A stretch of DNA of 64,000 nucleotides from Nostoc linckia z4. GTDB taxonomy: Bacteria > Cyanobacteriota > Cyanobacteriia > Cyanobacteriales > Nostocaceae. The notes under the pieces are model-generated. The model was given only the letters and a program-made list of their open reading frames with translations, did no database searches and was not told where the DNA came from. A program made the translations under genes and the position numbers. The DNA lies in the NCBI RefSeq assembly GCF_002608075.1, contig NZ_LAHA01000043.1:1-64000 (forward strand), in the 5' to 3' direction. How positions within the stretch are numbered: position 1 is the first letter of the stretch; each line of letters begins with the position of its first letter. Shown here in pieces: positions 1 to 64,000 of this stretch.

Positions 1-326
1 TCAGGATCAGGAGTCAGAATTCAGGAGTCAGAATTCAGGAGTCAGAATTCAGGAGTCAGAATTCAGGAGTCAGAATTCAGGAGTCAGAATTCAGGAGTCA
101 GAATTCAGGAGTCAGAATTCAGGAGTCAGAATTCGGGAGTCAGAATTCAGGAGTCAGAATTCAGGAGTCAGAATTCGGGAGTCAGAATTCAGGAGTCAGA
201 ATTCAGGAGTCAGAATTCAGGAGTTAGAATTCTGGAGTCAGAATTCGGGAGTCAGAATTCAGGAGTCAGAATTCAGGAGTCAGAATTCAGGAGTCAGAAT
301 TCAGGAGTCAGAATTCAGGAGTCAGA
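1..326. repeat. 14-bp tandem array (CAGGAGTCAGAATT)n
   Basis: About 23 head-to-tail copies of a 14-bp unit, each carrying an EcoRI-type GAATTC, with a few single-base variants (CGGGAGTC, GAGTTAG). The array starts at or before the window edge, so its full length is unknown. No coding frame of interest is seen. Confidence 0.95.
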
Positions 327-429
327 TGACTTTAAAAATTAGAATAAAATTTGATGAATCAATCTACAAATGATACTAAATTCTTTCTAATTTGTGATTT
401 TGCCTCCCAAGTACTGAATTATTATATTT

Positions 430-473
430 TTGTTAATTCTGAATTCTGAATTCTGAATTCTGAATTCTGATTC
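430..473. repeat. 7-bp repeat (AATTCTG)n upstream of ccs1
   Basis: Five or so copies of AATTCTG, the reverse complement of the AATTCAG heptamer that recurs at about 24276, 24405, 24600, 38210, 48460 and 48640. It lies 40 bp upstream of the ccs1 start and is a member of the short tandem repeats scattered through the window. Confidence 0.85.
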
Positions 474-514
474 CTAAATTCAGATAATTGTACACCGATT
501 AACACATGTGAGTA

Positions 515-1915
515 ATGACATTAGAAGATTCGACTTCCAAAAAAATCAGTTGGTGGGCTGTAGTTGGGCGGTATTTCCGCCGGGAGTTTTTGCCTGTACT
601 GACAGATTTACGACTGGCGATCGCACTATTACTATTGATTGCCATTTTTAGCGCTACAGGTACTGTAATTGAGCAAGGTCAGTCTCCAGCATTTTACCAA
701 GCTAACTATCCAGAACATCCAGCATTGTTTGGTTTCTTAAGTTGGAAAGTAATTCAAGTAGTTGGCTTAGACCATGTATATCGTACTTGGTGGTTTTTAG
801 CATTACTGATTTTATTTGGCACTAGCTTAACTGCTTGTTCTTTTACTCGTCAGTTACCAGCTTTAAAAGCAGCCCAACGCTGGAAATATTATGAAGAACC
901 ACGGGAATTTAAAAAACTAGCTTTAAGTGCGGAATTAGATACTGGTTCTTTGAATTTTCTCAACCAAATTTTACAGAAACGCCGTTATAAAATTTTTTCA
1001 GAAACAGAAAAAGAAAATGTTTTATATGCCCGTAAAGGAATAGTCGGACGTATTGGGCCAATTATCGTTCATATTGGCATCGTCACTATTTTGCTGGGAG
1101 GAATTTGGGGGGCAATGACCGGTTTTCTTGCCCAAGAAATGGTTGCTAGTGGCGATACATTTGAGGTAAAAAATATTATAGATGCTGGCCCTTTGGCAGC
1201 AGGTCAAGTGCCAAAAGATTGGTCTGTGCGAGTAAATCGTTTTTGGATTGATTACACTCCCACCGGAGGGATAGATCAATTTTATTCAGATTTATCTGTT
1301 TTAAATAATCAGGGACAAGAAGTTGACCACAAAAAGATTTTTGTTAACCAACCTCTGCGCTATCATGGCGTCACCTTTTACCAAACTGACTGGGGAATTG
1401 CGGCTGTTCGCGTCCAATTTAATAAAAGTCCAGTTTTCCAGCTACCGATGGTCAAGTTGAATACCAACGGACAAGGTGCAATTTGGGGAACCTGGATTCC
1501 GACTAAACCAGATTTGAGTCAAGGTGTCTCGGTGCTAGCCAAAGATTTACAAGGAATGGTATTAATTTATGATGCCACTGGCAAACTAGTTAATACTATC
1601 CGCGCTGGGATGTCCGCCGAAGTCAATGGTGTGAACTTGAAAATAATAGAGGTAATTGGTAGCACAGGTTTACAAATTAAAGCCGATCCAGGTATACCAA
1701 TTGTTTATTCAGGATTTGCTTTATTAATGTTGGGTGTGGTGATGAGTTACTTTTCCCACTCGCAAGTTTGGGCATTACAAAAAGGCGATCGCTTGTATGT
1801 CGGTGGCAAAACTAATCGCGCTCAAGTCGCCTTTGAACAAGAAGTTTTAGAAATTCTAGATCAATTGAGTTCGCAGCCAAAAAATGAAGATCGAGGAATG
1901 CCAATTCAAGTTTAA
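515..1915 (+). CDS. ccs1: Cytochrome c biogenesis protein Ccs1/ResB
   Basis: Membrane component of the System II cytochrome c maturation machinery, which with CcsA delivers haem to apocytochromes on the thylakoid lumen/periplasmic side. The 466-residue length fits cyanobacterial Ccs1. Visible are membrane segments near residues 33-52, 91-110 and 178-200, a long soluble domain, and a last segment near 398-416. His186 in the third segment (IVHIGIV) corresponds to the conserved haem-related histidine of the family. The usual partner ccdA or ccsA is not inside the window. The ATG follows a repeat-rich leader; no clear Shine-Dalgarno is seen. Family assignment is secure from the overall pattern; membrane limits are by eye. 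Confidence 0.93.
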
Positions 1916-2021
1916 TTGTGATTAGTCATTAGTCATTAGTCATTAGACATCTCCAATAATTACACGTTTTTTAGGTAAATGAGGTAGATGGGTAGGGGCC
2001 AACGGTCGTCGGCCCTTACAA

Positions 2022-2113
2022 TAGACCTCTTGTAATCAATTGCTTTTTGCACTCTTGTGGTCTGGGGACAGGCAAAATACCAAACCTTTCCCCTTTTCCC
2101 GACTTCTGCAAGC
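2022..2113. repeat. Degenerate MITE-like element (TAGACCTCTTG family)
   Basis: Begins with TAGACCTCTTG and ends near a weak inverted copy (GACTTCTGCAAG), with pyrimidine-rich CCTTTCCCC sequence inside. It resembles the better-preserved copies at 21639, 38685 and 48683, but the right end is eroded. Confidence 0.5.
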
Positions 2114-2149
2114 TTAAAAAGGGGGCAACTTCTAAAGCCCCCTTTTTAA
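2114..2149. terminator. Bidirectional Rho-independent terminator
   Basis: A perfect 13-bp inverted repeat, TTAAAAAGGGGGC / GCCCCCTTTTTAA, with a 10-nt loop. A-tract and T-tract flank the GC stem, so it can act on both strands. It sits between the convergent ccs1 and the exported-protein gene at 2332-2961. Confidence 0.8.
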
Positions 2150-2331
2150 GGTAATACAGTTCAGTTAAGCTTTTTTCTCCCTTGCTCCCTTGCTAACTGC
2201 TGTATATTTTGTATCAATTTTCAAGTGATATCATGTCCGCCTAATCACTTGTCAAAAAAATTCTCCGCGTCCCCGCGTCTCCGTGTCAGTCCTAATGATA
2301 AGTCTTCAACCAGACATGATATGAAATGATA

Positions 2332-2961
2332 TTAATCTTCAATGGGTGCATTGGGAATTGCTGCATCAATATCAGCTTGGGATAAATTGGGAATTGACCA
2401 GTTAGGTTCACCGGCTTTGAATACTCTTGCAGGATTAACGTTAAATTCAATAGTACCGGTTTGTGGATTAGTTTTAGCTATTAACTGAGTTCCATCTACA
2501 ATTTTAATAGCCAAAGGTTCTGTCAATGCTTGGCCATCCGCAGCTATACCAGCTACCTTAGTTCCAATCGGTAGGTAAACGCCATCACAATCCCATTCAT
2601 TTTCTGTAATTTGACCATTTCCTAAGAAGTAGAGGGTATTTCCTTGGGCAACTTTTTTAGGTTTATGGGCGTAAATCGCTAGAGTTTTGCCAGTTTCATT
2701 GCGGCATTGTGCCCAGCTTGATGCTGTTTCTAAAATGTACTTTTGTAGCTTCAATTCACCTAATTCTTGCTCAATTTGTTCTGGTGTATATTGAGATTGT
2801 TCTGGTGTATTTTTCAGCTGCAATACATTATTAATTACTTGATTTACTTCGATATAGTCGGGAGTAGTAGTTAAGTCCGGTCTATCAGCCCAAGAAGGTT
2901 GGGCAATTATTAAATTAACTAAAAGTACTAAAGCCACGAGAGCAGTTTTGAAAAGTTTCAC
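2332..2961 (-). CDS. Exported protein of unknown function
   Basis: 209 residues. An N-terminal signal peptide is clear: a Lys-containing start, a hydrophobic run to about residue 20, then a likely signal peptidase I site after AQPSWA. The mature part is acidic with two cysteines (in AQCRNE and EWDCDG) that could form a disulfide. I do not recognise a domain. The start is GTG at 2961, supported by AAAGGACA a suitable distance upstream and by the signal peptide beginning there. It converges on ccs1 and is monocistronic as far as seen. Secretion is well supported; function is unknown. Confidence 0.8.
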   Translation of the reverse strand: MKLFKTALVALVLLVNLIIAQPSWADRPDLTTTPDYIEVNQVINNVLQLKNTPEQSQYTPEQIEQELGELKLQKYILETASSWAQCRNETGKTLAIYAHKPKKVAQGNTLYFLGNGQITENEWDCDGVYLPIGTKVAGIAADGQALTEPLAIKIVDGTQLIAKTNPQTGTIEFNVNPARVFKAGEPNWSIPNLSQADIDAAIPNAPIED

Positions 2962-3084
2962 TTGGATTGTCCTTTTGAGGTTTACAAAAGATTTTCAGTA
3001 TTGAAAATTTTACTAAATGAGACTATTTATTTGAATGGGTTTTTAGCTTTGTTAGCAAACAGTCTCACAAATATTCAGCCATGA

Positions 3085-3801
3085 TTACCCACGAATTTCA
3101 ATGCTTGAGGATGTTGCCAGCTGTCCATTCATTGCATACAGTTTGACAAGCCCAGTTAAACACAAGCAGCTAACTATCAAGGCAATTGGAGTCAGGGAGG
3201 CACTGTCTAAGATAATAAACACACCCAAGCCTATTAAAACGAAAGGAACAAAACCGTTGCCATAACGAGTTAACAGCTGAGAAATTGCAGGCTGGCAAGT
3301 CAGCTTATAGGTTACATAGCACCAAACGCCGACTAACAGCAAGAAGATTGCAACGATCGCCAGCAAACTAGAGGGGGTACTATTAGCAAACAAGGGCATA
3401 TAGATACTGATGTTATCACTACCGTTGGCGATGGTAATAGCCGCCACACTGCAAGCTTGGGGAGATAGAAAACTAATCAAGGAAAAAGAACTAGACAATT
3501 GGGGCTGTACTTCTGACTGAGAATCGTTTTCGGGATTCAACAAACGATTTAGTCCAATGGTGATGGGTATTAAACCCAAAAGACCAATCCAATGGGATGG
3601 CAAAACCAAACCCCCCAGAAAACCAACTAAGCTAGCAATCACTAAAGTACAAAAACCTAGATACTGACCAATCACGATGTGTCGATGCCGGAAAGTTGCA
3701 TTTACCTGAGAAAATAACAGCGTTAAGATAACTAAATCATCGAGGTTTGTAGCTGTAAAAGCTGCTATTCCGGTGGAAAATGCACTGATGAGTTCGTTCA
3801 T
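3085..3801 (-). CDS. CadD-like cation transporter
   Basis: 238-residue polytopic membrane protein resembling the cadmium resistance transporter (CadD) family in length and in the N-terminal segment around ATNLDDLVILTLLFSQ, where the acidic pair after Asn is typical. Further hydrophobic segments at about 40-62, 68-82, 108-125, 140-165 and 175-215 suggest six helices. An Asp-rich site (NGSDNISIY) in the middle is also family-like. ATG at 3801 is preceded by a strong GAGGAGA site. Substrate (Cd, another divalent cation, or something else) cannot be told from sequence. Confidence 0.75.
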   Translation of the reverse strand: MNELISAFSTGIAAFTATNLDDLVILTLLFSQVNATFRHRHIVIGQYLGFCTLVIASLVGFLGGLVLPSHWIGLLGLIPITIGLNRLLNPENDSQSEVQPQLSSSFSLISFLSPQACSVAAITIANGSDNISIYMPLFANSTPSSLLAIVAIFLLLVGVWCYVTYKLTCQPAISQLLTRYGNGFVPFVLIGLGVFIILDSASLTPIALIVSCLCLTGLVKLYAMNGQLATSSSIEIRG

Positions 3802-4202
3802 TTTTATCTCTCCTCACATATTGGTGTGTCTAGGTTAGCGTTAGTTAATATCTGCCAATTTTGGAAAAACTGCGAGTTAATTAAATATGAAATTTGAGAT
3901 TTTGGATAAAATTTTTAAATTTAAAACTATAAAAAATTTCATAAACGACAAATTTGTTTATCTAATTAATCCAAAACACACAATCTAAAATTTTTCATTC
4001 AAGCTGCTTATCAGAAGCTTACAAAAGCAATCATAAATCTCAAATTCCAAATTTTTTAGCTCTATCAATCTGCTTGTGGTAAATTTTATTTTTCTTCAAA
4101 ATCCTGAGGAGAGAGTCTAAGTTTAATCGATAATTATATAGACTAAAATAGCATTGAGACTCTCTGAACATTGGATAATGAAAATCCATTTTTACTCCGC
4201 TT

Positions 4203-4865
4203 TTATTGACGAATCAGCTTTTCCACAACTTTATTGTTTTCACCAAGTTGCTGGTCATCAACAAAGAATTTATTACTAGAACTTTCTTTGGTAAATTTGG
4301 CATTACTTTGGGTATGAAGTCCCGGTAAAATATTTAATTTAACTTCTTTATTATCTTTGGAATTAGGTACTAAAGTTACTTTTAATTCGCTGAGAATTCG
4401 TTGCTGTTCTTTGATGATTTGAGTAAGTTCGTTGAGTTGTTGGGTGTGTATATCATCCAATTTTTCATGGAGTAATTCAATATTTTGTCCAGCCCTCAAA
4501 TTTACTTGGTGGTCAATTTCAGAATTTTTGCGATCGGTATCAGATTGGCGATTTTGACTCATCAAAACGATGGGTGCTGTGTAAGCTGAGGCAAATGAAA
4601 ATACTAAGTTGAGCATCATGAAGGGTGACTCATCCCAGTGGGGAACCCCAGGCATTAAGTTCATACCAACCCATCCCGCCAAAACGGTACTTTGTCCAAT
4701 CAAAAATCCCCAGGAACCAACCTGCGCCGCAAATTTATCAGCAAGGCGTTGTCCGAAAGTCAGTTCTGTAATCGAAGTGTCTGCTGCTGGTTGTATCTCT
4801 ACAACTTGGGGCTTTTGAGTTACTTTTGCATCAACTTTGTTCGATACTGGTTTTAATGTATTCAT
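4203..4865 (-). CDS. DUF1003 membrane protein
   Basis: 220 residues. A DUF1003 core lies at about 35-160: FGQRLADKFAAQVGSWGFL, two membrane helices (FLIGQSTVLAGWVGMNL and FMMLNLVFSFASAYTAPIVL), then the RQSDTDR motif, a helical tail and a coiled-coil-like stretch ending near residue 160. The C-terminal 60 residues are polar and look specific to this lineage. The AAGAGGTG ribosome site 10 bp upstream supports the ATG at 4865. Function of the family is not established; cytoplasmic-membrane location is inferred from the two helices. Confidence 0.85.
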   Translation of the reverse strand: MNTLKPVSNKVDAKVTQKPQVVEIQPAADTSITELTFGQRLADKFAAQVGSWGFLIGQSTVLAGWVGMNLMPGVPHWDESPFMMLNLVFSFASAYTAPIVLMSQNRQSDTDRKNSEIDHQVNLRAGQNIELLHEKLDDIHTQQLNELTQIIKEQQRILSELKVTLVPNSKDNKEVKLNILPGLHTQSNAKFTKESSSNKFFVDDQQLGENNKVVEKLIRQ

Positions 4866-5359
4866 CTTGCACCTCTTGGCGTCGTTTCAATCTGTGTTTA
4901 TCCTGATGACTTTTAATGTACGCTGGTTGAATGATAGGAGCAAATATTCTTTTTTTTTAAATCGATAAATAAAATTGATTGAGAAAAAACCTAAACAGGC
5001 AGTGGGGAGTAATACCACTGGGCGTTCTAAAACTTAATTCGGGAGCAGAGGACAAAAATAACTCCCCAGTCACCCAATAGGGTTTGGGGGAAGGGGGAAG
5101 GGGGAAAGGGGAAAGGGGAAAGGTTTTAAATACATCCAAATCCCCTTACCCCGGTTGGTGAGCTTGTCGAACCATTAACCTTTTCCCAGACCACAAGGGA
5201 AGTTCATACTGCTTATCCGAATCGTATTGACCAGTCAACAATCAACACTCAAAACCAACTTTTTCCCCGACTTTTGCAACAGCATCAGATAAAACAGCCG
5301 ACTTCAGCCGACTGACAAAACAAAGTGCGATCGCTTAGGCTATTGGGCGAAGAGATAAA
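4866..5359. repeat. Gene-free spacer with MITE-like, GGGGAAA-filled element
   Basis: Holds an interspersed element at about 5076-5232. The left end CAATAGGGTTTGG is an imperfect inverted match to the right end CCGAATCGTATTG, with (GGGGAAA)n near the left and a conserved CCCAGACCACAAGGGAAGTTC block near the right. Related copies lie near 7155-7312 and 41665-41909. No gene is seen. Confidence 0.7.
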
Positions 5360-6316
5360 ATGTCAAGTATAAAAATTATGCTTCACACTCCTAGCCCACT
5401 TGCAGAAGACTTAGCAGTTCAAAACCATCCCAGTTGTGATTTTTTGACAATACAACATCGCATCCGTTTCCTCGTAGATAGATATGTTGCAGCCGAAAAA
5501 CTACACGAACGCTTGCAAGATTTACCGATACAATTTCAAAATCCCCAACCACGTCCTTGGAAAGTCATCGACTGGCAAGCAATCAACCGCAATCAAATTA
5601 TCGGTATAGAACCAGAAGTTTTTTTATCAATCTTGATTGGTGCAATGGATACAGAAGCACCCATTCGCGGCTATACCCAAACCAGTCGCCAATATTTAGA
5701 AAACTTGCATCCTCACATGGCTTGCTTTGTTGGTGGAACAGTCGGTGAAGATAACAATCTTACAGAACTTGGTTTATGGGAAAAAGAAGAACGTCAGCAC
5801 ACACCTGCATTAATCAAAGTCTATAGCCAACTAACAGGTGACAAAATTACCCCTAAACATCGTACAGTCCGCGGCTATCTCCCCACAGATGACCCTCACG
5901 AAGATTTATATCGCCACGGCTTACACCGCATTGCTACAGAATATGGTGCAACCTGCCTTTACCTTTGGCTAATGGCTCACACCACAGGCGCACTGCACGA
6001 AGTACTCGCAGAACTAGCACAAGATGAAATCAACCACATGACTAAATTCTGGGGCTTTGGAGTCTGGGCTTTTCCAGATACGGGGTTAATCCGAATTACA
6101 CGCACCCTAATCAAAACTCGCTCTCAAAACTATCAGCGCAACAACCTTATCCGTACTCTTCGCCGGATGATGGCTACCCTGAATTGGAAGGCTTGGTCAT
6201 TAACCAACAAAACCACCCTCCTGTTTACCTCCACTTATACAATGCATCGCTTGTGGACTTGGAACAAAACCCTGACACCAAAATACCTACAAACTTTATT
6301 TGAAATTAGTCATTAG
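5360..6316 (+). CDS. Ferritin-like di-iron protein
   Basis: 318 residues. Two iron-ligand-type motifs are visible: WEKEERQH near residue 133 and, after a helix containing HEVLAEL, AQDEINHM near 220. This Glu...ExxH / Glu...DExxH pattern is that of the ferritin-like superfamily that includes acyl-ACP desaturases and related oxygenases. The C-terminal ~70 residues are basic. It precedes uppS by 78 bp on the same strand, so co-transcription is likely. With the neighbouring acyl-AMP ligase and hydroxylase-type enzyme, a role in oxidising a lipid or isoprenoid is an inference only; the substrate is unknown. Confidence 0.75.
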   Translation: MSSIKIMLHTPSPLAEDLAVQNHPSCDFLTIQHRIRFLVDRYVAAEKLHERLQDLPIQFQNPQPRPWKVIDWQAINRNQIIGIEPEVFLSILIGAMDTEAPIRGYTQTSRQYLENLHPHMACFVGGTVGEDNNLTELGLWEKEERQHTPALIKVYSQLTGDKITPKHRTVRGYLPTDDPHEDLYRHGLHRIATEYGATCLYLWLMAHTTGALHEVLAELAQDEINHMTKFWGFGVWAFPDTGLIRITRTLIKTRSQNYQRNNLIRTLRRMMATLNWKAWSLTNKTTLLFTSTYTMHRLWTWNKTLTPKYLQTLFEISH

Positions 6317-6394
6317 TTTTAGATAAATAACACACCAAGCCAGACACATCAAAGCAATTGCCAATCCCAAATCTCAAATTTAATCGTATAAAAA

Positions 6395-7141
6395 ATGACA
6401 AAATTACCCGCCGATTTAAACCCGCAACACCTACCCCAACATATCGCCGTCATCATGGATGGTAACGGCCGCTGGGCAACTCAGCGAGGATTACCTCGCA
6501 TCGCCGGACATCGCCAAGGAGCCAAAACCCTCAAAGAATTATTACGTTGTTGCAAACATTGGGGAATCAAAGCACTAACCGCCTACGCTTTTTCTACCGA
6601 AAACTGGCAACGTCCCGTTGAAGAAGTAGATTTTCTGATGCTTTTGTTTGAGCGATTACTGCGCCGAGAATTAGCACAGATGCATCAAGAAGGGGTGCGA
6701 ATTTCATTTATTGGAGATTTATCAGTTTTAGCCAAATCTCTACAAAGAGAAATGGAACGTTCAATGACAGAAACCTTAAATAACCAAGCAATACACTTTA
6801 CCGTTGCAGTGAACTACGGTAGCCGTAACGAAATTACAAAAGTCTGTCGTCAAGTAGCTCAATTAGTGGAAACAGGGGAACTTAGGGCAGAACAAGTAAA
6901 TGAAAACTTGATAGAAAAACACCTCTACACCGCAGATACTCCCGAACCAGATTTGCTGATTCGTACCAGCGGTGAGATGCGATTGAGTAATTTTCTTCTG
7001 TGGCAAATGGCCTACACAGAAATGTATTTTACTGAAACTCTTTGGCCAGATTTTGACACACAAGCATTTCATCAAGCTTTGTTGAGTTACCAAAAACGCG
7101 ATCGCCGTTTTGGTCAACTTAAAACCTCAATCTCAGCTTAG
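6395..7141 (+). CDS. uppS: Isoprenyl transferase (cis-prenyltransferase)
   Basis: 248 residues, the normal length for undecaprenyl diphosphate synthases, which condense isopentenyl units onto farnesyl diphosphate to make the carrier lipid for peptidoglycan and glycans. The [13 protein letters not shown] motif with catalytic Asp near residue 22, the GHRQGAK motif, FSTENWQRP, and the C-terminal [15 protein letters not shown] and ETLWPDF motifs are all present, so it should be active. Its neighbours are a ferritin-like protein and, on the opposite strand, a fatty acyl-AMP ligase. Whether it is the housekeeping UppS or a paralogue dedicated to this island cannot be told here. Confidence 0.93.
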
Positions 7142-7154
7142 CCATACAAATTAT

Positions 7155-7420
7155 CCTCACACTTCCCCGAAAGGGGAAAGGGGAAAGGGGAAAGGGGAAA
7201 GGGGAAAGGGGAAGGGGGAAAGGGGAAAGGGGAAAGGGGAAAGGGGAAAGTGTTTTAACCTTTTCCCAGACCACAAGGGAAGTTCATACTGCTTATCCAA
7301 ACCGTATTGGACATGATATTACTTATGATTAAACTTTCTTTGCCTCCCCGTGTCTCCGTGTCTCCGTGTCTCCGTGTCCCCGTGTCCCCGTGTCTCCGTG
7401 TCTCCGTGTCTTCGCGTCAG
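7155..7420. repeat. Tandem repeats: (GGGGAAA)n element and (TCCGTGTC)n
   Basis: About 11 GGGGAAA heptamers at 7172-7252 are followed by the CCCAGACCACAAGGGAAGTTC block and a CCAAACCGTATTG end (second copy of the element at 5076). An 8-bp array of CCGTGTCT/CCGTGTCC units then fills about 7346-7415. It separates the convergent uppS and acyl-AMP ligase genes; open frames across it are repeat artefacts. Confidence 0.85.
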
Positions 7421-7440
7421 CTGATAAGTCACACAAAGTA

Positions 7441-9291
7441 TCAAGTGTCTTCGATTCCTGGCAAACTACTCAAATCGGTGGGATCTAATCGTTCTGAGGC
7501 GGGGCAGAACCATTGTTCGATAAAGGGTAGTGTGCCTGCTAAAAACTTGTCGCGACAGCGACGGCGTTGGACTTTGCCGCTAAAGGTTTTGGGCACAGCA
7601 CCGGGTTTTAACAGAGCGATCGCGTAAACTTCTACTAAATGCTGCATCAACATGGTTTGGCGAATAGCACCAATTATCTCTGCAATCTGCTTGGCATCCA
7701 ATGTTCGCAGGGCGTGACGATGGATTTCTTGCACAATTACTAGTCTTTCTTCTCCTTCCACATTTACAGAAAAAGCGGCGCTAGCATTCTCTGATAATGC
7801 TGGATGGCTGTTTTCTGAAGTTTGTTCTAACAATTGAGGATAAAAATTGCGCCCCCAAAAAATCATGATGTCTTTGAAACGACCAGTAATAAACAATTGG
7901 TCGTTGTGTATGAAACCTAAATCACCGGTTCTTAAAAAGGGGCCGTCACCACTATCTGACAAATAAGCTTGGAATGTTTTCTCGGTTTCTTGGGGTCGAT
8001 GCCAATAACTACGACTCAGCCCCAGTCCTTGCACCCAAATTTCACCGACACCATCAGGGGGACAAGGAGTCAAAGTCTGGGGATTGACAATTATCGCGCG
8101 GTTTCCCGGCCACGGATGACCGCAACTCACCACCATTCGCGCTCTAGTTTGCCCCTGTTCTACCATCACAACTCGATTTTCTGACAAAGCTTGCTCATCC
8201 ACAAACTGAATGGCTGATGACCTTTGGAAAACACCTCCAGAAATCCACAAAGTTGCTTCCGCCATTCCATAGGAAGGATAAAATACCTGTTCTCGAAAGC
8301 CATAGGGTGCAAATAAAGCTGTAAATTTTTCTAGAGTTTCAGGTCTTATAGGTTCTGCGCCATTGCCAGCGATTTGCCAACTACTCAAATCCAAATCTGG
8401 TATTTGTTCTGGTTTCACTCTATGGATGCAGAGATCGTACATAAAATTAGGGCCGCCGGTGATGGTTGCTTTGTAGGTTGAAATTGCCTTGAGCCAACGG
8501 CTGGGGTTTTGAAACACTGCTACTGGCGTCATTAAAGCAGCATGGCCTCCAGAATAAAGGGTTTGCATAATGGCAGCAACCAAACCCATATCATGAGTTA
8601 AAGGCAGCCAATTCACTGCCCGAAATTCAAAATCAGGAAATTTCCGTTGAAAATTGCCGCAGTTTTCCAACACATTCCTGTGGGTAATTGTGACTGCTTT
8701 GGGAATACCTGTGGAACCAGAGGTGTATTGAAAATAAGCGATGGCATCGCCATCAATTTCTCGTTTCTGCCATTTACAGGCCTGATTCAAGGAAATTCCA
8801 TCGCTGGCTATCCAAGATAAATTTTTATTTTTTAAATCATAATTTGGTGATTGAGTCAACCACTCTGACCATGAATTTTGTAACTTACTTGTGAGTTCGG
8901 TAGTAGTGAGAGCAAAATTTACTTGACATTCTTGGACGCGAAAGGCAAAATCCGCCCATTCTTCAGCATTTTGAGGGGGTCTTGTGGGTATGGCGATCGC
9001 CCCCGCATAAAAGCAACCAAATAAAGCTGCAACAAACTCCAGACAAGCTTTGAAAGGATAAACTAATAAAATGCGTTGGCTGTGCCCACCGCAGGCATCG
9101 CCAATTGAAGTGACAGATTCCAGACTAACAGCGATGGCACGAGCTTGTAAATCTAAGTCTTGATAGGTGAGGAAACCAGACTCAATTTCTCCGTCTTTGA
9201 GAAAAGTGAAAGCTCCATCGCTTGGTTGTTTTTCAGCGCGATGAATGAGAACATCTATGAGAGATTTGAACGAAGAGGATAACACTGTCAC
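7441..9291 (-). CDS. Fatty acyl-AMP ligase (FAAL-type)
   Basis: Adenylates a fatty acid with ATP, usually to load an acyl carrier protein. Core ANL motifs are present: YFQYTSGSTGIPKAV (A3), NWLPLTHDMGL, GNGAEPIR, SYGMAEATL (A5), a WVQGLGLSRSYW region, LRTGDLGF (A7) and a C-terminal SGKVQRRRCR lysine (A10). The motif set GNGAEPIR/SYGMAEATL fits FAALs rather than acyl-CoA ligases. The frame is open to 9420, but that extension runs through a GGGGAA repeat and looks non-coding; I prefer GTG at 9291 (616 residues), with GTG at 9285 an alternative. No acyl carrier protein or polyketide synthase is adjacent, so the acceptor is unknown. Confidence 0.88.
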   Translation of the reverse strand: MTVLSSSFKSLIDVLIHRAEKQPSDGAFTFLKDGEIESGFLTYQDLDLQARAIAVSLESVTSIGDACGGHSQRILLVYPFKACLEFVAALFGCFYAGAIAIPTRPPQNAEEWADFAFRVQECQVNFALTTTELTSKLQNSWSEWLTQSPNYDLKNKNLSWIASDGISLNQACKWQKREIDGDAIAYFQYTSGSTGIPKAVTITHRNVLENCGNFQRKFPDFEFRAVNWLPLTHDMGLVAAIMQTLYSGGHAALMTPVAVFQNPSRWLKAISTYKATITGGPNFMYDLCIHRVKPEQIPDLDLSSWQIAGNGAEPIRPETLEKFTALFAPYGFREQVFYPSYGMAEATLWISGGVFQRSSAIQFVDEQALSENRVVMVEQGQTRARMVVSCGHPWPGNRAIIVNPQTLTPCPPDGVGEIWVQGLGLSRSYWHRPQETEKTFQAYLSDSGDGPFLRTGDLGFIHNDQLFITGRFKDIMIFWGRNFYPQLLEQTSENSHPALSENASAAFSVNVEGEERLVIVQEIHRHALRTLDAKQIAEIIGAIRQTMLMQHLVEVYAIALLKPGAVPKTFSGKVQRRRCRDKFLAGTLPFIEQWFCPASERLDPTDLSSLPGIEDT

Positions 9292-9497
9292 AAAAATCTT
9301 ATGATAAAGCGCAGAGCAAAATAATAATAATCCATTCCAATACTTGTCGGTTAAGGGGAAAAGGGGAAGGGGAAAGGGGAAAGAAAAAACCTTTACCCGT
9401 AAGTCCTGGAGAAAGTGCAATCTTGCTACTCAGGCTGTTAACAGTCAACAGCCAGCACTGCTACTTTTGAATAGATAAACAAAATTTTGTCAAAAAT

Positions 9498-10013
9498 ATG
9501 TTGATTGATATTATACAAATGGTAACTGCCTTGATAGCCGGCTTTGCGATCGCCAGTTTGGGTGAGTACTGGAGTCACCGCTTGATGCATATATTTCCGA
9601 AAACCTGCCAATTTCATGTCGATCACCATACAGATGGAACTGGACAGGGTGTGGTGAAAGAACTTCGAGATTATGTCCTTGGTGGTTTGCCGATACTGTT
9701 GTTGACAATTTTAGTTCTTGACCGAATTGGGGCAAACTTGTACATTCAAATTGCTTGGGTAATCGGATGTTTAAGTTATGCCGTATTTGCAGCTTACGCC
9801 CATCAACTCCAACACGATAACCCCAAATTATGTTTCTGGTTAGCTATGCCAGTTCATCATGTTCATCACGAATACCAGCAATGGAATCATAACTTTGGTA
9901 TTGGTGTTGACTGGTGGGATCGAATTTTTGGAACCTATCAACTTGTAAATTGGCAAACCGAGAGCCAGTTGCAACCAGAGAAGCGTGGATATTTACAAGT
10001 TCGTTGGTGGTGA
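9498..10013 (+). CDS. Fatty-acid hydroxylase/sterol desaturase superfamily protein
   Basis: 171-residue membrane di-iron enzyme candidate. The histidine clusters of the superfamily are visible: HRLMH (27-31), HVDHH (40-44), HQLQH, and HHVHHEYQQWNHN near residues 118-130. Hydrophobic stretches at about 4-22, 57-75 and 80-97 would place the cluster at the cytosolic membrane face. These enzymes hydroxylate or desaturate acyl chains, sterols or carotenoids; length and histidine spacing resemble beta-carotene/fatty-acid hydroxylases. It lies divergent from the acyl-AMP ligase with about 200 bp between, and a lipid substrate is plausible but inferred. Confidence 0.82.
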   Translation: MLIDIIQMVTALIAGFAIASLGEYWSHRLMHIFPKTCQFHVDHHTDGTGQGVVKELRDYVLGGLPILLLTILVLDRIGANLYIQIAWVIGCLSYAVFAAYAHQLQHDNPKLCFWLAMPVHHVHHEYQQWNHNFGIGVDWWDRIFGTYQLVNWQTESQLQPEKRGYLQVRWW

Positions 10014-10016
10014 TAC

Positions 10017-10205
10017 GGGCATTGGGCATTGGGCATTGGGCATTGGGCATTGGGCATTGGGCATTGGGCATGAGAAGATTGATTTCAATACTTGTCGGTT
10101 AAGGGGGAAAGGGAAAGGGGGAAAGGGGAAAAGGGAAAGAAAAAACCTTTAACCCTTACCCTTTAACCTTTTCCCCAGAGGGGCCCCCCTTCCCCTTTTC
10201 CCTAT
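10017..10205. repeat. (GGGCATT)n and (GGGGAAA)n spacer
   Basis: Eight GGGCATT heptamers (10017-10072) directly follow the hydroxylase-type gene. A copy of an element starting ATACTTGTCGGTTAAGGGG comes next, also found at about 9340-9384. Both copies run into AAAGAAAAAACCTTT. No gene is seen. Confidence 0.85.
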
Positions 10206-11567
10206 TTATTTGCCAACTCTGACTTGTGATTTCTCAATTCTGGTGTATGTTCGTAATTTTTGACGCAGTTGGCGCGAAATTAGTACGCTACTGAAAATAA
10301 AGATTAAAGCTGTGGAGGATAAGGTGGCAATTCCTGTACCGGTGATGCCAAAGGATTTAGTTAAAATCAACAACAATGGGAAATAAACTCCCAAAATTGC
10401 CATCGCGTTGATTCTCAAAGGAAAACTGGGTTTGCCAATTGCATAAAAGGCAGGTTCTAAAGCGGAATTCGCCATTGTGAAGACTTCTGCTGTCACCAAG
10501 AGCAATAAAATACCATAGGCAGAAATAAATTCATCACCAAAGAAATATTTGAGGAAAATTTTACCCAGGCAAACGATGACAAGCAAGATTACTATGCCGA
10601 TAGCTGTGGCGATGGCGCTTGATTTGAGTAGCAAAGTCACAAATGAACGCGACTTTTGTTGGACATCTAACCTAGCTAGTTCTGGATATACAGATTGATT
10701 CAAAATAAAAGCTAGATCCTTGAGGGGAGTAGATAATTCATAACCTACTTGAAACAATCCTGCGGCTGCGGGAGTGGCGAAAATTCCCACTGCTAAAGGG
10801 CTAGCTTGTCTCATCATGGTTGGTAGGGAAGAATCAAAGTTGGAGACGATGCAAAACTCCAACAAGCCGTGATGGCGTTGACTCAACTCAATACCAAACC
10901 AATTGATGTTCCTCAGCATTCCTCGTTTCTTGGCTTCTTTCCAGCCAACTACAAACAGCACTAAACCTCCAAATCCCTGTGCAATGAACCAGCCTAGAAG
11001 ATATCCCCATAAGGGAGCATTCACGGTAACAGCAACGAGGGCTGATAACATGGAAATGAAGGTAGGAATGCTAATTTGTAAAGCTAATAAATCAAAGCGA
11101 TCGCAAAGTTGTAATAAGCCTCTGGGTGTTGCTGTGCTGGTAAAAAGAATAATCAAACTACACCACTGGACTTGAGTAATTAAGGTTTGATCCCATCCCA
11201 GATAAAAACCAATATAGGGAGCAATTACAATTGCGATGGCCAAACCAATCAGCACTCCCAGTAAATCCAACAAGGTAGTAAACTTTAACAACTGTTGCAA
11301 AGCTACTTTATCGTTTTGCTCAAGACAAATAGTCCCGTAACGAATCACGGCTTGAGAAGATTGAAAGGTAGTTAAATCTATAATTATCTGAATATAAGTT
11401 TGGATGAGAACCAGCGTACCAAAACCCGTAACGCCAAGGTGACGAGTAACCACACTTAAATACACTAGGCTAGTGAGTCCAGTCATGACTCTACCTCCTA
11501 GCAGCCAACTAGCATTTTTAATAATTTTCTTAAGGAAAACGTTATCGGCAAACCATTGCTTCATCAT
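10206..11567 (-). CDS. Wzx-type polysaccharide/lipid flippase
   Basis: About 453 residues with roughly 12-14 hydrophobic segments and the MATE/MOP-superfamily pattern of polysaccharide biosynthesis flippases: NASWLLGGRVMTGLTSLVY at the N-terminus and repeated pairs of helices throughout. Such proteins move polyprenyl-linked or lipid-linked sugars across the cytoplasmic membrane. The reading frame extends upstream to a TTG at 11597, but two adjacent ATG codons at 11567 and 11564 give a more natural start. Location between a hydroxylase-type gene and two lipid glycosyltransferases suggests it exports a glycolipid or glycan intermediate; the cargo is unknown. Confidence 0.85.
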   Translation of the reverse strand: MMKQWFADNVFLKKIIKNASWLLGGRVMTGLTSLVYLSVVTRHLGVTGFGTLVLIQTYIQIIIDLTTFQSSQAVIRYGTICLEQNDKVALQQLLKFTTLLDLLGVLIGLAIAIVIAPYIGFYLGWDQTLITQVQWCSLIILFTSTATPRGLLQLCDRFDLLALQISIPTFISMLSALVAVTVNAPLWGYLLGWFIAQGFGGLVLFVVGWKEAKKRGMLRNINWFGIELSQRHHGLLEFCIVSNFDSSLPTMMRQASPLAVGIFATPAAAGLFQVGYELSTPLKDLAFILNQSVYPELARLDVQQKSRSFVTLLLKSSAIATAIGIVILLVIVCLGKIFLKYFFGDEFISAYGILLLLVTAEVFTMANSALEPAFYAIGKPSFPLRINAMAILGVYFPLLLILTKSFGITGTGIATLSSTALIFIFSSVLISRQLRQKLRTYTRIEKSQVRVGK

Positions 11568-12085
11568 TGCCAATGAAATAAAGTTGAAATGTAACAAATG
11601 AATAGACCTCTTGCGTAAGTATTTTGTTGCCTCATACCAATTTGGGATTTGAGATTGTGAAGTTTGGATTAAAAATCTTGACTAGAAAGCTATTTCCAGA
11701 ATTTCAAACAACACTTACTATCCCAATAATTTGGGATCTAGCAACAGTGCATAGGCTCAAAAAGAATGCTAAAGGTTTAATCTCGTTAATTAGAATTTAA
11801 AAATTATATAATAATTCGGTTTGATTTTTGAGATTATAGTAATTCTCCAAAATTAAGCAACAGATGTAAATCACGAAAGTGTTGCACAATTGTGGTATGA
11901 ATGCAAATGTAGAGACTTTGGATTGCAACGTCTCAGAATTTTTGGCGTTGCTGAATAATATCAGCTTCGCCTGAAGATTTATCAAAACACAATTCAAAAG
12001 TCAGTCGTCAGGATTCAGTTGGGTATTATGTACGACTGGCGGATAAAGTAGCGATTTACCGTGTCCGTGAGCGTCTGAATAACTT
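11568..12085. other. Gene-free divergent spacer
   Basis: Between the flippase and the glycosyltransferase. It holds one isolated terminal sequence TAGACCTCTTGCGTAAGT at 11603 (end of a MITE-like family). The rest is AT-rich with no gene I can support; presumably it carries both divergent promoters. Confidence 0.5.
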
Positions 12086-13249
12086 ATGACTGATGATAAA
12101 ATTTTTTCGTTGCATATTTTTACACTCAACGCTGGTGGAGGTCACTACGCCACCCTCAAAGCTTTAAGTGCCATCGCCATTCAACAAAAACGACCTTGGG
12201 AAATCACTGTTACAGATATCGGCGAATTATCAGAACCGATAGATCCCTATAAAAAGCTGTTCGGTTCTGACGGTAACGAACTTTATAACGAAATGATTGG
12301 TACAGATTGGACATGGCTACATCCAATCATGATGTTTTTTGATAAATTCTTTATTCGTTTGTTGCATCCCATTGGGGTAAAATTGGGCGAACAACATTGG
12401 CGAAAGCAAAGTCCCCCGGATTTAGTGATTTCTCTAATTCCTCTCTACAACTTACCAATTTGGGAGAGTCTGCAACGAGTTAAACCGCACACACCAATGG
12501 TGACAATCATGACTGATTTTGCCGATATTCCTCCACATTTTTGGGTAGAACCAAAGACTCAAAGTCACTTGATTTGTGGAACCGATCGCGCCACTAAACA
12601 AGCGCGTTCTTTGGGTATTTCAGAAGAATACATTGTGCAAACTTCAGGAATGATTGTACATCCCCGTTTCTATCAACCGATATCTGGCGATCGCTTTGTT
12701 GAAAGACAGCGTTTAGGATTAGAAAAACACCGATTAACAGGAATCGTTTTGTTTGGGGCAAAAGGTTCGGCAACAATGCTGGATATTGCCAAGTATTTAG
12801 ATTCTATCAGCGATAAAGTACAGTTAATTTTTCTCTGTGGTTCCAATCAAAAACTCGCACAAGCATTACAAAAACGTCCAACGAAGTTACGCCAATACGT
12901 GCAAGGTTTTACTGATGAAGTGCCATATTTTATGAGTTTGGCTGATTTTTTTATCGGCAAACCAGGGCCTATGAGTATTAGTGAAGCGATGGTGATGAAT
13001 TTGCCTGTGATTGTCGAAGGCAATTCTTCAACACTCATGACTGAAAAATACAATGCACAGTGGATATTAGAAAAACAAGTAGGCATGGTAATTAACAGTT
13101 TCCGCAATATTGTTCCGGCTGTAGAAGAACTCTTAAACCCGGAAAATTTGCTGCGCTATCAAGCGAATGTGGCAGCAATTCAAAACCAAGCTGTGTTTGA
13201 AGTTCCTGATATTTTACAAGGTATTATTGATGGGAAATCTTCTGTTTAA
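12086..13249 (+). CDS. Glycosyltransferase, MGDG synthase/MurG type (GT28-like)
   Basis: 387 residues. The N-terminal NAGGGHYATLKAL loop matches the MGDG-synthase N-domain (acceptor lipid side); a Rossmann-like C-domain holds LFGAKGSATM and the donor-binding region KPGPMSISEAMVMNLPVIV, typical of GT28 enzymes that use UDP-sugars. It is expected to be a peripheral membrane enzyme glycosylating a lipid. It converges with a second, distinct enzyme of the same superfamily only 19 bp away. The acceptor (diacylglycerol, hydroxylated acyl lipid or polyprenol) cannot be read from sequence. Confidence 0.82.
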   Translation: MTDDKIFSLHIFTLNAGGGHYATLKALSAIAIQQKRPWEITVTDIGELSEPIDPYKKLFGSDGNELYNEMIGTDWTWLHPIMMFFDKFFIRLLHPIGVKLGEQHWRKQSPPDLVISLIPLYNLPIWESLQRVKPHTPMVTIMTDFADIPPHFWVEPKTQSHLICGTDRATKQARSLGISEEYIVQTSGMIVHPRFYQPISGDRFVERQRLGLEKHRLTGIVLFGAKGSATMLDIAKYLDSISDKVQLIFLCGSNQKLAQALQKRPTKLRQYVQGFTDEVPYFMSLADFFIGKPGPMSISEAMVMNLPVIVEGNSSTLMTEKYNAQWILEKQVGMVINSFRNIVPAVEELLNPENLLRYQANVAAIQNQAVFEVPDILQGIIDGKSSV

Positions 13250-13268
13250 CCTCATAGAATAATATTAC

Positions 13269-14561
13269 TTAATTTTCCAGCGATCGCAATAATATATTGT
13301 AGAAGTTTGCGCTTTGTTCTTCAAAGGTAGATGGATACTTTTTCAGTAAAGCCTCAATGCGATTTTGATATTGTTCTTTCTCTTGCAATAAACGCTTGAT
13401 TTTTAACTGCAAATCTTGGCGATTTGTAAAGCACTCACCCAATTGATATTTTTCCACAAAGCTAATAGTTCCGCGGTCATTCGCCGCAGCTTGTCTGGTA
13501 AGTAGCAATGGAGTGCGAGCTAACATTGATTCTAATAAAACACCTGCTGAAGGGCGGGCGAGAATAATATCTACAGCAGACATCCACTCATGGAGATTAT
13601 CTACAAAACCAAGCGATCGCACTTTACCATTTAGGTTTTGTTTAGCTATCTGCTCAACTTGAATCCGCAGTTTTTCATCTCGCCCACAAGCCACAATTAT
13701 AACTAAAGAATCTAAAAATAGGCTTTGTAAATATTTAAGATATTTTGTACAAAAATTGCCGCCAAAGCTGCCACTGATGATGAGAATACAAGAATCTGTA
13801 GGAGATAATTGCAAGCGATCGCGCAGTTTATTTTGTTCTCTAATTGCAAAATGCTTGGCTTCACGCAACGGGCCGATTACCTCACATTTAGCCGGATTTT
13901 TAGATTGATAATCTCTATCTATATTCCGATAGATACGATTTTGTGGATAGCAAATCACAAAATCATAAAGATATTTACCTATAAACCGAATTTGCTGTGA
14001 GAACTTACTATGACGATTTAATTCATCAGCCCAATAAGTAAGGGTGAATGGAAAACTTTGTACAGCATTTACAGTTTCATGAAAATAACAGATATGGATA
14101 GCAGTGGGACAAACTAAATCTATAAAAACAGCCAAATCTGTAATCACAATCAAAAAAGGAATTTGCTTTTCTTTAGCCCAACTCCCCAAGGATTTAGCAG
14201 CAGTATCGGCAGTACAAATGAGAATATCCGGTGCAATTTCATCTAAAGTTTGGTGCATAGCTGTAACTGAGCTAACCTCACCGATAGGCAACAAAATAAA
14301 CCGCATCAGATAATTAATTAGTATATCTGCTACATTAATCCAGTTACGATTAATTAAAAAATTCCACGCCCTAACCCAAGTTTTTGTTAATAGTTCGCTC
14401 AACGGGTCTTGAAGTAATTCAGTGATGGTGTACCTGAGAATTTCAAACTGAGAATTCTGTAAAATCTCATTGGCGAGAATATTAGCCATCACTTCATGAC
14501 CCATTCCCGAACGCTCATAAACAATCAAAATTCTGATTTTTCTAACATCAGACATGGGCAT
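13269..14561 (-). CDS. Glycosyltransferase, MGDG synthase/MurG type (second)
   Basis: 430 residues. The N-domain contains ILIVYERSGMGHEVMANIL, the GxGH loop of GT28 glycolipid synthases; the C-domain contains ILIISGSFGGNF and DIILARPSAGVLLESMLARTPLL, the nucleotide-sugar site. It has only loose similarity by eye to the 12086 gene, so it is not a recent duplicate. Two in-frame ATGs (14561 and 14555) are possible; the upstream one is given. The convergent layout with the first enzyme and the nearby flippase and lipid genes suggest a shared glycolipid pathway, an inference. Confidence 0.8.
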   Translation of the reverse strand: MPMSDVRKIRILIVYERSGMGHEVMANILANEILQNSQFEILRYTITELLQDPLSELLTKTWVRAWNFLINRNWINVADILINYLMRFILLPIGEVSSVTAMHQTLDEIAPDILICTADTAAKSLGSWAKEKQIPFLIVITDLAVFIDLVCPTAIHICYFHETVNAVQSFPFTLTYWADELNRHSKFSQQIRFIGKYLYDFVICYPQNRIYRNIDRDYQSKNPAKCEVIGPLREAKHFAIREQNKLRDRLQLSPTDSCILIISGSFGGNFCTKYLKYLQSLFLDSLVIIVACGRDEKLRIQVEQIAKQNLNGKVRSLGFVDNLHEWMSAVDIILARPSAGVLLESMLARTPLLLTRQAAANDRGTISFVEKYQLGECFTNRQDLQLKIKRLLQEKEQYQNRIEALLKKYPSTFEEQSANFYNILLRSLEN

Positions 14562-15010
14562 CCGTAAAAATAAAAATGTATAAAACGCTCAACTGGATAC
14601 TGACTTTATTTGGGAATGGGGCATTGGGCATGGGGCATGGGGCATGGGGCATTGGGCATTGGGGATGGGAAGAGGACAAGGTAGACAAGGTAGACAAGGT
14701 AGCAATCTTTCTCTCCGAAGTTCTGATGGTCGGAAACCTCCGCTCAGACTTCTCTCCTTGTCTCCCTTGTCTCCCCCATCTCCCCATCTCCCCATCTCCC
14801 CATCCCCCCATCAAGGTAGACAAGGTAGACAAGGTAGCAATCTTTCTCTCCGAAGTTCTGATGGTCGGAAACCTCCGCTCAGACTTCTCTCCTTGTCTCC
14901 CTTGTCTCCCCCATCTCCCCATCTCCCCATCTCCCCATCTCCCCATCTCCCCATCTCCCCATCTCCCCATCTCCCCATCTCCCCATCTCCCCACCTCCCC
15001 ACTCCCTATT
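14562..15010. repeat. Repeat block with a 135-bp tandem duplication
   Basis: GGGCATT/GGGGCAT units fill about 14618-14668. A 135-bp unit starting CAAGGTAGACAAGGTAG is then tandemly duplicated (14677-14811 and from 14812), each copy containing the non-repetitive stretch AATCTTTCTCTCCGAAGTTC. An 8-bp (CATCTCCC)n array follows to about 14997. Several frames stay open on both strands only because of the repeats. Confidence 0.9.
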
Positions 15011-15320
15011 TTCCAGCTAAAATCTTGAATTTTTCGGTATTTACTGAGATATAAGAGCCACTACTTCAGTATATTTTCATTAAAAATATTTTTTAGCGCC
15101 CAAAGATTAAAATTTATAAGAAGTCCCGACTTGCACCTTTGACATTCAAACATATAACTTCAATAATCTTAGTTACGTAAAAATTCGGAATTATATAGAA
15201 ATCTCACTTGCATCTTGCTAAGTATACTGAGAGCTAAAACCTGTTGTGGCTAGCTCTAAGTCAGCTTGGCTGGGAAAAAACCAAATTGATTTCTATAGAA
15301 ACTGGCGTTAACAGGGTTGT
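15011..15320. other. AT-rich spacer, nothing recognised
   Basis: An AT-rich stretch between the repeat block and the small membrane-protein gene. I see no gene, hairpin or repeat that I can support; it probably contains the promoter of the 15321 gene. Confidence 0.4.
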
Positions 15321-15635
15321 ATGATGTTTTTCTCTAATTCCAAACCAAGCTTAAAAATTAGTCAAAAAAATAAAACTTCGAGTTTTTATACAACTCCAAA
15401 TCACATAATACTACTCGTTGGATATTTGATTACTCTACCAATTTTGACTTTGATAACTTTATCCTTTTTATTGCCATTATTGTCTGTGTTCAGTACTAAT
15501 TTATTTACCTCCGCAGGAAACTTACATCACTCGACATCAATTCCTTGGATAGATGATGCATCTGAATGCGAAGATACTGGTAGAGACTGGCGCGATCGCA
15601 AATGTTGGGATAACGAACACAGTCCCATGTTCTAA
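15321..15635 (+). CDS. Small membrane protein, unknown
   Basis: 104 residues with one strongly hydrophobic hairpin-like region at about 30-63 (two possible membrane helices) and a short acidic C-terminal tail containing two cysteines (SECEDTGRDWRDRKCWDNE). Two consecutive ATGs start the frame. I do not recognise a family. The well-defined membrane segment followed by a composition-balanced Cys/Trp/Asp tail argues for a real gene rather than chance, but no ribosome site is obvious. It converges with the large kinase gene downstream. Confidence 0.5.
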   Translation: MMFFSNSKPSLKISQKNKTSSFYTTPNHIILLVGYLITLPILTLITLSFLLPLLSVFSTNLFTSAGNLHHSTSIPWIDDASECEDTGRDWRDRKCWDNEHSPMF

Positions 15636-15711
15636 CGTCTAACCATCAACGGTCAACAGTCACCAATAGCAATGGAATATTTTTTACTTGTAAGTCCCTA
15701 AGTCCTATTTA

Positions 15712-18700
15712 TTATCGGATTGGAATCAAGATGACAAATTCTGTACCTTCACCGGGAGAAGAGTTACATTCCAGGTAACCGCGGTGTTTTTCTACTATAA
15801 TTTGGTAGGCGATGGCCAGTCCCAAACCCGTACCTTTACCAACGGCTTTGGTAGTAAATAAATGGTCAAATATTTTTTGTCTTACTAATTCATTCATGCC
15901 AATACCGTTATCAGAAATTGAAATTTTTACTTGGTTATCTTTAACTGAAGTAGTAATTGTAATTTTGTTGGTATTGGCTTTAATTTCTTCAAAACTACGT
16001 TTGTTATTTGATTCTTCTAAAGCATCAATAGCATTAGCCAAGATGTTCATAAATACTTGATTTAATTGCCCTGGAAAACACTCAATTTCAGGTATATCGC
16101 CATATTCAGTTACCACTTCAATGGCTGGACGTTGTTCGTTAGCTTTCAGGCGATGCTTCAAAATTAAAATTGTGCTATCGATACCTTCATGAATATGAAA
16201 TTTCACTTTATAATCTTTATCAGCACGTGAAAAAGTGCGGAGACTGGTGCTAATATTTTTTAATCTATCGCACGCTATTGTCATGGAATCAAATATTTTT
16301 GGTAAATCTTCTAAACTGTATTCCAGGTCAATTTCTTCAGCATGATCGATAATTTCATTACTTTTGTGGGGGAAAGTTTCTTGATAGAGTTTTAGGTGTT
16401 CAACAACATCGGCAACAGTGGGTTTAGCTTGTTTAATACTGGCAGCAATAAAACCCAAAGGATTATTCATTTCGTGAGCCACACCAGCAACTAAGTTACC
16501 CAAAGCAGACATTTTTTCACTTTGGATCATTTGTAATTGGGCTTGTTGCAGATTTTGTAAAGCAGTTTCTAGTTCTTGGGCTTTTTGTTGAAGTTGGAAT
16601 TGGGCAACTTTTTGTTCGGTAATATCATCTGCTAGAGAAGCAATTCCAACTAATTCACCATCCACATTCACAAGGGGATTGTTATACCACGCACAAATAA
16701 TCATTTTGCCATCCTTGGTCACATTTTCATTGACGCTGTAATTACCGCCTTGTTGGGATATGATTTCGACGCTGACTCGTTCCATTTCTGGTTGAATCTT
16801 TTCAGGGATAATGAATTTGAATTCACGACCCAAAGCCTCTTGTTTGCTGTAACCAAAGATTCTTTCTGCTGCCGGGTTCCAGTCAGTAACGTGATAATTG
16901 GTATCCCATTCTATAACTGCTACTGGAGTTTGCTGAACCAATAATTTTAGCCGTTGCTGGGATGTTTGTAAGTCAGATTGTGTGGCACTCAGTTCATGAA
17001 GCGATCGCTCTAATTGTTGGGCATATTCCTGAGAACGTTCGTAAAGTCGGGCATTTTCTAAGGAAATTGCGGCTTGAGTGCAAAGGAGATTTAGTAATTC
17101 AACGCGATCGCTAGTGAATGCTCCCGTGGTTAAATTATTTTCTAGATATAAAATGCCCATCAACTTGCCTTGACGCAAAATCGGAGTACACAAAACACTC
17201 TTAGGCTGCTGGCGCATGATATACGGGTCGTTGGCTAAGACGGGATCTGTTGTGGCATCCACTAGGACAACAATCTGTTTGTTGTGCTTGACTTTGTAAA
17301 TTAGCTTTAAGGGAATTTCCTGGCTGTCCTCAACAGGAATCCGCTGCAATATCGCTGGCTGTGTTCCCTGGGTAATTGAGCCTTTAATTAGCAGGCGTTC
17401 GTCTCGCACCAGCATTAACACGCATTTATCAGCCCCTGCATCTTCGATGACAATGGAAAGCAACGATGACATTAATTTTTCTAGTTGGATGTCACCGGAG
17501 ATAGTTTGAGAAGCTTTGAGAATAGCTTTTAAATCTAGGATATCTGAGAGATTGCTGCTAGATGTGGGGTAACTGGTGCATGTAACACTTCCTAATGCAA
17601 AGATGGTTTCGTTGATGGAAACAGGAGAACGAATTTGCTGTAATATCGGCCCAAGTAGTTGGGGATAGCGTTTTTCTAAATCAGCGACTTTGGCTTTTGC
17701 ACCCCAGCGAGTGTAGCCGTAGTAAGCTTGAGTCATATACTCCTGAGCAATCCGTTCCTTGCCCCATTCCAAGTAAAACTTTGCTGCTAGTTCGTTGGCC
17801 AGTGCGGCAATTTGAGTAAAATCATTTTCTTTGGCTGCGGTAATAGCGCCATCGTAAGAGGCAATGGCATCTGCATAGTTACCAGAAACTCTAGCCATTT
17901 CAGCTGCTAGCAACAGTGATTGATGTAAAAAGTTCTCTGGACAAGTGTGCGTCCAGGTTTCTAGAATTTGATGGTGTTGCTGCATCACATCCCAGTAATG
18001 CTGCTGTTTCTCTGGTGTTACTTGGGAATAAAGCCCGGCTAAACTCAGCGGATAATAAAAGTGGAATAAAATGATGGGAAACAAACCAAGATTAGAAGCC
18101 AGGGTTTTTTCAGCAATGGCAGCGACTTCCACGGCATCGGCATAGCGATGGTACAAGTACAATAGCTGGATTTTCAAGAAGCAATACCAATTGATCCCTG
18201 CCTCAAAATTATTCTTGTGCCAAACATCAAGGCAGAGAATCTGGCCATCTCCACCATCCACCAGTAAATCGGGTTCTGCTAACAAACCTTGCAGGTGTAA
18301 AAGAAATTGCTGTTGGAGGTGAAATGTATGGGTAATATTGACATTATTTACTTGTTGCACATAGCTCAAGTATTTCTCGGTTTCGCCATACACCTCTGAT
18401 AGGCAATCGCCTTTTAACAGCATCGTCCAAATCAGACATATTACTGCCCAAACGCCAAACCCAAGATCCCCTGTTTCATAACTGATGTGAAGAGATTGTT
18501 GGTAAACTGCTAAGTTTTCAACTAGTGGTCTATTGTAGGGATTGATTGCATGACCAAAAACGTTATTAGTTTTGGGAATGAACTTGGCGCTATTGAATTG
18601 GCCATCAAGCTTTCGTCCCAAGGTGGCGAACTCATAAGCACTGCGATAGTCTCCCTGAATCGTCAGCATCATCCCATACAAACAATAAGCACAGCCGGAA

Positions 18701-21546
18701 CTTTCGGCATTGCCATAGGTTAATGAAGTATGAACCATTAACAGGATGCTGAGAATGGTCAGTGCTTGATTGCCACCGGTATAAGCAGCTCCCCAGAGAT
18801 CGGGGAGGATTGACATACATACCTTTTTCTGTGCATCGGTCATCGCAGGCAGATAAAATAAATCTGCGGGTTGTACAGTTGCCAGTTTGGAATGGATTTC
18901 CTGGAGTATGCTTTCAATCAGTGCTTGCTGACCTTCATCGGTTGCCGGAATGTTCATGCCCATAACACTCAAACCACTGAGTGCAGCTTCATAAGCGGCG
19001 AGTATATTTTCTCCGTGATTGGATTTCAGGGCTAGTTGCAAGCCATAAATTTCTGCGAGATGGAATTTATTCTCAGCGTACTGTAATGCCCGATGGAAGA
19101 GTCGCTCTGCTTCGTCAAAGCGCCCTACGATGTATTCGCACTCTGCACATTCCCGATAAAGTTTAAAGGTGAGGTCGTAGGCAGTTTGCCAACTATCTTC
19201 GGGAAGGATTTCCATGCCGATGGCGCAGTATTTCATGGCTGCTTTGTAGGCTGTGGAAACTTTAGCTTTTTTGCCAGCAATCAAATTTAACTGAGCTAAC
19301 TGATAGCGATCGCTTATTTCATCGATGAGAGCAATTCCGTTGTTCAATTGATTGACAATATCAAAAACATGCAGTTCTAAAGTTTCAGGTGTTGTATTTT
19401 GCAACAGCAATTGCCCAATTTTCACATGAGTGGCTTGCTTTTGGTCGTCAGGAATCAGAGAGTAAGCAGCTTGCTGGACGCGATCGTGCAGGAAACGATA
19501 GGTGGGATTGACTGTTTCTTGTACCTGGCATTGTTGTCCACCGTGAAAAAACTTGTAAATTTGACTTGTGGGTAAAATCAAACCTTCTTGCAAGGCTTTC
19601 CACAATGCTGTTGCAATGTGAGTTGCTGGTTGTTCGGAAACAATGGCCAATGTCTCTAAATCGAACTGTGCCCCCACACAAGCAGCTAGCTTCAGTATCT
19701 CTTGAGTGATTTGTGGCAACTTTTGTAATTGCCGCGCCATGAACTGAACTACATCATCAGTGAGGGAGAGCAATTTCACTGACACTATATCGCACTGCCA
19801 GTGTCCAACTTGCAGGTCATAGGCAATGTAACCCTCTTGATGCAAGGCTTTGAGAAATTGGGTAGCAAAAAAGGGATTGCCTTTGGTTTTTTGATAAACT
19901 AACTCGGAGACCGGTTGCGCCATCATTGTGGAACAACTGAGGGTGTCAGCCACCAAACAATCGATCTGAAATTTACTTAAGGGGGCGAGGGTAAAAGTAC
20001 TGATGGTTGCTAAAGCTTTCTTCATTTCCTCCAGTGTCAGCATTAGGGGATGAGTGGGAAAGACTTCGTTATCTCGGTATGCCCCAATCATCAGCAAACA
20101 GCCCTCCTTGCTTTGATTCATCAACACTTGCATCAGCTTCAGCGAGGCTGAATCTGCCCACTGCAAGTCATCGAGGAACACTACTAAGGGGTGTTCTAGT
20201 GTTGCGAACACAGCGATGAATTTCACAAATAGCAAGTTGAAGCGGTTCTGGGCTGCACTACCTGAGAGTTCTGACACTGCTGGTTGCTTGCCAATAATCT
20301 GTTCGAGTTCGGGAATAACTTCTATGAGGACTTGCCCATTTTCACCCACAGCACCAAGGATTTTGTTTTTCCACTGCGCCAGCTGAATATCATTTTCACT
20401 CAATAGTTGTTCCATTAAATCTCGGAAGGCTTGGACAAAGGCGCTGAAGGGGATGTTGCGGTTAAATTGGTCGTATTTACCTTTGATAAAGTAACCGCAC
20501 TGCCGCACAATTGGCTTATGCACTTCGTTGACAACTGCGGTTTTTCCAATCCCCGAAAATCCAGCAACCAGTATCATTTCTGTAGCCCCAAGACTGACTC
20601 GATGGAAGGCTTGGAGTAAGGTTGAGACTTCGGTTTCTCGACCATAAAGTTTATCGGGAATCATAAAGCGATCGCACACATCGCGCTGTGCAATTTTAAA
20701 GTTCTCAATGTAACCCGTTGCTATTAATTGCTGTAAACAATTCTCCAAATCGAATTTCAATCCCAAGGCACTTTGATATCTATCTTCAGCATTCTTCGCC
20801 ATCAATTTGCTGATGATTTGGGAAATCACCGGAGGAATTTCACAATTAATTTCGTGTACTAATGGTGGTACTTTGGCAATGTGACAATGTACCAATTCCA
20901 TTGGTTCACTTGAAGCAAAAGGTAACTCTCCCGTGAGTAATTGATAGAAAGTGACACCCATTGCATAAAAATCAGTGCGATAGTCAATCTTGCGATTCAT
21001 TCTCCCTGTTTGCTCTGGAGAAATATAAGCCAGCGTTCCTTCCAAAACATTGGGATTGACAAAGGTTTGAGTTTCCCTTGGTAATAAAGAAGCAATACTA
21101 AAATCAACTAATTTAACTTGTTTGGTGTGGGGATTGATTAAGATGTTACTGGGTTTAATATCTTTATGAATAATGCGTTCGCGATAAAGTATATCTAAGG
21201 CATTGCACAGAGCGATCGCTATTTCTAAAAATTTCTCTAAACAACCAACATGATTGTTGACAAAATAATCTTTCAGGGAAATTCCCCCAAAGTCTTCCAT
21301 GACTAACGTATAGCCATTTGGGTAGGGTTCTAGGCTATAGGTTTGGATAATTTCAGGATAGTTGAGATTTTTAGCGATGGTATATTGATTGCGAAATTGT
21401 AAGACTTCGCTAAAGCTGGGATAAAGATTCTTTAAAACCTTGATGACTACTGGTAATAAATCAATTTCTCTAACAGCTCGGTAAACCAGTGTTCTGGAAC
21501 CATCATAAAGTTTTTCGCCCACCTGATATCCGGGAATGTTAATCAT
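15712..21546 (-). CDS. Ser/Thr kinase - AAA ATPase - GAF/PAS - histidine kinase hybrid
   Basis: A 1,944-residue signalling protein of a type common in filamentous cyanobacteria. In order: Hanks-type Ser/Thr kinase (about 1-270) with VVIKVLK, IIHKDIKPSN and VKLVDFSIAS; a STAND-like ATPase with VAGFSGIGKTAVVNEV and VFLDDLQWAD; a long alpha-helical TPR-like region (about 750-1350); a GAF domain (about 1410-1560); a PAS domain (about 1600-1720); and a histidine kinase core with VAGVAHEMNNPLGF (phospho-His) and an intact ATPase ending SDNGIGM...GTGLGLAIA. All catalytic signatures look intact. ATG at 21546 is preferred over an upstream TTG at 21555. No adjacent response regulator is seen; the signal is unknown. 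Confidence 0.92.
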   Translation of the reverse strand: MINIPGYQVGEKLYDGSRTLVYRAVREIDLLPVVIKVLKNLYPSFSEVLQFRNQYTIAKNLNYPEIIQTYSLEPYPNGYTLVMEDFGGISLKDYFVNNHVGCLEKFLEIAIALCNALDILYRERIIHKDIKPSNILINPHTKQVKLVDFSIASLLPRETQTFVNPNVLEGTLAYISPEQTGRMNRKIDYRTDFYAMGVTFYQLLTGELPFASSEPMELVHCHIAKVPPLVHEINCEIPPVISQIISKLMAKNAEDRYQSALGLKFDLENCLQQLIATGYIENFKIAQRDVCDRFMIPDKLYGRETEVSTLLQAFHRVSLGATEMILVAGFSGIGKTAVVNEVHKPIVRQCGYFIKGKYDQFNRNIPFSAFVQAFRDLMEQLLSENDIQLAQWKNKILGAVGENGQVLIEVIPELEQIIGKQPAVSELSGSAAQNRFNLLFVKFIAVFATLEHPLVVFLDDLQWADSASLKLMQVLMNQSKEGCLLMIGAYRDNEVFPTHPLMLTLEEMKKALATISTFTLAPLSKFQIDCLVADTLSCSTMMAQPVSELVYQKTKGNPFFATQFLKALHQEGYIAYDLQVGHWQCDIVSVKLLSLTDDVVQFMARQLQKLPQITQEILKLAACVGAQFDLETLAIVSEQPATHIATALWKALQEGLILPTSQIYKFFHGGQQCQVQETVNPTYRFLHDRVQQAAYSLIPDDQKQATHVKIGQLLLQNTTPETLELHVFDIVNQLNNGIALIDEISDRYQLAQLNLIAGKKAKVSTAYKAAMKYCAIGMEILPEDSWQTAYDLTFKLYRECAECEYIVGRFDEAERLFHRALQYAENKFHLAEIYGLQLALKSNHGENILAAYEAALSGLSVMGMNIPATDEGQQALIESILQEIHSKLATVQPADLFYLPAMTDAQKKVCMSILPDLWGAAYTGGNQALTILSILLMVHTSLTYGNAESSGCAYCLYGMMLTIQGDYRSAYEFATLGRKLDGQFNSAKFIPKTNNVFGHAINPYNRPLVENLAVYQQSLHISYETGDLGFGVWAVICLIWTMLLKGDCLSEVYGETEKYLSYVQQVNNVNITHTFHLQQQFLLHLQGLLAEPDLLVDGGDGQILCLDVWHKNNFEAGINWYCFLKIQLLYLYHRYADAVEVAAIAEKTLASNLGLFPIILFHFYYPLSLAGLYSQVTPEKQQHYWDVMQQHHQILETWTHTCPENFLHQSLLLAAEMARVSGNYADAIASYDGAITAAKENDFTQIAALANELAAKFYLEWGKERIAQEYMTQAYYGYTRWGAKAKVADLEKRYPQLLGPILQQIRSPVSINETIFALGSVTCTSYPTSSSNLSDILDLKAILKASQTISGDIQLEKLMSSLLSIVIEDAGADKCVLMLVRDERLLIKGSITQGTQPAILQRIPVEDSQEIPLKLIYKVKHNKQIVVLVDATTDPVLANDPYIMRQQPKSVLCTPILRQGKLMGILYLENNLTTGAFTSDRVELLNLLCTQAAISLENARLYERSQEYAQQLERSLHELSATQSDLQTSQQRLKLLVQQTPVAVIEWDTNYHVTDWNPAAERIFGYSKQEALGREFKFIIPEKIQPEMERVSVEIISQQGGNYSVNENVTKDGKMIICAWYNNPLVNVDGELVGIASLADDITEQKVAQFQLQQKAQELETALQNLQQAQLQMIQSEKMSALGNLVAGVAHEMNNPLGFIAASIKQAKPTVADVVEHLKLYQETFPHKSNEIIDHAEEIDLEYSLEDLPKIFDSMTIACDRLKNISTSLRTFSRADKDYKVKFHIHEGIDSTILILKHRLKANEQRPAIEVVTEYGDIPEIECFPGQLNQVFMNILANAIDALEESNNKRSFEEIKANTNKITITTSVKDNQVKISISDNGIGMNELVRQKIFDHLFTTKAVGKGTGLGLAIAYQIIVEKHRGYLECNSSPGEGTEFVILIPIR

Positions 21547-21638
21547 AAATGCCAAATCTTTAACACCAGATTTATTATTCCCAAATCAAATGTGAATTTT
21601 GGAATGGCTACATTGCTATAGGAATCCGATTTGATTAA

Positions 21639-21762
21639 TAGACTTCTTGCAAAAGTGGGGAAAAGGGTAAGGGGTAAAGGGTAAAGGGCAAATAAAAACC
21701 CTTTTCCCTTTAACCTTTACCCTTTCCCCCTATGAGCAAAAGTTACTTTTGCAAGAGGTCTA
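21639..21762. mobile_element. MITE-like palindromic element, 124 bp
   Basis: Terminal inverted repeats TAGACTTCTTGCAAAAGT and ACTTTTGCAAGAGGTCTA match at 17 of 18 positions. The interior is GGGTAAAGG-type purine repeats on the left arm and their pyrimidine complement on the right, so the whole element can fold. No coding capacity. Same family as 38685-38809 and 48683-48878. Confidence 0.8.
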
Positions 21763-22278
21763 ATGAACATATTTGTGTGGGGAGGGAACTCTTAACAGGG
21801 AACTCTTAACAGGAAAAAAGGAATTTAGGGGTGTACTGAGTTTTTTCACCAAATGAAATATGAGTTCTATAGCCAAGTTATCTGTTTGATGTTGACGGTT
21901 GACAGTTAATGCAAGTCCTTCTTTACAACTAGCCTCAATAGATAATTTTGCGACCCATAGGACTCATATACTGAATTTATAAGCATAATAGCCTACTCTC
22001 AGAACTTTGGAGATATTAGGATAGATATAACCTTTTACTCTCTTCCTTTGTTGGAAGGGCATGGCATCTGTTGAGCATGAATATTGAGTATAAAAATATA
22101 TCCAAAAACATGCTCAAACGCTGAAATAGAGTAACTGAGCATTAAATTCAGTTATCAGTCCTGACAGCGTATGGTGTGGCGTTACGGCCCACCAACACCT
22201 GACACCAATTGGTGGGGGATACCAAACCCAGGGATTTAACTCATGACTGTTCGCTGTTAAAAGAGCATTTTTCCGAAA
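21763..22278. other. Gene-free divergent spacer
   Basis: Upstream of both the large kinase (minus strand) and the GTPase gene (plus strand). It contains a short direct repeat of GGGAACTCTTAACAG near 21785. Nothing else recognisable; presumed promoters. Confidence 0.4.
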
Positions 22279-22302
22279 GTGAAAGCTGAAAATATTGATA
22301 AT

Positions 22303-23658
22303 ATGTCGAGTTCGCGTAATCTGCAAGAAACTCACTTAAACCGTGCCCGCGCCAGTCTCAGACAGGCGCTATCTTGGTATGGCTATCTTCGTAAATCAGG
22401 ACAGCTTTCATCTAACCCAGAATTGGCATCTTTTGTGAAACCAGAATTAGAAACTCTTAACTCCACACTCAACAAACTAGACTCTAACGTAATTAGAATT
22501 GCTGCCTTTGGTTTGGTGAGTCGTGGTAAGTCAGCGGTTTTAAATGCTTTGTTGGGAGACAAAATTCTGCAAACTGGGCCTTTGAATGGTGTCACTCAAT
22601 GGCCTCGTTCGGTACGCTGGCAGCCCGGTAATAAGGTATTAGTAGAGTTAATTGATACACCAGGATTAGATGAAATTGAGGGCGAATCACGGGCAGACAT
22701 GGCACGGGAAGTAGTGCGACAAGCTGATTTGATTTTGTTTGTTGTTTCCGGTGACATCACGCGTACTGAGTATCAAGCGTTGCTGGAATTAAGGCGATCG
22801 CAAAAACCTTTGATTTTGGTGTTTAACAAAATAGATTTGTACCCAGATACAGACAAGGCAGCAATTTACGAAAATTTGCAACAACTCGGTGCTGGATATT
22901 CCCAAGCAAAACCCTTGCTACCCGATGAAATTGTCATGGTGGCGGCGGAACCAGCACCAATGGAAGTGCGGGTTGAATGGCCTGATGGTAGCGTTACCTA
23001 TGAATGGGAGACACCACCACCGCAAGTGGATGAACTCAAGCACACAATTTTGAACATTCTAAATCGCGAAGGCCGATCCCTTTTAGCTTTAAATGCACTC
23101 GTCCAAGCACGAGACGCAGAAGAGTCCATCGCCCAAAAAACCATTGATTTACGCCAACAAGAAGCCGAAGATATCATCTGGCAATTTACCAAATACAAAG
23201 CTTTAGCAGTAGCCCTGAATCCCATCGCCTTTTTAGATATCCTGGGGGGAACTGTTGCCGATTTAGCTTTAATTCGCGCTTTAGCTCGCTTATATGGGCT
23301 ACCAATGACCAGTTATGAAGCAGGGAAAATTCTCAAAACGATTTTATTGAGTTCTGGTGGCTTACTTCTGGGAGAATTAGGTAGTAGTTTTGTGTTGGGT
23401 TTGGGTAAGAGTACAGCTGCGATCGCTAGCGGTGACAATCCCACAAATATTACAGCCTTTGCTGGTAGTGCCATCGCCCAAGCTGGAATCGCTGGTTATG
23501 GTGCATACTCCGTTGGCAAAGCCGCCCAAGTCTATCTCGAAAAAGGCTGCACCTGGGGACAGTTGGGCGCTAGCAGCGTCATTCAAGAAATTCTCTCTCA
23601 AGTTGACCAAAACACAATTCTGTATCGTTTGCAACAAGAATTAGGGATGAAGTATTGA
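22303..23658 (+). CDS. Dynamin/Era-like membrane GTPase
   Basis: 451 residues from the ATG chosen here (a GTG at 22279 would add eight). G1 is GLVSRGKS (about 70-77), G3 is DTPGLDE, G4 is NKID, so a TRAFAC-class GTPase is clear. The C-terminal half has hydrophobic stretches (AVALNPIAFLDILGGTVADL and later Gly/Ala-rich segments) like the DUF697-type membrane-associated domain attached to many bacterial GTPases. It probably acts at the cytoplasmic or thylakoid membrane. There is no operon partner; function is not established for this subfamily. Confidence 0.85.
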   Translation: MSSSRNLQETHLNRARASLRQALSWYGYLRKSGQLSSNPELASFVKPELETLNSTLNKLDSNVIRIAAFGLVSRGKSAVLNALLGDKILQTGPLNGVTQWPRSVRWQPGNKVLVELIDTPGLDEIEGESRADMAREVVRQADLILFVVSGDITRTEYQALLELRRSQKPLILVFNKIDLYPDTDKAAIYENLQQLGAGYSQAKPLLPDEIVMVAAEPAPMEVRVEWPDGSVTYEWETPPPQVDELKHTILNILNREGRSLLALNALVQARDAEESIAQKTIDLRQQEAEDIIWQFTKYKALAVALNPIAFLDILGGTVADLALIRALARLYGLPMTSYEAGKILKTILLSSGGLLLGELGSSFVLGLGKSTAAIASGDNPTNITAFAGSAIAQAGIAGYGAYSVGKAAQVYLEKGCTWGQLGASSVIQEILSQVDQNTILYRLQQELGMKY

Positions 23659-24016
23659 GAATAACTAATAATTGTTTCTCATTTGTTACCCTTTATAAGC
23701 GTTTATCAACTTCTATCAAACTCTTATGACAATCCATTGCAATTCCCAATTTGCAATGCAACATTGAGAACATGACTATCTTTGCTATTAACCGTCAACA
23801 ATCAACAAACCGAGTGATTGTGAATTTCAAAGCGCGTTAGTTTAGCTTTTTTCAGCAAAGATCGCCATAGGGTAATCCCCACTTAAGTTTGCTAAAAGAT
23901 TGCGGTGTTTACACCATTTGATTTTGGTAAGCATATCTAAACTGTAAATGTGAGTTTTCTAAGGTCATTAGAATCTCTGCCGTTGATTGATATCTTTGGA
24001 AACATCAGGTAACGAC
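23659..24016. other. Spacer upstream of cp12
   Basis: About 360 bp without a gene. It contains a short GTCAACAATCAAC repeat relic near 23790. No convincing -35/-10 or operator is picked out by eye; the cp12 promoter must lie here. Confidence 0.4.
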
Positions 24017-24271
24017 ATGACAACAACCTTAAACGTAAATCAAACTGCTACAACTCTTGAGCAAGCTATTTTTGAAGCCATTAATGAAGCTCGTACAACC
24101 TGTGAGTTAAATGGCAGTAATTCTGCTAATTGTGCCGTAGCTTGGGATATCGTGGAAGAATTGCAAGCTGAAAAATCTCATCAACATCAAGCAGAACAAC
24201 ACAAAACCTCTTTGGATAAGTATTGCGATCGCCATCCTGATTCTGTAGAGTGTCTAATATACGACGTTTAG
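24017..24271 (+). CDS. cp12: CP12, Calvin-cycle redox regulator
   Basis: 84-residue intrinsically disordered protein that, when oxidised, bridges GAPDH and phosphoribulokinase and switches off the Calvin cycle in the dark. Both redox cysteine pairs are present: Cys29/Cys39 around the AWDIVEELQAE core motif, and Cys70/Cys79 in the C-terminal YCDRHPDSVECLIYD segment that inserts into GAPDH. The frame is open from a TTG 30 bp upstream, but ATG at 24017 gives the family-typical N-terminus. It is followed by a triplicated hairpin repeat that may act as terminator. Confidence 0.93.
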   Translation: MTTTLNVNQTATTLEQAIFEAINEARTTCELNGSNSANCAVAWDIVEELQAEKSHQHQAEQHKTSLDKYCDRHPDSVECLIYDV

Positions 24272-24275
24272 AAAG

Positions 24276-24632
24276 AATTCAGAATACAGAATTCAGAATT
24301 CAGAATCAATTCTGTACGAGTCACTGATAAATATTTAGGTTGAAATATCCACTAAATCTTGATTGCGTAAGGCTATGCGAAAGATTTAGTGGGTTTTAAT
24401 TTATTCAGAATTCAGAACTCAGAATTTAGTATCAATTATGTACGAGTCATTGATAAATCTTTACGTTGAAATATCCACTAAATCTTGACTGTGTAAGGCT
24501 ATGCGAAAGTTAGTGATTTTTAATTTATTCTGTATTCTTCTTAAACTAAATTTTTACTGCCGAATGCTGCACGAAAGATTTAGTGGTTTTTAATTTATTC
24601 TGAATTCTGAATTCTGTATTCTGTATTCTTCT
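24276..24632. repeat. Tandem hairpin repeats bounded by AATTCAG heptamers
   Basis: Three diverged copies of a roughly 125-bp unit with AATTCAG or AATTCTG heptamers between them. The first carries a perfect 12-bp inverted repeat, CCACTAAATCTT (24349-24360) / AAGATTTAGTGG (24381-24392), followed by a T-rich run. Copy two has a 3-nt loss in its right arm and copy three a decayed left arm. It lies between convergent cp12 and tlyA and may terminate both. Confidence 0.75.
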
Positions 24633-25451
24633 TCAATTTTTCCGCAAATCAACTATTGCTAATTGAACGATTTGCTTAATCTCCTCTAAATCAAGCGATG
24701 GTGTTTCACTTTCCATCTCCAACCATAGAAGAAATTCGATATTTCCAGCCGGGCCAGTAATTGGCGACCAAGTTAAGCCTTTGTGTTTCCATCCTAATTT
24801 TTGAGCGGCTTGCAATACTTGGAAAATAGCGTCAGCTTGGTCGTTAGGATCGCGCACAACTCCTTTTTTTCCCACACGGGATCTACCGACTTCAAACTGT
24901 GGCTTAACTAACAATATAGCTTCTCGATTTGCTTGAGTTAGCTCCCATAAAGCAGGGAGAATTTTAGTTAAGGAAATAAACGACACATCCACCACAGCTA
25001 AATCGGGAATCGGGTCATTTTCACCATACAAATCATTTGGTCGTAGCTGTCGTAAATTGGTGCGTTCGCGCAAAATTACCCGCGAATCATTTCTTAAGAG
25101 CCAGTCTACTTGTCCATAACCAACATCAATACCGTAAACTAGTTTTGCCCCAGCTTGTAATAAACAATCGGTAAAGCCACCTGTAGAAATTCCCCCATCC
25201 AAACAAACGCGTCCAGTGACGGGAATGGCAAACACTGTCAAAGCTTTGGAGAGTTTTTCACCACCTCTAGAAACAAAGGGCGATCGCTCTTTAATATTTA
25301 TTTGAGCCGTAATATCAACTTCTGTACCAGGTTTATCAACTATCTGCTGATTAACAGTAACTTCCCCCGCCTGAATTAACCTCTGTGCCAAAGCGCGGGA
25401 AGTACATAAATTTAAATCTACTAATAATGTATCGAGTCGTTGTTTAGCCAA
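24633..25451 (-). CDS. tlyA: TlyA-family rRNA 2'-O-methyltransferase
   Basis: 272 residues. An N-terminal S4 RNA-binding domain (MAKQRLDTLLVDLNL to about residue 60) is followed by an FtsJ-type methyltransferase: SRGGEKLSKAL, CLDGGISTGGFTDCLL (SAM loop), YGIDVGYGQVDW and VVDVSFISL. Members methylate the 2'-hydroxyl of cytidines in rRNA; older annotation calls them haemolysin A. The start is TTG at 25451, chosen because the family begins MAKQRLD. Cytoplasmic. Confidence 0.92.
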   Translation of the reverse strand: MAKQRLDTLLVDLNLCTSRALAQRLIQAGEVTVNQQIVDKPGTEVDITAQINIKERSPFVSRGGEKLSKALTVFAIPVTGRVCLDGGISTGGFTDCLLQAGAKLVYGIDVGYGQVDWLLRNDSRVILRERTNLRQLRPNDLYGENDPIPDLAVVDVSFISLTKILPALWELTQANREAILLVKPQFEVGRSRVGKKGVVRDPNDQADAIFQVLQAAQKLGWKHKGLTWSPITGPAGNIEFLLWLEMESETPSLDLEEIKQIVQLAIVDLRKN

Positions 25452-25521
25452 TTGACACCAAAGTAAAGGGGACTGGATATTCAGGATTAGGGAATGGGTG
25501 CCAAATTAAAAAGACAATTTT

Positions 25522-25965
25522 CTAGTTATTATAACTTGATTGTGCTGGAAAGATTAAATCTAAAGCACGATTAATAATTTCTTCGCCATTAACCAGCTTC
25601 TCTAACTCTTGGACTTCATAACGTCCTTCTTCAACTTCTAGAGAAGCCTCATCAATAGCGTTTAAATAAGCTTCCTCTAAAGTTTCCCTGAGTTCTTCTC
25701 GTGTCAAATAATAACCACCAGCTTGACGCCGCTTATTTTCTGGCTGAATTTACCGAATTTAATTCCGAATCGAGACTTCCCAAAAGCGAGTCGTGCGATT
25801 TTCAGCTTGTTGTTTAATTAGATGTAACAACAGAATCACTGCATAACTACGAATCGTCTTGATGATGTCATTTCGACTCATTTCCTCTAATTCTTCCACT
25901 ATCATCAAAGCCGCTGGAATATCACCTTGAAGAAGCAAGTCTTTTAAAGTTAATAGTTCTTCCAT
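25522..25965 (-). pseudogene. DUF29-family gene with two in-frame TAA stops
   Basis: One continuous reading frame of 148 codons from ATG 25965 to 25522 encodes a DUF29-like protein (EELEEMSRNDIIKTIRSYAV, LLLHLIKQQAENRTTRFWEV, then NKRRQAGGYYLTREELRE and LEEAYLNAIDEASLEVEEG). It is interrupted after SIRN by TAA, two codons (ATT CGG), and another TAA. Both halves keep sensible sequence and lie in the same frame, so a nonsense-broken gene fits better than two genes; the second half would have only a TTG start. A GAGG site lies upstream of the first ATG. Function of DUF29 proteins is unknown. Confidence 0.8.
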
Positions 25966-26026
25966 AATTACCGCCTCAAACATCGGCAACTTCCATAGCA
26001 ATCTTAAATCATTGCTGAAAAGTTAG

Positions 26027-26055
26027 ATCCCCGACTTGTTTAACAAGTCGGGGAT
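26027..26055. repeat. Perfect 14-bp palindrome
   Basis: ATCCCCGACTTGTT, one T, then its exact inverse AACAAGTCGGGGAT. A GC-rich hairpin with almost no loop, typical of dispersed palindromes in this order; it lies upstream of the DUF29 pseudogene. No gene lies between 25966 and 26334 other than this. Confidence 0.8.
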
Positions 26056-26334
26056 ATGGACTTCGACAATCCAAGACTTTTCGCCAAATCCCAAATCTTA
26101 CAAGTCCCGATCAACAATGCTACTGTCTGAGGACTGAATTTTACAAATAAGATGTTAAATTTTAGCCTAAATGTTATATTTTTCTGTCAAAATTAACACC
26201 TTTTTGTTTTTTGTTTCTAAGATGAAACTTAATATGCTGAATTGGAAAGTTATTTACAAAATTTTGTGAAGGCGCAGGAATCAAATTACTGCATTCAATT
26301 CAAACCTGATATTTAAAACAGGAGATGGGCTAAC

Positions 26335-26568
26335 ATGACACAGCAAAATGCTGCCCGACTTTTTGAAGCCGTCAAGCGAGATCAAGCATTACAAGAGAAG
26401 CTCAAAGCAACAGCTAATCCAGAAGCTTTTATCAAGATTGCTCGCGAACGTGGCTATGAATTCACCCCTGAAGAACTAGACAGAGAAATCGACAAATTGT
26501 CAGAAGAAGATTTAGCCAACATCGTCAATCCAGGATGGGGAACTAGACGCCATCTCAATCCTAGATAA
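26335..26568 (+). CDS. Nif11-domain small protein
   Basis: 77 residues, mostly a Nif11 domain: AARLFEAVKRDQALQEKLKA followed by IARERGYEFTPEELDREIDK. Nif11-like sequences occur as stand-alone proteins in nitrogen-fixing cyanobacteria and as leader peptides of ribosomal natural products. Here the C-terminus is NIVNPGWGTRRHLNPR, with no double-glycine cleavage site or Cys/Ser/Thr-rich core, and no lanthipeptide synthetase or peptidase-transporter nearby, so a precursor-peptide role is unlikely. AGGAG lies 10 bp before the ATG. Position just upstream of the apcF-glnA-gifA block is notable but may be chance. Confidence 0.82.
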   Translation: MTQQNAARLFEAVKRDQALQEKLKATANPEAFIKIARERGYEFTPEELDREIDKLSEEDLANIVNPGWGTRRHLNPR

Positions 26569-26911
26569 TTCCTACTTTAGAAAACTTAAAGTCTAGAAAC
26601 AACAAAATTTTCTAAGCAAGTTATAAATCAAAACAATAGCATGGTTGTTGAGTGTCAACAGCTATGTTATTTTTTATTGCTTTGGATCTGTGAAGATTTG
26701 CAAATTGCGTAGGCGTAGCCCACAGCAGGCATTAGTCGAAAACAACTCCAAAAACACAGCTTCAATGTAGCAAAATTATTTTACACAGGTGCGATCGCTA
26801 AATTGAAACAGCAAATTGGGGCTTCATAGAAAAGCGATCGCACTTGAATTTTAGAGGGCGATCGCTATTTATCATTAGTTGTGGCGTTGGTCGAAGACGC
26901 CACCCTAAAAT
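26569..26911. other. Convergent spacer with HIP1 sites
   Basis: Between the Nif11 gene and apcF. It holds three GCGATCGC octamers (about 26791, 26833 and 26859) and a GCGTAGGCGTAGCCCACAGC-type dispersed motif. No gene seen. Confidence 0.6.
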
Positions 26912-27421
26912 CTAAACATCAATCTCGCTCAACTCGCGTGTGATGTGATCGAATGGTTCGTCTACAAAAGCAGTGTTAGCCACACCTGCTGCTGCTACTT
27001 GTTCCTTAGCTAAATCCTTGAGTATTTGCACGCCACGAACCGTCGGCCCGATGGGTACTCCTAAAGAATTGTAAGTTTCTCGCAGACCTTGTAAGACTCG
27101 TTCATCTAACACATTTGTATTTCCAGCAACCAACGCATAAGTGGCGTAGCGCAAGTAATAATCTAAATCCCGCAAACAAGCCGCATAACGACGGGTTGTA
27201 TAAGAATTTCCACCGGGACGAATCAGTTCCGGCAGTTCTTCGTATAACTTTAAACCAGCCTGCTTGACAAGTCCGGCTGCATTAGAATTAATTGCCGCAG
27301 CCGCTTGTACTCGTGCTGTACCACTATTAAAGTAAGACTTTAGACTATCAAGCGCATTCCGGTCAAAATACCGACCAGCCACGTCATAATTCTTAATTAA
27401 ACTTGTTACCGCATCGCGCAT
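26912..27421 (-). CDS. apcF: Allophycocyanin beta-18 subunit ApcF
   Basis: 169 residues, the exact family length. ApcF replaces one ApcB in the phycobilisome core and sits next to the linker-terminal emitter ApcE, helping pass energy to photosystem II. MRDAVTSLIKNYDVAGRYFD is characteristic of ApcF. Cys82 in AACLRDLDYYLRYATYAL is the phycocyanobilin attachment site, and Asn72 is at the position usually methylated. The frame is open five codons further upstream, but ATG at 27421 with AGAAAAAGGA before it is clearly right. It is divergent from glnA, with 357 bp between. Confidence 0.93.
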   Translation of the reverse strand: MRDAVTSLIKNYDVAGRYFDRNALDSLKSYFNSGTARVQAAAAINSNAAGLVKQAGLKLYEELPELIRPGGNSYTTRRYAACLRDLDYYLRYATYALVAGNTNVLDERVLQGLRETYNSLGVPIGPTVRGVQILKDLAKEQVAAAGVANTAFVDEPFDHITRELSEIDV

Positions 27422-27638
27422 TCCTTTTTCTCCCAATCGTTGCTATCTATGGTTTGATATTTATTTGGCTGCATTTATGCAACAGTAAATTTTTGTGCTA
27501 TTAAAAATAGATTCGGCACAAAAACAATCTATCCACTACATAAGGATTCTATGCCAAAGTTGACCCCTATGTGATGAACTTTCCAGTTTTGTACAGACGA
27601 TCGGCGAAAGGTTAATATAACCTGTAATCCAGATATCT

Positions 27639-27681
27639 GTAACACAAACTACAAAATCCCCTAATATCTAGTATTTAAGAT
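27639..27681 (+). promoter_or_regulatory. NtcA-activated promoter of glnA
   Basis: GTA-ACACAAAC-TAC at 27639-27652, then 23 bp, then TAAGAT (27676-27681), matching the canonical NtcA-activated structure GTAN8TAC-N(20-24)-TAN3T. The box begins 140 bp before the glnA ATG. NtcA activation of glnA by 2-oxoglutarate/NtcA under nitrogen limitation is established in related strains. Confidence 0.85.
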
Positions 27682-27778
27682 ATTTCAGGTGTGTCACGGC
27701 TTGATTGAGATCAGCAGGGCTAGGATGTTTTGGAAGATTCTGGTTTTACTTTAGGAAATTGGTACAGAAGGAGTAACA

Positions 27779-29203
27779 ATGACAACCCCACAAGAAGTCT
27801 TGAATTTAATCCAAGACCAAAAAATTCAGCTGATCGATCTCAAATTCATTGATACAGTAGGGACTTGGCAGCACCTCACTGTGTACTACAACCAAATCGA
27901 TGAAAGTTCATTCACTGATGGCGTACCTTTTGACGGTTCCAGCATCCGGGGTTGGAAAGCGATCAACGAATCGGACATGACGATGGTACTCGATCCCAAC
28001 ACTGCTTGGATCGACCCATTCATGGAAGTACCAACGCTAAGTATAGTTTGTAGTATTAAGGAACCCCGCACGGGTGAATGGTATAACCGTTGTCCACGGG
28101 TAATTGCTCAAAAAGCAGTAGACTACCTAGTTTCCACTGGTATTGGTGATACAGTCTACTTTGGCCCTGAAGCTGAGTTCTTCATCTTTGACAATGCTAG
28201 GTTTGCTCAAACCGCCAACGAAGGCTACTACTTCTTAGACTCCGAAGAAGGTGCTTGGAATTCTGGTAAAGCCGGTACAGCTGAAAAACCCAACTTGGCT
28301 TACAAACCACGCTTCAAAGAAGGTTACTTCCCAGTTTCGCCAACGGATTCTTTCCAAGATATCCGTACAGAAATGCTGTTGACAATGGCAGACTTAGGTG
28401 TACCCATTGAAAAGCATCACCATGAAGTTGCTACAGGTGGTCAGTGCGAATTGGGTTTCCGCTTTGGGAAGTTGATCGAAGCTGCTGACTGGTTGATGAT
28501 TTACAAATATGTCATCAAAAACGTTGCTAAAAAATACGGCAAAACCGTCACCTTTATGCCAAAACCAATTTTTGGCGACAACGGTTCGGGAATGCACTGT
28601 CACCAGTCCATCTGGAAAGATGGTCAACCTCTATTCGCAGGTGACAAGTATGCTGGTTTGAGTGAAACAGCACTGTATTACATTGGCGGTCTTCTCAAAC
28701 ACGCACCAGCACTGTTAGCAATTACCAACCCTAGTACCAACTCTTACAAGCGCCTAGTACCTGGTTATGAAGCACCAGTTAACTTGGCTTACTCCCAAGG
28801 TAACCGTTCTGCTTCTATCCGTATTCCTCTGTCTGGAAATAACCCCAAAGCTAAGCGGTTAGAATTCCGTTGTCCAGATGCCACTTCTAACCCCTACTTA
28901 GCGTTCGCTGCGATGCTTTGTGCTGGTATTGATGGCATCAAAAACAAAATAGATCCTGGTTCTCCCTTAGATAAAAATATCTATGAACTCTCTCCAGAAG
29001 AACTGGCGAAGGTTCCTTCAACCCCAGGTTCTTTGGAATTGGCCTTAGAAGCACTAGAAAACGACCACGCTTTCTTGACAGAATCAGGCGTCTTCACAGA
29101 AGACTTTATCCAAAATTGGATTGACTACAAGCTGGCTAACGAAGTCAAGCAGTTGCAGCTGCGTCCTCATCCCTACGAGTTTTACCTCTATTACGATGCT
29201 TAA
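27779..29203 (+). CDS. glnA: Glutamine synthetase type I
   Basis: 474 residues. Catalyses ATP-dependent amidation of glutamate, the entry point of ammonium in cyanobacteria and the main export-linked enzyme of heterocysts. It carries the GSI signature [10 protein letters not shown], the active-site [10 protein letters not shown] and [11 protein letters not shown], the [13 protein letters not shown] metal/substrate region, and NRSASIRIP. The Tyr in NIYELSPEE equals the adenylylation site of enteric enzymes, but cyanobacteria instead use small inhibitor proteins, one of which (gifA) is the next gene. A GGAG ribosome site is 7 bp upstream. The promoter has an NtcA box. Confidence 0.97.
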
Positions 29204-29230
29204 TTAGGGGCTGCCGAATAAAAAACATTC

Positions 29231-29300
29231 AATTTTTTGTGGGGTGAACATCTTGGCTGCCCATAGCAAAGGGCGGGCGAAACGCCCACCCCACAAAATT
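29231..29300. repeat. Palindromic repeat downstream of glnA
   Basis: TTTTGTGGGGTG (29235-29246) is the exact inverse of CACCCCACAAAA (29287-29298); the centre includes GGGCGGGCGAAACGCCCACC, itself palindromic. A related right half, GGGCGGGCGAGACGCCCACC, occurs at 59643. Confidence 0.7.
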
Positions 29301-29358
29301 GGAAATTTATTCCTTGGTAATCCCTTAAGCACCGTATTTAACTAAAAGTTTCAATTTT

Positions 29359-29383
29359 GCCACCTTGGAGGGTGGCTTTTTTC
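29359..29383 (+). terminator. Rho-independent terminator after glnA
   Basis: GCCACC-TTGGAG-GGTGGC stem-loop followed directly by six T. It is the only classical intrinsic terminator shape between glnA and the convergent gifA. Confidence 0.7.
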
Positions 29384-29483
29384 TCTGTTGAGCAGCTATT
29401 TTTTAGTGTTGGCTATGGGGCATTGAGAAGAGGCTCCAGGGGAAAAACTCATCTCCCCATCTCCCCATCTCCCCATATCCTCA

Positions 29484-29684
29484 CTAACTCATCGTCGCGT
29501 TGCTGCGTCCATAAATCATCCGCGTTGTTGCATCTATCTTCCCTTGAATAGGGTTCCAGTAGTGAGATGCTTCTTCAGGAAGACCAAGTTCTTGTGCAGC
29601 ACGCATCAGCATCGATTGTTGGCGATTCTTGACTTGCTGATGTTCGCGAACCATTAATGCACGAGATTTTTCTGCAATAGACAT
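29484..29684 (-). CDS. gifA: Glutamine synthetase inactivating factor IF7-type
   Basis: 66-residue basic, disordered-looking protein matching IF7: EKSRALMVREHQQVKNRQQS, then WNPIQGK and a C-terminal YGRSNATMS. IF7/IF17 proteins bind glutamine synthetase when nitrogen is plentiful and block it, taking the place of adenylylation; Arg and Lys residues of the central region make the contact. The frame has ATG at 29690 and 29684; GGAGGA is 3 bp before the first and 9 bp before the second, so 29684 (MSIAEKS...) is chosen. It is convergent with glnA, with an NtcA box upstream. Confidence 0.9.
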   Translation of the reverse strand: MSIAEKSRALMVREHQQVKNRQQSMLMRAAQELGLPEEASHYWNPIQGKIDATTRMIYGRSNATMS

Positions 29685-29761
29685 AACCATAGTCCTCCAC
29701 GCTTTTGTAGTGAATATATATTTTTGGGTTCTTTTCTATGACTAATATAACAGAAAAAACT

Positions 29762-29775
29762 GTAACATAAGCTAC
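29762..29775 (-). promoter_or_regulatory. NtcA box upstream of gifA
   Basis: GTA-ACATAAGC-TAC, 78-91 bp upstream of the gifA ATG. NtcA is known to repress gif genes during nitrogen limitation, the opposite of its effect on glnA; position relative to the gifA transcription start cannot be seen. Confidence 0.75.
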
Positions 29776-30297
29776 TATTTTGCATTGAATTTAGAAATTC
29801 CATATTTGTCATCTGAGTGCATATCCAATAAAAAGCTTGAAAAATCAAGCTTTTAGCGATTTTACTTGTCAAAATTATTGTTCAAAACCACTAACATTTT
29901 TTACAAAAGTTTATATTTTGCAGTCTGATATTATTAAGTGGAGATTGATTAAGGGAACGCTGACTGTCAACCGTCAACGGTCAACAGATAACAATCTTCT
30001 GTGGAATATTTTTTTACTTGAAAGTCCCTAACTCATCCCCCGGCTTTACGTGCTGAGGATTTTGAATCAGGAGTAGTTATACGGTATTTTTTGTTTTTAA
30101 TAATACTAATAACTATTGACCAATGACTAATGACTAAGACGGCAATTCATCCCATCCCCAGAAAGAATAGGCTTTATCGCCGTTTTTCGGTAATTTTTTT
30201 TTTGAAGTTTATTGTTTTTCAGTAATACAGTAGGAATACGGCACTGACAAAAAAGTAAGTTAGGATCGTGTAAGTTTACAAAACTTTATATAAGTTT
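29776..30297. other. Gene-free spacer between gifA and ferritin-like gene
   Basis: Contains a copy of the dispersed GTCAACGGTCAACAG ... ATTTTTTTACTTGAAAGTCCC repeat at about 29955-30030. No gene is supported. The downstream part must hold the promoter of the 30298 gene. Confidence 0.5.
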
Positions 30298-31197
30298 ATG
30301 ACAGTCACTTACCCACGTAAATTTCAGAATGCCTTTGGTGCAAGGGAAATCTTGAAACAAGTGGTATGCGATCGCCACATCCACTTAATTACCCTCAATC
30401 GCTACCGCTACAGCGAACAACGCAGTTGTAAAGACCTGACTGACTTAATCGAGCAACTGAATGGACAGCCTCCAGAATTAGTGCGGGATTTGTCTCATCA
30501 CATCTCGGACGAAGCTCGCCATGCCATGTGGCTGACTGATTTACTCATCGAACTAGGAAGCGATGTAGGAACTCCCCCCGGAACTTCCTATATTGATGAA
30601 TTCGATCGCCTGCTTGACAAAGACGCCTACGATCCAAAACGTAACTTAGACGACTGGATGATTGCTGCTCTGACAGCAATTAACATCACTGAAAAACGCG
30701 GTTGTGAGTATTTTTCTGCACACATTTACGCTCTCAAGCAAGCGCCACAAACAGAAGAAAACATCAAAATCCGGCAAACAATTGAAAAGATTTTGCCAGA
30801 GGAAGCAGGACATGTACGCTGGGGTAACCGTTGGTTAGCAGAACTGGCGCGTAAAAGTCCAGAACATCGCCAAAAAATAGAGCAAGCGAAGCGAAAATAT
30901 ACTGCAATTGAACAGGCGGCCTTTGAATCGGGAATGGATATCACCTTGGGGGCCGAACTGCGCCGAGTTGCCAACTTGCTGGAAGTTGCAAATAACATGC
31001 CCCTTTGGCAACGTCCTCAGTACCTGATGGAACGCTTACCCCAGACTTTGTTAGCACCTGAGTTGCAGTTTACTAGGATTCAAGCCGCACAAAAAGCTTG
31101 GCAGCGCGATCCACAAGCGTTTTTCGAGAAATTTGTACCCATGTTCCTCAACGGTATCGAGCGAATAGAAGATAATCGCCAGAAAACAACCGTTTGA
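30298..31197 (+). CDS. Ferritin-like domain protein (di-iron candidate)
   Basis: 299 residues, largely helical. Iron-ligand-type motifs are HHISDEARHAMW (about 66-77), TEKRGCEYF (about 131) and PEEAGHVRWG (about 170), spaced as in four-helix di-iron proteins. The C-terminal third is a helical extension. It differs clearly from the other ferritin-like protein at 5360. Possible roles are an oxygenase acting on RNA or small molecules, or a peroxide-protective protein; I cannot choose. ATG at 30298 has no strong ribosome site. A MITE-like element lies 110 bp downstream. Confidence 0.7.
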   Translation: MTVTYPRKFQNAFGAREILKQVVCDRHIHLITLNRYRYSEQRSCKDLTDLIEQLNGQPPELVRDLSHHISDEARHAMWLTDLLIELGSDVGTPPGTSYIDEFDRLLDKDAYDPKRNLDDWMIAALTAINITEKRGCEYFSAHIYALKQAPQTEENIKIRQTIEKILPEEAGHVRWGNRWLAELARKSPEHRQKIEQAKRKYTAIEQAAFESGMDITLGAELRRVANLLEVANNMPLWQRPQYLMERLPQTLLAPELQFTRIQAAQKAWQRDPQAFFEKFVPMFLNGIERIEDNRQKTTV

Positions 31198-31309
31198 AGT
31201 GAAGGAATAGGGGGTGGGGAGATGAGGAGATGAAGAGATGGGGAGATGATAGTTATCAGTTATCTGTTGACTGTTCACTGCCCCATGGCTCATGCCCAAT
31301 AATTATGTC

Positions 31310-31538
31310 AGAACTTACGCAGCGAAATTATTTGTTGAGGTCGGGAATAGGGCATAGGGCAAACAGGGGATTTTTTCTTGTCCAATGACGCCACTTGCTA
31401 CAAGTCGGGCATTACCCGCAAGGACGCAGTGGCTCTCCTATGACGCCAGTTGCTTTCCTGTCGCCTTGCGTCAGAAAGCAACTGTTTCCCTATCCCCAGC
31501 CCAAACCCTTAATTTTTCGTTGACCATGCGTAAGTCCT
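31310..31538. mobile_element. MITE-like element, AGGACTTACGCA family
   Basis: Left end AGAACTTACGCA and right end TGCGTAAGTCCT are inverted repeats matching at 11 of 12 positions. Inside is an exact 10-bp hairpin, AGTTGCTTTC (31448) / GAAAGCAACT (31474-31483). A shorter relative is at 54064-54155. No coding capacity. Confidence 0.7.
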
Positions 31539-31986
31539 ATATGTATTGATGTAGGTAACCAGCTACTCAATCTGTAAGAAAACTTATTTGGGAATAAAGA
31601 GAAGTTGCCTTAAGTTTTTTCCCCAATTAGCAAAATGTCGGAATTAGATGTGTTTTAAATTAATTGATAACCTAAGTAACATCTGTTTCTAAAGTAGTTG
31701 AGGTTGAGACGCAGAGCTTCCCAGAAATAAGAGTAACAGTTGTGTGGTTTTTGATGAGTTGGTAATACTGTAGTTCGAGACAATTGATTGAATTTGCCTT
31801 TTGATTTCCAGATTTTATGCCAACTATTACATACAGCAAATTTTAGTTGAAATACTAAGCGATCGCTGAAGATTTTCGGATGTTAACTGTATAGATCTCT
31901 GCCACCAAAACCGCGAAAAAAATATTAGCGCAACACCTTGTTTTCTAGTAATCAGCTTTGCCAAAACGTCCATTATCCCACAGCTA
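31539..31986. other. Gene-free spacer
   Basis: AT-rich with one HIP1-like GCGATCGC at about 31859. Nothing else that I can identify; it may simply be the 3' flank of the small exported-protein gene. Confidence 0.35.
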
Positions 31987-32349
31987 TTAAACAACAGCGT
32001 AGAAATTTTTGGCGAATTTTTGCATTACTTCTCTGCGCCCACTACCGCGATGACGTGGCGCATCATCTGGATTTTGGTCAGATTGTGCCGAGAGGAACTT
32101 TTGCCAAGCAGGCATCGAAAGCAGCCAATTGTCTTGGAAAGTTGAGCCACTGCATTGGACGGGTCTCCCGGCTTGTAGCAAGTGGCGTCTGTTTGCTCTT
32201 GGTATTGCTGGAAGGCGTCGTAGTTTGGGAAAAGTTGCAGAATCGTCTACAGACTTTCTGCTTGTTAAGTGATTGTCCATTGCTTGGCAGTTGGAAGCTA
32301 AGGGGCCGAACACCAGACTCGAAACTAAAAGTGAAATGGCAGCACGCAT
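31987..32349 (-). CDS. Putative small exported protein
   Basis: 120 residues. The N-terminus MRAAISLLVSSLVFGPLASN looks like a signal peptide with cleavage near CQA; the mature part is polar and basic, with one cysteine. I do not recognise a family. An overlapping plus-strand frame (31938-32351) is also open, so one of the two is a shadow; the signal-peptide pattern favours the minus strand. A possible GGAG is too far (about 20 bp) from the ATG. Treat as tentative. Confidence 0.45.
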   Translation of the reverse strand: MRAAISLLVSSLVFGPLASNCQAMDNHLTSRKSVDDSATFPKLRRLPAIPRANRRHLLQAGRPVQCSGSTFQDNWLLSMPAWQKFLSAQSDQNPDDAPRHRGSGRREVMQKFAKNFYAVV

Positions 32350-32462
32350 AGCAGATGTCTATTTTGGAACTCTCCACTTCACTGATACTTAGCTTTTCTA
32401 GGAATATCCGGACAATTCATCAAAAAGTATTGTGTTTTACTGAAAATAAACTACTCTTATCC

Positions 32463-34226
32463 TTAGCTTAAATGTTCGACTAATAACCAATTACTGAAGT
32501 GATTTTCACGACCCCATACTGTAATTAATTGTTGGTCGGGATAAGCGTGTAACTGTTCATTGATATGCGATCGCAAAGTCACAAGCTGCCAATTTTTACC
32601 TTGATATAAGGCGGGAGCAGTGACAGTGAATCTGTATTCCTGATGACCAATGCGGTAGAAAATACCTTGAAAACACTTGTTTTGTGAGATTAAGACCTCA
32701 TTAACATTAGATTCAAAGTAGTTATCCGTAGATAGCCCAGGACAATCACCACTAGCTGGATAGGCTAATGGGTTATTTAAGTAATACAGTTGGCGATGCA
32801 GCCAATCCGAACGATTAGGCGATAAATTAAAAAAAGGTATGATTATTGCTTTTGAGCGGTTGTCTTGTAGTAGAGCCGCTTGTAGATCCCTGACAGGTAA
32901 ATCCCTTGGCTGGCAGTTTAACTCAACACACATCGCCGCCGCCATTCCCGCTGCTTGACCAATGCCCATAACCACTGGTTGTAATCTGGTTGCGCCATTG
33001 GCAATGTGGGAAACGGAAATATTCTTTTCACAAACCAAGAAACCATCCGTTGTGGCTGGAATTAGACAACTGTAGGGAATTGTAAAGGGAGTCCCAGTCC
33101 AGCGTCCCCCCCATTGGATAGATTTTGGTTGCAGTGGAAATTGAACGCCAGGATAATGATGGTCATTGGCGTAGTTACCAACAGCAATTGCATCATTAAA
33201 TATAGATGCAACTCTACCCCCAGCAACAGGCAAAATATCCTGTTCGCGGATAGTAGTTAGCCCCACTAAGCGCCGGCTTTCCCGGTAATAGGGATGCAGT
33301 GCAAAAGCTTTTTGAGTATAGGGAAATACTTCTCTGGCTAAACCATAGCGACGGCCGAGTTGATGTTGAATATAATGGGCAAAATTTTGACTGTGCCAGC
33401 GTGATTCTTGGATAAATTCACCTCTGGTTACCTCTGACTTTATCAGCCGCCCTACCCCTTGGCCGTAGTCATTGCCACAAATTGGCCAATTTATCATGAA
33501 GCGATCGCCAGGTAAACGTCCATAATTTAAAAATGTCTCTGCTCCATAACCGTCCCAAGCACCTGCAAATAAGGATGGATTATAGTTGGGGGCAGGCGGA
33601 ATTTCTGGGGCAACGGCTTCACCAAAGTCTTGCATAATTACCACATAAGTGGGCGCTTGCACCGGATATCTCTCGGTTAAAGAGTTAAATTTTACCGGGG
33701 CACTGGGTTCTCCCCACTCAGATTGCAATTCCCAACCCCAACGGTAAGGAATGTCAGCTAAAGCCAATAAATCTCCTAATTCTGTGGCGTCGAGAATAAT
33801 TTTGGCTGTGACAGCAAAATCCGCAAAGCGCACACCAGTAATGCGATCGCCTTGCCGATAAACTTCTAAAGGCACTTGCAAAGAAATCCAATGAAGATTC
33901 GGCAATTCCTTCACCCAATCAGCAAAAATCTCTGCCCCAATGCGGGGATCGTAACTAAAAAAGCTTACCCAACAGTTATCTAATCCCCCTGGTTGTCGAT
34001 GTCGTAATTCCTGCAAAAAGGCACCCCATAACCCTGTTTGCAAAGCTTCTAATTCATTGCCATCGGGTGCAGCTACTCCCGCACAAGTGAGCATTCCCCC
34101 CAACCAAGGAAATTCACTCACCAACATAGTTTTAGCTCCCCGTCGCGCTGCTTGGATAGCAGCAGCAGTCCCTCCAGTTCCACCACCAACAACTAAGACA
34201 TCTGCTATGTATGTTTGATTAACCAT
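32463..34226 (-). CDS. FAD-dependent oxidoreductase
   Basis: 587 residues. An N-terminal ADVLVVGGGTGGTAAAIQAA dinucleotide fold binds FAD, followed by the GGMLTCAGVAAPDGNE region and later ATELGDLLALADIPY and GIGQAAGMAAAMCVE, the pattern of the FAD_oxidored (PF12831) family whose members act on varied substrates. The C-terminal ~110 residues (after the FAD domain) form an extra, Tyr-rich domain I do not recognise. No signal peptide is visible. It is divergent from the M50 protease gene; substrate unknown. Confidence 0.85.
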   Translation of the reverse strand: MVNQTYIADVLVVGGGTGGTAAAIQAARRGAKTMLVSEFPWLGGMLTCAGVAAPDGNELEALQTGLWGAFLQELRHRQPGGLDNCWVSFFSYDPRIGAEIFADWVKELPNLHWISLQVPLEVYRQGDRITGVRFADFAVTAKIILDATELGDLLALADIPYRWGWELQSEWGEPSAPVKFNSLTERYPVQAPTYVVIMQDFGEAVAPEIPPAPNYNPSLFAGAWDGYGAETFLNYGRLPGDRFMINWPICGNDYGQGVGRLIKSEVTRGEFIQESRWHSQNFAHYIQHQLGRRYGLAREVFPYTQKAFALHPYYRESRRLVGLTTIREQDILPVAGGRVASIFNDAIAVGNYANDHHYPGVQFPLQPKSIQWGGRWTGTPFTIPYSCLIPATTDGFLVCEKNISVSHIANGATRLQPVVMGIGQAAGMAAAMCVELNCQPRDLPVRDLQAALLQDNRSKAIIIPFFNLSPNRSDWLHRQLYYLNNPLAYPASGDCPGLSTDNYFESNVNEVLISQNKCFQGIFYRIGHQEYRFTVTAPALYQGKNWQLVTLRSHINEQLHAYPDQQLITVWGRENHFSNWLLVEHLS

Positions 34227-34431
34227 AAAGAATAATTTACGTATTTTTGACGAGGATACATCAGAATTTATCCTGTTTTATCAGCATTTTCTTATTATCT
34301 AATGTTTGTATTAGCTAATAATTTAGTATTCCCTAATAGTGTCAATTTAATTATCTATTCCTCGTATTTTTACCGAATAAATTATTAATTGATTGGGAAT
34401 ACTAATAAATAAAGACTAACTTGTGATTTAA

Positions 34432-35502
34432 ATGAAAATTTTATTGATTTGGATATGGGCTTGCTTATCAATTTATATATGGGCTTACTTTTCAATATTT
34501 TGTCATGAAATGGGACATCTTATGGTAGCAAAAATGATGGGTTTTAAACCATTTTTAGTGAAAATTGGAAGTGGTAAAAGAATGTTATATTTGAAATTAT
34601 TCGATTTTATAATTGAATTTAATTTTATGCCTAGCGGTGGTATAACTTATATATCTAATTTAAAATTAGATAAAATCAAACCTAAGCTGATACTTATGTA
34701 TTTAGCTGGGCCGATGATTAATTGTTTATTATTTATATTAATTATTAGCATTTACAATCAGAAAATTCTACATTATATATTTCCAAACTATCTAAATATT
34801 CTAGTCTCTTTTGCTGTTTTTGAATTTTTATTAGTTTTTGGTAATCTTTTGCCATCAGAATTAACTATATACGGACAAAAACACTCAAATGATGGTAAGC
34901 AAGTACTCGATGTTTTAACTAAAACTAATGAACAATTGATTCAAAAAAAGTTAGGTTTTGATAGATACACAATTCATCAAAATGACTCTTCAATTGATTT
35001 TTTTAACAATGATTTGAAAACATTACAAATACTATATGAGGCTCAAGTAGAATTTGATAAACGAAACTTTAATCAAGTAATTAAATTATTAGAGCCAATT
35101 GTAATTAATGATCGCCTAATAGTAAGAGACAAATTATATATCCTTGATACTTTAGTTTCAATTGTTATTGAACACGAAAAAATGGAATATTTACAAAAAG
35201 CTGATACTTGGTCTGCTCAAGCACTAGCATTAGCTGGTGATATTAAAACTATTCAAGGAACTAGAGGAGCTATTCTAATAGAATTAGGTAGATATAGTGA
35301 AGGTAAACAAATGCTTTTACCTTTGACAGAAGCAGGTAACGATCTCATTGATATCGTATATAGTTGCTGCTACATTGCTAAAGCAGATTATTTTTTAGGC
35401 AATGAAAATCAGATCAAAGATTGGTTAAATAAAGCTAAACAAGTTGGTGTTGCTCCTCGTATATTGCTAAGGATACAAAAGGAAATTAATTATTTTATAT
35501 AA
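34432..35502 (+). CDS. M50 metalloprotease-like membrane protein with TPR-like tail
   Basis: 356 residues. HEMGH at 25-29 in the first membrane segment is the zinc site of site-2-protease-type (M50) enzymes; NDGKQVL near residue 152 supplies the DG motif with the third metal ligand. There are four or so hydrophobic segments up to residue about 145. The remaining 200 residues are soluble alpha-helical pairs resembling TPR or Sel1-like repeats. The gene is markedly more AT-rich than its neighbours, with Ile/Asn/Lys-rich codon use, suggesting acquisition by transfer. It is followed directly by remains of a toxin-antitoxin locus. Confidence 0.8.
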   Translation: MKILLIWIWACLSIYIWAYFSIFCHEMGHLMVAKMMGFKPFLVKIGSGKRMLYLKLFDFIIEFNFMPSGGITYISNLKLDKIKPKLILMYLAGPMINCLLFILIISIYNQKILHYIFPNYLNILVSFAVFEFLLVFGNLLPSELTIYGQKHSNDGKQVLDVLTKTNEQLIQKKLGFDRYTIHQNDSSIDFFNNDLKTLQILYEAQVEFDKRNFNQVIKLLEPIVINDRLIVRDKLYILDTLVSIVIEHEKMEYLQKADTWSAQALALAGDIKTIQGTRGAILIELGRYSEGKQMLLPLTEAGNDLIDIVYSCCYIAKADYFLGNENQIKDWLNKAKQVGVAPRILLRIQKEINYFI

Positions 35503-35516
35503 ATAATAGTTGTTTC

Positions 35517-35600
35517 GATAGGGATACTAAACGTAGACAATTGTTACAGGAACTAATAGAAATGAGTCAAGAAGCTGGACTTGATGATTATGAAGAATAA
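35517..35600 (+). pseudogene. Remnant antitoxin C-terminus
   Basis: An in-frame stretch ending RRQLLQELIEMSQEAGLDDYEE and TAA, 19 bp before the PIN fragment. It looks like the tail of the small antitoxin usually encoded just upstream of such PIN toxins; its N-terminal part is missing. Confidence 0.4.
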
Positions 35601-35619
35601 TTAAGATAGTCAAATTACT

Positions 35620-35796
35620 ATGCCTAATGTCATCTTAGATGCTTGTGTTTTATTTCCAATGTACCTACGAGACACCTTACTTTCTACAGTTGAGGCTGGT
35701 TTGTATGTACATTATTGGTCACAAAAAAGAAAAAATCCGCACTTTCATCACCTAACGTTGACCAATAATGTTACATCTAGTATCGTTGAGCGGTGA
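35620..35796 (+). pseudogene. Truncated PIN-domain (VapC-like) toxin
   Basis: 58 codons. The first 34 (MPNVILDACVLFPMYLRD, then LLSTVEAGLYVHYWS) match the N-terminus of PIN-domain ribonuclease toxins, including the catalytic Asp7. The frame then runs into unrelated sequence and a stop, so three of the four acidic residues are lost. It overlaps no other gene and lies 10 bp before the dehydrogenase start. A decayed toxin-antitoxin pair. Confidence 0.6.
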
Positions 35797-35805
35797 AAAA
35801 TCAAC

Positions 35806-36852
35806 GTGAAAGCACAGGTGTTTAGAGGCGTAAATCAACTTTCTTACGAAGATGTCCCAGTTCCAACCTTGGAACCAGATGAAGTACTGGTACAGGTGCG
35901 GGTTGTGGGTTTATGTCAATCAGATATTAAAAAAATTCGTTATCCGTTATATGAACCACCGCGCATTTTTGGACATGAAACCGCTGGTACGATCGCAGCA
36001 GTAGGTTCTCAAGTCCAAAATTGGCAAGTTGGACAACGCGTGGCTGTCATGCACCACATCCCTTGTATGCATTGCGCCTATTGTTTAAATGACAATTTTT
36101 CCATGTGCGATGTCTACAAAAACATTTCCACCACCGCAGGCTTTAATGCTAGTGGCGGCGGTTTCGCTGATTATGTCAAAGTTCCAGGACATATTGTGCA
36201 AAACGGCGGGTTAATTCCCATCCCTGACAATATCAGTTTTGAAGAAGCAAGTTTTGTCGAACCCACGAATTGCTGCTTGAAAGCAGTGAAAAAAGCCCAA
36301 ATTGCGCCAGGACAAACTGTATTAGTCACTGGTGCAGGGCCCATTGGGTTAATGTTCATTATGTTGGTGAAGTATTTCGGAGCAAAAGCGATCGCCACCG
36401 ATTTACTACCCTCTAGAATTGAAAAAGCATTGCATGTTGGTGCAGAAGCGGCTTTTGATGCTCGTGACGCCGATTTACCCGCCAAAATTCATGCCTTGAC
36501 TGGTGGACTAGGTGTTGATGTTACCTTGCTAGCCGTCCCCAGTGAAAAAGCTTTCTTTCAAGCCCTTGATTGTACCCGCAAAGGCGGTAAAATCTTGTTT
36601 TTTGCTGAATTTCCGGATGAAGTGGAAATTCCCATTAACCCGAATATCCTTTATCGTCGGGAAATTGATTTAATGGGCAGTTACAGTTCATCTTATCGGC
36701 TTCAGAACTTGTCAGCTGATATTGTATTTAATCAGCGAATTGACGTAAAAGCATTGATTAGCGATCGCTATCCATTAAAAGATTTATCAGCAGCAGTGGA
36801 AGCAGCGATCGCACCCACGGCGGAAACTTATAAAATCTTAATTTATCCGTAA
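35806..36852 (+). CDS. Zinc-dependent alcohol/polyol dehydrogenase (MDR family)
   Basis: 348 residues. Catalytic zinc ligands Cys37 (GLCQSD) and His57-Glu58 (FGHETAG) are present, as are the four structural-zinc cysteines in HHIPCMHCAYCLNDN...C near 88-102. The nucleotide fold is VTGAGPIGLMFIMLVKYFGA (about 170-190), with ATDLLPSR suggesting a specific cofactor preference that I cannot assign. This is the sorbitol/threonine-dehydrogenase-like branch; the actual substrate is unknown. The start is GTG at 35806. The phosphate permease follows 12 bp downstream, so the two are probably co-transcribed. Confidence 0.85.
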   Translation: MKAQVFRGVNQLSYEDVPVPTLEPDEVLVQVRVVGLCQSDIKKIRYPLYEPPRIFGHETAGTIAAVGSQVQNWQVGQRVAVMHHIPCMHCAYCLNDNFSMCDVYKNISTTAGFNASGGGFADYVKVPGHIVQNGGLIPIPDNISFEEASFVEPTNCCLKAVKKAQIAPGQTVLVTGAGPIGLMFIMLVKYFGAKAIATDLLPSRIEKALHVGAEAAFDARDADLPAKIHALTGGLGVDVTLLAVPSEKAFFQALDCTRKGGKILFFAEFPDEVEIPINPNILYRREIDLMGSYSSSYRLQNLSADIVFNQRIDVKALISDRYPLKDLSAAVEAAIAPTAETYKILIYP

Positions 36853-36864
36853 AAGCCATCTCCC

Positions 36865-38208
36865 ATGCTCCTAACCCTACTTTTCGTCGCCCTACTAACC
36901 TTCTACGTCGCTTGGAATCTCGGTGCAAATGATGTTGCTAACGCGATGGGAACTTCTGTAGGTTCCAAAGCTGTGACTCTCAAACAGGCATTAATAATTG
37001 CTGGGGTATTAGAGTTTACCGGTGCTGTGTTGTTTGGACATCAGGTAACGGAAACTCTAGCAACGAAAATTGCTAATCCCGGTTTATTTGCTGCTACACC
37101 AGAAATACTTGTTGTGGGAATGGCGACGGTGTTGGTTTCCTGTGGTGTGTGGTTGCAAATTGCCACATCGCGCGGTTTACCAGTGTCATCTTCCCACGCC
37201 GTTGTGGGTGCGATCGCTGGATTTAGTTGGGTAGCTTTGGGAGTAGATGCAATCGATTGGTCATCAATTGGCAAGATTACCGTAGGCTGGGTTTTAACAC
37301 CTGTAATTAGTGGAGCGATCGCAGCTTTAATTTATAGTCAAATTAAGCACTGGATTTTAGATCGACCCAATCAAATAGTCCAGCTACAAGAATGGATTCC
37401 TTGGTTGAGTACCCTACTAATAAGTGTCTTTGGTGTGATTGTATTACCTTCGGTCACCCAACCTGTGACAAATTTTTTAATTGAGCAAGTTGGCTTAGAC
37501 ATACCCACTTACGACATTCCACTCTTCACTGGTGCAGTAGCGGCAATTGGACTCACAATTATTAGTTGGCGACAATTGCAAGAAACGGGAGATGAGGGAG
37601 ACAAGGGAGACAAGGGAGACAAGGGAGACAAGGGAACAAGTAGCATAACTCCTAACTCCCCACTCCCCACTCCTAACTCCCCATTCCCCACTGCTGTAGA
37701 AAAATTATTCGCCCGCTTCCAGCTGTTGAGTGCTTGCTTTGTGGCTTTTGCTCACGGTTCTAATGATGTTGGAAATGCCATCGCTCCTTTAGCTGCGATT
37801 GTTTACATCAATAGCACTGGTAGCGTACCTGTGGATGGAATTACTATCCCCATGTGGATTTTAATTCTTGGCGGTGCTGGTATTGTTGGGGGTTTGGCTG
37901 TCTGGGGTAAAAAAGTCATTGCCACCATTGGCGAAAATATCATTTCCTTGCAACCTAGCAGTGGATTTTGTGCAGAACTGGCCACTGCTACCACTATTCT
38001 GGTTGCTTCCCGGCTTGGTTTACCGGTGTCCACTTCCCACGCCCTTGTGGGTGGTGTCGTCGGTATTGGATTGGTAAGAGATATTAAATCAATTAAGTTC
38101 AAAACTCTACAAGGAATTGCCACTGCATGGCTAATCACAATTCCTATTAGTGCAATTCTCAGCGCTGCTATCTTTAGCATCGCCCGGATTTTTTTGTTAT
38201 GGAAATAA
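36865..38208 (+). CDS. PiT-family inorganic phosphate permease
   Basis: 447 residues. The two homologous PiT signatures are visible: GANDVANAMGTSVGSKAVTL near residue 20 and AHGSNDVGNAIAPLAAI near 295, each with surrounding membrane helices. PiT proteins carry phosphate with a cation. Unusually, the cytoplasmic loop (about residues 241-275) is encoded by an in-frame array of the intergenic repeat GGGAGACAA, giving GDKGDKGDKGDK, followed by proline/asparagine repeats. The loop is where the family tolerates length variation, so activity is probably kept. It follows the dehydrogenase gene closely. Confidence 0.9.
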   Translation: MLLTLLFVALLTFYVAWNLGANDVANAMGTSVGSKAVTLKQALIIAGVLEFTGAVLFGHQVTETLATKIANPGLFAATPEILVVGMATVLVSCGVWLQIATSRGLPVSSSHAVVGAIAGFSWVALGVDAIDWSSIGKITVGWVLTPVISGAIAALIYSQIKHWILDRPNQIVQLQEWIPWLSTLLISVFGVIVLPSVTQPVTNFLIEQVGLDIPTYDIPLFTGAVAAIGLTIISWRQLQETGDEGDKGDKGDKGDKGTSSITPNSPLPTPNSPFPTAVEKLFARFQLLSACFVAFAHGSNDVGNAIAPLAAIVYINSTGSVPVDGITIPMWILILGGAGIVGGLAVWGKKVIATIGENIISLQPSSGFCAELATATTILVASRLGLPVSTSHALVGGVVGIGLVRDIKSIKFKTLQGIATAWLITIPISAILSAAIFSIARIFLLWK

Positions 38209-38247
38209 TCAAGAATTCAGAATTCAGAATTCAGAATTCTGAATCAA
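38209..38247. repeat. (AATTCAG)n heptamers
   Basis: Four to five AATTCAG units just after the permease stop, one of several such short arrays in the window. Confidence 0.8.
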
Positions 38248-38684
38248 TTAATTGGGGATTGGCGCTTGCTATTTTCTGACGGCTAGTTGTCTGTTCCCTA
38301 CTTCCTACTTTCCACCTTCAGCAGAATTTTTGCCTTGCCATAATACTAGACAACAACCAAAAAGCGTATTTTTGCAGAATTGCTGCTCATTTATTAGAAT
38401 ATTGTGCAGGGAATCGCGTAACCTGGAATTTCCACAGAAGGATACTTTAATCTCCATTGGAGATGTAAACTGTCACTCAAGTTACATTCCACATAAATTT
38501 ACAGCTAGTTTCGCAAGTCGGAAAAATTTGTGGCGATCGGGCACTCAAAAGCAAGTCTTTGATCGTAAAATTGCCACCAAAACAATAAATATAGGACTTA
38601 CCCAAATCATAATTTTGAATTTTAAGGCAAATCTGACACCGGCAAAAACCGGAGTGCTGACTTGGGATGAACTGGATTTTTCAA

Positions 38685-38809
38685 TAGACCTCTTGCAAAA
38701 AACACTTTTGCAAGAGTCGGGAAAAGGGAAAAGGTTAAAGGGGAAGGGGAAAATACAAAACCTTTACCCTTTCCCCCTGCCCCTTTTCCCGACTTATGCA
38801 AGAAGTCTA
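38685..38809. mobile_element. MITE-like palindromic element, 125 bp
   Basis: Left end TAGACCTCTTGCAAAA; right end TTATGCAAGAAGTCTA, an imperfect inverse. Inside, GTCGGGAAAAGGG on the left is mirrored by CCCTTTTCCCGAC on the right (13-bp exact inverted repeat), so the whole element can fold. The wider spacer 38248-39029 shows no supportable gene; one long frame there crosses this element and is likely chance. Confidence 0.8.
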
Positions 38810-39029
38810 ATGTCTGGGTTTCTGAAATCGGTGCAGGACGTGATTTATAATTTGCCACCAAGGGTTGATGCTTTGCAAACCCTGTGTTTTGCGTGACAGA
38901 ATTACGTCGAAATGCGGAAGTGCTGTTAAAATTTTTAATTTATCTGACAAAATACAGGAAATTAGTATGAGTGCCAATCAAGTCAACGCAAAGCAGCTTT
39001 ATTGTCAAGGCGTTAGAGGTTAGAAACTA

Positions 39030-41552
39030 ATGGGGCGATTCGAGAAGCAACCAGAAAATCCGCGAATTAGAGGCGAACTCTCAAGAGCTGCGGAAAATGC
39101 TCTTTGGGCTGTAGTTGAAGACTTAGAAAATCTCCAGCAGAATGTCCTCAGAGCCTTACAAGAAGACATCAAGCGGCTGCAAGCAGAAAAAAATCGGTTA
39201 TCTGATGACATCCAAAGCTTGGTAGAAGAAAAAGAGCATTTACAACAAGTACGGCAAATTACTGAGCAGCAAGTATTAATTCGTCAGTTGGCAGAAGTTC
39301 TGGCAAAGCATATATCTTCACAACTGCAATCCTCTCTGGCAAATTTAGCTACGCAAAATATAGAGGGTAAATCTTACGAACAAGGTGCACTGAAATCTGC
39401 TGAAGTGAATAGCAATGTAGTGAGTGAAATCAATGAAAAAGTCGAACACATGTTTGATAGTCTTGATGACACGGTTACTATCACTTTTAATTCGCTGCAA
39501 CAAGAATTAAAGAATTATCAAAGTAATCTTTCTCAACAGCTGTCGAGGATGTACAGCCAACAGCAGCAAGGGGAAGTGATTTTGACAGAGTTTGTGAATC
39601 GCTTGTATGAACGACTAGAAAAAACTATACAAGAAACTTCACGCAAGTCGCCAACAACAGGTACACCAACTGTTTTACAGCTGACGGAACCAGAAAAAAA
39701 CGCTTTTTTAGAGACATCGCCTCAGTTTGGCGAAGTAGTTAGAAATTCACCCGAACCAAGTTCTGCGATCGCTAATCAATTTCCCCAAAACCAGACTCCA
39801 TCACAGTCTGCTGTTGTTGAAGAAAAGGCGATCGGTAACGACTCTCCCCAAAATCAAACTCCAGCAAAAGAAAACACCACTGAACCAATTTCTGTTCTCA
39901 GCAACGACTCGTCTTTAAGTCAAACTCCACCACAACCTACTGCTGTTCCACCAGAAAATCCAACTCTAATACAGCCTGATATAGTTCCGCCAGCGAAAGA
40001 AAACCCCACTGAGGCAATTTCTGTTCTCAGCAACGACTCCTCACTAAGTCAAACTCCACCACAACCTGCTGCTGTTCCACCAGCAAATCAAACTTTAATA
40101 CAGCCTGACATAGTTCCGCCAGCAAAAGAAAACCCCACTGAGGCAATTTCTGTTCTCAGAAACGACTCGTCTTTAAGTCAAACTCCGCCACAACCTGCTG
40201 CTATAGTTCCACCAGTAAAAGAAAACCCCACTGAAGACTTATCCCAAAGAGAACAGCCAGTTCCACCACCACAGGAAAAAGCCGGTGAACCAATTTCTGT
40301 TCTCAGCAACGATTTATCAGAAAAAGAAACTTCTTCTGAACCTGATACATCAGCTCCACAGGAGCAACCAACACAACCTTCACTAAATATTAATGCTCCC
40401 GAATTAGCTTCTGTTCTCCGCAAAAGTGTGCCAAAGGCCAAAGCTAAACCCACACCTGCCACCGCACTAGAGCCACCGAAAGAAGCCAAAACTCCCACAC
40501 GACCATCACCCAGTTCCTCTGGTTTATCTGCAATTCAACTTGGTTTTGTACTGATTGTGTTGTCCACAGTCATATCCTCGCTTTACAACGTAGCCATTAA
40601 GGTGATTTTTCATGAAGGTTCCCAAATTTTCGGTGTAGTAGAGGTAGAGCAGTTGCTACCACCGACTTTGGGCAATACTTTCTTAATTTTGACCATGCGA
40701 TTTATGGTAGTAGTACCACTGATGGTATTGTTGTCTCCGATACTGCATCCCAGACTATGGCAAGATTTAGAAAACTTGGTTAATTCAGTGCGAGGAAATC
40801 CAACACCGAGCAATGCAGGTACAAAGCAGATTTTGGTGTTGTCCATTGTCAGTGGTTGCTTTTTATTTTTGTCTCAAGTGCTAATTTATATCGCTATTGC
40901 TCAAGTTCCCACAGGAATTGCCATCGGACTTTTCTTTATCTATCCAATGGTTAGCGGTTTATTGTCGTGGTTTTTGTTTCGCGATCGCCCCACCATATTC
41001 CGTGCAGGAGCGATCGCAGCCATTTGCTGCGGTGAATTATTAGTTTTAGGAACTTCTTCTAGTATTGGTATTGGTAATACTTCACTGGGAATTAGCACCG
41101 CCATTATTTCTGGCGTAGCTTTTGCTGCTTACATAATTCTGACAAGGGTTTGTGCGAGTAAATTGCATCCGGTAACTTTCACTTTAATCAACTTCGCCAC
41201 CATGTTGGTATTGAGCTTTATTTGCTTGATGTTACCTTTACCAAGTAATTGGAATTTGCTAATTGACCCCACAAAAATGCTGGAACTGATTTTAAGCGCA
41301 TTTATTTTGGGCGTGTTGACTCTTTCTAGCTATTTGCTCAACAATGCCGGAATTACAAAATTAGGTGCTTCACGTTCAGCCCTCATCGGTAGTAGCATCC
41401 CAGTTTTAACCGTGATTTTCGCTGGGTTAATCATTCAAGAAAATTTAGATATCCTACAAATTCTAGGAGTGTTGTTTGTAACTTTTGGCGCAGCAGCTTT
41501 CAGCTTTGAAGCAATGCGAAATCAAGTTAAACCCTCTACTCCCGCTAATTAA
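39030..41552 (+). CDS. Coiled-coil/Pro-rich/EamA transporter fusion
   Basis: 840 residues in three parts. Residues about 10-215: hydrophilic helices with coiled-coil character (LQEDIKRLQAEKNRLSDDIQ). Residues about 250-490: a Pro/Ser/Thr-rich linker, including a 43-residue repeat (ISVLSNDSSLSQTPPQP core) present as two full copies and a partial third at 39864-40230. Residues about 495-835: ten hydrophobic helices of the EamA (DMT superfamily) type, with a long loop after the second helix. EamA proteins alone are about 300 residues; the long N-terminal addition is cytoplasmic by inference and might scaffold or sense. Substrate unknown. An AGAGG site precedes the ATG. Confidence 0.82.
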   Translation: MGRFEKQPENPRIRGELSRAAENALWAVVEDLENLQQNVLRALQEDIKRLQAEKNRLSDDIQSLVEEKEHLQQVRQITEQQVLIRQLAEVLAKHISSQLQSSLANLATQNIEGKSYEQGALKSAEVNSNVVSEINEKVEHMFDSLDDTVTITFNSLQQELKNYQSNLSQQLSRMYSQQQQGEVILTEFVNRLYERLEKTIQETSRKSPTTGTPTVLQLTEPEKNAFLETSPQFGEVVRNSPEPSSAIANQFPQNQTPSQSAVVEEKAIGNDSPQNQTPAKENTTEPISVLSNDSSLSQTPPQPTAVPPENPTLIQPDIVPPAKENPTEAISVLSNDSSLSQTPPQPAAVPPANQTLIQPDIVPPAKENPTEAISVLRNDSSLSQTPPQPAAIVPPVKENPTEDLSQREQPVPPPQEKAGEPISVLSNDLSEKETSSEPDTSAPQEQPTQPSLNINAPELASVLRKSVPKAKAKPTPATALEPPKEAKTPTRPSPSSSGLSAIQLGFVLIVLSTVISSLYNVAIKVIFHEGSQIFGVVEVEQLLPPTLGNTFLILTMRFMVVVPLMVLLSPILHPRLWQDLENLVNSVRGNPTPSNAGTKQILVLSIVSGCFLFLSQVLIYIAIAQVPTGIAIGLFFIYPMVSGLLSWFLFRDRPTIFRAGAIAAICCGELLVLGTSSSIGIGNTSLGISTAIISGVAFAAYIILTRVCASKLHPVTFTLINFATMLVLSFICLMLPLPSNWNLLIDPTKMLELILSAFILGVLTLSSYLLNNAGITKLGASRSALIGSSIPVLTVIFAGLIIQENLDILQILGVLFVTFGAAAFSFEAMRNQVKPSTPAN

Positions 41553-41664
41553 ATGACCAGTTCAACCAGTCCAAGTGTGATGGTAGCTAGAGTAGCTATC
41601 ATCACATTTTGTTTTGCGTAATAGCGGTAACTGCAAAAAATAAACAACAGTACATGGTTGTTGA

Positions 41665-41909
41665 GTGTCAATAGAGGGGATTCGGAAAGGTTAAAGGGGA
41701 AAGGGGAAAGGTTAAAGGGGAAAGGGGAAAGGGGAAAGGTTAAAGGGGAAAGGGGAAAGGGGAAAGGGGAAAGGTTTCAAATACATCTTTTACCCCTTAC
41801 CCCGGTTGGTGAGCTTGCCTGTCCTGAGCTTTGTCGAAGGGTCGAACCATTAACCTTTTTCCCAGACCACAAGGGAAGTTCATACTGCTGATCCGAACCC
41901 TATTGAAAA
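41665..41909. repeat. GGGGAAA-filled MITE-like element
   Basis: Starts CAATAGAGGGGATTCGG and ends CCGAACCCTATTG in inverse. About 13 GGGGAAA/GGTTAAA heptamers (41683-41783) lie on the left and the CCCAGACCACAAGGGAAGTTC block on the right. Third and longest copy of the 5076 and 7155 family. Confidence 0.7.
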
Positions 41910-43338
41910 CACTTGCACTTAAAGTCTTGACTGTTAACTGTGAACCGTCAACGGTCAACAGTCAACACTCAATAATCTTCTATGAAATATTTTTTACTTG
42001 TAACTTCCTAAGTGTTGAGTGTTAACTGACAACCACATTTCCCTACTCACTCTGCATTTTTAGAGATTTAGCCTGATGCAGATAGGAAAACACGTATATA
42101 TGAGCAGTGTGAGTAGGACTGACTTCAGGAATTGACTATGGTTATAACAATTTCAACAATGGACTTTTATTGGAGTGGCTGAAAAAACTCACTCTAAACT
42201 GGAAAAAGCTGATTTCCTATTCCCTAACTACCTACAGACAAAGCTTAATTCCCTCTGTAGCCACTCGTGCTTGGGCTGGGCTTGGCGCACTGTATGAATA
42301 ATTTCAAAAAATCAAAGCTAATTTTTATAGTTGTATTCCTAAAGTTTGTTCGGAATTAAAAGTACAAAGTCCAAACAACCAGACTTTTGACCGTTGAATA
42401 TTGACCCTAGATTGAGCGTCTCTTGCTCCTGTGTTGGCTACCATCAATGATGAAAATTTAAAATACTTTTGTCAAAAAAATATAATTTCATCAACAAAAA
42501 AATTCTTTATAACGCTTAAATGTAACCGGAAATGTTTTATCATATTTTTGAGTAATCACTATTTTTGTGGTTAAGTAAAACCCATTAGCTACGCAGTTAA
42601 TCCTGTTCGTGTAGCAGCTTTTGGGGTCAGTACAGCAACACAACAAAGATAAATGTTCTCCGATTTATTAGCTTTATTTGAATATCAAGAAACCTTGACT
42701 TTTTGATAATATAAATTATTTAAATACACATAAGCAATTAACTTTAAAAGATATAAATATATTACTAAGGCAAAAAATAATGATACAATCATTAACGATG
42801 TTTGAAATAAACAGGTATTTTGAAATTGAAATTATTTGTCTTACTTCATGTCTACGATTTTTCCTCAAGCCGGCAAGCTATATTGCCAAAACACTACTGG
42901 AGGTTGCGAACAGGATAATACTTCACAACTAGCGGTTTGACTGAGGTTGTGAATGTTGCCACACCTGCTAACTGCTTTGCTTCTACGCTTTCGATGATTT
43001 CCGGTCGATTGTGTAATACAAATAATTCTTCAAAGCAAAATAAAAACCATCTTTTTCGAGTTTATAGATATCCCAGATGAACCGTGTAAACTAGTTTTTA
43101 CTTGAAGCGAGCTAGCATCATGTCATAATTAGCCCTAAGCAACTTGACATTTTTGCTCTTGAAAGACAACAAACTAGAAAAACCTAAAGAACTTAAAAGC
43201 TTTGTCGATACTTTGTAACACAGTTGCCTTTGAGGACATAAAGCGCCGTAAAGCTGGACATGTGATGTTTTCTCTTTTTCTCGACAGATGTAGGGACAGT
43301 TATTGTAACAACACTGAATCTATATGTGTACCAGAAAA
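41910..43338. other. Long gene-free region upstream of hetR
   Basis: AT-rich, 1.4 kb. It contains one GTCAACAGTCAAC-type dispersed repeat at 41925-42015 and otherwise no gene of useful length on either strand. In related strains hetR has several transcription starts with leaders of hundreds of bases, so much of this is probably regulatory leader or promoter. I cannot place individual starts. Confidence 0.5.
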
Positions 43339-43395
43339 TATGCGATAATTGTAGTTTCAACTACTGCCAATATCATAGTTATCGCATACTAATAT
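43339..43395 (+). promoter_or_regulatory. hetR upstream hairpin with NtcA-type box
   Basis: A perfect 10-bp inverted repeat, TATGCGATAA (43339-43348) / TTATCGCATA (43379-43388), encloses GTA-GTTTCAAC-TAC (43351-43364), which matches the NtcA consensus GTAN8TAC and is itself a GTAGT/ACTAC palindrome. A TAATAT -10-like hexamer starts 25 bp after the box. The box begins exactly 140 bp before the hetR ATG. NtcA dependence of hetR is established, but direct binding is not settled; the consensus is expected about 16 times by chance in 64 kb. Confidence 0.5.
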
Positions 43396-43466
43396 AGTCT
43401 GAAGTAAAGACATTGCCTTCAGCCAGGTGTATACTACCTATTTTCACTCGATTAAAAACTCTGTAA

Positions 43467-44390
<924 letters not shown>

Positions 44391-44457
44391 TACAATTGTG
44401 CAAAATTTCAAATCTCCAAAGGCTATCCAATAACGTGAGTTCGACACCTCCCTCTAA

Positions 44458-44496
44458 CTCCTCTCCAACAGGGAGAGGAGCATTATAGTTTTTTTT
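44458..44496 (+). terminator. Terminator-like hairpin after hetR
   Basis: CTCCTCTCC-AACAG-GGAGAGGAG, a perfect 9-bp stem, then CATTATAG and eight T. The separation between stem and T-run is longer than classical, and CTCTCC/GGAGAG hairpins are also dispersed repeats in cyanobacteria, so function is probable rather than certain. Confidence 0.55.
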
Positions 44497-44755
44497 AGAA
44501 AATACGGAGAAGCAAGAGTTTCTGAGAGTTTCACATATAATTCTTATAGATTAATCTTTTATGCACACCTGTGCATAAACTAATTTCAACTAAAGCTTTT
44601 TCTCCATAAACGTTTTACCCCATCCCCAATCCCTCAGAGCCTACTCTGAGGGTGATGTAAATCGAGATGGTAAGTTGGCAACAGCTCCAAAATCTGTAGG
44701 GATGCAAAGCTTTGCGCCCCTAGATACCTCTGTATCATTCTTTTTCCAAATTGGT

Positions 44756-44890
44756 ATAAGGGACTTCCAAGTAAAAAAATATTCCACAGAAGACTGTTAA
44801 CTGTTGACCATTGACCGTTGACAGTCAGCAGTCAACAGTGAACAGTCAACGACCTGAATCGGAACAATTTATTTTTTGGAGTTCCCTTAT
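44756..44890. mobile_element. MITE-like element, ATAAGGGACTTCC family
   Basis: Ends ATAAGGGACTTCCAA and TTGGAGTTCCCTTAT are imperfect inverted repeats (13 of 15). The interior carries several GTTGACNGTC/GTCAACAGT copies. Half-copies of the same sequence (AATATTTTTTACTTGTAAGTCCC) occur at about 15670, 29995 and 41980. It lies in the hetR-histidine kinase spacer, which holds no gene. Confidence 0.7.
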
Positions 44891-45038
44891 GCAATTTTTC
44901 AATTTACAACGGAAATTGCACCCAAATTGTTCGGTTCTACGACTGTTACCTGTACACAAATGAATATAACCTCTTAGGTAGTAGTGAGGTTCTATCCTAG
45001 ACCTTATTCGTCGCTCTTGAATTAAGGGGTGAAAACTT

Positions 45039-46508
45039 GTGTACCAGTGGATATTGCCAAGTCTTTTGGAAATTTTGGCACAAAATCAATCAAGTGTGGC
45101 TGAATGTTCACCAGTAAAAGCAGAGCGGCAATGGCGTGTCAGCCTTGCAGCAACAGAACACTTGCTATTAAATAGTTTAGCAACTGTTCCAGGTGACACT
45201 ACCCAAGGATTAGTTTTAGCTGCACCAGCACCGTTATTTAGTCAGCCAAAACTCGCTCAAAGCTTAGAGACAGTAACTTTTACAGCAAAACCATTTAACC
45301 CTTTGGCACTGATGCCATTTCAGATGCCAGATACGATTGCACTTGAAGATTGTGAAGTTGCTCCCTGTGAATCCGTACTTCCTTTATTACCAGCCGATCC
45401 ATTAGCGGCAGAACAGTTTTGCTTAGTTTTTACAGATAAATTTACATTAGTACTAGTTTTAGCAACACATAAAAACGGTAAAAAAACTTTTTCATTTTCT
45501 TTTGAACCGGAGGTAGTACAGCAGGCTTGGCGATCGCTAGGAGCGCGGGTAATGCTGACTAACCCAGAATTTTTTACCCAATTGGATACATTAGTACAAC
45601 AGTATTCTCCACTAGCACCAGATTACCGGATGGTGGTTCAATTTAGCCAGCTGTTACTTCAAGAACTAACAGAATCAGAAGAAACCAGAGACTCTTTACT
45701 AGGCACTCTTAACAAGGAGGACAAAGAAAATAACCCATCCCCCATCCCCAATGCCCCATCCCCAATGCCCAATCCCGATGTCGAATTGCTCCAGGCTTTT
45801 GCCCACGAAGTTCGTACACCTTTAACGACTATTCGCACCATGACGCGCCTACTCTTGAAGCGGCGGGACTTGGCTAAGAGCGTCATCAATCGGTTAGAAA
45901 TTATCGATCGCGAGTGTAGCGAGCAAATTGACCGTATGGAGTTACTGTTTAAAGCAGCAGAACTGGAAACTTCTGCGCCAGTAAAATCTTCCAAAACTCA
46001 ACTAACGCCCATGTCTTTAGATCGAGTGTTGCAACAAAGCATTCCCCGTTGGGAACAAGCAGCACAGCGGCGCAACTTAACTTTAAATGTAGTCTTACCG
46101 CAGCAATTACCAACTGTGGTTAGTAATCCCAGTATGCTCGATCGCGTACTCACTGGGTTGATGGAGAATTTTACCCGCAGCTTACCTCCTGGTAGCCACA
46201 TTCAGGTACAAGTAATTCCCGCTGGAGATCAACTAAAGTTACAATTATCGCCCCAACTGTTATCTAAAGATACAAATAAATCTACTACACCAGCAACACC
46301 ACCAATTCGCAAAGCCCTTGGTCAACTGCTGATGTTTCAGCCAGAAACAGGTACTATTAGCTTGAATATGGCCGCAACGAAACATTTGTTTCAGGCGATC
46401 GGTGGGAAACTGATTGTTCGTCAACGTCCACACTATGGAGAAATATTAACAATTTTCCTCCCCTTGGAAGTTAGCAGCGATCGCGAAAAACTAGGAGGGC
46501 GTTGCTGA
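45039..46508 (+). CDS. Histidine kinase-like protein with degenerate ATPase domain
   Basis: 489 residues. A poorly recognised N-terminal sensor region (1-215), a repeat-derived linker (about 225-247, NPSPIPNAPSPMPNPD), then a dimerisation/phosphoacceptor helix with AFAHEVRTPLTTIR (His256 intact). The ATPase domain is recognisable by position, but its nucleotide motifs are lost: MENFTRSLP replaces the N-box ENAIKYS, LQLSPQL stands where DxGxG should be, and TISLNMAATKHLFQ replaces GLGLAIVK. It should therefore accept but not make phosphate. Start GTG at 45039. 650 bp downstream of hetR; no response regulator adjacent. Confidence 0.82.
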   Translation: MYQWILPSLLEILAQNQSSVAECSPVKAERQWRVSLAATEHLLLNSLATVPGDTTQGLVLAAPAPLFSQPKLAQSLETVTFTAKPFNPLALMPFQMPDTIALEDCEVAPCESVLPLLPADPLAAEQFCLVFTDKFTLVLVLATHKNGKKTFSFSFEPEVVQQAWRSLGARVMLTNPEFFTQLDTLVQQYSPLAPDYRMVVQFSQLLLQELTESEETRDSLLGTLNKEDKENNPSPIPNAPSPMPNPDVELLQAFAHEVRTPLTTIRTMTRLLLKRRDLAKSVINRLEIIDRECSEQIDRMELLFKAAELETSAPVKSSKTQLTPMSLDRVLQQSIPRWEQAAQRRNLTLNVVLPQQLPTVVSNPSMLDRVLTGLMENFTRSLPPGSHIQVQVIPAGDQLKLQLSPQLLSKDTNKSTTPATPPIRKALGQLLMFQPETGTISLNMAATKHLFQAIGGKLIVRQRPHYGEILTIFLPLEVSSDREKLGGRC

Positions 46509-46833
46509 CCCCAAGCAAACTGAATGCTTCCCTTCGCATGAGTCGTGAGATGAATTGCTGTTTTAGGTAAATGCAATCATGCAAACTTCCTCCCGCTACA
46601 AATTCAGCGAATACCAGAGGATTACCATGAATGTGTCGCACTTTATAAACCTTGCCAAAACCCCCCTCTGCAAACTTCATACAAGTCCACAATAATGTCT
46701 CCAACGTTCCATTTGACAAAATTCTGACGCAAGCTTCTAGAAAAACTACTGGTACAACTGGAGGCATTAACAAACGTTGAGTAAGTTTACGGAATAGGTG
46801 CAGGGGAAGGATGTTTCCCTGCATAGTAAACAA
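46471..46833 (-). pseudogene. Possible protein-kinase remnant
   Basis: Within this minus-strand frame the stretch FAEGGFGKVYKVRH resembles a kinase glycine-rich loop and is joined directly to HGNPLVFAEFVAGGSLHDCI, which resembles the hinge region of cyanobacterial Ser/Thr kinases; the intervening N-lobe with the catalytic Lys is missing. The rest of the frame has no kinase motifs and its end overlaps the kinase-like gene above. Weak evidence; probably an internally deleted fossil. Confidence 0.3.
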
Positions 46834-46853
46834 CGATTTTCAACTGTTCAAGG

Positions 46854-46922
46854 TCAGGAACATAAAATAGTCTGCGGCTCTAAATTCTTTAGTATGGGAT
46901 TTTCTTGTTGGTTATCTGACAT
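46854..46922 (-). pseudogene. Possible truncated toxin start
   Basis: 22 codons beginning MSDNQQENPILKNLEPQTIL, just 6 bp after the antitoxin stop where a partner toxin gene would begin, then a TGA. It may be the broken N-terminus of the cognate toxin. Tentative. Confidence 0.3.
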
Positions 46923-46928
46923 ACTCTC

Positions 46929-47423
46929 TCACACAGCACTCTCGGCAGATGGCTTAGTTAATGCCACTTCATCAATTTCAGCACTAAAAGCTGCTGCCAG
47001 TTCGGGGCTAGAGTAAGCAATGGCACTTTCATGCCATTCATGGATGAGCGCGTCAATCATCTCCCATGCTGTAGTTGAGGAATCTATCAACCCAAAAGCC
47101 TCACTTAGCTCCTTGATAAACTCTTGCAATTCATCGGAATCAAACACACTCAACCATCCATAAGAATGTTCAAAGCCGATTTCTTTGCTTAGTAATAGAG
47201 AAAAAGCCACGGTTAATGCTTCAAAAACAGTTTTACTTTGAGTAGCTGCCTTCACCAGAGAAGTTACTTGCTCCCGACGCAGCAACGCAAAAGACTGATC
47301 GTTACGAGTAATTGTCACTGGACGTTCCAAAGCTTTGTCTAGAACTCGCCCAGGCTGACGATTCAACTCAGTGGCAGTAATTAGCTCATCTGAGTAAATA
47401 TTGCCAAAATTCCCCAGAACCAT
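46929..47423 (-). CDS. Phd/YefM-family antitoxin
   Basis: 164 residues. The N-terminal ~60 (ITATELNRQPGRVLDKALERPVTITRNDQSFALLRRE) are a clear Phd/YefM DNA-binding fold that represses its own promoter; the C-terminal ~100 residues are acidic and helical and would bind the toxin. Longer than typical Phd (about 80) but a known cyanobacterial size. No intact toxin gene follows: only a 22-codon fragment starts 6 bp downstream, so this appears to be an orphan antitoxin. ATG at 47423. Confidence 0.75.
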   Translation of the reverse strand: MVLGNFGNIYSDELITATELNRQPGRVLDKALERPVTITRNDQSFALLRREQVTSLVKAATQSKTVFEALTVAFSLLLSKEIGFEHSYGWLSVFDSDELQEFIKELSEAFGLIDSSTTAWEMIDALIHEWHESAIAYSSPELAAAFSAEIDEVALTKPSAESAV

Positions 47424-47778
47424 AGGTTATGCGTTTTCAGCCAACAGTGAAAAGCTCATGTTAATAAGTTGCTACGTATAATTGTACGTACTATTTATTA
47501 AGAGTCAATAGGAATAAAAACTTGAGGTATTAAATACAAGGATGTGAGTAAGTGCGATCGCTTCTACTTAATGCAGAACAAATATTGATATTCACAACAA
47601 CAATAAATCTCTCAGTGCGCCCTGTAGAGACGTTGCAGTGCAACGTCATCCATCGCGGTTTTTAACTAAATTACGCAGATTTATCTAACTTGCCATTTGT
47701 AAAAATAGATGCCAAAAATGTATATAAATTCTGCTGCAAATTTAAGTATACATTTCGACATCAATCAAAAGGAAAATC
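47424..47778. other. Divergent spacer with short palindrome
   Basis: Holds the palindrome GACGTTGCA-G-TGCAACGTC at 47630-47648, a common dispersed hairpin, and the promoters of the antitoxin and AIM24 genes. No gene. Confidence 0.5.
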
Positions 47779-48450
47779 ATGGCAATTTTTGAAGTTATTG
47801 AACGAGAAAGTTTACGTTTAGTCAAAATAACTTTGCAAAACGAAACAGTACGTACTGAATCTGGTGCTATGTACTATATACATGGCAACATTAAAATGGA
47901 ATCTAAAGCTCCTTCAGCAGGTGGGTTTTTAAAGTCTTTAGCTACAGGAGAAAATATTTTCCGTCCCACATATACAGGTACAGGTGAATTATATTTAGAA
48001 CCTTCTTTATCTGGTTATCACATCTTAGAATTAGACGGTAGTGAATGGATTTTAGATAGTGGCGCTTATTGGGCGAGTGATGGGAGTGTAGAAGTAGGAG
48101 TTGAACGCAACAAATTGGTGTCAGGCTTAATTGGTGGCGAGGGTTTGTTTCAAACAAAAGTCAAAGGTAGGGGTAAAGTGGTGATGGTTGCACAAGGCCC
48201 TGTGGAAGTCATCAATCTACGAAATGACCGATTAGTTGTTGATGGAAATTTTGCGATCGCTCGCACAAACACGTTAAATTATCGCGTTGAAAAAGCTACC
48301 AAATCTTTTCTAGGTTCCATGACTTCTGGTGAATTTTTGGTCAATACTTTTGAGGGAACTGGTACTGTATTACTAGCTCCTGTTCCAAATTGGCAAGTGA
48401 TGATGCTCCGCCAAATTATTGCTGCTATTCCAACACCTTCGAGTAAATAG
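47779..48450 (+). CDS. AIM24-family protein
   Basis: 223 residues, almost all beta-strand by pattern, with repeated Gly-rich turns (TGTGELYLEP, GRGKVVMVAQGPVEV, FEGTGTVLLAPVPNW) typical of the AIM24/TRAP-like (formerly DUF124) fold. These are soluble proteins of unsettled function, often near stress genes. AAAGGAAAATC before the ATG gives a suitable ribosome site. It is followed by AATTCAG repeats and a MITE-like element; no operon partner. Confidence 0.85.
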   Translation: MAIFEVIERESLRLVKITLQNETVRTESGAMYYIHGNIKMESKAPSAGGFLKSLATGENIFRPTYTGTGELYLEPSLSGYHILELDGSEWILDSGAYWASDGSVEVGVERNKLVSGLIGGEGLFQTKVKGRGKVVMVAQGPVEVINLRNDRLVVDGNFAIARTNTLNYRVEKATKSFLGSMTSGEFLVNTFEGTGTVLLAPVPNWQVMMLRQIIAAIPTPSSK

Positions 48451-48682
48451 ATAGAATTCAGGAGTCAGAATTCAGAATTCAGAATTTAGAATCAATAAGC
48501 TAGTAAAAAATTCAACGATTTTTGAATTTTGAATTTTGAATTATTTAATCCAAAATCCAAAACTTACAACAGATTGCAAGTTAATCAAGTACGACATTTA
48601 AGCCTGCTAGCTAGATCGTGAGGCTATTTTAATTTTGAATTCTGACTCGATGAATTCTGAGTTTTCAATTTTCCTCTATCAT

Positions 48683-48878
48683 TAGATTTCTTGCAGAAGT
48701 TGGTAAAAGAGGAAGGGGAAAGAGCGAAAGTTTTGGTATTTTCCCTTTCCCCTTTCCCCTTTCCCCTTTAACCTTTCCCCTTTCCCCTTTCCCCTTTCCC
48801 CTTTAACCTTTCCCCTTTCCCCTTTAACCTTTCCCCTTTGACTACAAGAGTGCAAAAAGCACTTTTGCAAGAGGTTTA
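48683..48878. mobile_element. MITE-like element overlapping a gene end
   Basis: Left end TAGATTTCTTGCAGAAGT and right end ACTTTTGCAAGAGGTTTA, inverted, 15 of 18 matching. The interior has about 13 pyrimidine heptamers (CCCCTTT) at 48741-48838. The right terminal TTA (48876-48878) is, on the minus strand, the TAA stop of the neighbouring kinase gene. Confidence 0.75.
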
Positions 48879-50366
48879 TTCATTAGCAGTAGCGATCGCT
48901 GCTGGACTATCTGCAACACTGGCTAATTGCACTGTAAATGTGGAACCTTCATTTACTTTACTTTTCACAACAATAGAACCACCACAACGTAGTAGCAATT
49001 GCTGTACAATCGTTAATCCTAATCCAGCACCACCATGATCTTCCGCTGCTGTTGTTCGCACGCGATAAAAGCGGTCAAAGATTTTGGGAATTTCGTTCTC
49101 AGGAATGCCAATACCTGTGTCACGGAATTCTAGTTGGACGCGATCGCCTTGGAGGCGGGCACGCACCCAAACTTGACCGCCATTTGGGGTAAATTTAATA
49201 CTATTGTGCAGCAGATTAATCACAATTTGCCTCAGCCCACCACTAACGCACCAAACAGCTGGAAGTTCAGTAGGTACAGTGTAAGCCAGCATAATTCCTT
49301 TTTCTTGGGCTACAGGTTGGTATGTACTGACAACTCCAGGGACAATATCTGAAAGACGCACTGATTCTAAAGTTGTAGCGTCTAAATCATGTTCGAGTTG
49401 CACAAGATCTAACAAACCAGTGATTAAGGAATTTTGCTGATCGCACTGGGTATTTAACATCTGCAAATAACGTTGTCGCTGCGGTGGTTTGAGATTAGGC
49501 GAATTCAATAACGAGAGTGCAGTTTTCATGTGCGTCAACGGTATACGTAATTCCTGACAGACATTTTTCAAGTATTCATCTTTTAGTTGTTCCTTGTTGT
49601 GCAGTTCTTGATTTTGTTGCTGTAATTTTGTAGTGCGTACTGTGACGATTTGCCGATTAATTTCATCTTGGCGTAGGAGTTGTTTTGCCAATAATTGATT
49701 CATCAATACAGGTTCCGGCACACTTGGACAAATAAAATCAGCAGGTATAATGGGCGATGATTCTGGCGTAATTGCTTGTTGAATACCATTTAAGACTTGC
49801 TGAATTATTCTCCCCTCAACACTAGTAATAATTAACAACGGCTGATTTTTATTAGTAGTTACTTTCCCAGAAGTTTGATTTTTGCGTTTTTTCAAAGGTC
49901 GATGAGCCAAAATTAAACTACAAAACTGGGGAGACAATACCATCAGAAAATTTTCCCGTCGCAGTTGGCTATGGGGTGGTAAGTAAACGGGGATGTGATG
50001 GGGGGATAAGGAGGATGAGGGAGATGAGGGGTATGAGGGGATATTTTCTCCTCTTGCTCCCTCATCTCCCCCATCTCCCTTGTCTCCCTGATCTTTCCCT
50101 TTGTTAATATCCTCAATTTGGCAAGTATAGATAAAACTAGACGCACCTACAGAAGATTGATAACGGACTAATTCTAATTGCCAAATTTTTTCTGGTGGTA
50201 GCTTCACCCATAAAGTGGCTGCAATTTGCTGCTCAATGAGTAAGTCGATTTGCGCTCTCACCAGAGATAGTAGAGTAGCTGGACTGAGGGACAATGGTTT
50301 AGGAGGCGCTTGCACTCCCATAACCAGTTGATAAACAGACAGATCCTTAGCCAAAGAAACATTCAT
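48876..50366 (-). CDS. Histidine kinase lacking the phosphoacceptor His
   Basis: 496 residues. N-terminal region (1-215) of unknown fold, broken at about 90-122 by a linker encoded by GGGAGAT/GGGAGACAA-type repeats (DKGDGGDEGARGE). The H-box reads NVCQELRIPLTHMKTAL: Gln271 stands where the phosphorylated His should be. The ATPase domain is complete: NLLHNSIKFTP (Asn388), DTGIGIP (Asp416), FDRFYR, GGAGLGLTIV (447-453). So it could bind and hydrolyse ATP but not autophosphorylate in the normal way. The AIM24 gene and an antitoxin separate it from the complementary degenerate kinase at 45039. The stop codon lies in a MITE end. Confidence 0.85.
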   Translation of the reverse strand: MNVSLAKDLSVYQLVMGVQAPPKPLSLSPATLLSLVRAQIDLLIEQQIAATLWVKLPPEKIWQLELVRYQSSVGASSFIYTCQIEDINKGKDQGDKGDGGDEGARGENIPSYPSSPSSSLSPHHIPVYLPPHSQLRRENFLMVLSPQFCSLILAHRPLKKRKNQTSGKVTTNKNQPLLIITSVEGRIIQQVLNGIQQAITPESSPIIPADFICPSVPEPVLMNQLLAKQLLRQDEINRQIVTVRTTKLQQQNQELHNKEQLKDEYLKNVCQELRIPLTHMKTALSLLNSPNLKPPQRQRYLQMLNTQCDQQNSLITGLLDLVQLEHDLDATTLESVRLSDIVPGVVSTYQPVAQEKGIMLAYTVPTELPAVWCVSGGLRQIVINLLHNSIKFTPNGGQVWVRARLQGDRVQLEFRDTGIGIPENEIPKIFDRFYRVRTTAAEDHGGAGLGLTIVQQLLLRCGGSIVVKSKVNEGSTFTVQLASVADSPAAIATANE

Positions 50367-50473
50367 GAGTCAAGCACAATAAGGATGAAGCAAACAAATA
50401 ATTCTGTCTTCGATTTTCACCTTTATATGTGCATTTTTTACGAAATAGCCACGGAAAGAAATGTGAAGGATGA

Positions 50474-50633
50474 AAAATGGGGCATGGGGAGATGGGGAGA
50501 TGGGGAGATGGGGAGATGGGGAGATGGGGAGATGGGGAGATGGGGGAGATGGGGGAGATGGGGGAGATGGGGAGATGAGTTTTTCGCCTCTGCCCCATGC
50601 CCAATGCCCAACGCCCAATGCCCCATGCCCAAA
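50474..50633. repeat. (GGGGAGAT)n and GGGCATT-type repeats
   Basis: About 12 copies of an 8-bp unit GGGGAGAT (50486-50577), followed by GCCCCATGCCCAATGCCCAA repeats up to the murE stop. Multiple artefactual open frames arise on both strands. Confidence 0.9.
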
Positions 50634-52127
50634 TTATCCTAATCTTGCCTGTAGGGCTTCGCGTGCGTGTTCTCGGTCGTCAAAATGGATTTTTTCAGTA
50701 CCGAGAATTTGGTAGTCTTCGTGACCTTTACCGGCGAGTAATACTCCATCACCGGGTTGTGCTTGTAAAATGGCGGTGCGAATTGCTATGGCCCGATCGC
50801 CAATTACTGTTGGTTGTACTGTTTGGGGAATTCCCGCCAAAATATCTTCTAAAATTTTTTCTGGGTTTTCGGTACGGGGATTATCCGATGTCACCACTGC
50901 TATATCGGCTAGTTCTGCGGCAATTTTACCCATTTTTGGGCGCTTGGTACGATCGCGATCGCCGCCACAACCAAACACACAAATTATCTTTCCTGGTATA
51001 AATGGACGTGCTGCTTTGAGTAAATTTTCTAAACTGTCTGGAGTATGAGCATAATCCACAATGACGCTAATATCTTGCTGGGAACTAATTTGCACTCGTT
51101 CCATGCGACCGGGAACTCCGGGAAATTCTGAGATGACGGATGCTACTAACTGCAAATCTAAACCTAGATGTAAAACTGCTCCTACTGCTGCTAAAAGATT
51201 TTCTAAATTATATTGACCAACTAAAGGCGATCGAAAGGCTACATCGCCTTTTGGTGTATGCAAGGTTCCGCTGACACCGTTCGGCTCGTAACTTAAGTCA
51301 CTCATCCATAGATCGGCGTTGTTGTTGTTGACACTATAACTCCAAACTTGTTCTGGATTTAATGAAGCAATTAACCGCTCACCGTAGGAATCATCAGCGT
51401 TAATTATTGCCCGTCCCTTGAGATATTCAGGACTAAACAACAAGGCTTTGGCAGCAAAATAATCTTCCATATCCTTGTGATAATCCAGATGGTCTTGAGT
51501 AAGATTACTGAATACCGACACCTCGAATTTACAGCCTAATACTCGACCTTGTGCTAAAGCGTGGGAACTAACTTCCATTACCCCAAACTCATTTCCAGCA
51601 TTTACAGCTTCAGCTAGTTGCTGTTGCAGTTCCACCGCAAAGGGGGTTGTGTGGACAGCAGTTTGTTCAAAACCAGGCCAACGAGTGTAAAGAGTTCCCA
51701 TTAAAGCCGTAGCTAGATTAGCTTTATTCAGCAGAAATTCAATTAAATGGGTAGTTGTAGTTTTGCCATTGGTTCCAGTGACACCAACCAGCTTGAGTTT
51801 TTGCCCTGGATAACCGTAAAAAGCGCTGGCTATCTGGGCACAAGCTTGAGTGATATTACTGGCACTAATCACCACAGCTTCATCTGTGGGAGGATGTTTT
51901 TGTGCTGCTTGGGGAGAGATAATAGCTGCCACAGCGCCAGAAGCGATCGCACTAGGCCAAAATTCCCCACCATCGACTCGTGTTCCTGGCATTCCAATAA
52001 ACAAATCTCCCACACCACAAGCATGGGAATTCGTCTTCAAACCCCTAACTTCCGCAGCTTCCAAAGCCGGATGGCTGGGTAATTTTTCAACACTGTCTAC
52101 CGCCGTTAGTAATTCCCGCAATTTCAT
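50634..52127 (-). CDS. murE: UDP-MurNAc-tripeptide synthetase MurE
   Basis: 497 residues. Cytoplasmic Mur ligase adding meso-diaminopimelate to UDP-MurNAc-L-Ala-D-Glu. ATP site GVTGTNGKTTTTH (115-127), DHLDYHKDMEDYF with the carbamylated-lysine region, DYAHTPDSLENLL, and the diaminopimelate-specific DNPRTENP motif near 410 are all present, so the meso-DAP (not Lys) specificity is readable. ATG at 52127. It follows the glutaredoxin-like gene by 52 bp on the same strand. Confidence 0.96.
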   Translation of the reverse strand: MKLRELLTAVDSVEKLPSHPALEAAEVRGLKTNSHACGVGDLFIGMPGTRVDGGEFWPSAIASGAVAAIISPQAAQKHPPTDEAVVISASNITQACAQIASAFYGYPGQKLKLVGVTGTNGKTTTTHLIEFLLNKANLATALMGTLYTRWPGFEQTAVHTTPFAVELQQQLAEAVNAGNEFGVMEVSSHALAQGRVLGCKFEVSVFSNLTQDHLDYHKDMEDYFAAKALLFSPEYLKGRAIINADDSYGERLIASLNPEQVWSYSVNNNNADLWMSDLSYEPNGVSGTLHTPKGDVAFRSPLVGQYNLENLLAAVGAVLHLGLDLQLVASVISEFPGVPGRMERVQISSQQDISVIVDYAHTPDSLENLLKAARPFIPGKIICVFGCGGDRDRTKRPKMGKIAAELADIAVVTSDNPRTENPEKILEDILAGIPQTVQPTVIGDRAIAIRTAILQAQPGDGVLLAGKGHEDYQILGTEKIHFDDREHAREALQARLG

Positions 52128-52179
52128 TTTGCGAACCTCGTCACAAACTTTTCTTGCGCTTATTCTGCATTATTTTTTT

Positions 52180-52443
52180 CTAATTGGCTAAATACTTACG
52201 CAACATTTCTTCCAAATGTTGCACACTCGCACGAGGAGAAGGACGCGGTAAAAGTACCTCTGCGCCTTGGCGGTTCGCTAAAAAAAGTACCGGCACTTCA
52301 TACTGATACGCACCAAACCACTCTTCGCGAGTTGTAATATCCCGAATTTCCAACTCAAAACTCAAATTTTGGATTTGTTCGAGCTTTTCCTGCAAACCCT
52401 CACATAAATGACATCCAGGTTTACTGTATAAAATCAATCGCAT
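52180..52443 (-). CDS. Glutaredoxin-like thioredoxin-fold protein
   Basis: 87 residues. A CHLC (Cys11-Cys14) redox motif in MRLILYSKPGCHLCEGLQ, a cis-Pro in EVPVLFL, and overall length fit the DUF836/glutaredoxin-like family. It may act as a small dithiol reductase in the cytoplasm. Upstream of murE in the same direction; a short gap suggests co-transcription but no functional link is evident. Confidence 0.85.
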   Translation of the reverse strand: MRLILYSKPGCHLCEGLQEKLEQIQNLSFELEIRDITTREEWFGAYQYEVPVLFLANRQGAEVLLPRPSPRASVQHLEEMLRKYLAN

Positions 52444-52710
52444 TTGCTTCTACTAAATTTGCTGTTGTCAAATATAGCAAGATTCTTCATCTAAGTTTTC
52501 TCATTTATTGATGTTCAGCTTGGCTCATCTACATCTAATTTTTAGATTACCTCAGATAAATAATTCCTGACTGCAAGTCATAATATAGGACTAGTATTTG
52601 ATTTTTGAAAAAAATCAGTACATTTTGATTCCTTCTTACCTATTCCCTATTCCCTGTTCCCTGTTCCCTTCTACGCAAATAATTTCAGTAATCAAAGCGG
52701 ATTCCTATAG

Positions 52711-52869
52711 GCATTTGGTATTGAATGGGCAATTACTTTAAAACGTCAGGGTAAAGACTGGGTACCAATACCAGATTTACTTTATGTTTCTTACTCTCGG
52801 CTTAACAGCGACTTAATTGAAGATGAAGCTTGTCCTATACCTCCAGATTGCAAGCCGCTGCGCGTCTAG
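52711..52869 (+). pseudogene. Fragment of a Uma2/DUF820 nuclease-like gene
   Basis: 53 codons without a proper start, reading KRQGKDWVPIPDLLYVSYSR and LIEDEACPIPPD, then unrelated residues and TAG. This matches the central part of Uma2 (DUF820) proteins, which are abundant in cyanobacteria, where PDLLYVS and an acidic LIEDEACP stretch recur. Both ends are missing. The remaining spacer 52444-52957 has no other gene. Confidence 0.5.
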
Positions 52870-52957
52870 GTTAAAAAATGTAGATTCGGAAATGGTATAT
52901 TAATTTTGGATAAATTAGTATTTCAGTTAAAGAATGGGGAATTAATTTAAAGCAATT

Positions 52958-53917
52958 GTGAGCGAATTTCATTTACAAATCCCAGAAAATAGTAATGACG
53001 CGGGTGTTCGTCTTGACCGCTATCTTTCGCAAGAATTACCAGATTTATCTCGTTCCCGCATCCAACAGTTAATCGAAGAAGGTAATGTGCAACTGAATGG
53101 TAAAGTTTGCACTTCTAAAAAGATTAGTGTTAAGGTAAGCGATCGCATTACTCTAGAAATCCCAGAAGCCCAACCTTTAGAATTGCAAGCAGAAGATATT
53201 CCCCTAGATATCCTCTACGAAGATGACCAGTTAATTATTCTCAACAAACCTGCGGGCTTAGTGGTTCATCCCGCACCAGGTCATCCAGACGGGACTTTAG
53301 TAAATGCTCTGTTGGCGCACTGTCCTAATTTACCAGGAATCGGGGGAATCCAACGTCCGGGAATTGTCCATCGCTTAGATAAGGATACAACAGGAGCGAT
53401 CGCCATCGCTAAAACAGAACTTGCCCATCATCATCTCCAAGCACAACTCAAAGCCAAAACCGCACGCCGAGAATACTTAGGTATAGTTTACGGTGCGCCA
53501 AAAACTGAAAGTGGCACAATTGATTTACCCATCGGTCGCCATCCCCAAGACCGTAAAAAAATGGCTATCATACCCGTTGAACAAGGCGGACGACTAGCCG
53601 TCACTCATTGGCGAATCCTAGAACGCCTTGGTAATTACACACTAATCCATTTTCAACTAGAAACTGGACGCACCCATCAAATTCGCGTCCACAGCGCCAA
53701 AATCGGTCATCCCATTGTTGGCGACCCTATTTATGGTTCCGGTCGTTCAGTAGGAGTAAATTTGCCTGGTCAAGCATTACACGCTTGGCGACTCAAATTA
53801 CAGCATCCCATATCTGGAGAGATGATTGAAGTTACAGCAACTCCTCCTAGCCAATTTACCAAACTTTTGGACATTTTAAAAAAACGAAGCGATCGGCCAA
53901 ATTCTTTCACCAATTAA
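52958..53917 (+). CDS. RluA-family pseudouridine synthase
   Basis: 319 residues. An S4 RNA-binding domain (VRLDRYLSQELPDLSRSRIQ, about 16-75) precedes the catalytic RluA domain with IVHRLDKDTTGAIAIAKT, whose Asp performs uridine isomerisation, and ETGRTHQIRVH. By domain order and length it resembles RluD, which modifies 23S rRNA helix 69, but that specificity is an inference. GTG at 52958. Confidence 0.92.
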   Translation: MSEFHLQIPENSNDAGVRLDRYLSQELPDLSRSRIQQLIEEGNVQLNGKVCTSKKISVKVSDRITLEIPEAQPLELQAEDIPLDILYEDDQLIILNKPAGLVVHPAPGHPDGTLVNALLAHCPNLPGIGGIQRPGIVHRLDKDTTGAIAIAKTELAHHHLQAQLKAKTARREYLGIVYGAPKTESGTIDLPIGRHPQDRKKMAIIPVEQGGRLAVTHWRILERLGNYTLIHFQLETGRTHQIRVHSAKIGHPIVGDPIYGSGRSVGVNLPGQALHAWRLKLQHPISGEMIEVTATPPSQFTKLLDILKKRSDRPNSFTN

Positions 53918-53977
53918 TTGTTAAACATTTTCAAAATGTTGACTGTTTACTGTTGACTGATGACTGTTGAGTGCGGA

Positions 53978-54031
53978 GTTCTTATTCTCCCTTGTCTCCC
54001 TTGTCTCCCTTGTCTCCCTTATCTCCCCACT
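53978..54031. repeat. (CTTGTCTCC)n 9-bp repeat
   Basis: Five copies of a 9-bp unit, the reverse complement of GGAGACAAG arrays seen at 37590 and 62050. Lies in a spacer with no gene. Confidence 0.85.
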
Positions 54032-54063
54032 CCGCACCCCCACTCCCTATTTTCAAACTAAAC

Positions 54064-54155
54064 AGGACTTACGCACAGGTAACGGAGAATCGAACCACAG
54101 AGGACGCAGAGGGCACGGAGAAATAAGAGTTTCAGAGAGTTTTTGCGTAAGTCCT
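54064..54155. mobile_element. MITE-like element, 92 bp
   Basis: Perfect 12-bp terminal inverted repeats AGGACTTACGCA / TGCGTAAGTCCT, enclosing GAACCACAGAGGACGCAGAG-type sequence widely dispersed in this order. Ends just before the stop of the 54163 gene. Confidence 0.8.
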
Positions 54156-54162
54156 ACTAAAT

Positions 54163-54705
54163 CTACTGTCCAACATCCAAGTCGAAGTAGAAACTACCGT
54201 CAACAATTCTATGGCTGCCAATATACTTAATGATGGGTATGCTGACTCGATGCTGTCCTGGTTCAAGTTTCCAGGTTTTTTGGAAGTTCCCAATATGATG
54301 ACAAGCAGCATTAATGGGAAAGGTACTAGGAGTTAAAAAACTATTTTTATAACTCTCAACTCCATTTTTAAATAGATGTCCTTTTACTTCTACTTGATTA
54401 ACTGTAGCTTTGGATGGTATGCAATAATAAACGTTTGATAATCTGAGGGTATCTCTAGATTTTAGGAGTAAGCGATCGCCATTTTTCACTTGCTGAAGTT
54501 CGTTACTATTAACCTGCACAGTGACATTATCAACGCATACTTTTGCCGGACTCACTTTGTCACATGTAGAAGTAGTGGCGCGAGTGGGCTGTGGTTCTGA
54601 AGAAGATTTTTTGTCACCCTCAATTAATGCAGGTGCTACCGTTGCCACTATAGCGCCAGTAGCAGCGATGAGAGCAAGTATAACCTGTTGTTTAAAAGTT
54701 GCCAT
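54163..54705 (-). CDS. Membrane-anchored or exported protein, unknown
   Basis: 180 residues. The N-terminal hydrophobic helix (about 8-28, VILALIAATGAIVATVAPAL) is a signal anchor or signal peptide; the rest is a beta-rich domain with four cysteines (near residues 48, 57, 94, 135), consistent with disulfides in the periplasm. I recognise no domain. GAGGAG 9 bp before the ATG supports the start. It is divergent from the STAND ATPase gene at 54896; whether the two are linked is open. Confidence 0.65.
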   Translation of the reverse strand: MATFKQQVILALIAATGAIVATVAPALIEGDKKSSSEPQPTRATTSTCDKVSPAKVCVDNVTVQVNSNELQQVKNGDRLLLKSRDTLRLSNVYYCIPSKATVNQVEVKGHLFKNGVESYKNSFLTPSTFPINAACHHIGNFQKTWKLEPGQHRVSIPIIKYIGSHRIVDGSFYFDLDVGQ

Positions 54706-54895
54706 TTTTCCAACTCCTCAAGTTTTTTGCTGTAACACCATCATCACTTGAGACACAGGTTCTATAGGTAGGCGTTAGTAGGGAGTTTGAGTGATTAAAT
54801 TGTTGTAAGGGAAAGTAGGCAAATGTAGGTTTGTAGGGTAAAGTATTACACTACTGACTGATTTTAAATTTGCTCTGCCAATTCAACTACACCTA

Positions 54896-55966
54896 ATGGA
54901 CTCACAAGAAGCATTAAAATTCATTAATAGGTTGCTTGCAAACGATAAGCAAGTCTTAAATGAATTGGAACAAAAGCTGTTTTTAGGGATGTGGGAGGGG
55001 AAGGAGTATACAGAAATTGTTAATGATGCTTCTTATAGTGCAGAATATGTGAGAGAGGTGGGTGCAAAGTTATGCAAAAAGATTACAAAATATTTAGTAA
55101 TAACGGTTACAAAAAGGAATTTCCAAAATCCCATTAAAGAAGGATATCAAAAGTATTCAGAACAAGCTTCACTTTTCCAAAAACCAATTGTAGAACCAAC
55201 TAATCCACTACTAAAAAATCAATCACACTCAGCTAATTTATTGCAGCAAAATCATAATCCTTTTATTCCCCAAGGCGGCAGAATAGAAGATTCACAACAG
55301 TTTTTTGGAAGGGAACGGGAAATATTGCGGGTATTTGAAGTGCTTAACAGTAATAGTAGTGTTGCCCTCATAGGAGAAGAAGGAATCGGCAAGTCATCTT
55401 TGTTATGGGTGATTTGCCAACAGGCACGAAATTATTTGCGCTTACCACGTGAGCCAGTTTTTTTAGATTTAAATAATGGAGTTCATGATGAAGATGAGTT
55501 CTACATTGCTTTGTGCGATAAAATTGGTATTCCTGAAAGTAAAGGCTATAGACTCACTCGCAATTTGCAAAATAAAAAAGTGCTATTAGCTATAGATAAT
55601 TTAGGGAAGTTAATTGAAAACGGCTTTACTCGCCAAGTTCGGGATCAATTGCGCGGTTTAGCTGAAGGTCGTGATGCTTCTTTGCGGTTGATTTTAGCTG
55701 CTAGCGAACCTCTGGAAAAGCTATTTAACGATAGTCAGGATAATCGCAAGACATCTCCACTAACAGGTATTTGCCAAGAGGAAAATATAAAACCTTGGGA
55801 TGAAATCAGCGCCCGTCATTTTATAACCAACCGTTTGGCTAATACTTCAGTGAATTTTACTGAAGAGGAAATCATCCAACTCATCCAACAAAGTGGCGGA
55901 CATCCTCGTAAACTGATGCAATTGTGTTATCAAACTTATTCGCGGTATGTGGAGAGTTTGCAATGA
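54896..55966 (+). CDS. STAND/AAA ATPase with vMAP-type N-terminus
   Basis: 356 residues. The N-terminal ~75 (EALKFINRLLANDKQVLNEL, then EQKLFLGMWEGKEYTEIV) match the helix-turn-helix-like 'vWA-MoxR associated' N-terminal domain found in cyanobacterial STAND NTPases. After a linker comes a P-loop ATPase: FFGREREI, GEEGIGKSS (160-168), Walker B VLLAIDNL (about 229-236), and a sensor region RLILAAS. It ends soon after the ATPase, without the usual WD40/TPR/effector domain. The stop overlaps no gene, but an ATG-started 75-codon repeat ORF begins at the very next base, and a second ATPase gene follows at 56361. Likely conflict/signalling type. Confidence 0.82.
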   Translation: MDSQEALKFINRLLANDKQVLNELEQKLFLGMWEGKEYTEIVNDASYSAEYVREVGAKLCKKITKYLVITVTKRNFQNPIKEGYQKYSEQASLFQKPIVEPTNPLLKNQSHSANLLQQNHNPFIPQGGRIEDSQQFFGREREILRVFEVLNSNSSVALIGEEGIGKSSLLWVICQQARNYLRLPREPVFLDLNNGVHDEDEFYIALCDKIGIPESKGYRLTRNLQNKKVLLAIDNLGKLIENGFTRQVRDQLRGLAEGRDASLRLILAASEPLEKLFNDSQDNRKTSPLTGICQEENIKPWDEISARHFITNRLANTSVNFTEEEIIQLIQQSGGHPRKLMQLCYQTYSRYVESLQ

Positions 55967-56207
55967 ATGACACCGCTTTTACTTGTGCTTCAACCTCTCC
56001 CTTGCGAAGCCGCGGCGTACACACAAGTCTCTTGGGCTGCATCTCAATTGCATCGACCTACACCTCAATTGCATCGACCTGCACCTCAGTTGTATCGACC
56101 AGCATCTCAATTGCATCGACCAGCATCTCAATTGCATCGACCAGCATCTCAGTTGTATCGACCAGCATCTCAGTTGTATCGACCTGCGCCTTAGTTGCAT
56201 CGACCTG
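55967..56207. repeat. 21-bp tandem array upstream of (xGVA)n ATPase
   Basis: Eight 21-bp units (56040-56207) with consensus CATCTCAATTGCATCGACCAG and variants CAGTTGTATCGACC. The unit lacks stops in several frames, so long open frames exist on both strands; one (55967-56194, 75 codons, heptapeptide SQLHRPA) begins immediately after the ATPase stop TGA. No ribosome site is obvious for it. The remaining spacer to 56361 has no gene. Confidence 0.85.
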
Positions 56208-56360
56208 CAAAAAATTAACCTATTCTACGTTATGTAGTAACTCTAAAAGACTTGTGCATATACTCAAGCCCTTACGAAGAGGGGAGCAAGATTACTCCCC
56301 CTTTTGTGCAAAGGGGGCTGGGGGTTTAGGTTCTTCACGGGTGATGATGGAGGTTAAATA

Positions 56361-59057
56361 ATGACCCCTGTACCCCGCTTAGACTTAAAACCCAAGTTAA
56401 AGCGTCCCCTCTCCCTCTGGAACCCTTTAGATTATCTGCGCCTTTTGTACTGGGTGTTTTTCTTTCCCCAAGCTTTGCGGTGGTATGTGGATGAATTTGG
56501 GGGTGGATATATTACTGAAACAGAAATGAATTGGCAAAAAGGATGGAAATTATTACCTCAAAATCCTATCCAACGTCAGTTAGTTTTCCAAGGATTAGTT
56601 TTAACAATAGTTACGCTTCTAGCTATAAATCTAATTTTTCAGACTCTAAATGTTCACGTTGACTGGTTTGAGGCGGCGTTCGGCGTGGCGTTCGGCGTGG
56701 TAGGAAGCGTGGCGTTTGGCGTGGTGTTGAGCATAGCTTTTGACGTAGCGTTCGGCGTGGCAGGAAGCGTGGCGTTCGGCGTGGCACTAGGTATAGCGGT
56801 AGGTATGGCGGGAAGTGTGGCAGGAAGCGTGGCGTTCGACGTGGCGTTCGGCGGGGCAAAAACCGTGGCGTTCGACGTGGCGTTCGGCGTGGTCAAAGGC
56901 GTGGCGTTCGGCGTGGCGTTCGGCGTGGCAGGAAGCGTGGCGGTAGGTGTGGTGTTCTGCGTAGCGGGAAGCGTGGCGGTAGCCGTAGCGATAGGCGTGG
57001 CATTGGCCGTGGCATTTGCCGTGGCGGAGGGTGTGGCAGGAGGTGTGGCATTCGGCGTGACGGTATGCCTGGCGGTACTACGTCCAGAAACCTGGCTTAT
57101 TGGCTCACTTTTAAACTTGCGAATCATCCGAAACGCTAGCTGGCTACTCCCCCGCATCACTCCGCTTCCTTTTCCTAATCTTGTCTGGCGTTTGGAAAAT
57201 TGGTTGCAAAATGATTGGGAAACAGGCTTACATAATATCAATCAAATGCTGGCATATACCCTACAATTCATTCCTGTTTTCCAAACAGTCAATAAAGTAC
57301 TTATTACAACTCCATCAGAACAGATTATTTGGCGTGTTTCTTTGCTAGCGACAGATCCCTTTGATTGGAAATTAGTAGGTTTTGCTTCAGGTTATTTGAT
57401 AAAACAAATCAAGTTACAACTTGTTAAAGGCTTTGTATTCTTTCGTTATTTCAAGGAACCAATCTCCCTACCCTTAACAGTAGACACTCGCTTAGATACT
57501 CCCGCCCGTGCTGCTGCTGCTGGTTTCTGGCATCTGCATGAAAAACAACCAGCCAAAGCAATAGAGGCTTTTGCTGTAGTGCGTTCTCTCCTTTATGGTG
57601 AGGAAATGTACACCCTTGCCCAAACTCTAGCAACGTTTCACAAAGCCAAAAAACCATCTTCTATTGCTGCTATCCAACTTCCTTCTTTTCCACAGGAACC
57701 GCTTTTACGTCCAGATACCTGGGAAGTTCTCACTCATCTGCGTCGAGTTGTTGAAGATGTCCAGTTTGTTGAACGTAGCGTCTCACGTTTAGCCAAATCT
57801 TTAGCTCTCAATCGAGCATTAGGCGAACTCACAAAAATCCTAAATCAAGCCGATACACTACCGCAAGCAGAGCAAGGCTTAATTATAGATATTGCTCAAA
57901 CTTGGCAAAAAAGCCTTTTACAAATCACTGGTGAAGTGGGAGAAATTTCCATCACCAAGCCTGTGGTTAATCCTTATCTTGTAGGCGACCCCGTTGAAGG
58001 TCATCTCTTTGTTGGGCGAGAAGATATCATCAAACAGTTAGAAGAACTTTGGGTAATGGGTAATCAACTCCAGTCTGTAGTTCTCTACGGTCACAGGCGG
58101 ATGGGCAAAACTTCTATTTTGCTTAACGCTGCTAACTGTCTAGGCTCACAAATACAGCTAGCCTATGTCAACTTGCTACGTTTAGGAGATAGCCCCCAAG
58201 GTGTCGGTGAAGTATTAATGGCAATTTGTGATGAAATTTCTCGAACTGTAAAACTTTCATCCCCAGCTGATGCTGATTTACTAAATCTTCCCTACCGGAC
58301 TTTTGAACGTTATTTAAAACAAGTGGAAGCAAACCTAGACGGTGGGTTAATCATTGCCTTAGACGAGTTTGAGAAAATTGAAGATTTAATTGAAGCCGGA
58401 AAAATTCCTATAGATTTTATGGGTTTTCTGCGGGGGTTGGTGCAAATGAGTTCTAAAATTGCCTTTGCCTTTGCTGGTTTGCACACCTTAGAGGAAATGA
58501 CAGCAGATTATTTTCAACCCTTCTTTGCCAGCGTCATTCCTATTCATGTAGGCTTTCAAGAACGTGCAGCTACTCGCCAAATTCTCGCTAACCCAGGTAA
58601 TGAAGACTTCTCCCTCGACTATATCTTGGAAGCTTTAGATGAAATTTATGCTTTGACACACGGTCAACCATATTTAGTGCAACTCGTGGGTTTTCAGCTA
58701 GTGCGCCGCTACAATGACTTTGTTTTTGAGCAAGGACGACCCCGTGACCCAGTTTTCACAATAGAAGATGTGGAAGCAGTTATTAATGACCCTGAATTTT
58801 TCCAACGGGGAAGCTACTACTTTGATGGAGTTTGGGGTCAAGCCGCGCGGGATGCTGGCGGTCAACAAACAATTGTACAATTACTTGCACCTCATCCAGA
58901 TGGGTTAAGTCTGGATACTTTAGCTCAGTCTACAGGCATGAATGACGCTGATTTACAAAAAGCGCTGAATACTTTGAAGCGTCATGATGTAGTTGAGGAA
59001 ACTCAGGGAAAATGGCGGATTATGGTAGAACTGTTTCGCCGATGGGTTTTACGGTAG
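56361..59057 (+). CDS. AAA/STAND ATPase with 33 tetrapeptide repeats
   Basis: 898 residues, in order: N-terminal region with two hydrophobic segments (about 22-50 and 74-97); a hydrophobic domain of exactly 33 consecutive four-residue units, x-Gly-Val-Ala by consensus (residues 107-238; DNA 56679-57074); a helical linker (about 270-530); an ATPase with LFVGREDI, YGHRRMGKTS (576-585), Walker B GLIIALDEFEKIEDL; a region RQILANPGNEDF; and a C-terminal winged-helix (ADLQKALNTLKRHDVVEET). GGAGG 11 bp before the ATG is a good site. I infer a membrane-anchored ATPase; function unknown. It follows the vMAP-STAND gene. Confidence 0.85.
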   Translation: MTPVPRLDLKPKLKRPLSLWNPLDYLRLLYWVFFFPQALRWYVDEFGGGYITETEMNWQKGWKLLPQNPIQRQLVFQGLVLTIVTLLAINLIFQTLNVHVDWFEAAFGVAFGVVGSVAFGVVLSIAFDVAFGVAGSVAFGVALGIAVGMAGSVAGSVAFDVAFGGAKTVAFDVAFGVVKGVAFGVAFGVAGSVAVGVVFCVAGSVAVAVAIGVALAVAFAVAEGVAGGVAFGVTVCLAVLRPETWLIGSLLNLRIIRNASWLLPRITPLPFPNLVWRLENWLQNDWETGLHNINQMLAYTLQFIPVFQTVNKVLITTPSEQIIWRVSLLATDPFDWKLVGFASGYLIKQIKLQLVKGFVFFRYFKEPISLPLTVDTRLDTPARAAAAGFWHLHEKQPAKAIEAFAVVRSLLYGEEMYTLAQTLATFHKAKKPSSIAAIQLPSFPQEPLLRPDTWEVLTHLRRVVEDVQFVERSVSRLAKSLALNRALGELTKILNQADTLPQAEQGLIIDIAQTWQKSLLQITGEVGEISITKPVVNPYLVGDPVEGHLFVGREDIIKQLEELWVMGNQLQSVVLYGHRRMGKTSILLNAANCLGSQIQLAYVNLLRLGDSPQGVGEVLMAICDEISRTVKLSSPADADLLNLPYRTFERYLKQVEANLDGGLIIALDEFEKIEDLIEAGKIPIDFMGFLRGLVQMSSKIAFAFAGLHTLEEMTADYFQPFFASVIPIHVGFQERAATRQILANPGNEDFSLDYILEALDEIYALTHGQPYLVQLVGFQLVRRYNDFVFEQGRPRDPVFTIEDVEAVINDPEFFQRGSYYFDGVWGQAARDAGGQQTIVQLLAPHPDGLSLDTLAQSTGMNDADLQKALNTLKRHDVVEETQGKWRIMVELFRRWVLR
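56679..57074 (+). repeat. 12-bp coding tandem repeat, 33 units
   Basis: Uninterrupted 12-bp units with consensus TTCGGCGTGGCG, coding FGVA; frequent variants are GSVA, FDVA and FGVV. Not one unit differs in length, so selection or frequent recombination keeps the frame. Charged units (KTVA, KGVA, EGVA, three FDVA) are scattered. Confidence 0.95.
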
Positions 59058-59073
59058 GGGAATACAGCAGTGC

Positions 59074-59263
59074 ATTGGTGTCAACTTAAGCTCAAATGCT
59101 TGTACCGCAGCCGTTTTACCCCACCCCTTAATCCCCTCCCCGCTTGCTCTGAGGGGAGGTTTTGCGCCAGCAAAGCCGGGGTGGGGTAACGCGAAGCATG
59201 ATGGTAAGTTAGTAAATTCAAAATCCCGTTTTTACAAGGGTTTCACGTTAAGTTGACACCAAT
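59074..59263. mobile_element. MITE with perfect 16-bp terminal inverted repeats
   Basis: ATTGGTGTCAACTTAA (59074-59089) and its exact inverse TTAAGTTGACACCAAT (59248-59263) bound a 190-bp element. Inside, TTACCCCACCCC (59116) and GGGGTGGGGTAA (59178-59189) form a second exact inverted repeat. It begins 16 bp after the ATPase stop. No coding capacity; presumably moved by a transposase elsewhere. Confidence 0.85.
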
Positions 59264-59723
59264 AACAGCTGTGTGACCCTACAGATGATTCATCTGTTGC
59301 CAAGATTTTTAGAAATGGTTTCGCTAACCACATTTGCTTGTTCGGGCACTACAATTGCGACTTTGGGCACTACATTTGCGACTTTGGGCACTACATTTGC
59401 TGGTTCGGGCACTACATTTGCTATTTCGGGCACTACAATTGCGACTTCGGGCACTACAATTGCGACTTCGGGCACTACAATTGCGACTTCGGACACTACA
59501 ATTGCGACTTCGGACACTACAATTGCGACTTCGGGCACTACAATTGCGACTTCGGGCACTACAATTGCGACTTCGGGCACTACAATTGCGATTTCGGCGA
59601 CAGCATTTGCTAAACTGTTCCACATTTAACTTGCATATATTGGGCGGGCGAGACGCCCACCCCACAAGAAATGTGCAATTTAAGATTATGCAAACTAAAT
59701 GTGGTTTAGCTAATTGTTACAAC
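59264..59723. repeat. Second 21-bp tandem array
   Basis: Twelve 21-bp units at 59341-59592 (consensus TTCGGGCACTACAATTGCGAC) plus a partial, degraded unit. Like the array at 56040, it has a 21-bp period and a CAATTGC core but otherwise different sequence. Open frames occur on both strands (for example a heptapeptide GTTIATS repeat) and are a consequence of the period. The right flank carries GGGCGGGCGAGACGCCCACC, related to 29271. Confidence 0.9.
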
Positions 59724-60839
59724 CTACCTGCGTAAACTCCGCGGGTCGAGTGCATCTCGCAAGCCATCGCCGAGTAAGTTGAACGCCAGCACTGTCAAAA
59801 TAATCAACACAGCCGGCGGCCAAATTAACCAAGGTTGCAAAACCATAATTGAAGCATTACTAGCCAGAGAAAGCATATTTCCCCAAGAGGGGTCTGGTTG
59901 TTGAATACCCAAACCAATCAGACTCAATATCGCTTCTGCACCAATAAAGCTGGGAACTGCCAGAGTAGCAGAGATAATTACATAGGTAGCCGTTTGCGGC
60001 AAAACATGGCGGACAATAATATAAAGTGGGTTACCGCCCATTGCCCTTGAGGCTTGGACAAATTCTCGCTCTTTAATTGATAATACTTGTCCGCGAATTA
60101 CCCGTGCTAATCCAGCCCAGCCAATAACGGAAGTAATCACCACAATCAACAAAAATCGCTGGGTACTGCTTAACCCTGGTGGCAAAACTGCCCCTAAGGT
60201 GACTAAAAGATAAATACTAGGGAAAGTCATTAACACTTCTGCTAAGCGCATGATGATGCTATCTGTCCAACCTCCGAAGTAGCCGGAAATTCCACCTATC
60301 AGCAAACCGAGAGGAAAGGAAATAGCAACGCCAAAAATGCCGATAAACATACTGATGCGGCCGCCATACAACAAGCGACTGAGTTGGTCGCGCCCTTGGT
60401 CATCAGTACCTAAAACGTTAAATTTTACGCCATTTGTTGTGCCAAACAAATGCCAATTCAAGGGAATACCGGGAAAAATTGTCACTTCATCCCACTTGGG
60501 GGGTAGTGGCAAAGTTAGCTGCAACAAGCGGTATTCTGCGCCAGAGACAAACAAACGCAAGGGAGAGGGTTTTTTAAAGTCTACAATCAACTCGCGATCG
60601 CCTGTTTCTAAATTCGTCTCTCCCTGAGTCGTCGGATAAACATGAGGCCCAATAAACTGCCCTGATTGAGAAACCCAATATACCTTAGTTGGTGGCAGCA
60701 ATGAACCATTGGGCTGTGAGGCATAAGGGTCATAAGGCGCAATAAAATCGGCTGCAATTACCGCTACGTAGAAAATTAATAGCAAAATTGCCCCAAATTG
60801 TGCCAAAGGATTTTTCTTCAGTCGTCGCCACCAATCCAT
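59724..60839 (-). CDS. Peptide/nickel-type ABC transporter permease (OppC/DppC)
   Basis: 371 residues. An N-terminal helix (about 13-31) ends in IAPYDPYAS, the OppC-type N-terminus, followed by an unusually long periplasmic insert of about 110 residues; then LGTDDQGRDQLSRLLYGGRIS, five further helices, and the EAA loop REFVQASRAMGGNPLYIIVRHVLP that contacts the ATPase. The C-terminus is LGDGLRDALDPR. No ATP-binding or substrate-binding protein gene lies beside it, so the other subunits are outside the window or elsewhere. Substrate not assignable. Confidence 0.9.
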   Translation of the reverse strand: MDWWRRLKKNPLAQFGAILLLIFYVAVIAADFIAPYDPYASQPNGSLLPPTKVYWVSQSGQFIGPHVYPTTQGETNLETGDRELIVDFKKPSPLRLFVSGAEYRLLQLTLPLPPKWDEVTIFPGIPLNWHLFGTTNGVKFNVLGTDDQGRDQLSRLLYGGRISMFIGIFGVAISFPLGLLIGGISGYFGGWTDSIIMRLAEVLMTFPSIYLLVTLGAVLPPGLSSTQRFLLIVVITSVIGWAGLARVIRGQVLSIKEREFVQASRAMGGNPLYIIVRHVLPQTATYVIISATLAVPSFIGAEAILSLIGLGIQQPDPSWGNMLSLASNASIMVLQPWLIWPPAVLIILTVLAFNLLGDGLRDALDPRSLRR

Positions 60840-61113
60840 AGTAGTTAGGAGTTAATAAGTTATGAGTTATGAGTGAGGAGTTATGAGTTATGAGTTATGA
60901 GTTTGGAGTTTGGAGTGAGGAATTATGAGTTTGGAGTTATGAGTTTGGAGTTATGAAGTTTTTATTTTAATTGATAATTCATCATTAATAATTCTTAACT
61001 TCCTACTTTCCACTCTCTATTCCCCATTCCTCAGTCTTAAATCTTAACTCCTAACTCCCCAGTTTTAAATCTTAACTCCTAACCCCTAACCCCTAACTCC
61101 TACCTCCTACCTC
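60840..61113. repeat. GAGTTATGAGTTTGGAG and TAACTCC repeats
   Basis: 7-bp units GAGTTAT/GAGTTTG on one side (60842-60955) and CTCCTAA units (61028-61130) on the other, roughly inverse of each other. No gene. Confidence 0.8.
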
Positions 61114-61995
61114 CTAACTCCTAACTCCCAATTCCTCTAAATACCGCTGTTGTTCTTCTTGTTGTTTTTCGTGTTCTACAACAAAGACATTGGAGTAGAG
61201 ATTAGCCAAAATTTGTTTGCCTTGTTGGGTCAGTGACAGATAATGCAGTCCTTCTTGGATATAGGGATATACCCCATTCCAGTAAAATTTGGCATAGTTC
61301 TTACGCAAATCCGCAGGAGTTTTATAACCCAAGACTTTATTCATACCAGTTTCTTCAAACTCGTAAAATAAAGAATTAATTTTCTTTAAGTAACGTGGGT
61401 CGCTTAATTGTCCAATCAAATCAGCCGCACGCACTAATCCTGCAAAGCATTTTGTATCTTGCTGATCCTCTGCCGCAGGTACGGGAAATCTAGTTAATTC
61501 AATATTGCTTTTAATTGCATCTGCGTCTATTAACTTGTGACCGCCGAAACGTTCATCAATAAATAGCTTTGCTCTATCAACATGATATGGTGTCAGGCTG
61601 GCATCAGAAGCCCCAGGAGCCAAGGAAATCATTCTACCATTTTTACCTGTGGCATATAAGCCTGCTATTTCTTGGTCTTGTCGGCAAACTCCTTTAACGT
61701 AGCCAATATCATGGCTAACTAGGGAGATGATGAAATGCAGCCAATCTTCGCTAGAAACACCACCTTCTCTGATGTGTTTGCCACGTAAAATTTCCTGCCC
61801 CACTAGGGTAACTAAGACCGTGTGTTCAACATTATGGTAAAGTGCATCGCTATTGGCAATGTTTTCCAAAGCCATATTACCAGCCCAGGCAATGATGTCC
61901 TGGTAATCATTTTTAAAGCAGCCATAGGTGCGACGGTAACCTTCTCGAATTTGATTGACAAAGGCATCAATTAAAATTTCAGTGGCATTGAACAT
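61114..61995 (-). CDS. HD-domain metal-dependent hydrolase
   Basis: 293 residues. An HD-type metal site is visible: YHNVEHTVLV near residue 54-60 (first His), ISLVSHDIGYVKG near 93 (HD pair) and later HVDRAKLF and RAADLIGQ. Family members hydrolyse phosphoester bonds in nucleotides, but no further specificity is visible. The C-terminal tail is Gln/Glu-rich (KQQEEQQRYLEEL). ATG at 61995; preceded by a (GGGAGACAA)n array. Cytoplasmic. Confidence 0.82.
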   Translation of the reverse strand: MFNATEILIDAFVNQIREGYRRTYGCFKNDYQDIIAWAGNMALENIANSDALYHNVEHTVLVTLVGQEILRGKHIREGGVSSEDWLHFIISLVSHDIGYVKGVCRQDQEIAGLYATGKNGRMISLAPGASDASLTPYHVDRAKLFIDERFGGHKLIDADAIKSNIELTRFPVPAAEDQQDTKCFAGLVRAADLIGQLSDPRYLKKINSLFYEFEETGMNKVLGYKTPADLRKNYAKFYWNGVYPYIQEGLHYLSLTQQGKQILANLYSNVFVVEHEKQQEEQQRYLEELGVRS

Positions 61996-62683
61996 ATCTG
62001 TTTGCTGTGGTATTTACTTTTTGATTCAAGGAGTGGGGAATGGGAAGTAGAGAGACAAGGGAGACAAGGGAGACAAGGGAGACAAGGGAGACAAGAGAGA
62101 CAAGAGAGACAAGGGAGACAAGAGAGACAAGGGAGACAAGGGAGACAAGGGAGACAAGGGAGATGAGTTTTTCCCCTCTTCCCATGCCCAATCCCCTTGG
62201 TGTAATTTCGGACAATGCAGTTTGCTCTTTTGTAACTCAGATGCGGATGTAGACGCTACCTTGACCTGTAGTGCGTTCCAGGATAAGCTGTTGATTCCTA
62301 GCAATACAAAGGCTTCAAAGGGATTATTATAGATTGCGTGGGAAAATAACGACTTAGTATAGCAAAGTACATTAACGTTTTTAATTTTAATTAGATAAAT
62401 CTACATTAGCCTTAGGGATTTGCAAAGAAAAAATAATCAACTACTTTCTGTAGGGTGCGCGTCTCGCGCGCCCGAAGCCAAGGGCGGACAAGATGTCACC
62501 CCAAAGTAGTGATAATTAATTTCTTGAAAGTCCCTTATTATTAATTTTTAATTTCTAACTCGTAATTGACAGTGATCTAAATACATCTTCTCTGTGACGT
62601 AATACTCCAAGAGGAATGGTGTAAGCTAATGTGTGCTAAAAAAGCATAAGGTTGTTGACTGTCAACGGCAATTCTAGGAAACT
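61996..62683. repeat. (GGGAGACAA)n array and palindromic element
   Basis: About 13 copies of a 9-bp unit at 62050-62163. Further on, ACTACTTT (62440) and AAAGTAGT (62505-62512), with GTAGGGTG and CACCCC inside, bound a ~75-bp palindrome containing GCGCGCCCGAAGCCAAGGG. Promoter of the nadR-like gene is expected in the last part. No gene supported. Confidence 0.75.
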
Positions 62684-63706
62684 ATGGTCAGCAAACGTGG
62701 ACTCACACTAGGTAAGTACGCTCCTCTTCATAAGGGACATCAATTAGTGATTGAGACTGCCTTGGCAGAGATGGATGAAGTATTAGTGATGGTTTATGAT
62801 TGTCCAGAAGTGACTGCTATTCCTTTAACGGTTCGGGTTAACTGGCTGCGAAAACTGTATCCCACAATTGAGGTGATTGAGGCGTGGGATGGGCCGACAG
62901 AAGTTGGCGATACTCCTGAAATTAAGAAAAAGCACGAAGAATATATCCTGCAAAAATTAGAATCAAAAAAAATTACACATTTTTACTGTAGTGAATTTTA
63001 TGGGGAACACGTAAGCCTTGCATTGGGAGCAGTAAATCGACTTGTAGATAGCGATCGCCAAATTTTCCCAATTTCCGGAACCCAAGTCAGACAAAACCCT
63101 TATACTTTTAAAGACTATTTACATCCTGACATTTATCGCGACCTAATTACTAACGTTGTTTTTTTGGGCGCTCCTTCAACTGGTAAAACAACAATAGCAT
63201 CGCAACTAGCAAAAGAGTACAACACTCTATGGATGCCAGAGTATGGGCGCGAATATTGGGAAAAACATCAAATAGAACGAAGACTTTCACTGTCTCAACT
63301 TGTGGAGATTGCCCAAGGGCATTTAGAACGCGAAGAAATTTTATTATCGCAAGCAAACCAATACTTGTTTACAGATACTAATGCCCTCACAACCTATCAA
63401 TTTTCTTTGTATTATCACAAAACCGTTGCTCCGGAATTAGCACAACTAACACATCAAGCTATATCGCGTTATGATTTGGTATTTCTTTGTGATGTAGATA
63501 TACCTTACGACTGTACTTGGTATCGCTCTGGAGAAACAAATCGTAATATATTTCAAAAACAAATTCACAACGATTTAATTCTCAGAAAAATTCCTTTTTT
63601 TACTCTACACGGTAATTTAAATACACGGATTAATTTTGTAAAAAACGTGTTATCTCGTTATCAAAAGTATCATAATTTATTAGACTTATTCGTGAAATTA
63701 ACTTAA
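62684..63706 (+). CDS. nadR: NadR-like NMN adenylyltransferase/ribosylnicotinamide kinase
   Basis: 340 residues with two enzyme domains for NAD salvage. N-terminal nucleotidyltransferase: LGKYAPLHKGHQ (HxGH at 16-19) and the ISGTQVR motif (130-136), which bind NMN and ATP. C-terminal P-loop kinase: FLGAPSTGKTT (160-170) phosphorylating nicotinamide riboside, with MPEYGREYWE and FTDTNAL as later motifs. It lacks the N-terminal DNA-binding domain of enterobacterial NadR, so a repressor role is not expected. AGGA lies 5 bp before the ATG. pnuC, the riboside transporter, follows 147 bp downstream. Confidence 0.9.
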   Translation: MVSKRGLTLGKYAPLHKGHQLVIETALAEMDEVLVMVYDCPEVTAIPLTVRVNWLRKLYPTIEVIEAWDGPTEVGDTPEIKKKHEEYILQKLESKKITHFYCSEFYGEHVSLALGAVNRLVDSDRQIFPISGTQVRQNPYTFKDYLHPDIYRDLITNVVFLGAPSTGKTTIASQLAKEYNTLWMPEYGREYWEKHQIERRLSLSQLVEIAQGHLEREEILLSQANQYLFTDTNALTTYQFSLYYHKTVAPELAQLTHQAISRYDLVFLCDVDIPYDCTWYRSGETNRNIFQKQIHNDLILRKIPFFTLHGNLNTRINFVKNVLSRYQKYHNLLDLFVKLT

Positions 63707-63853
63707 GATAGTAATCCTATAGCAATCTCTAATTGTTTGTGAAATATTACATATGATGTTTGTTGACTCTTAACTATTCACTGTGAACCGTCAACATTCA
63801 ACAGTCAACAATCAACACCCATATTTTTCACACCTAAAATATTCTTACTATAT

Positions 63854-64000
63854 ATGTTTGAATTTTGGAGCGTTAATAATATTGCCTTCAAAGTTTTGGG
63901 CTATCCCATGAGTTATGTTGAATTTTTGGGAACAATTTTCTCTTTATGGTCAGTATGGCTAATTTCTGAAAGGAAAATTCTGACTTGGCCTGTTGGCATA
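63854..64000 (+). CDS. pnuC: PnuC nicotinamide riboside transporter (5' part)
   Basis: The first 49 codons are in the window; the gene continues beyond its end. MFEFWSVNNIAFKVLGYPMS is followed by YVEFLGTIFSLWSVWLIS and ILTWPVGI, a PnuC-type membrane-entry segment. PnuC carries nicotinamide riboside, which NadR phosphorylates, so the pair is functionally coherent. ATG at 63854. Confidence 0.8.
   Translation, partial: MFEFWSVNNIAFKVLGYPMSYVEFLGTIFSLWSVWLISERKILTWPVGI

What the first reader, a model, noticed from the sequence alone, without database searches (positions are those of the whole stretch)
56361..59057. ATPase with 33 perfectly phased xGVA tetrapeptides: a possible new membrane domain
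Seen: 33 consecutive 12-bp units without one length deviation encode x-G/S-V-A repeats (residues 107-238). In a helix, period 4 puts small residues at i, i+4, i+8, like a very long glycine zipper. Charged units (FDVA, KTVA, KGVA, EGVA) break the hydrophobic stretch into segments. Known: the C-terminal ATPase (YGHRRMGKTS, DEFEK) plus winged helix resembles archaeal/STAND ATPases, many of which act in conflict systems. Inference: a membrane-inserted pore or packing module driven or gated by a sensory ATPase, encoded next to a second STAND ATPase (54896). I know of no described system with this architecture.
Basis: partly seen in the sequence, partly recalled or inferred. Interest (0 to 1): 0.78.

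Follow-up and report, generated by a model that had tools for sequence, protein, structure and literature searches.

The report
Swappable membrane cassette on paired ATPases
In filamentous cyanobacteria a conserved pair of immune-type ATPase genes carries an exchangeable membrane segment, and the striking four-residue repeat noticed here is one version of that segment, which makes it a probable but untested conflict or cell-death system.

Summary
In detail: residues 107-238 of the 898-aa ORF are 33 phased x-G/S-V-A units. They are not an isolated curiosity. (1) The protein is gene 2 of a two-ATPase pair. An nSTAND1 gene (window 54896) precedes it in 29 of 29 relatives with an intact 5' end and is absent in 5 of 5 decayed relatives with enough upstream DNA. 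(2) Gene 1 swaps its N-terminus (CHAT caspase-like, trypsin-like, HTH) over a constant NTPase. (3) Gene 2 swaps its membrane segment. Loci 82-95% identical in DNA on both sides hold an xGVA array in one and a largely unalignable, non-array or only weakly repetitive hydrophobic domain in the other; a second paralogous pair shows the same difference. (4) Arrays occur in the same slot in three paralogous subfamilies. Their DNA is a 9+3 repeat in which synonymous choice depends on repeat position: valine is GTG in the fixed slot (267/286) but not in the variable slot (0/49). Best reading: a membrane-acting two-STAND conflict system with a polymorphic membrane cassette, of which the xGVA array is one class. 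The anatomy is well supported; the function is inferred; the fold of the array is unresolved.

The parts
54163..54705 (-). Divergent gene of 180 aa: hydrophobic N-terminus plus predicted beta-sandwich domain; possible third member of the cassette
   Evidence: Present near the pair in 17 of 29 relatives with intact gene 2 and in one decayed locus; no Pfam family above cut-off; AF2 beta-sandwich, pLDDT 72, weak RhoGDI/PDE6D/Ig-like matches
54896..55966 (+). Gene 1: 356 aa, N-terminus HTH-like by eye (no Pfam match) plus nSTAND1 NTPase
   Evidence: Pfam nSTAND1 3.5e-09 above cut-off; linked in 29 of 29 loci; N-terminus variable in relatives
56039..56209 (.). 21-bp tandem repeat in the 394-bp gap between gene 1 and gene 2
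   Evidence: Tandem Repeats Finder
56361..59057 (+). Gene 2: membrane STAND-like ATPase, 898 aa
56421..56489 (+). Conserved N-terminal segment NPLDYLRLLYWVFFFPQALRWYV, residues 21-43; core LL[YF]W..F.P shared by the three paralogous subfamilies
   Evidence: 27 of 29 rows of A1, and all 5 subfamily B/C peptides tried
56496..57945 (+). Exchangeable region, outer limits as seen in relatives (in L022 vs L014 about residues 59-337): predicted TM segment, array and helical linker
   Evidence: DNA similarity stops near gene-2 bp 135-175 and resumes at bp 1013 (L022), 1137 (L042) or 1585 (L028) in otherwise 82-95% identical loci; limits transferred to the window by position
56580..56636 (+). Predicted first transmembrane segment, residues 74-92
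   Evidence: Hydropathy 2.35
56679..57074 (+). 33 x 12-bp array encoding x-G/S-V-A, residues 107-238
58008..58442 (+). AAA/STAND ATPase core, Walker A GHRRMGKTS (577-585), Walker B LDEFE (667-671)
   Evidence: invariant columns; fold match
58872..59000 (+). C-terminal winged-helix-like segment, residues 838-880
   Evidence: HTH_IclR 5.4e-04, below cut-off; AF2 helices and hairpin

Best explanation
The window gene is the second gene of a conserved two-gene unit that encodes two STAND-type ATPases (shown by linkage and joint loss). Gene 2 is most likely an integral membrane protein made of a conserved N-terminal segment, an exchangeable membrane cassette, a helical linker, an Orc/Cdc6-like ATPase and a winged helix. 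The xGVA array is one class of this cassette. It is kept in register and homogenised by gain and loss of whole 12-bp units, under selection to stay hydrophobic and small-residue rich (turnover is inferred from codon homogeneity). Inferred mechanism: gene 1 and gene 2 ATPases respond to a danger signal, assemble in an NTP-dependent way, and drive two outputs. Gene 1 contributes its swappable N-terminal effector or adaptor (caspase-like, trypsin-like or HTH). Gene 2 changes the packing of its membrane cassette so that the membrane is permeabilised or its state is sensed. The swapping of the cassette on a constant ATPase fits an arms race or self/non-self recognition. The likely result is cell death or dormancy that protects the filament.
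For: Linkage: gene 1 in 29 of 29 loci with an intact gene 2 start, absent from 5 of 5 decayed loci with at least 3.6 kb upstream. All three gene-2 paralogues that I identified in this genome follow a small P-loop ATPase gene (Pfam). Variable N-termini of gene 1: CHAT above cut-off in L021 and L024, Trypsin_2 1.1e-15 in L040, GerE in L037 and L043 (10 of 30 detected gene-1 copies scanned). Cassette exchange: L022 vs L014 94.5% identical upstream to gene-2 bp 175, then only a 70% stretch (769-957), then 92.3% from bp 1013; L028 vs L030 90.4% to bp 135, nothing to bp 1585, then 85.5%; trees of the two parts disagree; array vs non-array also in subfamily B. Arrays in one slot in three subfamilies. 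Hydropathy: 6 windows above 1.6 in this protein and 4-6 in the 8 others computed, arrayed or not. Patchy: 77 of 192 family genomes, 30 of 386 phylum genomes, some of them fragments. The themes match published nSTAND1 conflict proteins with caspase and trypsin N-termini (PMC8195603, passages read).
Against: No defence or death function has been shown. PADLOC gives only weak hits, to the ATPase and HTH parts. No plasmid record carries a relative at 1e-40, and in many Nostoc loci the same chromosomal neighbours recur, so it is not obviously mobile. AF2 gives no confident fold for the array. By one recalled biological hydrophobicity scale many of the array windows are only marginally membrane-inserting. 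HTH domains on gene 1 and a winged helix on gene 2 would also fit a transcriptional regulator. In L043 gene 2 has a weakly HTH-like N-terminus and no array. The pair is not always tight: 2.5 kb apart in L031, 394 bp in the window.
Confidence: 0.55

Rival explanations
1. The array is a neutral repeat expansion that the membrane slot tolerates: any hydrophobic filler will do, and 12-bp slippage happens to keep the frame.
For: Unit number varies from 10 to 38 among phased slots; array-free alleles exist (L028, L032, L034, L036); units are homogeneous at synonymous sites (0.82 within arrays vs 0.31 outside); L078 (G187) has a frame break inside the array.
Against: Arrays recur in the same slot in three subfamilies. 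Among matches of the repeat alone in 292 phylum genomes, 14 of 16 (13 of 15 genomes) lie in this gene family; the other two are antisense to unrelated repeats. Diversity at the first two bases of the x codon exceeds synonymous diversity at G, V and A in 23 of 27 arrays (means 0.45 vs 0.18; exceptions L025, L033, L060, L066), which a neutral homogenised repeat should not show.
Confidence: 0.25
2. A membrane-tethered sensor and transcription regulator (MalT- or one-component-like): the cassette senses membrane state and the winged helix or the HTH of gene 1 controls genes.
For: HTH on gene 1 in some relatives (GerE) and a weak winged helix on gene 2; a maltose-system regulator structure (8bob) among the fold matches.
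Against: Gene 1 can instead carry a CHAT caspase-like or trypsin-like domain, which argues for an effector position. The cassette is exchanged wholesale, which is unusual for a housekeeping sensor.
Confidence: 0.25
3. Apparent cassette exchange is only fast divergence of a weakly constrained membrane region.
For: Membrane regions can evolve fast; linker identity is intermediate in some pairs; in subfamily B protein identity falls and rises by degrees (0.65, 0.42, 0.42, 0.28, 0.12, 0.42, 0.54, 0.60, 0.68, then about 0.9).
Against: Abrupt loss of DNA similarity between flanks of 92-94.5% identity in L022 vs L014, and different resumption points in other pairs (bp 1013, 1137, 1585). The N-terminal-plus-middle tree places L028, L032, L034 and L036 outside lineages in which their ATPases nest (midpoint rooting, support values not read). 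An L028-like cassette recurs at 59% in another genus (G175).
Confidence: 0.1

Closest known systems
nSTAND1 conflict proteins with swappable N-terminal effectors (Kaur et al. 2021, PMC8195603, passages read)
   Same: Gene 1 has nSTAND1 above the Pfam cut-off, with CHAT, trypsin or HTH N-termini in some relatives
   Different: Here it is tied to a second, membrane-type ATPase gene; nSTAND1 occurs once in that paper's text, in another context
Two-gene nSTAND2 operon (same paper, section 15, passage read)
   Same: Two adjacent genes, each with a STAND NTPase core; variable modules
   Different: There one NTPase is eroded and GT4 or HEPN effectors are most common; here both P-loops are intact in the window and no GT4/HEPN was found in the proteins scanned; nSTAND2 hits occur only below cut-off in the subfamily C gene 1 (17.7 and 21.7 vs 24 bits)
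ATPase_2 / Orc-Cdc6-like and STAND ATPases (SSO1545, PABY2304, NLRs)
   Same: Core fold, Walker A and B
   Different: Membrane cassette N-terminal to the ATPase; no C-terminal TPR or WD platform found
Membrane-associated two-gene EACC1 system (Kaur et al. 2020, PMC7159879, passages read)
   Same: Membrane segment with an unusual patch of small residues, suggested to sense rather than merely anchor
   Different: One TM segment with a constant caspase, not a long tetrapeptide array on an ATPase
Glycine-zipper / GASright helix packing and MscS TM3 (recalled, not tested)
   Same: Small residues at i, i+4 over a whole helix face
   Different: 132 residues of it; no structure

Membership tests
STAND / ATPase_2 class (gene 2) | Walker A and Walker B of a P-loop NTPase | tested here: met
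   G577-S585 and D668-E671 invariant in 29 of 29 rows
STAND / ATPase_2 class (gene 2) | Curated profile score | tested here: not met
   ATPase_2 30.9 vs 33.2 bits; AAA_16 26.1 vs 32.6. I therefore call gene 2 STAND-like, not a certified member
STAND / ATPase_2 class (gene 2) | Orc/Cdc6-like AAA+ fold with winged helix | tested here: inconclusive
   Best PDB fold matches 2qby, 2qen, 2fna and NLRs, but TM-scores are low and the model is only partly confident; HTH_IclR below cut-off
STAND class (gene 2) | C-terminal superstructure repeats (TPR, WD, LRR) as sensor (defining feature recalled) | tested here: not met
   No such Pfam hit; the protein ends after the winged helix
nSTAND1 (gene 1) | PF20703 above cut-off | tested here: met
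   37.2 vs 27.1 bits; 9 of 10 relatives scanned above cut-off, L024 below at 24.8
nSTAND2 two-gene operon | One inactive STAND partner; GT4 or HEPN effector | tested here: not met
   Both P-loops intact in the window pair; no GT4/HEPN hit among the proteins
VMAP / MoxR-vWA ternary systems | MoxR ATPase and vWA genes at the locus | not tested
   Window ORFs from about 50.6 to 62.2 kb were only listed; no profile search for MoxR or vWA was made
Anti-phage defence system | Protection against phage | not testable with these tools
   PADLOC hits weak and not system-level
Glycine-zipper membrane helices | Small residues at i, i+4 in a transmembrane helix | tested here: inconclusive
   Sequence pattern met; helix predicted but mostly at pLDDT below 50

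The most novel reading that the evidence does not exclude
A self/non-self recognition or immunity locus of filamentous cyanobacteria in which a pair of STAND ATPases drives a polymorphic membrane cassette. The cassette is exchanged between strains by recombination in the conserved flanks. In the xGVA class, diversity at the variable residue is maintained above neutral level, while position-specific synonymous codons keep the DNA strictly in 12-bp register, so that the array can gain or lose units without losing frame or phase.
Probability: 0.2. Interest if true: 0.85.

Novelty: new variant of a known kind. Interest (0 to 1): 0.62.

Why it matters
STAND ATPases are switches of cell death and immunity in plants, animals and bacteria. 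A two-STAND unit whose membrane segment is exchanged like a cassette, on a constant ATPase at a recurring chromosomal site, would give multicellular bacteria a polymorphic membrane-acting immune or recognition locus. It would make testable whether filaments use such loci to kill infected or non-self cells. The xGVA array is also an apparently undescribed way to build a membrane domain from a 12-bp repeat, with codon use that depends on repeat position.

Tried and rejected
A sequence search of the PDB gave nothing useful. No relative on plasmids at 1e-40. The idea of a single universal DNA motif was rejected: GGCGTGGCG is the modal core in 20 of 27 arrays, but other cores (for example GGTGTAGCA in L067, GGCGTAGCG in L040) dominate elsewhere. 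A diversity-generating retroelement as the source of x diversity was considered from the NNA pattern of x codons; no search for one was made. A first regular expression for the N-terminal signature was mis-spaced and gave 0 of 29; the corrected one gives 27 of 29. The Fisher tests treat units as independent, which they are not. While checking this report I found that I had read two of the repeat-only hits in the wrong frame: L065 is a subfamily B protein with array and P-loop, and the small repeat ORF of L072 lies antisense to a longer ORF with TPTAKPTA repeats; the counts above are the corrected ones. L065 was not in the codon counts.

Full report
Observation. The ORF at 56361-59057 encodes 898 aa. 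In the register starting at residue 107 there are 33 consecutive four-residue units up to residue 238. Shuffling the slot residues never approaches the phased score: 83 against a maximum of 16.5 in 500 shuffles.

Relatives. A scan of named bacterial genomes gave 41 loci encoding a relative, from Nostoc and other Nostocales to Okeania, Planktothricoides and Stenomitos. I aligned 28 full-length ones with the window protein (A1, 29 rows). The 13 others were left out because they were cut by contig ends, decayed, masked, or (L043) lacked the usual N-terminus. The slot between residues 101 and 243 is phased beyond all 500 shuffles in 25 of 29 rows. Of these, about 20 are long arrays and 5 are weak or broken (L022, L024, L025, L026, L042). 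L028, L032, L034 and L036 were reached by 70, 231, 1 and 6 of 500 shuffles. In the nine proteins whose hydropathy I computed, arrayed or not, four to six windows exceed the usual threshold in the first 330 residues. I conclude that the slot is a membrane module and that the array is one way to fill it. AF2 draws helices there but with pLDDT mostly below 50, so helix packing, a pore or any other structure is inference.

Cassette exchange. In pairwise DNA comparisons, L022 (Calothrix) and L014 (Nostoc carneum) are 94.5% identical through more than 5 kb of upstream DNA and the first 175 bp of gene 2, share only a 70% stretch at bp 769-957, and are 92.3% identical again from bp 1013. L014 has an array; L022 has no clean one. 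L028 and L030 are 90.4% identical up to bp 135, share nothing to bp 1585, and are 85.5% identical after that; L030 has an array and L028 has none. L042 against L030 behaves similarly (82% to bp 154; 74% at 761-1083; 86% from 1137). As a control, L014 and L015, both with arrays, align at 92.2% straight through. Mean identity is 0.76 for the ATPase part and 0.40 for the slot; N-terminal identity correlates with the middle (0.86) but poorly with the ATPase (0.29). Trees of the N-terminal plus middle part and of the ATPase disagree for L028, L032, L034, L036 and L022 (support values not read). An L028-like cassette recurs at 59% identity in another genus (G175) and an L034-like one at 47% in a third (G112). 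In a paralogous pair at another site (subfamily B), the window genome and G006 share gene 1 at 88.6% and the rest of gene 2 at 85.3%, but the first ~620 bp of gene 2 do not align in DNA: G006 has a clean array, the window genome a non-repeat hydrophobic domain. There the protein identity changes by degrees rather than abruptly, so divergence is not excluded for that pair.

Gene pair. Gene 1 (54896-55966) is an nSTAND1 protein. It precedes gene 2 in 29 of 29 loci with an intact gene-2 start (25 judged by tblastn and four, L019, L023, L040 and L044, by their full-length ORFs; in L031 at 2.5 kb). It is also present in L043, absent in 5 of 5 decayed loci with at least 3.6 kb of upstream DNA (L039, L049-L052), and could not be judged in 6 loci cut by contig ends. 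In seven loci (L014, L015, L017, L020, L022, L034, L036) the last base of gene 1's last codon is the first base of the gene-2 start codon, as in a coupled operon; in the window the gap is 394 bp. The gene-1 N-terminus varies: CHAT in L021 and L024, Trypsin_2 in L040, GerE HTH in L037 and L043, and no Pfam name in the other five of ten scanned. The other two gene-2 paralogues of this genome (contigs 82 and 47), and those in G006 and G395, also follow a small P-loop ATPase gene, 2 to about 900 bp away. A divergent gene (54163-54705) with a beta-sandwich model accompanies the pair in 17 of 29 loci.

DNA of the array. In 286 strict xGVA units from the window gene and subfamily A relatives with ORFs of at least 640 aa, fixed valine is GTG in 267, glycine GGC in 229 and alanine GCG in 247. 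Valine in the variable slot is GTA in 43 of 49 and GTG in none, and glycine there is GGA in 43 of 50. In the wider set of 44 genes from all three subfamilies, 15 of the 17 that have a variable-slot valine never use GTG there; L003 and L070 do, once each. Of those genes, 27 had at least 8 strict units and were used for the next two numbers. Synonymous identity is 0.82 within and 0.68 between arrays, against 0.31 for the same residues outside arrays. The first two bases of the variable codon are more diverse than synonymous sites in 23 of 27 arrays (0.45 vs 0.18; exceptions L025, L033, L060, L066). This fits concerted turnover of 12-bp units with diversity kept at the variable residue. An unknown DNA-level constraint is not excluded, and arrays are related by descent, so the counts are not independent.

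Distribution. At 1e-60, 77 of 192 family genomes and 30 of 386 phylum genomes have a match, a number of them fragments. A query of the repeat alone hit 15 of 292 phylum genomes with 16 matches. Of these, 14 matches in 13 genomes lie in this gene family (in L070 the fetched frame ends before the ATPase); L068 and L072 are antisense to unrelated repeats. In the window's own genome the array DNA matched, at E below 0.1, only itself and the slot of the contig-82 paralogue.

Mechanism. Shown: linkage and joint loss, modular N-termini of gene 1, replacement of the membrane cassette at one site, array homogenisation. Inferred: membrane insertion, NTP-driven assembly, and an action on the membrane in a death, dormancy or recognition response. 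The closest published theme is nSTAND1 proteins with caspase or trypsin N-termini and two-gene STAND operons (PMC8195603, passages read). The specific pair and the xGVA array were not found in the papers searched: the terms FGVAFGVA and GVAVGVAVG, GVAFGVAF, GVAGGVAGGVA, VGVAVGVAVGVA gave no paper, and six topic searches gave none that I recognised in the listings. PMC10907252 was seen as outline and abstract and PMC12691664 as one passage. The library is open-access only.

Noticed in passing
window 56039-56209 and 59341-59597: Two 21-bp tandem repeat arrays (about 8 and 12 copies) flank gene 2 on both sides; both are long enough to open accidental ORFs.
   Followed up: no
L078 (G187), ORFs 3388-4155 and 1467-3788 on the minus strand: The array is split over two overlapping frames in a one-contig genome: either a phase-changing mutation inside the array or a sequencing error.
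   Followed up: partly
L072 (G073), minus strand: An ORF of 304 aa with a long TPTAKPTA repeat; its antisense reads as VGLAVGVA repeats and so mimics the array.
   Followed up: partly
L068 (G421, a 1.7-Mb genome), minus strand: A 461-aa ORF with a pilin-like N-terminus (by eye) carries a long (GNGVGNGI)n repeat.
   Followed up: no
L076 (G006), 4853-5260: A small ORF that looks like a PIN-domain protein by eye lies between gene 1 and gene 2 of the subfamily B pair.
   Followed up: no
window 54163-54705 (-): Conserved divergent gene of unknown family next to the pair, predicted beta-sandwich; still present in decayed locus L052.
   Followed up: partly
L037 gene 1 and gene 2: Coding-sequence insertions of repeats (TPPFFRGAGGD in gene 1, SPQTPLQKGGLRE in gene 2).
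   Followed up: no
L043, 5348-7458: A gene 2 relative whose N-terminal half has a weak HTH_3 hit and no array, fused to the same ATPase.
   Followed up: partly
window, whole length: Many heptamer to nonamer tandem repeats (54 rows, all periods together, in Tandem Repeats Finder).
   Followed up: no
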